Shown piece by piece: positions 1 to 33,470 of a stretch of 33,470 bases of DNA. The DNA lies in NCBI GenBank assembly GCA_012522555.1, contig JAAYKG010000123.1, positions 1-33,470 of the forward strand, read 5' to 3'. Within the stretch, counting starts at the first letter, position 1, and every line of letters starts with the position of its first letter. A model generated the notes under the pieces. That model was not told where the DNA came from. It saw nothing but the letters and a program-made list of their open reading frames with translations, and ran no database searches. A program made the position numbers and the translations under genes. This DNA is from Armatimonadota bacterium. Its GTDB lineage: Bacteria > Armatimonadota > UBA5829.

Positions 1-1042
1 CAATCGCTTCTGCCGCGCCGATTTTCTCGTAGTCCCCGGGCCTGATCTTGATAATCAGCTTGGCGATCTTTGAAGCGACGCTGTATGTGTCTTCCTCTAC
101 GAGTATAATCGGGATCGCGGTCCTGTCCAGCAACTGCATTATAGTCTGCTGCGGAGGGGTGCCGCCTGTGAGTATCATACCCGCAATGCACGGATTCTGA
201 TCGCTTCCCAACAAACAAGAACTCATCGCAGTCAGAATCAAATCCTCACGAGTCCCCGGAGTAATCAACAGCGTTCCGCGCGTAAAGTAACTCAACGCCT
301 GGTGTGGGGGCATCGCCCCGATCACCATTTTTTCAACATTGTTATGCAGCCCCCTGCTTCCGCTGATTAGCCTGCCGTCGATATCTTCGAGGAGCTGCCC
401 GATGGTGGGGCTGGACAACACCGATCTATACGGCATTACCCCGAGCAAATCGACCCCTTTGCGCTCCAGACCCAGCCTCACATATCTCTCGACTTTCTCG
501 TATTTCTCCTCTTCGACTTTGTTGACAATTGCCCCAACCACCTCGACTCCCAAAGCATCGAAAGTAGCCTTATTCAGCATAATCTCATCTATCGGCCTGC
601 CGATACCTCCGGAGGCGATCAAAACCACTTTGCTATTTAGAAGCGCCGCCACATCTCCATTGGACAGATCGAAAACCGACCCCACTCCCGCGTGACCAGT
701 CCCCTCGATAACCACTATGTTTTTGCCGACTCTCACTCGATCGAATGCAGCGGTGATCTTATCTATAAGTTCATCGCGGTTGGGGCTGTCGATGTAGTTT
801 TCTGTGAAATGCCTGGGAATGGCTATCGGGGACATATCCCCAATCTCGCATTCAGGCTCATAAACTGTTTTTATGAGAAGGGCATCTTCATCTATTTTTA
901 CGCCATCAATCTCGACGTAGCGCTGCCCGACCGGCTTTGTATAGCCGACTTTATCCAGTTTGCGCGTAAATGCGGCCATTAAACCAAGGCACGTTATGGT
1001 CTTGCCATCGTTTTGCCGAGTGGCGCCGATATATACTCTCAT
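1..1042 (-). CDS. BioD-like P-loop ATPase with DRTGG-type domain (partial, C-terminus off window)
   Basis: Reading the minus strand from ATG at 1042 gives 347 open residues that run off the left edge. The N-terminus MRVYIGATRQNDGKT is a dethiobiotin-synthetase/CobQ-type P-loop, with GKT at residues 13-15. Later come a KPVG segment and VVIEGTGHAG, typical of the BioD-like half of phosphotransacetylase-type proteins. From about residue 240 the text VIGAMPPHQALSYF, then RGTLLITPGTREDLI, matches a DRTGG domain, with TR in place of the usual DR. A GGAGG ribosome site at 1048-1052 sets the start. In related proteins this pair of domains is joined to a phosphate acetyltransferase domain or stands alone; the missing end would decide. 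It is probably the last visible gene of the minus-strand chain that starts at 4036. Role unknown, perhaps nucleotide-dependent regulation. Confidence 0.85.
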   Translation of the reverse strand, partial: MRVYIGATRQNDGKTITCLGLMAAFTRKLDKVGYTKPVGQRYVEIDGVKIDEDALLIKTVYEPECEIGDMSPIAIPRHFTENYIDSPNRDELIDKITAAFDRVRVGKNIVVIEGTGHAGVGSVFDLSNGDVAALLNSKVVLIASGGIGRPIDEIMLNKATFDALGVEVVGAIVNKVEEEKYEKVERYVRLGLERKGVDLLGVMPYRSVLSSPTIGQLLEDIDGRLISGSRGLHNNVEKMVIGAMPPHQALSYFTRGTLLITPGTREDLILTAMSSCLLGSDQNPCIAGMILTGGTPPQQTIMQLLDRTAIPIILVEEDTYSVASKIAKLIIKIRPGDYEKIGAAEAI

Positions 1043-1145
1043 GGAATCCTCCATGAGCATGGTACGGTGTGAGCGGCGTGTAGGTCAATCTGTGGCGCGG
1101 CAGGCCAGTCTGTTTTCTGCCGTGATATACCCATTTGATCGGGTG

Positions 1146-1790
1146 TTATGCCAGCGTCTCCAAGAAACCTTTGACTTCTCTAAACAAATAATCGTAGGCC
1201 GAATCCATCCACGACTCGACTATATCCACATTCTTAAACGCCGTCGGGTGCTGGATATCGAGTTCCACATAGATTTTGGTCAGGTCGCTGAACAGCGGCT
1301 CGATCTTGAGTTCCAGCACCCCGTCCTGGTGCAGTACAATCCTCAGACCAACCCCCTGCCTGCCTGGGCCGAGCAGTTCCAGGTTATTGTGTATGCTCCC
1401 CAGCGCGGATTTTTCTATGAGCGTGGCGGCGTTGTAACCTTCCTCCAGCGGAAGGCTGGCGGCCAGTTTTATCCCGAAAATGTTAAACTGCGGGACGCGA
1501 AGGCTTCTTTGCGCTATTTGGAACAGCTCCATCGCCCGCTCTTTTGAGTTGGGGAAAAACTCAACTGTATCGTTGACCTGCAGTCGCCCGGTCTGTATAA
1601 AAAAATCGCTGGTCGGGTTAGCCATCCTGGCGCCGTCCGGCAGATGCTGCAGGGTCTGGAATGGGTAACGCTCTGTTATGTCGGCGTATATCCTGTTGAC
1701 CTGCGGAGGAGTCAGCGGAATCGGCTGATATACCAGCCCGGCGGTCATTCTTTGGCAAGTGAGCAGTTCTACGTTCACAGTTTTCTCCAT
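1146..1790 (-). CDS. conserved hypothetical protein, 214 aa
   Basis: A soluble 214-residue protein without signal peptide, membrane segment or cysteine cluster. The first third contains a PLTPPQVNRIY segment followed by ERYPFQTLQHL, loosely like proteins of the TIGR04255 group (a helix leading into a 'ryP' strand); this is a weak resemblance only. The rest alternates predicted strands and amphipathic helices, ending in a helix around FREVKGFLETLA. The ATG at 1790 has only a weak ribosome site. It lies 57 bases after the EamA transporter gene and 103 bases before the DRTGG gene, all on the minus strand, so it may belong to the same transcript. The six-frame alternative on the plus strand (960-1547) has no ribosome site or recognisable domain. 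Function not recognised. Confidence 0.7.
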   Translation of the reverse strand: MEKTVNVELLTCQRMTAGLVYQPIPLTPPQVNRIYADITERYPFQTLQHLPDGARMANPTSDFFIQTGRLQVNDTVEFFPNSKERAMELFQIAQRSLRVPQFNIFGIKLAASLPLEEGYNAATLIEKSALGSIHNNLELLGPGRQGVGLRIVLHQDGVLELKIEPLFSDLTKIYVELDIQHPTAFKNVDIVESWMDSAYDYLFREVKGFLETLA

Positions 1791-1847
1791 TTATCTTGGT
1801 AGTGCATTTTACCCTGCATACCCGGCATAGTCAAGAATGAAAGCGAG

Positions 1848-2750
1848 CTAAAACACAGCCACAAGCACAAGCCCTATAAGCATAACCGTAATCGCGGCGA
1901 ACTTAATCATAGAGCGCGGCTCGCGCAAAACCGTAACACCCAGCATCGCGCCAATCGGGATACTGAGCTGTCGAAAGGCTACCACATAGCTGACATTTTT
2001 GGCCAGCGTCATAGCGAGAAGTACAATCGTATACGCGAGGCATATCCCGAACCCCGCCACTGCGACGTTTGCGAATCGGAGAGGCTCTGGTTTTTCGGCT
2101 TCCTTGCTGCTGCGTCCGGTAATCAAAAGGATCAACCCCAACCAGATAAATGTCGATACTCCCTCGAAAAACGCATAGCTCAGCGTAAGTGCGACCTTAT
2201 TTGCATCCACGCTTTCTTTCAGCGCACGCAAAGCGGAGTCGTCGGCGATCGAGTAGCCCGTGGTCCCAATTGCAGCCATTAGCGCAAATATAGTGGAAGC
2301 GTGCAGATAATCTCGCAGTTTCCAGTCGGAAAACCTGCGAATCGGCAGCAGCAAACCTCCTGCCGCGATCAATGCCATCCCCACTACGGAAAACGTCGAT
2401 AGCTGGCCTGCCTTGCCCATAAGCGCACTGACAAAAGCCACCATCAAAACAGGCGCCGACCGGGCGAGTGGATACGCCACAGAAAGATGGCCGGATTTAT
2501 ACGCTCCGGCCAGCCCCATAAAATAAATGGCTTGAAATAACCCGGTGATGGCTAAGATCACCCATACCTTTGACGGATATTTAGCCACCATATTCAGATT
2601 GGCCGCCACCACCGGGCTTAATAGCACTACCCCAGTCGTATTTGCGGCCAGAAAAAACCGCGCCGACGGATCGTGCCGTTTGCCGATGAGGTTCCATGTC
2701 GCATGCACAAACGCCGACAGGACTAAAAGCCCGATTGCAGCAGTGGTCAA
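1848..2750 (-). CDS. EamA/DMT-family transporter
   Basis: A 300-residue integral membrane protein with about ten hydrophobic segments in two five-helix halves, the layout of EamA drug/metabolite transporters. Family-like sequence includes the early HATWNLIGK segment, AYPLARSAPV near the end of the first half, and REPRSM before the last helix. It starts at TTG 2750: the TGA stop of the PHP gene overlaps this start (TTGA, four bases shared), so translation is probably coupled. The substrate cannot be read from the sequence; an exporter of a small organic molecule is usual for the family. Close coupling to a PHP-type phosphoesterase suggests the two act on related compounds, which is inference. 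The family and length fit well. Confidence 0.88.
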   Translation of the reverse strand: MTTAAIGLLVLSAFVHATWNLIGKRHDPSARFFLAANTTGVVLLSPVVAANLNMVAKYPSKVWVILAITGLFQAIYFMGLAGAYKSGHLSVAYPLARSAPVLMVAFVSALMGKAGQLSTFSVVGMALIAAGGLLLPIRRFSDWKLRDYLHASTIFALMAAIGTTGYSIADDSALRALKESVDANKVALTLSYAFFEGVSTFIWLGLILLITGRSSKEAEKPEPLRFANVAVAGFGICLAYTIVLLAMTLAKNVSYVVAFRQLSIPIGAMLGVTVLREPRSMIKFAAITVMLIGLVLVAVF

Positions 2751-4036
2751 CTATCGCAACCCCACATTTTATCGTATAGCTTTTCGACTCGACCTTTGAG
2801 CTTTGACAAAGCTTCGGCTGCACGTTTGTCACCCGCCGCATAATTCAACATCAGTCTGCCTTCTTCAAGGCACAACTCATCATGGAACGGAAAGATCTCG
2901 CGGAGAAGGAACTGGGCATAGCACACCAGCCTGAACGGCCCAAACGCCCGCACTCGCTCGTTGGGTAGAGCTTCCACCGCAACTGAATTGAGGCCGCGAA
3001 TGGCTTCTATCAGATCATTCAGATCGGCAGACTTAGCAAAGACGATTGTATGATACCAGCCAAACAAATCCGCCTGCTCGCAGCCGTGTGAGTCGGTCGC
3101 CCCCACAATCGGTATCGTTTTGCCTTTAGCGCGCTCCTCGTGATAGCGCGCTACCTGCAGCATGTTTGATTCCGCCTGCCAGACGTGGAACCCGCCGATC
3201 AACTCCAGCGCATCATAAGGCTGATGTTCAAACAACAAGTCGGTGATTTGCTCCGGAACATCGAATTTATACCCGTAGACCCAATACGGATGCGGGAAAA
3301 TCGCCAATCCCCCAGCCTCACGGATCTTTTCAAAACTCCACACACAAGAAGCGTATATGCGCCGAGCCGGTCCCTCCGGAACAAACGTCAAAGTCTTCTC
3401 CAACTCTGCAACCTGCTCCTCATATTGCGGGGTCTTGAAAAGATCGTTGACGCTGAACGAACCGCCAAAATTGACGATATGCACCGGGTTTGACGGTGGA
3501 TGGACCTCTTCTCCGGGATACAATCGCAAATCGATATCGACATCGGAGAATGCCGCCATCGCCTCCAGTGACGGAGCATATCTATGGTGATCCGTGATTG
3601 CCGCGAAATCCAGCCCGATCTTCCTGCACGACGCCGCCACAAACGCCGGAGATTCCTTGCCATCGGAATAATTGGTGTGCATATGGGTATCGCCTTTGTA
3701 TGGGCGCAATTCAAACAAATCCTGGTTCAGCGCATACAAAACAAACTCACCGACGACTTTACCATCCCCTTGCTCCAGCAGCAGAGTATATTCCTGTTCA
3801 GCATCGAAATCCAACGTCACGGTGATAGCGTTGTCCTTTGGGGTCACCGGCGTCCTCTGAAAATCGGTCTGCCTGGTCGTTCCGGGAACCCCGAGCATTG
3901 GTATCAGGCCGATTTGATAGGAGATATCATCGTGAAATTTACGGTGGTCGAAAAGAGGCTTGATAGTGATAGTAGTCTTCTTTTTCGCCCGCACGATTCG
4001 TGGCGAGCAATCGTAGTATCTGTGAGCGATACGCAT
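2747..4036 (-). CDS. PHP-domain metal-dependent hydrolase (CehA/McbA-like)
   Basis: A 429-residue protein. Residues 1-110 form an N-terminal beta-rich domain; residues 111-430 hold a PHP (polymerase and histidinol phosphatase) domain. Metal ligands are visible in order: HMH at 118-120 within THMHTNYSDG, DHH at 149-151, EEVH at 176-179, PHP around H249, and TDSHG with D315 and H317. This set is complete, so the protein should be an active metal-dependent phosphoesterase or related hydrolase. The N-terminal extension before the PHP core is typical of CehA/McbA-type proteins. There is no signal peptide, so it is cytoplasmic. ATG 4036 follows a good GAGGTGA ribosome site at about 4043-4050. It is the first gene of the chain and overlaps the EamA transporter gene by four bases. 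Substrate unknown. Confidence 0.88.
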   Translation of the reverse strand: MRIAHRYYDCSPRIVRAKKKTTITIKPLFDHRKFHDDISYQIGLIPMLGVPGTTRQTDFQRTPVTPKDNAITVTLDFDAEQEYTLLLEQGDGKVVGEFVLYALNQDLFELRPYKGDTHMHTNYSDGKESPAFVAASCRKIGLDFAAITDHHRYAPSLEAMAAFSDVDIDLRLYPGEEVHPPSNPVHIVNFGGSFSVNDLFKTPQYEEQVAELEKTLTFVPEGPARRIYASCVWSFEKIREAGGLAIFPHPYWVYGYKFDVPEQITDLLFEHQPYDALELIGGFHVWQAESNMLQVARYHEERAKGKTIPIVGATDSHGCEQADLFGWYHTIVFAKSADLNDLIEAIRGLNSVAVEALPNERVRAFGPFRLVCYAQFLLREIFPFHDELCLEEGRLMLNYAAGDKRAAEALSKLKGRVEKLYDKMWGCDS

Positions 4037-4152
4037 AGCTTTTCACCTCAGCAGACAGTGTACTAGATCAGCACAGGGTATACAAGGGATATTCTCACCT
4101 TAATCCGCTCCTCAAGTAGATGCGGCAGGCTATTCCCACTCACCCCAGGCCC

Positions 4153-4217
4153 GCTAAACCGAGCAGGCTGTAGAAACATGAAAGATTGTGTGAAAAAAAT
4201 AGATTTCGCCCTCACCC
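4153..4217. repeat. dispersed intergenic repeat, copy A
   Basis: About 65 bases from GCTAAACCGAGCAGGCTGTA to CGCCCTCACCC recur at 23901-23964 with about 80% identity and a one-base length difference. Both copies are intergenic and in the same orientation, and both end in the CCCTCACC motif common in bacterial dispersed palindromic repeats. The gap 4037-4397 otherwise holds only this repeat, the tandem repeat that follows it and the leader of the PHP gene. The short reading frames across it are low-complexity translations of the repeat. Confidence 0.75.
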
Positions 4218-4222
4218 TAACC

Positions 4223-4316
4223 CTCTCCCCCAGGAGAGGGGATAGTATGCTAAACTTCTCTCCCCCAGGAGAGGGGATACGTATGCTAAACTTCTCGCCC
4301 CCAGGAGAGGGAAACC
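4223..4316. repeat. 35-36 bp tandem repeat with CTCTCC/GGAGAGG palindromes
   Basis: Three units start near 4223, 4258 and 4294. Each contains CTC(T/G)CCCCCAGGAGAGGG followed, in the first two, by GATA and TATGCTAAACTT. The period is 35 then 36 bases, and a fourth, diverged palindrome (CTCTCC, TTTGA, GGGAGAGG) follows at 4326-4344. The whole unit, not only part of it, is repeated, so this is not a CRISPR array. The inverted CTCTCC/GGAGAG arms could fold as serial hairpins downstream of the tRNA gene, which reads towards them. Confidence 0.8.
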
Positions 4317-4397
4317 ATCTACTCGCTCTCCTTTGAGGGAGAGGAGGCATCGGCTATTCCCGCTGAGGTGATGCGGTTGTTTGAGGGGATGAAAAAG

Positions 4398-4483
4398 TGG
4401 TGCCGGAGGTCGGAGTCGAACCGACATGAGGTTGCCCTCGGTGGTTTTTGAGACCACTGCGTCTGCCATTCCGCCACTCCGGC
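4398..4483 (-). tRNA. tRNA-Leu (anticodon CAA)
   Basis: On the minus strand the acceptor arms GCCGGAG (4477-4483) and CTCCGGC (4402-4408) pair over seven bases. They are followed by discriminator A (4401) and an encoded CCA (4398-4400). The anticodon stem GTGGT/ACCAC encloses loop CTCAAAA with anticodon CAA at 4448-4450. A long variable arm (CGAGGGCAACCTCAT) marks a class II tRNA, and the T arm GTCGG-TTCGACT-CCGAC is intact. A T5 run follows the CCA end on the same strand. It reads UUG leucine codons. Confidence 0.97.
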
Positions 4484-4491
4484 GTAGTCAA

Positions 4492-4520
4492 ATTATAATG
4501 CGTTGAGCAGGAAGTGTCAA
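4492..4520 (-). promoter_or_regulatory. consensus sigma-70 promoter of tRNA-Leu
   Basis: On the minus strand TTGACA (4515-4520), 17 bases, TATAAT (4492-4497): a perfect match in both boxes and spacing. The tRNA begins 8 bases after the -10 box, so the transcript would have almost no 5' leader. Confidence 0.88.
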
Positions 4521-4575
4521 CGAGCAGCGAGAATTATTCCTAATAGCGCCTTCATATTGGAAAGGAGCATTACCG

Positions 4576-5592
4576 ATGAACGACGACACTTCTCAAAACC
4601 CGCCGCCGGTGGCAAATACACCAGCGGCTCCGCCACCACAGCAAGGAGCCAGAAACAGAAGCTGGGTATGGATCGTGCCGGTTTCTTTCGTGGCAGGATG
4701 CTTGCCGTGGCTGATTTTGCTTGTGCTTCTGATAGGGGCCATTTGCACTTCGTCGCGAGGAGTTGTTTCGGAGAGAGGCAAGCATATAGCGCTTATACGA
4801 GTCAGCGGAACGATAACCTCCGGCCGCGGAGGGGCTGGAGTTTTCAGCGGATCGACAACCGGATCCGATGATTTGATCGAGCAACTCGAAAGAGCGCGAA
4901 AGAACAAAGACGTCAAAGCCATCCTTCTACGCATCGACAGCCCCGGCGGAAGCCCGGCGGCCTCCGAGGAAATATATAACGAGCTTATGCGGATTCGACA
5001 AGCAAAAAAGCCGGTATATACTTCGATGGCGGATATGGCTGCGTCGGGCGGATACTACATTGCGTCTGCTTCGGATAAGATTTACGCCGACGAATCCACG
5101 CTGACCGGCAGCATCGGGGTCATCTGGAGTTTTGCAGACATGAGCGAGCTGTATAAAAAGATCGGCTTTAACCCACAGGTGGTAAAATCCGGCAAATTCA
5201 AGGATATCGGCTCATCAAATCGGCCGCTAACCCCTGAAGAAAAGGCCTTACTTGAAGGAATCGTGATGGACACATACGATCAGTTCGTCAGAGCCGTGGC
5301 GCGGGGCCGCAACCTACCGGAAGCTGATGTGCGCAAGATCGCAGATGGGCGAGTGTTCACCGGCAGCCAGGCAAAAAAGGTCAAGCTGGTGGACGAAATG
5401 GGAGGCATCCGAGAGACGATACTTGCGGCAGGAAAGGCCGGCGGGATCACAGGAGAGCCTAAAGTTGTGGAGTATAAACCGAAACTGTCGTGGCTGGATG
5501 TGTTCACCAGTGAAAGTGAAGCCGCCGCGAAGCTGGCCATAACAAAGCGTCTCGTCGACCAACTGACTGGCAGCGGCATGGGCTTGAGATAG
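4576..5592 (+). CDS. sppA: signal peptide peptidase SppA, short form
   Basis: A 338-residue membrane-anchored serine protease of family S49, which cleaves left-over signal peptides in or near the membrane. A Pro-rich cytoplasmic tail (1-28) is followed by a transmembrane segment at about 30-58 and the protease domain. The catalytic serine is S157 in MAASGGYYIA. The general-base lysine is K209 in KSGKFKDIGS; the 52-residue spacing equals that of the Bacillus enzyme (S147/K199). The DSPGGSP strand-loop lies at 121-127. Length fits the short, single-domain Bacillus-type SppA rather than the tandem-domain E. coli form. AAAGGAG at 4561-4567 supports ATG 4576. It ends 12 bases before polA and probably heads a sppA-polA-pseudoenzyme transcript. 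Confidence 0.94.
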   Translation: MNDDTSQNPPPVANTPAAPPPQQGARNRSWVWIVPVSFVAGCLPWLILLVLLIGAICTSSRGVVSERGKHIALIRVSGTITSGRGGAGVFSGSTTGSDDLIEQLERARKNKDVKAILLRIDSPGGSPAASEEIYNELMRIRQAKKPVYTSMADMAASGGYYIASASDKIYADESTLTGSIGVIWSFADMSELYKKIGFNPQVVKSGKFKDIGSSNRPLTPEEKALLEGIVMDTYDQFVRAVARGRNLPEADVRKIADGRVFTGSQAKKVKLVDEMGGIRETILAAGKAGGITGEPKVVEYKPKLSWLDVFTSESEAAAKLAITKRLVDQLTGSGMGLR

Positions 5593-5604
5593 GCGATAGA
5601 TTCT

Positions 5605-8304
5605 ATGACTCAAAACAAACCAAAATTCATCGCAATAGACGGCAACAGCCTGCTTTATCGCGCATTTTTCGCTATGAGGTATCTATCGACGTCCGACGGA
5701 GTTCCGACAAACGCGATCTACGGCCTTACGACGATGTTGCTGAAAGTGTTGGACGAATCTCCCGATTATGTCGTGGTTGCGTTTGACACCCCAAAGCCGA
5801 CATTCCGCCACGAGCGCTACGAGCTATATAAAGCTCATCGTAAAGCCGCCCCGGATGCGCTGATCGAACAAGCGCCGATAGCAAGGGAGCTGATCCGGGC
5901 GTTCAATATCCCAGTGATCGAGGTGGAGGGATACGAAGCCGACGACATCATCGGCGCGCTGGTCAAACGGGCGCGAGAGCACGGCCTAAGCTCAGAGATT
6001 CTGACAGGCGACCTCGACGCTCTTCAGCTTGTCAACGAAGATGTCAGCGTTCTAACAACCGTCAAAGGCGTGTCGGATATCGTTGTCTATGATACAAAGG
6101 CTGTCGTGGATCGATTCGGCATCAAACCAGATCAAGTGACGGATTTCAAAGGGTTAAAGGGAGACGCATCCGACAACATCCCTGGCGTTCCAGGCATAGG
6201 GGACAAGACAGCCCAAAGCCTGCTGGAGAAATATCACACCGTCGAGGGAGTGTTGGAGCACGTCTCCGATCTGCCCACCGGCAAGGTGCGCAAGTCCCTC
6301 GAAGAACATGCCGAAACGGCCCGATTGTCGAAACATCTGGCCACTATAGTAACCGATGTGCCGTTTGAATTTGATCTGGAGAGTTATCGCAAAAAGCAGC
6401 CGGATTTCGATGCGCTGCGCGATTTGTTCGTGCGCCTGGAGTTCAAGACGATGCTTAAGCGGCTGCCGGAGGTCGAGCAAGCCGCTGGGAAAGTTGCCCT
6501 GGAGGAAAAGCCTTCTCTCGGAGAGTGCCGCCGGATCGGTTCGGCGGCCGAACTCGATGAACTAATCGGGATGTTGAGCAAATCAGGGAGCTTCGCGCTG
6601 CAGTGCCACACTGCTGACGATAAATCCGTCCGCGCGAGAATTATCGGTATGAGCTTCTCCACCGGGGCTGACCATTCGGCGTATGTTCAAGTCAACGACC
6701 CTGCTGAAGAAGCGCTGGTTTTGACTATGACCGACGCGTATCAGGCTGATCTAGCCTCCCTTGCGCCGATTTTGAGCAAGGATAAGCTGGCGAAGTTTGT
6801 TCACGACGCCAAGCGCAACATCGCGGCTCTGCAATTGCGAAAAGTCGACTTGAACGGTGTCGTTTTTGATGCGATGCTCGGCGCGTATCTGCTGGATTCG
6901 TCGCGCAGTTCTTATGATATCGGCGATATCGCTTTCGAGCAGCTCTCCGTCGAGCTGGCCGGAGTGACGAGCAAAGGTGAATATGCCGATGAGGTGGAGC
7001 AGTTTTGCAATGAGGCTGAAGTCATCTACCGTGTAAAGCCGTTGATCGAGGAACGCCTTCGCGCCGACGGGGAATATGATTTATATTCCGAGGTGGAGAT
7101 GCCGCTGGCGGGGATCCTGGCTGAGATGGAGTTGACGGGGGTCACGGTCGATCGGCGGCAGTTGGAAGAGCTTTCGTTGAGCCTGAATGCCGATATTCGC
7201 GAACTGGAACAGCAGATATATCAACTTGCTGGAGAGCCGTTCAACGTGGGGTCGCCAAAGCAGATTCAGACGATACTCTTCGAAAAGCTCGGGCTGACCG
7301 CGGGCAAGAAAACCAAGACCGGCTATTCGACCTCGGCGGCTGCGTTGGAGGCGCTTGCGCCTGATCATCCGATTGTGGAGAATATTCTCAAATGGCGTGA
7401 GTTGACTAAGATAAAGTCTACATACGCCGATGCGCTGCCCAAGCTGATAAATCCGACCACAGGCAAAGTGCATACCTCCCTCAATCAAGCAGTGACTGCG
7501 ACTGGACGGCTGTCGTCCAGCGATCCTAATCTGCAAAATATCCCTATCCGAACCGAGCTTGGCCGGCATATCCGCAAGGCATTCGTGGCATCGCCGGGCT
7601 GCGCGCTAATATCGGCGGATTATTCTCAAATCGAGCTGCGAATCCTTGCGCATGTTACAGGAGATGAAGGTTTGGTGTCGGCGTTTGAGCATGATCTGGA
7701 CATCCACACGCGCACCGCGAGCACGATTTTTAACTGCCCTGAATCAGAGGTAACCCCGGATATGCGCCGCAGCGCCAAGACCGTTAATTTCGCGGTCATC
7801 TACGGCATGAGCGACTTTGCACTTAGCCAGACGTTGGGAATACCGATTGAGGACGCTCGTAAGTATATCGACACCTATTTCTCTCGATTTCCCGGGGTGA
7901 AAGACTATACGAACGCGACGATAGAGCAAGCCCGGGAGCGTGGATTCGTCTCCACTCCTCTCGGCCGCAGGCGATATGTGCCGGATATTCATAATTCCAA
8001 TCACAACATTCGATCGTTTGCCGAGCGCGCAGCGGTAAACATGCCGATCCAGGGCATGGCTGCGGATATAATGAAAATCGCTATGATTCGGGTTGCACAG
8101 GCTCTGCGGCCCCGCGCTGCGAAGATGATTTTGCAGGTGCACGACGAGTTGCTCTTCGAAGTCCCGCACGATGAACTCGACGAAGTGGTCGATCAAGTGC
8201 GTTATGAGATGGAGAACGCGTATCGCATTCGCGTGCCGCTGAAAGTTGATGTGAAGGTCGGGGATAACTGGGCGGAGATGCAGACGGTCGATCCCAGAGG
8301 ATAA
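5605..8304 (+). CDS. polA: DNA polymerase I
   Basis: An 899-residue family A polymerase for gap filling and primer removal. Residues 1-290: 5'-3' exonuclease, with FIAIDGNSLLYRAFF, EGYEADDIIG, TGDLDALQL and the helix-hairpin-helix region around KGDASDNIPGVPGIGDKTA. Residues about 305-480: a 3'-5' exonuclease fold that lacks the DxE of Exo I (ALQCHTADD stands where FDTET is expected), so proofreading is probably lost, as in Bacillus and Thermus enzymes. Residues about 500-899: polymerase with motif A DYSQIELR (D672), motif B RRSAKTVNFAVIYG (K725) and motif C VHDELLFE (D847). ATG 5605 has a poor ribosome site and sits 12 bases after sppA, suggesting translational coupling. Confidence 0.97.
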   Translation: MTQNKPKFIAIDGNSLLYRAFFAMRYLSTSDGVPTNAIYGLTTMLLKVLDESPDYVVVAFDTPKPTFRHERYELYKAHRKAAPDALIEQAPIARELIRAFNIPVIEVEGYEADDIIGALVKRAREHGLSSEILTGDLDALQLVNEDVSVLTTVKGVSDIVVYDTKAVVDRFGIKPDQVTDFKGLKGDASDNIPGVPGIGDKTAQSLLEKYHTVEGVLEHVSDLPTGKVRKSLEEHAETARLSKHLATIVTDVPFEFDLESYRKKQPDFDALRDLFVRLEFKTMLKRLPEVEQAAGKVALEEKPSLGECRRIGSAAELDELIGMLSKSGSFALQCHTADDKSVRARIIGMSFSTGADHSAYVQVNDPAEEALVLTMTDAYQADLASLAPILSKDKLAKFVHDAKRNIAALQLRKVDLNGVVFDAMLGAYLLDSSRSSYDIGDIAFEQLSVELAGVTSKGEYADEVEQFCNEAEVIYRVKPLIEERLRADGEYDLYSEVEMPLAGILAEMELTGVTVDRRQLEELSLSLNADIRELEQQIYQLAGEPFNVGSPKQIQTILFEKLGLTAGKKTKTGYSTSAAALEALAPDHPIVENILKWRELTKIKSTYADALPKLINPTTGKVHTSLNQAVTATGRLSSSDPNLQNIPIRTELGRHIRKAFVASPGCALISADYSQIELRILAHVTGDEGLVSAFEHDLDIHTRTASTIFNCPESEVTPDMRRSAKTVNFAVIYGMSDFALSQTLGIPIEDARKYIDTYFSRFPGVKDYTNATIEQARERGFVSTPLGRRRYVPDIHNSNHNIRSFAERAAVNMPIQGMAADIMKIAMIRVAQALRPRAAKMILQVHDELLFEVPHDELDEVVDQVRYEMENAYRIRVPLKVDVKVGDNWAEMQTVDPRG

Positions 8305-8344
8305 CCCGAAGGATAGCCGGATGGTGATGGCTAACCCCTAATAG

Positions 8345-9385
8345 ATGAAAGCTTTGGGAGGCACAGCTAAATATCCCGGCACTGCAATCGCCGTCGGGGT
8401 TTATGTGGATGCGGCCAGCGGCATCAACGGGGTATCGTCCACATTACTTATGGAGGGGATATCGGCGTTGCGTCGAGGGTCGAAACCGGCCGACTACCCT
8501 GAAGCAATCCTGGCTTGCGATAATCTTAATACTGGAGCAGGCATAAGAATCCCCGGAATCAATATTATCGGTATCGCCTCCCAATCAGAAGCCGTTCCTG
8601 CGGAATATACAATCGATGTGCCATGTGTGATCGGAGTCGATGGCTTGTCAGGCTCGATTCAAGAAGGCGAGTTGGTGATAGTTGATGGCTACAAAGGGCT
8701 GGTTTATATCGACCCCGACCCATCGACTTTGATCCACTATCAACAGGCCGAGGAGCAAAGACAGCTTCGAAAAAAGATTTTCATCTCCTCGGAGCATATT
8801 CCATCACGCACGCAATCCGGCGTGACGGTCTATATCTATGCGCATGTTTCCAACGAACCCCAACTCGCGGGAGCGCTGTCTTCCGGCGCGGATGGGCTTT
8901 TAGTGGATTTGCGAAATGTGCGAGATGCGAACTATCTTCCTAATACGGCTCTGCGCGAGGCCGCGGGAAAACCAGTGACTTTCGTGGTGGAATACGGATG
9001 CGAAGAGATCCTGCGCGCCACCATGACCTACTGCACCCCTGGCCAGGTTACTCTGGCGTCAGAAAACCCCGATCTGCTGGCTTCCCAATTGGAGCACGCG
9101 ATGGATCGAATCGTTCTTGAGGCGCTTCAGTTAAATATCGACCCGCCGCAGGTGAATCTCGGTGGAGCGTATACGGCAGCGAATTACAACCCTGTGTTGG
9201 GCCAGGCGGCGGTTATAGACTGTCGCCAATCCGATTGCGCGACGAGCGCTGAAGAATCGACGGTGGTGATAATCGGCAGTTCACTGGATCACATTGCGGC
9301 GGCTGTTAAATTGGGTGCAAGGCGGATAGCCGTGGATCAAAGCTTCATCACAGAAGCAAAACACACTGTTTTGACCATTCACTAG
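8345..9385 (+). CDS. degenerate PTS Enzyme I-like protein (PEP-utilising enzyme fold, catalytic His absent)
   Basis: A 346-residue protein that can be aligned by eye along most of PTS Enzyme I (about 575 residues). GTAKYPGTAIAVGVYV (6-21) matches the GxxxSPGxAxG start. AILACDNLNTG (54-64), then GINIIGIASQSEAV (71-84) and IDVPCVIGVDGL (90-101) follow the swivelling phosphohistidine domain, continued by GELVIVDGYKGLVYIDPDP (108-126). VYIYAHVSNEPQLAGALSSG (162-181) and ADGLLVDLRN resemble the first barrel strands (normally ANIGSPED, GAEGIGLFRTE). The GGRTSH catalytic motif is replaced by ASQSEA, the helical HPr-binding domain is missing, and the RTEF active-site residues have changed to VDLRN. 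The reading frame is intact, so it looks like a maintained pseudoenzyme. It lies 40 bases after polA and ends in a four-base overlap with rex, which converges on it. Confidence 0.7.
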   Translation: MKALGGTAKYPGTAIAVGVYVDAASGINGVSSTLLMEGISALRRGSKPADYPEAILACDNLNTGAGIRIPGINIIGIASQSEAVPAEYTIDVPCVIGVDGLSGSIQEGELVIVDGYKGLVYIDPDPSTLIHYQQAEEQRQLRKKIFISSEHIPSRTQSGVTVYIYAHVSNEPQLAGALSSGADGLLVDLRNVRDANYLPNTALREAAGKPVTFVVEYGCEEILRATMTYCTPGQVTLASENPDLLASQLEHAMDRIVLEALQLNIDPPQVNLGGAYTAANYNPVLGQAAVIDCRQSDCATSAEESTVVIIGSSLDHIAAAVKLGARRIAVDQSFITEAKHTVLTIH

Positions 9386-10032
9386 TGATTTTCGTTATCG
9401 GGCAGATGAAACGACAACACCGCCAGTTCCTGCATAAAATCGACATTGCGAACCATCACGTCAGGCGGCAGGCGCAGCGCCGTCGGGGCGAAGTTCAAAA
9501 TAGTGCGAATCCCCGCTTGTATTAACTGCTCTGCCACATCTTGCGCGGAGGCAGCGGGCACTGTAATTATCGCGATCTTGGCGTGCAAGTCGTTGTTGGC
9601 ATTTGTCAAGTCGGCAATATCCTGCACAGTCAAGTTCCATAATCGCCGGCCGATCTTCTGCCGATTGTTGTCGAACGCCGCGACTATTTGGAAATTGCCG
9701 ACACGCAGCGCGGGATACCCCATAAGAGCGCTTCCAAGATTGCCTGTGCCTACTAAAAGAACAGGTTGAATCTTTTCGATGTTGAGAATTCGGGCGATGC
9801 GGGATTGAAGTTCATCGGTTATGTAACCGATTCCCGGCCTGCCGAACTCGCCAAAGTAGGACAGATCTTTGCGAAACTGAGCAGCGTTTATCCCGGTTCT
9901 TTCCTCTATGTCTGCCGAGGAGATTGTCTCGGGATGGCTTCGTTTGAGGTCGGAGAGGGCGGCGAAATAGGTCGCGAGACGTTCGAGAGCAGGCGTCGGC
10001 GCTTTGCTTCTATACCCTCTCCTTTCAGACAC
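9382..10032 (-). CDS. rex: redox-sensing transcriptional repressor Rex
   Basis: A 216-residue Rex protein, which binds DNA when NADH/NAD+ is low and lets go when NADH rises. The winged-helix domain (about 1-85) contains ISSADIEERTG, the recognition region QFRKDLSYFGEFGRPGIGY and the linker to the sensor. The Rossmann NAD(H) domain has VLLVGTGNLGSAL (about 91-103) and ends with the swapped helix VRNVDFMQELAVLSFHL. The start is GTG at 10032, with a GGGGAG ribosome site lying inside the end of the upstream membrane-protein gene; only two bases separate the genes. The stop overlaps the stop of the plus-strand pseudoenzyme in an ACTAGT palindrome. I found no convincing Rex operator (TTGTGAA-N4-TTCACAA) in the window. 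Confidence 0.95.
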   Translation of the reverse strand: MSERRGYRSKAPTPALERLATYFAALSDLKRSHPETISSADIEERTGINAAQFRKDLSYFGEFGRPGIGYITDELQSRIARILNIEKIQPVLLVGTGNLGSALMGYPALRVGNFQIVAAFDNNRQKIGRRLWNLTVQDIADLTNANNDLHAKIAIITVPAASAQDVAEQLIQAGIRTILNFAPTALRLPPDVMVRNVDFMQELAVLSFHLPDNENH

Positions 10033-10034
10033 AG

Positions 10035-12020
10035 CTACGCTCCCCAGAAGCTGAAGTATGGGATTTTGAACGTGATCCCGATCAGGCTCCAGATGCAGCC
10101 GATAGTCATCTCCCCGAGGATCAGCCCAAAGAAAAACGGAACCGCAGTCTTATACAACCGCAGCCCGCCAAACTTCAGTGTGAGAACCTTCAACAGCCAC
10201 GCCACCATAATAGGCAGCCAAACAAGGTTCATCGACCAGCTTCCGGAGATCGCATAGCCTATCGGGTGGAATGGGAAACTGAATATCTGAGTCCGGAGAT
10301 ATCCGAGCAATACGCAGAACAAGAAACCGCCGACCATCGCGGTATTCGCGCCCCAGTTGGGTTTTTCGAGCATGCTTGGGTGTTTCCACCAACTATCCAA
10401 CGTCCCGAACGCCTCTCGCGCGAACCCATACCCCTGGTAGAACTTCGCCCCTGTTCCGAATTGATAACCCAGGTGCAAAAACGCCCAGAATGCCGTAATC
10501 GTGCCGACCAGCGCGGCGATCATAATGCCTTTCATAAAGGTGCGTTGGCTCGATCTCGTCTCCTGAGCCATCTTCATACCCTCTATACCGACCGGCATCG
10601 GGTGGCCGCGATAGGCACGATTAAACCAGTAGAAATAAGTAAGCCCGACCATATCACCACGGGATAGATTCCCAAGCCCGCCGCTCGTTGTTATCATATA
10701 ATCCGGCCCGGAGAAGTGCAGATCGTGGACCGGCGGCCCCAGTTCGGCGCGCATTCGAGCTATCGCAGTAGCCAATATGAAGTAGATTAAGAACGCGATA
10801 ATACACAAAAACGGCGAAAGGCCGATCCACCGCATAAATAAACACAGCGCCAGAAAGCCTATCGCGGCCCCCGCAGCGGCCGAGCGGTATGACATAGGCT
10901 CGTCGGAATCGTCAAGCTCAGATTTAGCGCCGATAATTCGCAGCCACACCTGCTTGAGATATGCCTTACCGCTCCACGTCAGCATCAGGATAATCCCCAC
11001 GTACCCGCCGAATGCCTGGTGTCTGATGAACGGGAAGTTCGGCACGGCGTCCCGAGCCATCGCCCTCGTAACGACCATCTGTACCTTCCACATCAAATAG
11101 AAGAACCAGCACGAGAAGCTCAAATCAGCCGGCAGCAGATACCCCAGCCCAACCACAAACGGATACATCGACCAGGGCATCCAGTCGATACCGTTCCAGG
11201 GTTTTGATGTCATAAGCGGTCGTAGATCGTGGCCGACAATGGTGAGGTTGATCCCGGGGATCGCAGGATAATATACTGCAAGACCGTTGATTAAATCGAT
11301 CGTAAAAGCGATTCCAAACCCTATCCACATCAGCTTGTTGCGCCAAAGGTTCGTTTTGGGATCGGTCATCGCGACCGGGAGCTGGACTATAGGAAAAGTA
11401 AGTCGCTCGCGGTCGGTCCATTGCTTTCTCACCAAGGTGTTGATGCACATCATCACATAAAACAACACCATCGTAAATGCCGACCACAGCGCCACCGGCC
11501 GCACCCAGGCTTTCCAGTGCCCATTTGCATAAAGGCTGGACTGCCCCTCATAAAACCCCTTAAGAACCGTCAGGTCCGTTACACTCAGCATCTTCGGCAG
11601 ATACGGCACGAATGTATTCATCCAGTTATTATCCGGCGTCGCAAACCGCCACGGATAGCCCAAAAACATAACCAGACAAGGGACCATATCGTGGCCGGCC
11701 AGCGAAGCCGCAACCGCAACCATAGTATAAATCAACAGCAGTTCGCCGGATGTAAACGCGAGCCTTTTGCTGATGCGGGCCAGCGCGGTGTTGATTGCGA
11801 TCAAAATAGCGAGAATAAAGACGCAGTTGGCAAACAGGGAGATAATTGTGGGGTAGGGACCTTTATAGACCTTTTCCGTGATAATAACCCAATAGTTATC
11901 GAACGGAATAATCAGCAGCGCGACAATAAACGCACGAAGCCGAATCGAACCAGGCTTCTTTGCGCTGTCTTGTGTCGTACGCCGATCTTCCGAAGTGGCA
12001 TTTATCTCAGTGTGGCTCAA
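10035..12020 (-). CDS. OPT-like multi-pass membrane protein (DUF6785/DUF6784 type)
   Basis: A 661-residue integral membrane protein with about 12-15 hydrophobic segments and a polar N-terminus of about 28 residues. Size and layout, with conserved segments such as WTDRERLTFPIVQLP near residue 200 and ARMRAELGPPVHDLHFSGP near 440, recall oligopeptide-transporter-like proteins annotated as DUF6785/DUF6784 in Armatimonadota and Planctomycetes; the naming is from memory. The substrate is unknown. The start is TTG at 12020 behind a GAGGA ribosome site; no better start lies nearby. It has its own promoter at 12057-12086 and is followed by rex after two bases, so transporter and redox repressor are probably co-transcribed. 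Confidence 0.75.
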   Translation of the reverse strand: MSHTEINATSEDRRTTQDSAKKPGSIRLRAFIVALLIIPFDNYWVIITEKVYKGPYPTIISLFANCVFILAILIAINTALARISKRLAFTSGELLLIYTMVAVAASLAGHDMVPCLVMFLGYPWRFATPDNNWMNTFVPYLPKMLSVTDLTVLKGFYEGQSSLYANGHWKAWVRPVALWSAFTMVLFYVMMCINTLVRKQWTDRERLTFPIVQLPVAMTDPKTNLWRNKLMWIGFGIAFTIDLINGLAVYYPAIPGINLTIVGHDLRPLMTSKPWNGIDWMPWSMYPFVVGLGYLLPADLSFSCWFFYLMWKVQMVVTRAMARDAVPNFPFIRHQAFGGYVGIILMLTWSGKAYLKQVWLRIIGAKSELDDSDEPMSYRSAAAGAAIGFLALCLFMRWIGLSPFLCIIAFLIYFILATAIARMRAELGPPVHDLHFSGPDYMITTSGGLGNLSRGDMVGLTYFYWFNRAYRGHPMPVGIEGMKMAQETRSSQRTFMKGIMIAALVGTITAFWAFLHLGYQFGTGAKFYQGYGFAREAFGTLDSWWKHPSMLEKPNWGANTAMVGGFLFCVLLGYLRTQIFSFPFHPIGYAISGSWSMNLVWLPIMVAWLLKVLTLKFGGLRLYKTAVPFFFGLILGEMTIGCIWSLIGITFKIPYFSFWGA

Positions 12021-12056
12021 AACTGATCCTCGCGAGGCTCTGCAGTTACGCGCCTA

Positions 12057-12086
12057 ATTATCCCACCACAAGCCCATTTAAGTCAA
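12057..12086 (-). promoter_or_regulatory. sigma-70-like promoter of the DUF6785-type gene and rex
   Basis: On the minus strand TTGACT (12081-12086), 18 bases, GATAAT (12057-12062), each one base off consensus. The start codon lies 36 bases beyond the -10 box. Confidence 0.65.
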
Positions 12087-12239
12087 CAGCACTTCAATTC
12101 AACATAAAATCAATCCCAAGCTGAGGTCATATCTGCCTGACAGACTCATGTGTATTGATAGTTCGGTAGTTTGCTGATCCTCTATTATTTTCTTTTACAT
12201 ATACTGATTCGTGCGGAGATCGGGGTAGTTCACTTACTA

Positions 12240-12268
12240 TTGACAAAGTTATACTATTGAGGTATAGT
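12240..12268 (+). promoter_or_regulatory. sigma-70 promoter of the CarD-family gene
   Basis: TTGACA (12240-12245), 17 bases, TATAGT (12263-12268). Transcription would start near 12275, giving a leader of about 46 bases before ATG 12321. The 12021-12320 gap holds only the two divergent promoters and their leaders. Confidence 0.8.
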
Positions 12269-12320
12269 GTTAGCAACGTACGCGCGACCAGGCTGGTCTC
12301 GGAAGGGGGACTGTTTCCTT

Positions 12321-12809
12321 ATGGAAATCGGTGATACAGTCTTACACCCGCGTTACGGCGTCGGCGTAATCGACCATATCGAGAAACGCGACCAGGATGG
12401 CGAGATCCGAGAATTCTTCGTGATCCCCAAGCCTTCAATCGCATCCACAATCCTGGTTCCGGTTGATTCCGCTAGCGAGCTGGGGCTAAGACCAATCTCT
12501 TCCGCTGACAAACTCAACAAAGCCATCCAAATCCTCTCCGGCGAAAACGATGAGGGGTTGCTTAGCTGCGCTTTGCGCAACGTAAGCTGGAACGACCCTC
12601 TCGCACTTGCCCGTGCAATTCGCACAAAGGCTACTGAGCCAAAGCCACGTTATCCTAAAGTGAGCGAACTTCAACAGCTTAAGCGAGCTAAGAAGTTGCT
12701 TGCCGAGGAAATGTCCGTCGTGCTTGGGATTTCTGAGGACAAAGTGACGGCACTTATCGATTGCAAGGATGCAAACCCCGATACAGCGGCGGCAGGTGGT
12801 AATGCCTAA
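12321..12809 (+). CDS. carD: CarD/CdnL-family RNA polymerase-binding regulator
   Basis: A 162-residue protein. The N-terminal MEIGDTVLHPRYGVGVIDHIEKR is the Tudor-like RNA-polymerase-binding fold shared by CarD, CdnL and TRCF. The C-terminal part, with LQQLKRAKKLLAEE (about residues 116-129) and LGISEDKVTALI, matches the helical DNA-contacting domain. CarD/CdnL proteins bind the beta subunit and stabilise the open promoter complex. A longer frame opens at GTG 12267, but that codon overlaps the -10 box at 12263-12268, so it cannot be in the transcript. ATG 12321 with GGAAGGGGG at 12301-12309 is the start. The spacing is slightly long. greA converges on it from the other side. Confidence 0.88.
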   Translation: MEIGDTVLHPRYGVGVIDHIEKRDQDGEIREFFVIPKPSIASTILVPVDSASELGLRPISSADKLNKAIQILSGENDEGLLSCALRNVSWNDPLALARAIRTKATEPKPRYPKVSELQQLKRAKKLLAEEMSVVLGISEDKVTALIDCKDANPDTAAAGGNA

Positions 12810-12843
12810 TCTATCTGCCAAAGGGTTGTTGTAACTCTTGAAC

Positions 12844-12878
12844 GCGTGCTTCGGTTTGCGTAACAAGCCGGAGCACGC
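12844..12878. terminator. hairpin between convergent carD and greA
   Basis: GCGTGCTTCGG (12844-12854) pairs with CCGGAGCACGC (12868-12878): 11 pairs, one of them G-U, with a 13-base loop. It lies between two converging genes, where a two-way terminator is expected, but neither side has a T run, so it may act weakly or with Rho. Confidence 0.5.
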
Positions 12879-12900
12879 AAAACCATGCAATCAATACTGC

Positions 12901-13371
12901 TCACTCCACTGAGACTATCTCATAATTTATTGCTGCGCTAGGCGCCAAAACCACCACTTTGTCCCCCGTTTTTTTGCCCATCAGCGCCTCTCCGACACGT
13001 GATTCGTGGGATATCTTGCCTGCGGCCGGGTTGGATTCGGCGGGGCCGACAATGAAATACACGTCTTGGACGCCTTCGTCGAGATCCTTAACGGTGACTC
13101 TGGAACCAACTCCAATCGACCCATCAGTCGATACCTCATCAACCACGCTGGCGTGGGAGATAATCGCTTTAAGCTCGGCAATGCGAGACTCCAGTATTGC
13201 CTGGCCTCGCTTGGCGTCATCATAGTCGAAGTTTTCGCTGAGGTCGCCAAGCTGCCTGGCCTGCCGTATTCTTTCGATGATCGCCGGCCGCTTATTGGTC
13301 AGCAAATCAGTTAGTTCATTTTGAACGTTCTCAAAGCCATTCGGGGTCAAAACAAATTCCATATCGGACAT
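12901..13371 (-). CDS. greA: transcription elongation factor GreA
   Basis: A GreA/GreB-family factor of about 156 residues that enters the RNA polymerase secondary channel and triggers cleavage of backtracked RNA. The N-terminal coiled coil contains KRPAIIERIRQARQLGDLSEN; within it the acidic tip GDLSENFDY carries the residues that hold the catalytic metal. The C-terminal FKBP-like domain has GSRVTVKDLDEG, and near the end SRVGEALMGKKTGD. The frame extends up to TTG 13395. ATG 13371 is chosen because a GGAG lies 12 bases ahead of it. ATG 13362, which begins MEFVLTPNGF, matches family starts equally well. An extended -10 promoter lies at 13418-13446. It converges with carD, so two RNA-polymerase-binding factors sit tail to tail. 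Confidence 0.93.
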   Translation of the reverse strand: MSDMEFVLTPNGFENVQNELTDLLTNKRPAIIERIRQARQLGDLSENFDYDDAKRGQAILESRIAELKAIISHASVVDEVSTDGSIGVGSRVTVKDLDEGVQDVYFIVGPAESNPAAGKISHESRVGEALMGKKTGDKVVVLAPSAAINYEIVSVE

Positions 13372-13417
13372 TGTGCAAAACAACTCCATTGACAATATTG
13401 ATGGATATCAAGCGCGC

Positions 13418-13446
13418 ATTATATCAGATATATTGCACTAATGGAA
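13418..13446 (-). promoter_or_regulatory. extended -10 promoter of greA
   Basis: On the minus strand TATAAT (13418-13423) is preceded by TGA, giving the extended TGnTATAAT form. A poor -35 (TTCCAT, 13441-13446) lies 17 bases upstream. Confidence 0.65.
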
Positions 13447-13635
13447 GACCTTATTTAGGGGTACATGTCTAATTTGCTGGAAATTAACATATCAAGCGCT
13501 TGGGTAGGGAGCCGCCGTTCTCTGTTTTCTTCGCGTGTATCGTCAGTATTACATAAATAAATAACAGTCTCCGTCATATCTTGCTAGAGTTACAAAACAT
13601 AATGTGCGATTTGCTGTTGTTTGCAAAAATAGTCC

Positions 13636-13664
13636 TTGACAATATAGCATTGGTGGGTTAGACT
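13636..13664 (+). promoter_or_regulatory. sigma-70-like promoter with no gene behind it
   Basis: TTGACA (13636-13641), 17 bases, TAGACT (13659-13664). It points rightwards into a region with no plus-strand gene, ending at the hairpin 13760-13792. I see no other element in 13447-13635. Confidence 0.65.
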
Positions 13665-13670
13665 GCGGGT

Positions 13671-13797
13671 GAGTTATTAATCTGGCAAGCAAAGTGGTAG
13701 AGATACCCTTAAAATATTTTCAAACCCAAATTGACTCGAGGATGGAAAGAGGGGAGAGGAAAGTGACCGAAGACTCTGTTTTCGGTCACTTTCTCAT
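13671..13797 (+). ncRNA. candidate small RNA (promoter-to-terminator unit)
   Basis: A transcript from the promoter at 13636-13664 would start near 13671 and end after the strong hairpin at 13760-13792, giving about 125 nt. No family is recognised. Near its 3' end GGGGAGAGG precedes GTG 13763, which could open an 18-codon frame ending in the stop region of the Gfo/Idh gene. That frame would be encoded by the hairpin itself, so a non-coding RNA is more likely. Its 3' end would touch the 3' end of the opposing Gfo/Idh mRNA. Confidence 0.4.
13760..13792. terminator. strong intrinsic terminator, probably two-way
   Basis: AAAGTGACCGAA (13760-13771) pairs perfectly over 12 bases with TTCGGTCACTTT (13781-13792) around a 9-base loop. 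Rightwards it is followed by CTCATATTT. Leftwards it lies 14 bases past the stop of the Gfo/Idh gene and runs into a TTTCCTCTCC stretch. Confidence 0.78.
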
Positions 13798-13805
13798 ATT
13801 TGGCC

Positions 13806-15053
13806 TTAAGCCTGGCTGATAGTGCGGGTTGCGGGATCGAACATTTGCCTTCTGCCTGTATCTTGCGCCCGAACCCCCATCACCACAGCAATTGCATGCT
13901 CATATCCGTTCATGACTGTGGCGATAGGTTGTTTTCCTGACCGCACCGATTCCACCCAGTTGCACATGTGATCCGGCCTGGGTTCGCCCTTAATATCGAT
14001 CTCCTCGCTCAGTTTTATGTCTTTGCCGCCGCCTGCACCACTGGCTTTCCAGGACGAACAGTCCAAAGTGCCTTTGGTGCCGTATATCTTGAACTCAGTG
14101 CCGGGGGCGTCGTTGCCGAATCCGGTGGTATAGTTCAGGATAAAGCCCTCTGGATATTCAAACAACGCCTCAAACGTATCGGCATTTTGCCGTTCGTCTT
14201 TCCAGATCAACGTATCTCCCATCGCCACGCAGCTTTTCGGAAAAGATGTACCCATAACAAGGTTCACCGCATCGACCATATGACTCATCCACTGACACGG
14301 TATGCCGGTTGAATACGGCAGGTATATCCTCCACTGTCGAAATACGCGGCTGTCGAAAGGCCTGTTGGTTCTACCCATCTGGAACTGCCGCCAGTCCACA
14401 TCCTGCATTTTAACCATAGAATGGTCGCGAATCCACCTGGCTCCATAGTAGTTCCACGATACATTCACTCGCGCGATTTTTCCAAGCGCCCCGCTCTTTA
14501 TAAATTCGGCTGCTGCCTGAAAGTTGCCCTCGCTGCGACGCTGAGTTCCCACTTGCACTATAATATTGGGATTGGCTTCCGCTGCCGCAATCAGCGCGTT
14601 GGCGTCCTCGAGGGTATTGGCTGTCGGCTTCTCGCAATAGCAGTGCTTGCCGGCCAAAATCGCCTTGCGCAGCATCTCTGCGTGTTGGAAATCGGCGGTC
14701 CCGATCATCACCGCGTCGATATCTTTCGCCGCCAGCATTTCTTCGTAGGTCCTGTAGACCTTCGGCTGAAAACCATACCAATCCGCGATTTTCTTTACGG
14801 CCTTATCGCGATTGACGGTCCAAATGTCGTTGACCGCGACCAACTCGCAATTGTGGCTGTCTTTTAAGCGATTAAACTCCTTCATCAAGGTATCCATGCG
14901 TTCGCCGGCGCCTATGACCCCTACCCTGAGCCGCTCATTGGCTCCCTGCGCACGCGACGGAGCAAGGATTCCCGCGCTGCCGAGCGCCAAGCCCGCAGCT
15001 CCAACAGCAGTTGCGGACAAGAACTCCCGCCTGGTGATCTCTCTCATGTTCAT
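13806..15053 (-). CDS. Tat-exported Gfo/Idh/MocA family oxidoreductase
   Basis: A 415-residue NAD(P)-dependent sugar or cyclitol oxidoreductase, exported folded. Residues 1-35 form a Tat signal: twin arginine in ITRREFLSA (RR at 8-9), a hydrophobic core and a cut after SRA. The Rossmann domain begins with GVIGAG (45-50). The EKP motif with the catalytic-site lysine is at 141-143, and a GTQRRSEG stretch and the W-rich alpha/beta domain follow. The open frame runs up to 15311, but that extension has no ribosome site and crosses the gene's own promoter at 15090-15118. ATG 15053, just after GGGGGA, gives the standard signal. It is related to the protein at 19619-20845 over the GTQRRSEG region. 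Substrate unknown. Confidence 0.9.
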   Translation of the reverse strand: MNMREITRREFLSATAVGAAGLALGSAGILAPSRAQGANERLRVGVIGAGERMDTLMKEFNRLKDSHNCELVAVNDIWTVNRDKAVKKIADWYGFQPKVYRTYEEMLAAKDIDAVMIGTADFQHAEMLRKAILAGKHCYCEKPTANTLEDANALIAAAEANPNIIVQVGTQRRSEGNFQAAAEFIKSGALGKIARVNVSWNYYGARWIRDHSMVKMQDVDWRQFQMGRTNRPFDSRVFRQWRIYLPYSTGIPCQWMSHMVDAVNLVMGTSFPKSCVAMGDTLIWKDERQNADTFEALFEYPEGFILNYTTGFGNDAPGTEFKIYGTKGTLDCSSWKASGAGGGKDIKLSEEIDIKGEPRPDHMCNWVESVRSGKQPIATVMNGYEHAIAVVMGVRAQDTGRRQMFDPATRTISQA

Positions 15054-15089
15054 GGCATCCCCCAAAATTGTGAGCTCAACATTGGCTTG

Positions 15090-15118
15090 AGTATACTGCA
15101 AGCCCGCAGCTAAGGCAA
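15090..15118 (-). promoter_or_regulatory. sigma-70-like promoter of the Tat Gfo/Idh gene
   Basis: On the minus strand TTGCCT (15113-15118), 17 bases, TATACT (15090-15095). Transcription would start near 15083, 30 bases before ATG 15053. Just beyond, AATTGTGAGC (15066-15075) followed by TCAACATT resembles a LacI-type operator half and could overlap the start site. Confidence 0.65.
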
Positions 15119-15144
15119 GATTTTGCACTACTGCCAGTATCTTA

Positions 15145-15164
15145 GAGCCTACGCACAAATAAAT
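15145..15164 (-). promoter_or_regulatory. 20-bp shared upstream motif, copy 1
   Basis: GAGCCTACGCACAAATAAAT on the plus strand; 19 of 20 bases recur at 23812-23831. It lies 26 bases upstream of the -35 box of the Tat Gfo/Idh gene, in the same orientation relative to that gene as the second copy has to the ThuA operon. Candidate activator or repressor site. Confidence 0.6.
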
Positions 15165-15240
15165 AATGTGTGATATGTCGGTGTTAAGGCTGCGGTCTTT
15201 CGTGTTGCACCTGGGAGAGGATTTAGATGAGGGGGCAGCT

Positions 15241-15269
15241 TTGTTTTTCCCGGTTAGTACTCGTATAAG
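15241..15269 (+). promoter_or_regulatory. possible promoter of pyrimidine-nucleoside phosphorylase gene
   Basis: TTGTTT (15241-15246), 17 bases, TATAAG (15264-15269), leader of about 34 bases. A second -10-like TATACT at 15295-15300 has no -35 partner and would make a nearly leaderless message. Confidence 0.4.
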
Positions 15270-15309
15270 TGCGGCGCCTGAGCTGCACATCTGATATACT
15301 AGGGTCATC

Positions 15310-16608
15310 ATGAAAGCACAGAATATAATTGCGGCAAAGCGCGACGGGCAGGAGCTGGCCGATTCGGATATTCGACAGTTTGTGGCGGGTTATACATCCG
15401 GGGAGATCGCGGATTATCAGATGTCGGCGTTTCTGATGGCGGCTTATATTCGCGGCCTGAGCTTCGATGAAACTACCAGCCTCACGCTGGCGATGATCGA
15501 AAGCGGGAAGGTGTTGGACCTTTCATCTATCGCAGCGACCAAAGTCGACAAACACAGCACCGGCGGGATCGGAGACAAAACCACCCTTGCGCTCGTGCCG
15601 ATGCTCGCGGCTTGCGGCTTTACTGTGCCAAAAATGTCCGGAAGAGGGCTTGGATTTACAGGCGGCACGGTCGATAAGCTGGAGTCAATCCCCGGCTTCA
15701 ACACAACTTTATCGCTGGAAAGGTTTGTCAAACAACTAGCGGAGATCGGAGCAGCCATCGCCGGGCAATCCTCCGAGATAACTCCGGCGGACAAAATGAT
15801 TTACGCGCTCAGAGATGTGACTGCAACGGTCGATAGCATTCCGTTGATCGCGGCCAGCATTATGAGCAAAAAGATCGCGTGTTCAGGCGAGGTCATTTTG
15901 CTTGATGTCAAAGTCGGCAGCGGGGCATTTATGAAGACGATAGAGCGGGCGCGTGAGCTGTCGAATACTATGGTCGCAATCGGAACGAATCTGAATCGCA
16001 GAGTCGGCGCTCTGATAACTGATATGAGCCAGCCATTGGGTCGGGCAATCGGTAATGCGCTGGAGATGAGTGAGGCTATTGAGACCCTGCGCGGCCGCGG
16101 GCCGGCTGATTTTACTGGGTTGTGCGTGGAACTATGCGCCGTGCTGATCAACCTGGCGGAGCCTGATTGCAATATGACACAAGCGATAGACAGAGCGCGG
16201 GAATCGCTGGATTCAGGCGTCGCATCGGCTAAATTTGCCGAGATAGTCGAGGCGCAGGGCGGAGATATACGGGTGCTGGACGATCCGTCACTGCTCCCGC
16301 AAGCCAATATTGTCCACTCCGTATGCAGCCGCTCTGCGGGGGTAGTCTCGCGAATCGACGCGGCCGGGATAGGGGAGGCAGCCTCCGCCCTGGGGGCCGG
16401 CCGACAGCGTAAAGAAAATGGAATCGATCCTGCCGTCGGCGTGCTTATCGAGAAAAAGATCGGCGACACAGTGAAATCAGGAGACGTTCTGGCAATTATC
16501 CACGGCAACGACCCCACTGCCGTCGATTGCGCCGACAAAATCATTCGACGATGCTACACCGTAGGCGCCGAAGCGAATATCCCACCACTGATAGTCGAGC
16601 GTATATAA
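15310..16608 (+). CDS. pdp: pyrimidine-nucleoside phosphorylase
   Basis: A 432-residue enzyme that splits uridine, thymidine and deoxyuridine with phosphate into base and (deoxy)ribose-1-phosphate. The phosphate-binding KHSTGGIGDKTTL starts at K81, with H82 and S83. The family signature KMSGRGLGFTGGTVDKLES starts at K108. Lysine at 108 matches the Bacillus Pdp type (E. coli DeoA has Met there), so broad pyrimidine specificity is more likely than thymidine only. Length and numbering coincide with the Bacillus enzyme. No salvage partners (cdd, deoC, deoB) are in the window. ATG 15310 has only a weak AGGG ribosome site. It is divergent from the Gfo/Idh gene. Confidence 0.93.
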   Translation: MKAQNIIAAKRDGQELADSDIRQFVAGYTSGEIADYQMSAFLMAAYIRGLSFDETTSLTLAMIESGKVLDLSSIAATKVDKHSTGGIGDKTTLALVPMLAACGFTVPKMSGRGLGFTGGTVDKLESIPGFNTTLSLERFVKQLAEIGAAIAGQSSEITPADKMIYALRDVTATVDSIPLIAASIMSKKIACSGEVILLDVKVGSGAFMKTIERARELSNTMVAIGTNLNRRVGALITDMSQPLGRAIGNALEMSEAIETLRGRGPADFTGLCVELCAVLINLAEPDCNMTQAIDRARESLDSGVASAKFAEIVEAQGGDIRVLDDPSLLPQANIVHSVCSRSAGVVSRIDAAGIGEAASALGAGRQRKENGIDPAVGVLIEKKIGDTVKSGDVLAIIHGNDPTAVDCADKIIRRCYTVGAEANIPPLIVERI

Positions 16609-16611
16609 GAC

Positions 16612-16645
16612 AAAAAAAGACCCCGGCCGGTCTCTAGCCAGGGTC
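16612..16645 (-). terminator. intrinsic terminator on the minus strand
   Basis: GACCCCGGC (16619-16627) and GCCAGGGTC (16637-16645) pair over nine bases with one mismatch and a 9-base loop. On the minus strand the stem is followed directly by T7 (16612-16618). It would end transcripts coming from the zinc-ribbon gene 170 bases upstream, and may slow plus-strand readthrough from pdp. Confidence 0.72.
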
Positions 16646-16672
16646 AGAGGAAGGAGGTGAAAGGAGAAGAAG

Positions 16673-16714
16673 ATGAATAAGTTCGATCTTCACTCTATAC
16701 TACGCTTATTTTAA
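16673..16714 (+). CDS. possible 13-residue leader peptide
   Basis: ATG 16673 opens MNKFDLHSILRLF and stops at 16714. It is preceded by two ribosome sites: AAGGAGGTGA (16651-16660), complementary to the full 16S rRNA tail, and AAAGGAG (16660-16666) at ideal spacing. No plus-strand gene follows until 24145, so if translated it would be a stand-alone peptide or the end of the pdp message. The strong ribosome sites are the only evidence. Confidence 0.22.
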   Translation: MNKFDLHSILRLF

Positions 16715-16814
16715 GAGGCTTGTTCCTGATATTTTCCATATTTTTTAATCAAACTTGCTTGCCATCTCCCTCCCAAGGAGCTTGCAGGCTCATCGAAAAG
16801 TCCTTCTCACCCGA

Positions 16815-17699
16815 TCAAAACCCCATTATGTTGCCGCCTCTTTCCTCTCGCGGAACATCGAACGGCTTTTCCATGTCATAATTGGCAACCAAAGCTTTGA
16901 GCTGCGCATCGGCGCCATCAGCGGCCTTGTCTATGTTTCCTTGGATCGAGGAATCCTTTTTCATCTTTTGAAGAGCGTTCAAAAGCTTAGACATATCACC
17001 CGGATCCATTATGTTGACAGAGTTGAAACCGGCTGCGATTTGGCCGATAGCTTTTGTTTCGAGATACAGCACGTTCCTATATGCCCCTGAAAACTCACGG
17101 CATTCAGCCGGAGCGGGTTTGTTGTCGAAGAACTTGAGGGTTTGCAGCCAGTTTTTATACTGCCTGTTCAGCTCCTTTTTTGAGTCGGCCAACGGGTCCT
17201 GCGCCTCCTTGCCCTCCGGATCCATCGCCAGGTTTATCATGCTCATCAACCCGCCGCCGACCGAACCCAGCATCAAAGCAGCCCCAGTATCGTTGAGCAG
17301 CATCTGACGGTGTTCTTCAACCTTCTGGACATAAGCGAGATAATCGACCACACTTTGCGGCGGTTTGGGTTTTGAGACATCGGCTGGAGTCTTCTCGGTG
17401 GGCGGCTCGCTGGGCGGTGCGGCCATTATTCCGCTCTCCGGCGGGGCTGCGGGGGGCGCGGCCATAATATTTGTAACCTCGCGCTGCACCCCAGGGGGAG
17501 CGGCTATCGGGTTTCGGTTCCCGGCTGCCAACATGACAACAAGAGCGATCAAGCCAAGCGCCGCCAACCCAATGATCACATATAGCAAAGGGCTGCGTTT
17601 TTTATTGTCGGGGCTGTGCACGAACTCGTTTATCAATCCGCATTTTGGACATTGTTTTGTCCCTGACGGCAGATCAAGCCCACATCTGGCGCACTTCAT
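16815..17699 (-). CDS. zinc-ribbon membrane-anchored protein with Pro-rich linker
   Basis: A 294-residue protein. The N-terminus has a zinc ribbon with CxxC pairs at C3/C6 and C17/C20, a single transmembrane segment at about 38-59, and a Pro/Ala-rich linker in which IMAAPP occurs twice (78-83 and 91-96). The C-terminal domain (about 115-294) is mainly helical and unrecognised, with a Gly-rich turn LGSVGGGLM near 145-153. The positive charge before the helix predicts the ribbon inside the cell and the C-terminal domain outside. ATG 17699 has a strong AAGGAGG site. It follows the sugar-oxidation operon by 118 bases containing a likely terminator, so it is probably a separate unit. Function unknown. 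Confidence 0.82.
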   Translation of the reverse strand: MKCARCGLDLPSGTKQCPKCGLINEFVHSPDNKKRSPLLYVIIGLAALGLIALVVMLAAGNRNPIAAPPGVQREVTNIMAAPPAAPPESGIMAAPPSEPPTEKTPADVSKPKPPQSVVDYLAYVQKVEEHRQMLLNDTGAALMLGSVGGGLMSMINLAMDPEGKEAQDPLADSKKELNRQYKNWLQTLKFFDNKPAPAECREFSGAYRNVLYLETKAIGQIAAGFNSVNIMDPGDMSKLLNALQKMKKDSSIQGNIDKAADGADAQLKALVANYDMEKPFDVPREERGGNIMGF

Positions 17700-17760
17700 G
17701 GCGATCCTCCTTACACGCTATACCAAATTGACGAAGAATCTCCCGGCGTGCATCGGAAGA

Positions 17761-17793
17761 AATCGGCCCCGTGCTCCCAGCTCGAGGCCGATT
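17761..17793 (-). terminator. probable terminator of the sugar-oxidation operon
   Basis: AATCGGCC (17761-17768) pairs perfectly with GGCCGATT (17786-17793); leftwards the stem runs into TTTCTTCC. It lies 25 bases past the isomerase stop. Confidence 0.5.
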
Positions 17794-17817
17794 GGAAGCT
17801 CTATATATTATACAGCT

Positions 17818-18687
17818 TTATTTGGCCGCCAGTTCCGGCCAATGTTTCAAAACCAGCTCAACGCTCTTCTTGACACCTTCCACCTGGTCGCCGGCTCCCT
17901 CGAACTCAATCGAAACAGCCCCGGTATATCCTGCCCTTTTCAGCAGCCCGAGCAGGAATTTGTAGTTCATATCAGTAGCCTCGCCGTCCGGCTCAAAGCC
18001 GCGAGCTTTAGCATGGACATGATATGAATATACCGCCAGCTTCGCGCTCTCGCTGTTGCGAGTCTCAGAAGGCCAGTTGCCGAAGTCCAGGCACGCGCCT
18101 ACCCACTCCGGATCCGTGCCCTTGATGACCCGCAGGATCCTGTCGGCCGTGCGGCTGACGCCGCCATGATTTTCGATAGTGATCTTGACATTGAGCTCTT
18201 TCGCTGTCGGCAGAATCTGATTGAACGCATCGATGCAGCGCTCCACCCCAATAGTGTCGTCGTCTGCATCATTTCCCGTGCTGCCAAGATTGATTCTAAC
18301 AACCGGCGCACCCAAATACGCCGCAGCTTTCAACTGTTTGATGTCCTCGGCGATCTGATTTTTGCGTGCGGCATCGTCGCGGGTCGCCACATTGCCCTCG
18401 ATAATAAAGCCGGTGATTTTCATGTCCGCGTCTTTGCATGCCTTCTTTATCGAGTCCAGATATGGTTTTTCGTAGGATTTCATCCAGATCGAGTTGTAGC
18501 AGATGCCGGGGATTCCCATGTCTTTGAGAAATTTCGGCGCGGTCAGGTAATCCAGATTGCCTGACCCGAACAGGTCGCGCAGGCTGTAGGTGTCGCAAGA
18601 TAGAATAGGCATCTTCTTTGTCCCTTCAGCGTAAACAGCCGAGCATAATATACTCAGCGCCAAAATGATGACGATAGCGATTCTCAT
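17818..18687 (-). CDS. exported sugar isomerase/epimerase (xylose isomerase-like TIM barrel)
   Basis: A 289-residue AP-endonuclease-2/xylose-isomerase-like barrel behind a Sec signal peptide (MRIAIVIILALSILCSAVYA, cut near residue 20). Likely metal ligands appear in the expected order: E172 in TIENHGG, D201 in CLDFGN, H223/H225 in YHVHAK and E261 in SIEFEG. The longer frame starts at TTG 18702, but AAGGGAG just before ATG 18687 shows the latter is the start. It is the last gene of the six-gene operon, 39 bases after the SMP-30 gene. In related clusters such barrels isomerise, epimerise or cleave keto-sugars; the export signal places this one with the secreted oxidoreductases. Exact reaction unknown. 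Confidence 0.88.
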   Translation of the reverse strand: MRIAIVIILALSILCSAVYAEGTKKMPILSCDTYSLRDLFGSGNLDYLTAPKFLKDMGIPGICYNSIWMKSYEKPYLDSIKKACKDADMKITGFIIEGNVATRDDAARKNQIAEDIKQLKAAAYLGAPVVRINLGSTGNDADDDTIGVERCIDAFNQILPTAKELNVKITIENHGGVSRTADRILRVIKGTDPEWVGACLDFGNWPSETRNSESAKLAVYSYHVHAKARGFEPDGEATDMNYKFLLGLLKRAGYTGAVSIEFEGAGDQVEGVKKSVELVLKHWPELAAK

Positions 18688-18726
18688 AATGACTCCCTTC
18701 AATAGCCCGATTTGGGCTTCGAAAAA

Positions 18727-19602
18727 TTAGATTTGTCTCGCACGATAGACCCCGGTGCGGGCGGTTATATAAAGCGTCCTGCCGTCCGCATCCCCCCACG
18801 CGAGATTCGCAGGCACCTCCGGCACGGGAATGGTGTAGAGATGCTTGCCGGTTGGGTCGAACACCCATATCCCCTCCGGGCCTGACGAGTAGAGATTGCC
18901 GTCTTTTCCAATCTTCATTCCGTCGGGAACCCCGGTTTTAGGAAACGTAAAGATAACCTTGCCGCCGGAGATCGAACCATTCTTAGCAACATCAAATAAC
19001 CGGATATGTCGTCGATTGGACGAGTCGGCAATATACAATCTACTTTCGTCCGCCGAAAAACACAAGCCGTTTGGCATGTCGAAATCCTTGGTGAGCAGTT
19101 CCAGTTTGCCGTTGGGCGTGATTCTGAAAACACCTTTGAAATCGAGCTGCCTATCCTCTTCCTTAACCCCGTAAGATGGATCGGTGAAGTAGATACTGCC
19201 ATCGGATCGGACTATGATATCGTTCGGGCTATTCAGCCGCTTACCTTCATAAGACTCAGCAAGCACAGTGATCTTGCCGTCTTTTTCTGTGCGAGTGACG
19301 CGATGGTGGCCGTAGTCGCAGGCGATCAATCGGCCCTGCTTATCGAAAACCAGACCGTTGCTTGGGCCGGCGGGATCTCGAAAGACCTTACACTTTGGGT
19401 CTTTGTCCGGAGTAGTTATCTCCCATATCTTATTATCGTTGCAATCGCTGAAAAGCAGCGCACCCCACGGGCTCCACATCGGCCCTTCGACGAACTTATA
19501 AACGCCGGGCAATTTTTCGACTTTCCACTCCACCGCCTGCGCCGATCCGGTCACCGCGCAAATCACCATCGCCGTCATTCCCAGCAAAATACATTCTCTC
19601 AT
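18727..19602 (-). CDS. exported SMP-30/gluconolactonase-like beta-propeller
   Basis: A 291-residue protein with a Sec signal peptide (1-23, ending GSAQA) and a six-bladed propeller of the SMP-30/Gnl/LRE family, which opens sugar lactones with a divalent metal. The ligand positions are recognisable: the Glu of FVEGPMWSP (about 39), the Asn in LNSPNDI (about 125) and the Asp of GVPDGMKIG (about 217). FTDPSYG and DMPNGLCFS are typical blade motifs. It lies 16 bases after the Gfo/Idh gene and 39 before the isomerase gene. If the oxidoreductases oxidise an anomeric carbon the product is a lactone, which this enzyme would hydrolyse. That role is inference. Confidence 0.9.
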   Translation of the reverse strand: MRECILLGMTAMVICAVTGSAQAVEWKVEKLPGVYKFVEGPMWSPWGALLFSDCNDNKIWEITTPDKDPKCKVFRDPAGPSNGLVFDKQGRLIACDYGHHRVTRTEKDGKITVLAESYEGKRLNSPNDIIVRSDGSIYFTDPSYGVKEEDRQLDFKGVFRITPNGKLELLTKDFDMPNGLCFSADESRLYIADSSNRRHIRLFDVAKNGSISGGKVIFTFPKTGVPDGMKIGKDGNLYSSGPEGIWVFDPTGKHLYTIPVPEVPANLAWGDADGRTLYITARTGVYRARQI

Positions 19603-19618
19603 ATCTTCCCTCCGTGCG

Positions 19619-20845
19619 TCACGCCTCCACGATTCTGCGCAGTGTCGGCAGATATTTCATCTTTCTTCCCGTCATCAACGCCTGATAGCCTAGCATAGTA
19701 CACACCGAATGCCGGTAACCGACCTCAAACGGTGCGTTGGTCTGCTCGCGGCTCTTTATGCATCTCAGCCAGTTGCCAATATGACTTTCGTTGGGATTGC
19801 CGGATATTTTTATCTCCTCTTTGATAATATCAGGCCCTCGGCCGCCCGCACCCGTCGCGCTCCAGGTCGATTCGCGAAAGACGCCGTTGGTTCCGTATAT
19901 ACTCAATCCGGCATCTGCCGAGTTTCCTAACCCGGTCAGATAGCGCATTGCAAAGCCCTGCTTGAAATCGAAGATCGCGTATAAAGTATCCTCGTGCTCG
20001 CGGCCATCTTTCCAAATGTAATTCCCGCCGCTTGCCACAGCGCTCGCCGGAAAATCCGCGCCCGTAAGCCACAACCCTACATCAAAATAATGCGCGCCCA
20101 GCACCGCGATCGGCCCGTTTGTATAGTCACGATACAACTGCCACTCACCATAATGATGCGGGTCGAACGGCCGATCCGGCAAATGCATCAGAAAACGCTT
20201 CCAATCCACATCTTCAGGCTTAATCGCGCTGACATTATGACGCCACCTCGGCCCGCAGTCGTTCCATCCGACCTCAACGCGGCTGATCGTTCCAAGCACA
20301 CCTGAATGTATCAATTCAGCGGCCGCTTTCCAATTGCCCTCGCTTCGACGCTGTGTGCCAACCTGGATGATCGACTTGGCGGCTTTATGGGCATCCATCG
20401 CGGCATTCGCGCCATCGAGATCCTTCGCAAGAGGCTTTTCTATGAAGACATCCTTGCCCGCCTTGATTGCGTCCGTGAGAATTCCGGCGTGTGAAAAATC
20501 GGGGGTCGCGATGATAACGGCGTCAACATCTCCCAGCGCGAGCAAATCTTCGTAGTTCGTAAAAACCCGCGGCTCGACACCGTATCGTTCCTTCACTTTT
20601 TTGGCCATATCCTCGCGTCGGATACGCCAGGTGTCGCAGATCGCGGTAACCTCAGCGTTATGCGCCTTGTCAACCCCCTGCAGTTCGCCGAACAACTGAC
20701 CTCCGCGAACTCCAACACCTATCATACCAATCGAGATCTTGCCGTTGGCTCCGTGAACTCGCGAAGTAAGGCCGGCGGAAGCGATTGCTATCCCTGCCGC
20801 CGCGCCTTTAATAAAATCTCTTCTGCTGATACCTGTTTCGCTCAC
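19619..20845 (-). CDS. Tat-exported Gfo/Idh/MocA family oxidoreductase
   Basis: A 408-residue relative of the protein at 13806-15053. GTG 20845 gives MSETGISRRDFIKG, a Tat signal with RR at 8-9 and a cut near VHG (about 32). GTG 20854, overlapping the stop of the upstream gene by one base, is the alternative. The open frame to 20935 lies inside that gene and is rejected. The Rossmann motif GMIGVG is at 40-45, the EKP motif at 136-138, GTQRRSEG follows, and GAHYFDV supplies the catalytic-site histidine of the family. The set is complete, so an active NAD(P)-dependent sugar dehydrogenase is expected. Its nearest partner is the Gfo/Idh gene upstream; both may work as a pair on related sugars. 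Confidence 0.9.
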   Translation of the reverse strand: MSETGISRRDFIKGAAAGIAIASAGLTSRVHGANGKISIGMIGVGVRGGQLFGELQGVDKAHNAEVTAICDTWRIRREDMAKKVKERYGVEPRVFTNYEDLLALGDVDAVIIATPDFSHAGILTDAIKAGKDVFIEKPLAKDLDGANAAMDAHKAAKSIIQVGTQRRSEGNWKAAAELIHSGVLGTISRVEVGWNDCGPRWRHNVSAIKPEDVDWKRFLMHLPDRPFDPHHYGEWQLYRDYTNGPIAVLGAHYFDVGLWLTGADFPASAVASGGNYIWKDGREHEDTLYAIFDFKQGFAMRYLTGLGNSADAGLSIYGTNGVFRESTWSATGAGGRGPDIIKEEIKISGNPNESHIGNWLRCIKSREQTNAPFEVGYRHSVCTMLGYQALMTGRKMKYLPTLRRIVEA

Positions 20846-20853
20846 AATGCCCA

Positions 20854-22125
20854 CTATATCTTGTAAAGTGAGGCAGGTATGTCGGTCCACTGCCTGGTCT
20901 CCATAGCGTCGTTGGCTTTGATCGCCGGGATGCACGTTTCCATACCGACTCTACCCGAGCACATCGGCTCGTGGCCATCTCGCAGGGTCTGGAAGAAGTC
21001 TTCCATCTCAAGTGTGTAGGCGTCCTTTTTGAGGTTTTCCAGCTCGGGTATGGCGCTGCCTTCGGCTGCGGCCTTCTCGAGACGCGGCGATTTGCTGGCG
21101 TCCAACACAATCCCCGACTTGCCGCCGGCGGCTTGCTTGGTGGCCATGCTCTCCCAAATCTCCTCGTCGGTTTTGGGTTCTCTATAGAACGTACACGGCC
21201 CCTCGGAAAGGATCATCGTGCCTTTAGTCCCCATAACCTGCTCCGTCGCACCGTCAAACTGGTTGGTCGTAAGCGACTGGAAGGTATATTTGACTCCGTT
21301 GGGGTATTCAAAAACCACCTGGACGTTATCGAATATGTCCCTGCCGTCTTTCCAGAAATCCAGCCCGCCGATGCCGACTACAGCAGATGGAACATCGCCG
21401 ACCATCCAGTTGACCACGTCGATCTGGTGGCTGCCTAGCTCCGCCATCAAGCCCTGCGACGATTTGCGGTAGAGCCGCCAGTTGGTCAGCTCTTCGGTGG
21501 AGTCCTGCGGCACCGGTCGGCGCCAGCTCGCATTACGGTTCCATTGAGATCGCACGTGGGTGATCTCGCCGAGCAAGCCATCTTGTATCATCTTATAGGC
21601 GTGTCGATATCGCGGGTTGTATCTGCGCTGATGGCCGATCTGCAGCTTTCTGCCGGTTTGGCGGGCGACCCGCGCCATGTGCCTGGCCCCATCCACAGAG
21701 TAAGCCATCATCTTCTCACATAATACATGCTTGCCCGCACGCAGAGAATCAACAGTCATCGACTCATGCAGCCCGATAGGCGCGGCTATTATCACAGCTT
21801 GAAGATCCTTACGATCCAGCATCTCTTGATAATCGGCGTAACCCTTGGCGCCTTTCGCGATGTCCATCCCCTGCTGCAGATGCTTTGGTTGAATGTCACA
21901 AACCGCAACAAAGTTCACGCCAGCGATTTTTACCGCCTTTTTGAGCAGCATGCTGCCCTCAGCGCCGACACCTATCAAAGCGGCGTTGATCGTATCATTC
22001 GGGCCGATCATCTCAGCGTGAGCATGGGTAAAAACCCCGACACTGCCGAGACCTACCGCCGCCGCCGTTGCCACCGAACCTTTCAAAAAATCTCTTCTAC
22101 TCAGACCATCTTTTTGATCACTCAT
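20854..22125 (-). CDS. Tat-exported Gfo/Idh/MocA family oxidoreductase with variant EKM motif
   Basis: A 423-residue oxidoreductase. The Tat signal has RR at 10-11 in GLSRRDFLKG, with a cut after AHA (about 37). The glycine motif is GVGAEG (52-57), and GSHQIDV carries the family histidine. The usual EKP appears as EKM (137-139): the lysine is kept but the proline lost. The C-terminal part has a lengthened loop rich in Lys and Glu. ATG 22125, eight bases before the end of apbE, follows GGAGAGAAG. The upstream ATG 22137 lies within the ribosome site and is less likely. It is only distantly similar to the other two Gfo/Idh proteins of the window. Substrate unknown; the context points to a sugar or glycoside outside the cytoplasm. 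Confidence 0.9.
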   Translation of the reverse strand: MSDQKDGLSRRDFLKGSVATAAAVGLGSVGVFTHAHAEMIGPNDTINAALIGVGAEGSMLLKKAVKIAGVNFVAVCDIQPKHLQQGMDIAKGAKGYADYQEMLDRKDLQAVIIAAPIGLHESMTVDSLRAGKHVLCEKMMAYSVDGARHMARVARQTGRKLQIGHQRRYNPRYRHAYKMIQDGLLGEITHVRSQWNRNASWRRPVPQDSTEELTNWRLYRKSSQGLMAELGSHQIDVVNWMVGDVPSAVVGIGGLDFWKDGRDIFDNVQVVFEYPNGVKYTFQSLTTNQFDGATEQVMGTKGTMILSEGPCTFYREPKTDEEIWESMATKQAAGGKSGIVLDASKSPRLEKAAAEGSAIPELENLKKDAYTLEMEDFFQTLRDGHEPMCSGRVGMETCIPAIKANDAMETRQWTDIPASLYKI

Positions 22126-23014
22126 TCTTCTCTCCATAGGTTATAACTTCGTTTATGTCGGCATCGGAGTCCACAAACACCGCCCGGATATTGGGCAAGC
22201 GGCGCGCAAGCTCCGGCCCGCGTAAATATATAGCAGTCGAAAGCGCGTCAGACCTCATCGCGTCATCGGTAATCACACTAACCGATGCCGCAGTCCCATA
22301 AGCCTGTGCGCCCGTTTTTGGATCGACTATATGCTCAAAGCACTCGTCGACGTCCGGGTCGCGTTGTGCCGGCCCCCCCGACGTCGACATCGCCTGATCG
22401 GTCAGTTCGATCTCGCAAACACGCTCATCGAGTTTCGCCGGATGCCTGATGCCTGCCGACCAGCGGCCTATAGACTGGATCGTGCTCCGCCCCCCGCTTA
22501 CAAGCGCGAACGAGATTCCATACTCTTTAAGAATGTCCACAGCCCGGCGAACCGCATACCCTTTGCCGATCGCCCCCAGATTGATCTTCATCGTCGGGGC
22601 ATTGAATCGCACCTCGTGGGTCTGCTCGTTCAATTGCACCCAACCCATGCTAAACTTAGCCAAAGCCTCCTCAATCGCCTGCGCACTCGGCGCAATTTGG
22701 GTCTTTTCCGCTTCTCGCCACAGGTCTATCAGACCTCCCGCAGTCACATCAAAAGCCCCATCCGTCTCGCGCCAAATACTCTGAGCCGTGCTCAATATCT
22801 CGAAAAGCTCCGGCGACACGACCACAGGCCTGTGAGCCGCCGCCTCATTGACCAGCGACACCTCAGATGCCGGATTGAAACAGTTTAGCTCGACTCCCAA
22901 TCGCTGGACCTCATCCAAAGCGAAGTTAGCCGTATCTACCAGGGTCTGCTTATCATCGCCATCTAAAACAATCTCGAATTCACAGGCCATTGCCCGTCGC
23001 ACGACTCTGATCAT
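22118..23014 (-). CDS. apbE: FAD:protein FMN transferase (ApbE family)
   Basis: A 298-residue ApbE-type flavin transferase, which cuts FAD and links FMN to Thr/Ser of target proteins. Motifs: GAFDVTAGGLIDLW (about 85-98), the flavin-binding INLGAIGKGYAVRR (about 143-156), ALVSGGRS, MSTSGG, HIVDPKTG and the metal-site DDAMRSDALSTAIY. There is no signal peptide or lipobox, whereas most ApbE proteins are exported, so this one should act in the cytoplasm. Only one base separates it from the ThuA-like gene upstream, and it overlaps the next gene by eight bases, so it is firmly part of the operon. No protein with an FMN-binding domain is seen in the window; its target is unknown. Confidence 0.93.
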   Translation of the reverse strand: MIRVVRRAMACEFEIVLDGDDKQTLVDTANFALDEVQRLGVELNCFNPASEVSLVNEAAAHRPVVVSPELFEILSTAQSIWRETDGAFDVTAGGLIDLWREAEKTQIAPSAQAIEEALAKFSMGWVQLNEQTHEVRFNAPTMKINLGAIGKGYAVRRAVDILKEYGISFALVSGGRSTIQSIGRWSAGIRHPAKLDERVCEIELTDQAMSTSGGPAQRDPDVDECFEHIVDPKTGAQAYGTAASVSVITDDAMRSDALSTAIYLRGPELARRLPNIRAVFVDSDADINEVITYGEKNE

Positions 23015-23015
23015 A

Positions 23016-23708
23016 CTATGGATTGAGCCTGAACGTCGCCCACCTGGAACCGTTTAAGACCAACTTTTGGAATCCGGCGTTATCCCAAGCGACCTTATCG
23101 TGGCCAAGACTTGTGACAAACACCCTGCCCCTGCCGTAGTATTGCACCCACGCAACGGGTTCGCTGTCTTTATCGCGACGCGCCAACACGATCATTTTCG
23201 CGTCCGGATTATAGTTGTGGCAATAGCTTTCATCTTTGATCTCAAATGCAGACATGCCCTTTACTATCGGGTGGCTCTTGCCGGTCATGTTGACCTTAAA
23301 CAACTCGTTACCGTGCGTAGTAAACCTGCCGCCGACCATTTTCCAGTATGCGTCGGAATCCAAAAAAGTATCCGTGGCGCTGTGGATTCCCACAAACCCC
23401 TTCCCGTTGGACACAAAGTCTATCAGCCCTTTTTCTTGCTGTGGGGTGGGAGTCAATCGGGTGGAGTACATTATGACAAGGTCATAGTTCTTAATGTTTT
23501 CGGGTTTGAACTGATCGAGGTCTCTCGATACTGTGACCGTGAACTCACCGGTGGCTTGCAGAAGGTTTTGCACGATAGGATAGAGTTCGGGGTTGTCGTG
23601 AAACGGGCCGCCCACAAGAAACAACACTTTGGAGGCTGCAGGAGGTGGCGCACCAGCAAATACGGGGCATGTTAAAAACAGTGTTAACAGCAGTAATATG
23701 ATCCTCAC
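23016..23708 (-). CDS. exported ThuA-like protein
   Basis: A 230-residue ThuA-domain protein (class I glutamine-amidotransferase-like fold) with a Sec signal peptide (1-18, ending PVFA). Family features: KVLFLVGGPFHDNPELYP (about 27-44), VIMYSTRLTP, GKGFVGIHSATDTF (about 103-116), YWKMVGGRF with THGNE, and GRGRVFVTSLGHD near the end. In Sinorhizobium, ThuA works with the dehydrogenase ThuB in making and using 3-keto derivatives of trehalose and maltitol. Here it heads an operon with two ThuB-like Gfo/Idh proteins. The start is GTG 23708 with a GGAGGG site. A promoter is at 23765-23793. Confidence 0.9.
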   Translation of the reverse strand: MRIILLLLTLFLTCPVFAGAPPPAASKVLFLVGGPFHDNPELYPIVQNLLQATGEFTVTVSRDLDQFKPENIKNYDLVIMYSTRLTPTPQQEKGLIDFVSNGKGFVGIHSATDTFLDSDAYWKMVGGRFTTHGNELFKVNMTGKSHPIVKGMSAFEIKDESYCHNYNPDAKMIVLARRDKDSEPVAWVQYYGRGRVFVTSLGHDKVAWDNAGFQKLVLNGSRWATFRLNP

Positions 23709-23764
23709 GGGTGCCCTCCAGTTCTGATTGTATTTCCTCGCAGCGCGTCTGATGAACTATCGAA

Positions 23765-23793
23765 AGTCTACCACAGCAGCCCGCCATTCTCAA
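23765..23793 (-). promoter_or_regulatory. sigma-70-like promoter of the six-gene operon
   Basis: On the minus strand TTGAGA (23788-23793), 17 bases, TAGACT (23765-23770). Transcription would start near 23758, about 50 bases before GTG 23708. The -10 sequence is the same as that of the orphan promoter at 13636-13664. Confidence 0.6.
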
Positions 23794-23794
23794 G

Positions 23795-23811
23795 CACAAC
23801 CGACCGTTGTG
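23795..23811. promoter_or_regulatory. inverted repeat next to the operon promoter
   Basis: CACAAC (23795-23800), five bases, GTTGTG (23806-23811): perfect six-base arms, one base upstream of the -35 box and touching the 20-bp motif. Its position suits an operator. Confidence 0.45.
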
Positions 23812-23831
23812 GAGCCAACGCACAAATAAAT
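23812..23831 (-). promoter_or_regulatory. 20-bp shared upstream motif, copy 2
   Basis: Matches 15145-15164 at 19 of 20 bases (one T/A difference at the sixth position). It lies 18 bases upstream of the -35 box of the ThuA operon. Candidate regulator-binding site linking the operon to the separate Gfo/Idh gene. Confidence 0.6.
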
Positions 23832-23854
23832 GTCACCTGAAGTGTTAGCGTTCA

Positions 23855-23891
23855 CCCTCACCTCTAGGACCGTGGAACCCAGGGGTGAGGG
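23855..23891. repeat. CCCTCACC/GGTGAGGG hairpin
   Basis: CCCTCACC (23855-23862) and GGTGAGGG (23884-23891) are perfect eight-base inverted arms with a 21-base loop, directly before repeat copy B. It probably belongs to the same dispersed repeat family. Confidence 0.5.
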
Positions 23892-23900
23892 GGTAAGCCA

Positions 23901-23964
23901 GCTAAACCGGGCGGGCTGTTGAAATACAAAAGATTGTGAGAGAAAGTAGGTTTCGCCCTCACCC
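23901..23964. repeat. dispersed intergenic repeat, copy B
   Basis: From GCTAAACCGGGCGGGCTGTT to CGCCCTCACCC; pairs with 4153-4217 at about 80% identity. The 23709-24144 gap holds, from left to right, the operon promoter, the inverted repeat, the 20-bp motif, the CCCTCACC hairpin and this repeat. Nothing further is recognised in 23965-24144. Confidence 0.75.
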
Positions 23965-24144
23965 CGGGAGAAGGTTTAGTGTATTTCCGGCATGCACTAG
24001 CTTTATAGGAGCTAAATGAGTTACAATAGAGCTATCTTTGGCGGACAACGCCGATTACGGGTTTATCGGCTACTGAATCCAAATCCGCCCTCTTCCTATT
24101 GTGAGACCCTCTGACAGGCCCTTAGGAAGCAGGATTCGTGTACT

Positions 24145-25230
24145 ATGAAATTGCCTGCGCTCCGAATAAGAGGCATCACAATCAATCCACCGATCATACA
24201 GGGAGGCATGGGCGTTCGCGTGTCCGGCGCTCGTTTGGCCTCTGCAGTTGCTAACGAAGGCTGCGCCGGGATTATCGCCAGCGTGGGGCTGGGAGATTTC
24301 GTCGAGCTTGCCGGCAAGAAAGCGACCGAAGTCAATCGAGAAGCGCTGCGCCAAGAGATCCGCAGGGCCAGAAGCCTCAGCAATGGAGTGATCGGCGTAA
24401 ACGTTATGGTCGCACTGACCGACTATGATGAGCTAGTGCGAATCGCGGCCCAGGAAGGCGCTGATTTTATTATCTCCGGCGCGGGGCTTCCGTTGGACCT
24501 ACCCAAGCTGGTCGAGGACGACAGAATTGCGCTTATACCTATCGTCTCATCGGCGAGAGCTCTGAAAATCATTTGCTCGAAGTGGCGCAAATATGGGCGC
24601 ATGCCCGATGCGGTGGTCGTCGAGGGGCCGCGTGCGGGAGGGCATCTGGGCTTCAAACGGGAAGATTTGGAACAAAACAGCCCGGTCAACCTGGAACAGT
24701 TGGTCACAGAGACCTTGGAGTTAGTCAACACTTTCGATCCCGTCATTCCGGTGATTGCCGCCGGCGGCATATTCAGCGGCGCCGATATCGCGCGGTATCT
24801 GGAGCTTGGCGCATCGGGAGTGCAGATGGCGACGCGATTTGTATGCACCGACGAGTGCGACGTCCACGATCGGTTCAAGGCGGCCTACCTTGATGCCAAA
24901 GAGGACAGCATGCAGATTATAGCCAGCCCGGTCGGAATGCCGGCGAGGTGTGTGGGCGGAGATTTTGTCGATAGAATCGCTCAGGGGGAGACTACTCCAT
25001 TCGTGTGTCGGTATCAATGCCTCAAAACCTGCGACCCCACAACCGCACCATATTGCATAGCCCGAGTCCTGTCGGATGCGGCTAACGGCCTTATGGAAAA
25101 TGCCTTCGCTTTCGGCGGATCCAATGCACCAAAATGCACAGAGATCGTCTCAGTGCATGCGCTGATCGAGCAGTTGGTTGAAGAAGCGTCTGCTTGCTAC
25201 CGCGGCTCCGAAAAAGTTGAAGTTGCCTGA
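24145..25230 (+). CDS. nitronate monooxygenase-like flavoenzyme with C-terminal cysteine cluster
   Basis: A 361-residue FMN-dependent TIM barrel of the 2-nitropropane dioxygenase family, which also includes the enoyl reductase FabK. FMN-site motifs: IIQGGMGVRVSG (17-28), the catalytic-type histidine H167 in GPRAGGHLGF, and AAGGIFSGADI (205-215), then GASGVQMATRF. After the barrel, five cysteines (288, 292, 296, 304, 331) lie in VCRYQCLKTC, then APYCIARVL, and later PKCTE, suggesting a bound metal or iron-sulfur cluster. No signal peptide: cytoplasmic. The ribosome site is weak. It converges on the MFS gene 19 bases away. Substrate unknown; nitronate detoxification is the default guess, but cysteine-bearing forms may reduce other compounds. 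Confidence 0.85.
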   Translation: MKLPALRIRGITINPPIIQGGMGVRVSGARLASAVANEGCAGIIASVGLGDFVELAGKKATEVNREALRQEIRRARSLSNGVIGVNVMVALTDYDELVRIAAQEGADFIISGAGLPLDLPKLVEDDRIALIPIVSSARALKIICSKWRKYGRMPDAVVVEGPRAGGHLGFKREDLEQNSPVNLEQLVTETLELVNTFDPVIPVIAAGGIFSGADIARYLELGASGVQMATRFVCTDECDVHDRFKAAYLDAKEDSMQIIASPVGMPARCVGGDFVDRIAQGETTPFVCRYQCLKTCDPTTAPYCIARVLSDAANGLMENAFAFGGSNAPKCTEIVSVHALIEQLVEEASACYRGSEKVEVA

Positions 25231-25249
25231 TTCGGAGCCATAGATCGCT

Positions 25250-26512
25250 TCAGATTCGATGGCCGGATGTGGCTTCTCGAACAAAGATCACCGTCAACAA
25301 AAAACAAACCGAAAGCGTGATTGCGCTTATCCAAAACTGGGCATAATGGGCGGCTATTGTGAGGCCGAATATTGTAATGGGTTTTATGCTGTAAAGATAT
25401 CCGCCCAACAACACTCCCAACAAGACCCCGACCCCCTGCCCTGTGCCGACCGCGCCTATAACCGATCCGCGCACCTCCGGGCGAGACAGGTCTGATACCA
25501 AAGCCAGCCACGACGGCATACCTATCGCAAAACCAATGCCTATCAACGCTGCAAGCACCCCAAATTGCCACGCTATGTGAATAAACGGCACAAACCACAT
25601 CGCGGCAGCGCTCAGCGCTATCCCAGTATGCACCGTGTGGGCTTTTCCGAGCGCCCCCGATATCTTGCCCGCAAAAATGGCTGCAATTACCGCAATCCCC
25701 GCCACCGGCAGAACCAACAACCCATACTGCGTCTCTGTCATCAACAACACCTGCATCGCGAAGAGTTTGACAATTGGGATCAGCGTGCCGAACGAGAAAA
25801 ACGCGACAAATGCAATCGCGATGTAATCAGGAAACGTCTTTATCCCCAACCATATCTCACCAAATAACGATCGACGCAGTGTCGTGTCGCCGGGTTGTGA
25901 CGATTCTTCCATGTGTGGGCGGACCGGGACCAAAAACAACGCCAATACTGCAGCTGCCGCCAAAAATATACTTGCCACATAGAACGAGGTCAGCTTTGAA
26001 CCCGTAACATCGTTGGCATATCCGCCGATCAACGGAGCAAACGCTAGAGCAAACAAATATGTAACTGTAAACAAACCCATTGCCCCGGTTCTTGCACCCG
26101 AGCGAACCGTGCCGCCCATCGCAAGCACCGTAACCGTCCACGCTCCCGCCGACGCAAACCCATCCGCTACTCTGATCGCGAAAATCACACCGAGGACGTG
26201 TGTGATAGTCCATAAAAATGCAGAAATCGCCCCTACTGTTGACGCAACGACATACACTAGGCGCATTCCGACTGCGTCGGCTATCGCGCCCATTGGGGTC
26301 TTGGCGATTGTCTCAGCAACCAGCCAGGCTGCGTAGATTCCTCCGATCTGCGCGGTCCAGCCGGATGCCTCTACGTATGGAGGAATCGCAGATTGATTGA
26401 GCACCCCGTATCCAAAATGCGCCGTGATAGCAACAAGTGCGACCCCTGCGAGTTCGTGGTATCTGTGGTATTGTTGTGCTATTGCGCGGCGTATACCCGG
26501 CTGTGCGGGCAT
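25250..26512 (-). CDS. MFS transporter
   Basis: A 420-residue, 12-helix major facilitator protein. The segment after helix 2 (AKTPMGAIADAVGMR) matches the family loop G-x-x-x-D-x-x-G-R/K in degenerate form, and the second half repeats this with FAGKISGALGKA. Long central polar loop around PVRPHMEESSQPGD. ATG 26512 lies one base after the stop of the radical SAM gene; the frame extends to 26545 inside that gene, which is less likely. The tight link suggests export or import of a compound made or used by the radical SAM protein. Substrate unknown. Confidence 0.88.
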   Translation of the reverse strand: MPAQPGIRRAIAQQYHRYHELAGVALVAITAHFGYGVLNQSAIPPYVEASGWTAQIGGIYAAWLVAETIAKTPMGAIADAVGMRLVYVVASTVGAISAFLWTITHVLGVIFAIRVADGFASAGAWTVTVLAMGGTVRSGARTGAMGLFTVTYLFALAFAPLIGGYANDVTGSKLTSFYVASIFLAAAAVLALFLVPVRPHMEESSQPGDTTLRRSLFGEIWLGIKTFPDYIAIAFVAFFSFGTLIPIVKLFAMQVLLMTETQYGLLVLPVAGIAVIAAIFAGKISGALGKAHTVHTGIALSAAAMWFVPFIHIAWQFGVLAALIGIGFAIGMPSWLALVSDLSRPEVRGSVIGAVGTGQGVGVLLGVLLGGYLYSIKPITIFGLTIAAHYAQFWISAITLSVCFLLTVIFVREATSGHRI

Positions 26513-26513
26513 A

Positions 26514-27959
26514 TCAGGTCTTCCGATACTGTTCAGGCTCGACATATTGCGATGCCCATATATCGTCGGTCAGCTCCACCATCTTCCTGCCGTAGTCGAC
26601 CATCCCGGCATGGTGGACAGGGTCGTGGATAGCTTCTCCGGCCTCTTCGTTTATAGGTCGAGCCTTGCAAGCGGCGGTCACTGTGGCAAACATATCGAAG
26701 TGATCGCGGATAGGGCACGGCGCCAGCCAGTTACCGGTCTCCTCGGCGGGTCGATTATAGCCGTATTCGCGCTGCCAATTGCGTATACTCTCGAAGAACG
26801 GCGATGAGATCGCCGCTCGCAAGTCGCCGCCTGCCTCGTATATTTCGTTTATGTTGCCCGCCGCATATGGCGTGAACACGCAGGGCATAATATCTCCGTC
26901 CCAGTTTATATGGAAATACCCACCGTGCCTGCCTGCGGCTATGCAACCCTGGCTGCAGGTAGCACTGTTCCAGAAGTCTATCAAAAATACCCTGCGATCC
27001 CTTACCAGCCTCCACATCCGCCGGGCCATCTCCACCCGCGACTCCGGAGGCACCACCAGTTCCAAATTCTGATCTCTTCCCATCGGCATATATTGGAAAA
27101 TCCAGCCAAACAACCCGCCTTGTTCGACGAAATAGAAGTCTACAAACTCATCACTCGTTATAATATCCCAATTTTTACGCGTGGCTGTTGCCGATATTGC
27201 AAACGGCACTCCATGTTTCCGCAGAGCCTCGAACGCTCGAAGTATTTTCCCGTGAGTCCCCTTGCCTCGTCGGACGTCGGTCTCCGCCTCGAAGCCCTCG
27301 ACTGAAATTGCCGGCGTTATGTTGCCTGCGTCGGCGATTTCGGCCGCAAGTTCATCATCTATGAGCGTGGCGTTGGTGTATACCATCAACACGTCGTGCG
27401 GGTGACGTCGGGCGAGTTTCATCAAATTCCAATCCCCATCCCGCCACATAAACGGCTCGCCGCCGGATATTACCGTCCAATGCGAACCCCACAGCTCTCG
27501 CTTTTCTCTAAGGATGCGATCGAACACCTCAAACGGCAGCTCTCTGCCTTTGAGCGCAGCATCAGCGGCATAGCACGAAGCGCATCTGAGATTGCATCTT
27601 CCGGTGGGGCTTACCACCACAAAAGACGGTGGCGCTGTTCCAGTCTCTCGCTCCAGCCGCATCGCGTCTTCGTTGAGGAACACATTCCCAAGCAGGGCAT
27701 CGATCATGCGCAGCATAACCGATTTTGCGACGATGCCCCTGTCGATTATCCTGTCCAGCCCATTAAACAGCCCGATTATGACATCCATGCGATCGAGTTT
27801 GGCTTGCGAGGGACATTCTCCAGGCCGACAAGTGAAACTTTCGTGCAGGAGGTGCAATCGTATTCTATCGAACACAAATCGGCGCGCCGCTCGATTCTCA
27901 AGCAAAGAACATATTACGTGGCTTGTATGCCTGCTGACGAGTAATTTTCTTATATTCAT
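26514..27959 (-). CDS. radical SAM protein with SPASM-like C-terminal cysteines
   Basis: A 481-residue enzyme. The radical SAM cluster CNLRCASC (C122, C126, C129) binds the iron-sulfur cluster that cleaves S-adenosylmethionine; the SAM-binding ISGGEPF lies at about 164-170. The first ~110 residues form a helical leader domain. At the C-terminus TCSQGCIAAG (C335, C339), then INWDGDIMPCVF (C360), then APCPIRDHF (C415) recall a SPASM-type extra cluster region. The start could be ATG 27959 (GGGAAG site) or ATG 28013 (GGAAG site, 18 residues longer). The frame up to 28286 overlaps the divergent permease gene and is rejected. It is followed after one base by an MFS transporter. No precursor peptide gene is seen beside it. 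Reaction unknown. Confidence 0.88.
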   Translation of the reverse strand: MNIRKLLVSRHTSHVICSLLENRAARRFVFDRIRLHLLHESFTCRPGECPSQAKLDRMDVIIGLFNGLDRIIDRGIVAKSVMLRMIDALLGNVFLNEDAMRLERETGTAPPSFVVVSPTGRCNLRCASCYAADAALKGRELPFEVFDRILREKRELWGSHWTVISGGEPFMWRDGDWNLMKLARRHPHDVLMVYTNATLIDDELAAEIADAGNITPAISVEGFEAETDVRRGKGTHGKILRAFEALRKHGVPFAISATATRKNWDIITSDEFVDFYFVEQGGLFGWIFQYMPMGRDQNLELVVPPESRVEMARRMWRLVRDRRVFLIDFWNSATCSQGCIAAGRHGGYFHINWDGDIMPCVFTPYAAGNINEIYEAGGDLRAAISSPFFESIRNWQREYGYNRPAEETGNWLAPCPIRDHFDMFATVTAACKARPINEEAGEAIHDPVHHAGMVDYGRKMVELTDDIWASQYVEPEQYRKT

Positions 27960-28103
27960 GTACTTCCCAACGAAGAGTAGGTGACGATTTGTCGTTGGAG
28001 TTGTATTACCCATACGATTCGCTTCCAAACGCACACAGATACATCCCAGTTCGGCAAAGGCTGGGTATAACATATAACACATAGGCCAAAGGACGGCTGA
28101 TAC

Positions 28104-29216
28104 ATGAGTCAAAAACAAGACACGGTTGAGGTGCGCCGCCTGATCGTATTCGGTGTGCTGTTCGCGACCGCCATTTATATAGTCATACGATTTTTCACAG
28201 CCATAGCCGGCATTGTGCTGCTTTTCAGCGTGGTGGCTCTGTTCACCCTGATCCTCAGCCCTGTAATCAGTTGGCTGGAACGTCACAAAATACCCCGCTA
28301 TGGCGGCACTATATTATTGGTGTTGACTGTTATGGGCTTGTTGTCTCTGGCCGGCTGGCATATTTATCCAGTCCTCAGGGATCAATCCGCGGCATTATTC
28401 GATAGCCTGCCGCGATATGTCGAGAATGTGCAGAAATGGTTGGCGGACCATCTCGGTTTTTTGGGTTTTGCGCACAAATCTGACAACGGATCACAAGCCA
28501 TTGGGGCTTTGGGAGAGCACGCAAGCGCGTCGTTGGCGAGGATCGGCTCATATACCATAACCGCAATTGACGTGATCGCCAGCCTCGGCATTATGTTTAT
28601 CAGCACAATCTACACCCTGGCCAATCCACGCCCAATAGTGGAGCATTTTCTTCAGCTTTTAGGGCCTGGCAGAGCTGAGAAGGCAGCGGACATCCTGCAG
28701 CGATTGGCTGTGCAGTTACGCAGATGGGGATACTCCGTGTTGGCCGGCATGCTTGCGGTCGGCATTTTGACCTGGGTAGCGCTGGGATTGATATTGCATC
28801 TACCTTTCGCGCTTCCCTTTGCCGTGCTCGCCGCACTGTTGGAGATCGTGCCGATAATCGGGCCTGTACTCTCAGGAATACCTCCGGCCATCGTAGCTCT
28901 CGGAATACACCCTGGTTTATTTTTATGGGTAGTTATCGCTTTTATCATCATTCAGCATTTCGAAAACCATGTTATCGTGCCTCTGATAATAGGGCATGGG
29001 GTGAATCTTCATCCGGTAAGCGTAATTTTCTCCGTCACGGTGCTGGGCGCTTTGTTTGGAATAATCGGCATATTCATCTCCGTGCCCACTGCTATCACCG
29101 TAAAGATATTAATCGATGAGCTATATATCAAACCGCGTGAGAACCACGTAGTTGATGTTCAGAGGAGGATGGGGCCTATAATCGGCGAACAAAATACGCC
29201 AGAGGAAGATAATTGA
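28104..29216 (+). CDS. AI-2E family (PerM-like) permease
   Basis: A 370-residue membrane protein with about eight hydrophobic segments, a large loop domain between helices 3 and 4 (about 90-150), and the conserved block LEIVPIIGPVLSGIPPAIVA (about 248-267) followed by HFENHVIVPLIIG and HPVSVIFSV, typical of the AI-2E/PerM family. Members export small molecules or exchange ions; the substrate here is unknown. A short charged C-terminal tail ends at 29216. AAAGGAC precedes ATG 28104. It is divergent from the radical SAM gene and is followed by a strong hairpin terminator. Confidence 0.93.
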   Translation: MSQKQDTVEVRRLIVFGVLFATAIYIVIRFFTAIAGIVLLFSVVALFTLILSPVISWLERHKIPRYGGTILLVLTVMGLLSLAGWHIYPVLRDQSAALFDSLPRYVENVQKWLADHLGFLGFAHKSDNGSQAIGALGEHASASLARIGSYTITAIDVIASLGIMFISTIYTLANPRPIVEHFLQLLGPGRAEKAADILQRLAVQLRRWGYSVLAGMLAVGILTWVALGLILHLPFALPFAVLAALLEIVPIIGPVLSGIPPAIVALGIHPGLFLWVVIAFIIIQHFENHVIVPLIIGHGVNLHPVSVIFSVTVLGALFGIIGIFISVPTAITVKILIDELYIKPRENHVVDVQRRMGPIIGEQNTPEEDN

Positions 29217-29224
29217 GGAGACTG

Positions 29225-29257
29225 TTCGCTGCCCAGGTTTGCAACCCGGGCAGCGAA
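29225..29257 (+). terminator. terminator of the AI-2E permease gene
   Basis: TTCGCTGCCC (29225-29234) pairs with GGGCAGCGAA (29248-29257), continued after one mismatch by GGTT/AACC around a three-base loop. The T-rich stretch downstream is the lysine-coding end of the opposing gene. Confidence 0.7.
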
Positions 29258-29265
29258 TGAGATAT

Positions 29266-29952
29266 CTACTTTTTCTTTTTAGCTGGCTTCTCTGCGGTCT
29301 TGGCTTTTACGTCAGCCGGAGACGTGCCAAGAATCTTCTCCGTAAGAGCCGTCACGGCCTTGCCGGCCGCCAGGCTCCTAAGCTCATCTTCTTCCGCAGC
29401 CTGATTGCCATCCCCAGCGGTCGCGGCAACCAGGAACTCTTGAACCATTCTACCGCTGTCAGCCTGTATCAGATCCGCCTTAAGAGTAAGCTCTACGGTT
29501 TTTTTCGCCTTGTCATAGGTATAGCCTTCAATCGAGCCGATTATATAGCAATTAGCCGCAAGCAGCTGGGCAAGTTTCGCTGACTTTTGTTTCTCAGCGA
29601 AATACGGCGCCTTCGTGTCCGGCTCCCGCATATAATTGTCATTCACCGCCCGCTTTATCGGCATAAGCCTTGCATCGTAAAGATACGCCGAATAGCCTTT
29701 GCTGTTGGCCAGCGCTGTTCGCAGATAGCCTGCGATATTATCGCCAAACTGGTCAGGCACGCCCTGCGCAGACTCAATATCCTTGTCAAACGGGAAGATG
29801 ACGAGGGATTGCTTTACAACGACAGGCGCATCATTCTTTTTGGTCTTGATTAGTCCGAAAAGAGCCGCCTGCGAGCTAGCCGTCAGTATCAGAACGAGCA
29901 TAACGCAAAAAGCGATACATGCCGGTGTTTGTCTCTTCCCTGTTTTAATCAT
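29266..29952 (-). CDS. exported hypothetical protein with Lys-rich tail
   Basis: A 228-residue protein with a Sec signal peptide (about 1-29, ending ASSQA), a central alpha/beta domain and a C-terminal KKKK run after an Ala/Lys-rich tail. The domain start KQSLVIFPFDKD, then FGDNIAGYLRTALANS and LAQLLAANCYIIGSIEGY, resembles the fold of periplasmic CsgG/TolB-N-like nucleotide-free domains, as a loose similarity only. ATG 29970 opens the frame, but GGAGGA lies just inside it and fits ATG 29952, which also gives a normal signal peptide. It lies 70 bases downstream of the giant surface protein on the same strand. Function unknown. Confidence 0.8.
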   Translation of the reverse strand: MIKTGKRQTPACIAFCVMLVLILTASSQAALFGLIKTKKNDAPVVVKQSLVIFPFDKDIESAQGVPDQFGDNIAGYLRTALANSKGYSAYLYDARLMPIKRAVNDNYMREPDTKAPYFAEKQKSAKLAQLLAANCYIIGSIEGYTYDKAKKTVELTLKADLIQADSGRMVQEFLVAATAGDGNQAAEEDELRSLAAGKAVTALTEKILGTSPADVKAKTAEKPAKKKK

Positions 29953-29986
29953 GCCGACAAAGTCCTCCATAACACTAGTTAATATA

Positions 29987-30012
29987 CGTGGCCCGACAAC
30001 CGCCGAGCCACG
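29987..30012 (-). terminator. weak hairpin between surface-protein gene and next gene
   Basis: CGTGGC (29987-29992) and GCCACG (30007-30012) form a six-base stem; leftwards on the minus strand follows TATATTAACT. It may partly end the surface-protein transcript. Confidence 0.35.
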
Positions 30013-30022
30013 CCGTAAGTCA

Positions 30023-33000
30023 TCAGTCCGGTGCGGGCGGAGGCATTTCTACGACCTCCCCAGGGGACATCGCCCCAACCGCCGAACTCTTCGCTTGACC
30101 GGAGAAAACCCCATTGAACGTTGTGTTCGGGTCAATCTCCAGGGTGCACTCCACATACGCCCTGACCCAATAGCCAGACCAGGCTTTGAGCACTCGCTCT
30201 CCTCCGATGTCGGCGACCTTCACATATTGCCTCGTGACAGGATCGTAGCGCCACGCGTAGTCCATTATCCAGCCAGCGGCTTTAGCCTCGGCTATCGACT
30301 TGGTTACACCGAGATAGGTCACACGCATATCCTTCCACGGAATGCCGACGTCCTCTCGCGGGTATGCCTCGTATTTGATATAGACCTTTGTCGCAGACGA
30401 CGGCAGAGGCTTCGTGAGTTGAATGCTGCTGTCTCCACGTCGATAAGGCTGCGTCGACAGGCCCGGCTGATAATAGTTTTCACCCATCATAGCCTGATCG
30501 AGATACACCCCAAGCACCCTGCCGATCACGCTTGCCTGAATCGGAATGACCCTATACTGGTCTATATCCTTGGTCGCTACCCTGCCTGGTGCAACCGGCG
30601 CGGGCGGAGGCCCGCCAGGAGCCGGAGTTCCAGGCTGCGACGCCCTCTTCCAGTTGAAGAAGATGTTGCCAATCTGGTTCCAGCCCGCTTTCAACGCTAT
30701 CGAACTCGACTTGAGCTTCGGCAGCTTGGTATCGACATCGAGTTCAGGCGATCCGGACAATCCGGTCTTTAGCGGATAGGATTGTGCCGCAACCTTGATC
30801 AAGCGATACTGCGAATGCATATATCTCGGGTCGCCTCCAACCAATACCCGCTGGACAAACGGGTTATCCAGAGTGATCCAGCCCTCATCCACGCTGCTCT
30901 GCGAGCCGACGTAGCTAACCCAGACCGTTTCGGTTCCAACCGGCAGCGAACTCGTCAGCGCAATCTGCCCGGCCCCTGCAACAAACGGCACAGCAGCCAC
31001 TCCATGCACGTAGTAGTTTGCGCCCGTCTTGGCCGCATTCGTATACACGCCAAGTATATGCGAAGCGTAGACCGAAATCGGAACCACGTTGAGCGAGCTT
31101 GGCGTCGCAGTCATCGTGTAGACCGTCCCCAACGACTCCGCAGCAGGATACCCTGAACCAGGTTGTGATGAGTTGCCGAGTTTGGGCTTGATCCAAACCG
31201 CATCACCAGACTGCATCGGCGGGAACACCCCGCCCATGTCATAGTAGTAATACTGGCTCGCAGTCGGCACCCACCGAACGATCTGCATTGCAGATGCTCG
31301 ATCCCAGCCGAAGATTGCGCCAGGGTTGGTCGAGCCGATCATCATCGGCGGTGTGATCATATCCGTCACCGGAGCCGATGTCTCGGGCTTGACCGGATCA
31401 GCCACAGCCACCGTTCTACTCGGCCCGCTGACAGTGATTCTAACCTGATCGTTGTGGCCATCGAAATCCGCGTCGGTCTCGACGCCATCGAACAGCGAGT
31501 CTCCCGGCCATGTCGCGTTCAGTATCCACTGGCCGCTGGCGGTAAGCGTCAAGCTCTTGCCGGTGACCAGCGCCGGATCGACATAGCCGCTATATTTGAC
31601 CTCAATGTCTCCAAGCCAGTTCTGCGGATTAGTCGAGCTGTCTGTGCGAATATTCTGCAGGCTCGCGTTAAGCGAAACCGCGGTGCCATCCGGCTTGGTG
31701 ACTTGAATCGTTATGTTATCGATATCGCCAGGCTGCTCATTGGCATCGGTGTACGGGAAGTACATCGTTCCATTGATCAGAATCTCCTGGCCGACGATCG
31801 CCCGATCGGTAATCGGCTCGCCATTTCGGCCCACTATCGCCAGATCGAAGTATGGCAGCATCAAGATCGGGCCAGGCTTTATGGTCAACACGCCCCCTGC
31901 GAGCACAGCCTCGGAAGTCCCGTCGGTTGCGCGCACTTTATATGTATGGTTGCCTGGGCCTAATTTCTTTCCGGTTACTTTCGCCTGGAACTCGATTCCC
32001 TCCGGCAAAGTATAGTCCGGATTCGTCACGCCTGTAGTCATCGGCACTATAAGCTGGTTAGGCTTGCCTTCGTCTATTATCAGAGTCAGGGCAACCTGCC
32101 TCGCGCCTGTGCCTGCTATGAATACAGGCTCGTCATTGTCTTCATCCATATACCAAGCTCGATACAGGAACGTATCGGAAGTCTTGCCTGTCGCCGGCCC
32201 AAGTTGGCCATTGGGCAGCAGTCTGCGAACTTCGTAGTCAAGCAGCACCGGCGGCGTATTGGTATCGCGCCTCGTCACGGTGGGACCGGCCACTGGATCA
32301 GCATTCTGGATGCCGTCATTGGCGATAAACGTCGTATCATAGGTTCCCGAAGGCATGACCGGCACGCCGCCGTCGCCTGTCGCAGTGGCATCCACCGTGC
32401 CGGTATATAGAACACCGGTCGCGTAGTTCGGCACCGCCACACGGGTCGTCATCGAAACCGTGATCATAACGTTCGGGTCGGTCCTATGTTTCAGTATGAC
32501 CTTGACATATCCTCCTGGTCCAGGAGGAACGCCGTCTCGATCGGTGTATGTGACACCGAATGTGAACGCCGCGGCTCCCGAGGTATGGTCGACGTTACCG
32601 TTGGTCAAAGTCGGTTTATAGTTGACCTGAACCTTCTCCGGACTTGCCGCAGTTCCACTGCCATAGTACTTAGTCACCTCATAGCCGTCTGAGGCCTCGA
32701 AGTGATACGGGTGCGTCCCCTCAGGAACATCAGTCAGCGTAACCCCAAACGGTATTCCCGTGGTATAGCTTGTGCCTAGACCAATCGGCACGAGCTGGGA
32801 TGTGCGGCCGGTGTCGCTAAAGACCACCTGCACATATCCCTGCACGCCGTCGTGATAGGTCGGCGGATCGCCATCGGCGTCCTTATACGAAACTTTGAAC
32901 GTCAACGGCTCGCCCGCAACAAACACGCCGTGTATCGGCGGCTTGGCGGTATTTGGCTCCGGCGCAAAGTATTGGACATATACCGGCGGCCAAGGAACAT

Positions 33001-33470
33001 ACTTGACCACGAGGTTAGTGCCCTGTGCAATCGGCGCTCCCCACAGCGGCACTGACGCCACTCCGGGAGCCCATCCGCTAACATCGACCAGATTGCTCGT
33101 CATGTTTGTGTCGGCGACGGTGAACACGCCGACTACATATGCCATGCTGCCCGGATCAGGAATCGGGACATCATCAGTTCCATTAGCAACTGTCGCCCTT
33201 GTCACGGTAGATGGCCTATATTTAATAAACACGTCGTCAGTGCCCACCGGCAAACTATCGACAAGCGTGATCTTATTATCTGCTCCGAGAGTCGCTGAAG
33301 CCACAGCATATGCGGCGCCTGAGAGCCTCGGGTCCTTGCCGACGTAGACAGCAGTGACGGTTCCGATCGCAGAAGGAGTCTCCGGAGTGACCTTTCGCAG
33401 CGAATCCGCTACGGAGCCTCTCATTATTATCTCGCCGGTATCCGGCAGCTTCGGCAGATTCCTCGACAAC
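30023..33470 (-). CDS. giant repeat-rich surface protein (partial, N-terminus off window)
   Basis: At least 1148 residues are visible; the frame is open to the right edge, so the TTG at 33469 need not be the start. Four copies of a ~50-residue unknown module lie at visible residues 34-84, 109-157, 802-853 and 982-1033. Three Ig-like modules, each opening with a Y-x-D-x-D(G/N) element, lie at about 190-268, 303-388 and 434-528. Two blocks of the form W-x-x-Y ending in a SG-(Y/D)-x-V-W/R strand lie at about 731-763 and 1070-1113, like GW/GYW repeats of secreted proteins. A Pro-rich spacer is at 945-962 and the tail is Pro-rich. It lacks an obvious C-terminal anchor. It is probably an extracellular or S-layer-associated protein. 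Confidence 0.85.
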   Translation of the reverse strand, partial: LSRNLPKLPDTGEIIMRGSVADSLRKVTPETPSAIGTVTAVYVGKDPRLSGAAYAVASATLGADNKITLVDSLPVGTDDVFIKYRPSTVTRATVANGTDDVPIPDPGSMAYVVGVFTVADTNMTSNLVDVSGWAPGVASVPLWGAPIAQGTNLVVKYVPWPPVYVQYFAPEPNTAKPPIHGVFVAGEPLTFKVSYKDADGDPPTYHDGVQGYVQVVFSDTGRTSQLVPIGLGTSYTTGIPFGVTLTDVPEGTHPYHFEASDGYEVTKYYGSGTAASPEKVQVNYKPTLTNGNVDHTSGAAAFTFGVTYTDRDGVPPGPGGYVKVILKHRTDPNVMITVSMTTRVAVPNYATGVLYTGTVDATATGDGGVPVMPSGTYDTTFIANDGIQNADPVAGPTVTRRDTNTPPVLLDYEVRRLLPNGQLGPATGKTSDTFLYRAWYMDEDNDEPVFIAGTGARQVALTLIIDEGKPNQLIVPMTTGVTNPDYTLPEGIEFQAKVTGKKLGPGNHTYKVRATDGTSEAVLAGGVLTIKPGPILMLPYFDLAIVGRNGEPITDRAIVGQEILINGTMYFPYTDANEQPGDIDNITIQVTKPDGTAVSLNASLQNIRTDSSTNPQNWLGDIEVKYSGYVDPALVTGKSLTLTASGQWILNATWPGDSLFDGVETDADFDGHNDQVRITVSGPSRTVAVADPVKPETSAPVTDMITPPMMIGSTNPGAIFGWDRASAMQIVRWVPTASQYYYYDMGGVFPPMQSGDAVWIKPKLGNSSQPGSGYPAAESLGTVYTMTATPSSLNVVPISVYASHILGVYTNAAKTGANYYVHGVAAVPFVAGAGQIALTSSLPVGTETVWVSYVGSQSSVDEGWITLDNPFVQRVLVGGDPRYMHSQYRLIKVAAQSYPLKTGLSGSPELDVDTKLPKLKSSSIALKAGWNQIGNIFFNWKRASQPGTPAPGGPPPAPVAPGRVATKDIDQYRVIPIQASVIGRVLGVYLDQAMMGENYYQPGLSTQPYRRGDSSIQLTKPLPSSATKVYIKYEAYPREDVGIPWKDMRVTYLGVTKSIAEAKAAGWIMDYAWRYDPVTRQYVKVADIGGERVLKAWSGYWVRAYVECTLEIDPNTTFNGVFSGQAKSSAVGAMSPGEVVEMPPPAPD
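30371..30526 (-). repeat. surface-protein module copy 4
   Basis: Residues 982-1033: RVLGVYLDQAMMGENYYQ ... PLPSSATKVYIKY. Confidence 0.7.
30911..31066 (-). repeat. surface-protein module copy 3
   Basis: Residues 802-853: HILGVYTNAAKTGANYYV ... SLPVGTETVWVSY. Confidence 0.7.
32999..33145 (-). repeat. surface-protein module copy 2 (most diverged)
   Basis: Residues 109-157: YVVGVFTVADTNMTSN ... IAQGTNLVVKY. Confidence 0.55.
33218..33370 (-). repeat. surface-protein module copy 1
   Basis: Residues 34-84 of the visible protein: starts TVTAVYVGKDPRLSGAAY and ends SLPVGTDDVFIKY. Confidence 0.7.

Follow-up and report, generated by a model that had tools for sequence, protein, structure and literature searches.

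The open reading frame at 8345–9385 on the forward strand of the 33,470-nt stretch of DNA analysed here (the window) encodes a shortened relative of Enzyme I, which opens the bacterial sugar-uptake relay known as the phosphotransferase system (PTS); the protein was termed pseudo-Enzyme I (pEI). Very probably it descends from PTS Enzyme I and is non-catalytic, and a role as a scaffold or adaptor rather than as an enzyme is favoured. The probability that both statements hold together was put at roughly 0.6.

The frame started with ATG and was unbroken, giving a product of 346 aa, and the gene was single-copy in its genome (2.78 Mb, 100% complete), where a second copy was absent. The N-terminal strands of the swivelling domain were located at residues 1–22 (8345..8410, + strand), with strands at residues 2–5, 7–10 and 13–22 in the AlphaFold2 model. 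The start of the protein, MKALGGTAKYPGTAIAVG, matched the Enzyme I start G...SPG.A.G, and the glycines G6 and G12 of G...(S)PG.A were retained in 79/79 and 70/79 of the aligned family members, respectively. A short segment, residues 23–50 (8411..8494, +), occupied the place of the helical HPr-binding insert of Enzyme I and was predicted as a single helix (residues 32–43). The remainder of the swivelling (phosphohistidine) domain, residues 51–125 (8495..8719, +), matched PF00391 over residues 90–118 and was shortened at residues 76–97. At the place where Enzyme I has G..T..GG.TSHTAIlAR.lgIPAvvG, pEI has GIASQSEAVPAEYTIDVPCVIG. The TSH loop in the window's copy was both substituted and shortened, with about five residues fewer between the two conserved strands than in true Enzyme I. 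The linker helix followed at residues 126–160 (8720..8824, +); it bore the family motif Y-Q ... R/K144 ... H151-x-P-A-x-T156-x-D-G and was the most conserved segment of the protein. Residues 161–346 (8825..9382, +) formed a reduced eight-stranded barrel without the active-site residues of Enzyme I, the predicted strands being 161–168, 184–188, 211–214, 235–239, 270–277, 288–292, 306–311 and 327–331. The sequence GADGLLVDLR was present at the position of the Enzyme I block GA-GIGLFRTEF. The initial annotation, which described an intact frame over 1 kb, an SPG-like start, a missing HPr-binding insert, a replaced GGRTSH motif and an altered RTEF block, was thus borne out on each point, and the loop proved to be shortened as well as substituted.

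The kinship with Enzyme I was evaluated at the levels of sequence, profile and predicted fold. The window's pEI matched the NCBIfam model TIGR01417 over residues 89–184 (E 1.4e-9, 37 bits), and the curated cut-off of 341.7 bits was missed by this protein and by the closest member of the family, L018 (87.7 bits). The match to PF00391 (E 5.5e-4) was below the family cut-off, and a phmmer comparison with Staphylococcus aureus Enzyme I from the PDB gave E 1.5e-8. Such single-sequence evidence is modest, yet it is real. Moreover, when the pEI family profile was compared with 13 true Enzyme I sequences by hhalign, the probability was 99.7% (E 3e-27, 321 columns), and the alignment spanned the swivelling domain, the linker and the barrel. 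The AlphaFold2 model built on the 22-member alignment A1 had a mean pLDDT of 88.5 and contained eight barrel strands; its pTM of 0.57 was moderate, which leaves uncertain how the two domains are placed relative to each other. The barrel was reduced in this model, with helices absent after strands 5 and 6, and Foldseek against the PDB ranked Enzyme I structures first (E 5e-12 to 5e-9) and pyruvate phosphate dikinase (PPDK) next. The separately predicted pEI of Chthonomonas calidirosea (404 aa, pLDDT 87.6) showed a complete (beta/alpha)8 barrel in which strands and helices alternate, with Enzyme I again as its top match (E 7.8e-17). Common ancestry and a common fold with Enzyme I were therefore shown by the profile alignment and the best structural matches. 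The least diverged pEI was that of genome G037 (L018 / L047), with a TIGR01417 match of E 6e-25 and a PF02896 match above the cut-off. G037 carries a complete Enzyme I and HPr beside its pEI, which makes this member a useful intermediate for understanding how the pseudoenzyme arose.

The distribution of the family was surveyed within the phylum. A first survey covered 60 relatives (61 genomes in all), and alignment A1 was used as a profile over 291 Armatimonadota genomes, where genuine Enzyme I genes were also returned; the residue and context counts given here were made on 79 members. One free-standing pEI of about 300–450 aa was present in each of about 80 of the 291 genomes, which belonged to 11 host families. 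Full-length homologs were found in nearly all genomes of the taxonomic family and order of the window's genome, and more distant ones occurred elsewhere in the phylum, including in the cultured type strain C. calidirosea T49. In a wider search for related loci, no relatives were returned with a single pEI protein as query. With the narrower alignment A2 as query nine relatives were returned, those named being Armatimonadetes or Armatimonadota, and the other matches were genuine Enzyme I genes from Bacillota, Actinomycetota and Chloroflexota. This distribution suggests that the pEI family is restricted to Armatimonadota.

The residues lost and retained across the family were then compared. The TSH motif with the catalytic histidine was found in none of the 79 aligned members, so the loss noted in the window's copy is shared by its orthologs. 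The positions equivalent to E. coli Enzyme I R296, R332, E431 and C502 carried many different residues among the 79 members. The R358 equivalent lies in a segment that fell in a gap of the hhalign alignment and has no counterpart in pEI. The GG.TSH loop, the PF05524 domain, the PEP site, a score above the TIGR01417 cut-off and an HPr partner in the genome, by which an Enzyme I is recognised, were all absent. By this test pEI is not an Enzyme I, and what it shares with Enzyme I is ancestry and fold. The residues kept in pEI were the scaffold glycines, D114, P124, Y132-Q133, R/K144, H151 and P-A-x-T156. Conservation was high for Q133 (76/79), H151 (72/79), T156 (75/79) and K339 (79/79), and H151 had no counterpart in the true Enzyme I sequences compared. 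The between-family identity of the linker was 0.35 versus 0.19–0.29 elsewhere in pEI, with conservation lowest in the barrel's second half. In the barrel, the conserved G181-A182-D183, G208-K209 and G324 sit just before strands 2, 3 and 8, opposite the catalytic mouth, and no residue after the barrel strands was conserved at 60% or more. L043 and L045, from two genera of family f2, encode pEI proteins of 301 and 296 aa in which the linker motif is retained. These two members have no equivalents of the window's residues 242–303, which correspond to strands 5–6 with adjoining parts and part of strand 7. The scaffold or adaptor role is favoured because the conserved barrel residues lie opposite the mouth and because these two members dispense with barrel strands.

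The same residues bear on a repurposed enzyme, in which the barrel would have gained a new activity through the family-specific H151, K209 and K339. The near-invariance of H151, Q133 and K339 could serve unrecognised chemistry, a full barrel is predicted for the Chthonomonas member, and a dehydrogenase gene adjoins pEI in 28 of the 79 loci. However, no conserved residue is found at the C-terminal strand ends, the site of action in barrel enzymes. Variability is highest in the second half of the barrel, and the f2 members have lost three strands. A new activity was accordingly regarded as unlikely, though as the most serious of the alternatives. A metabolite sensor, whose barrel would still bind PEP, pyruvate or a similar 2-oxoacid and would signal by domain movement without phosphotransfer, was considered less probable again. 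The joint retention of the Enzyme I barrel and the swivelling domain is consistent with such a sensor, and the neighbouring 2-hydroxyacid dehydrogenase, present in four families, would handle related acids. Nevertheless, the equivalents of the PEP ligands R296, R332 and E431 and of the catalytic C502 are unconserved, and the segment equivalent to R358 is missing from the alignment. Of the "sensor or scaffold" proposed in the initial annotation, the scaffold or adaptor therefore stands, while a PEP sensor is disfavoured by the loss of conservation at the PEP-binding residues and the barrel mouth.

Descent from the C-terminal half of PPDK or PEP synthase, in which case the HPr-binding insert would never have been present, was judged very improbable. 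The C-terminal domains of these enzymes comprise the same two domain types in the same order without a helical insert, PPDK follows Enzyme I in the fold search, and the window's genome encodes a PPDK, which is its sole PF02896 protein. Nonetheless, the sequence match to pEI is weaker (PEP synthase E 0.063 against 1.4e-9 for TIGR01417), L018 matches Enzyme I models only, the interdomain linker aligns with that of Enzyme I, and a protein of 346 aa has no room for an ATP-grasp domain.

The non-catalytic Enzyme I descendant is maintained in its hosts. The dN/dS values of close pairs were 0.06–0.12 in families f8 and f27 and 0.18–0.36 in f32, the f8 values lay within the range of the neighbouring lptA gene, and distantly related pairs in which sites were saturated (e.g., L178–L147) were left out. 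Close pEI pairs are under purifying selection. In the maximum-likelihood tree, which has long branches, nearly all host families formed single groups, and the order of the window (f1, f2 and f3) was recovered together with full support. Since nearly all host families were recovered as single groups, the inheritance of pEI is mainly vertical. Hence, the loss of catalytic residues is combined with purifying selection and vertical inheritance, as in a pseudoenzyme, and the earlier proposal, that a non-catalytic protein of the PEP-utilising family has been maintained, agrees with the Enzyme I-like fold, the residues absent in orthologs and the selection on the gene. The least probable reading is an Enzyme I gene in decay that no longer has a function, as the lost active site, shortened domains and long branches might suggest. 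Against it stand the open frames in about 80 genomes of 11 families, the purifying selection, the recurrent operon context and the scarcity among carriers of an intact Enzyme I as a source of duplication.

The occurrence of the PTS in the carrier genomes was also examined. Neither HPr (PF00381) nor PF05524 was found in the genome of the window (INDEPENDENCE from PTS). In the 61 genomes, PF00381 and PF05524 occurred together in only 9, and HPr and Enzyme I were both missing in 21 of the 23 pEI carriers checked, including the window's genome; the two carriers with a PTS were G011 and G037. The PTS was present in 2/23 carriers versus 7/38 non-carriers, and this difference was too weak for an anti-correlation between the PTS and pEI to be claimed. 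The published genome of another member of the phylum, Fimbriimonas ginsengisoli, was likewise reported to be without a PTS (PMC4072686). Because pEI has long been kept in a phylum mostly without the sugar-uptake relay, a job other than that relay is indicated.

The gene neighbourhood was compared among the 79 members. In the window, pEI follows polA (DNA polymerase I; 5605..8304, +; Pfam DNA_pol_A E 2e-166) and is convergent with a gene for a rex-type redox repressor (9382..10032, −; Pfam CoA_binding and Put_DNA-bind_N), the two stops overlapping by 4 bp. The housekeeping setting described in the initial annotation, after polA and tail-to-tail with rex, was thus correct for the window and did not hold as a conserved linkage: polA adjoined pEI in no relative, and a convergent adjacent rex occurred only in the same-genus genome, so this linkage was rejected as a functional clue. 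Beyond rex, a DUF6785/DUF6784 membrane protein is encoded at 10035–12020 (−), and such a gene comes after rex in the same-genus genome as well. Elsewhere in the window, the product of 2747–4036 (−), 429 aa long, contains a PHP-like motif, THMHTNYSDG, and has no Pfam match at E 1e-6.

Across the family, 27/79 members, from seven host families, had lptA/lptC directly upstream of pEI, and 28/79, from four host families, had a gene for a D-2-hydroxyacid dehydrogenase directly downstream, 4-bp overlaps being common between pEI and these neighbours. The ancient context of pEI is lptC-lptA upstream and the 2-hydroxyacid dehydrogenase downstream, and polA and rex are local. The same-genus genome (L032) has the order lptC-lptA-pEI with rex convergent. 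In the genome of the window, both conserved neighbours have been lost at the pEI site. There, lptC and lptA are found on a different contig with a MEMO-like gene after them; their separation from pEI is a rearrangement that followed the split from the same-genus genome. A strict partnership with the Lpt system was rejected by the presence and absence of PF03968 relative to pEI. The Lpt link was absent in families f27, f30 and f32. In C. calidirosea (G047), which has pEI, PF03968 gave no match; conversely, f4/f5 genomes encode PF03968 proteins and lack pEI. Other arrangements were read from the sequences without a model search. In the f11 loci (L046, L130, L145 and others), pEI comes after a conserved series made up of two unknown genes and the genes for a small PqqD-like protein, an FtsX-like permease and an ABC ATPase. 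In family f32 (L164–L176), a MoxR-type ATPase and a DUF58-like protein are encoded immediately upstream of pEI in almost every member.

According to the residues lost, pEI would neither autophosphorylate nor transfer phosphate to HPr, and PEP is probably not bound. The protein would act as a soluble cytosolic scaffold or adaptor that grips its partners by the linker motif and by the bottom of the barrel. These partners might be components of outer-membrane lipid export or assembly, or the adjacent dehydrogenase, in which case pEI would tie a metabolic enzyme to envelope building. An envelope-related role, the foremost guess from the gene order, is tentative. In the fullest version of this proposal, an ancient PTS component stripped of all its chemistry would have been taken over, in a structural or regulatory capacity, by the outer-membrane lipid transport of a diderm phylum in which the PTS has mostly been lost, and pEI would connect LptC/LptA-type export to a 2-hydroxyacid dehydrogenase as an adaptor in the cytosol. 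This picture is speculative and rather unlikely to be right in its entirety.

Several known systems share features with pEI. Like PTS Enzyme I (PtsI, TIGR01417), pEI has a swivelling domain followed by a PEP-type barrel, and the two have in common the scaffold glycines, D114, P124 and the T-x-D-G of the linker; in contrast, it lacks the HPr-binding insert (more than 100 residues in Enzyme I), the phosphohistidine loop, the PEP-site arginines and the catalytic cysteine, it has 346 aa against about 570 aa, and HPr is missing from the window's genome. EI-Ntr (PtsP) was the second best sequence match (NF008283, E 3.7e-8), but pEI is without the GAF domain, NPr and phosphorylation. Crh of Bacillus is an HPr-like protein without the catalytic histidine that is used for regulation; its origin is HPr, and it operates alongside a complete PTS. 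Both are PTS paralogs retained after loss of the catalytic histidine, whereas pEI is derived from Enzyme I and mostly occurs without any PTS. No other conserved pseudoenzyme derived from PTS Enzyme I is known to us. Furthermore, no description of a pEI-like family was found in the open-access literature, which is weak evidence of absence because most subscription papers lay outside that scope. In the nitrogen PTS of E. coli, ptsN and ptsO are in one operon with lptB, and NPr inhibits LpxD and thereby regulates lipid A synthesis (PMC4635465). The position of pEI beside lpt genes may resemble this linkage, and the resemblance may be a coincidence.

The role of pEI is open to test because C. calidirosea T49, a cultured type strain, has the gene. 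If the scaffold or adaptor reading is true, the two-domain chassis of Enzyme I would be useful without PEP, phosphate or HPr. The gene order lptC-lptA-pEI-dehydrogenase is a concrete clue to the uncharacterised envelope biology of Armatimonadota.
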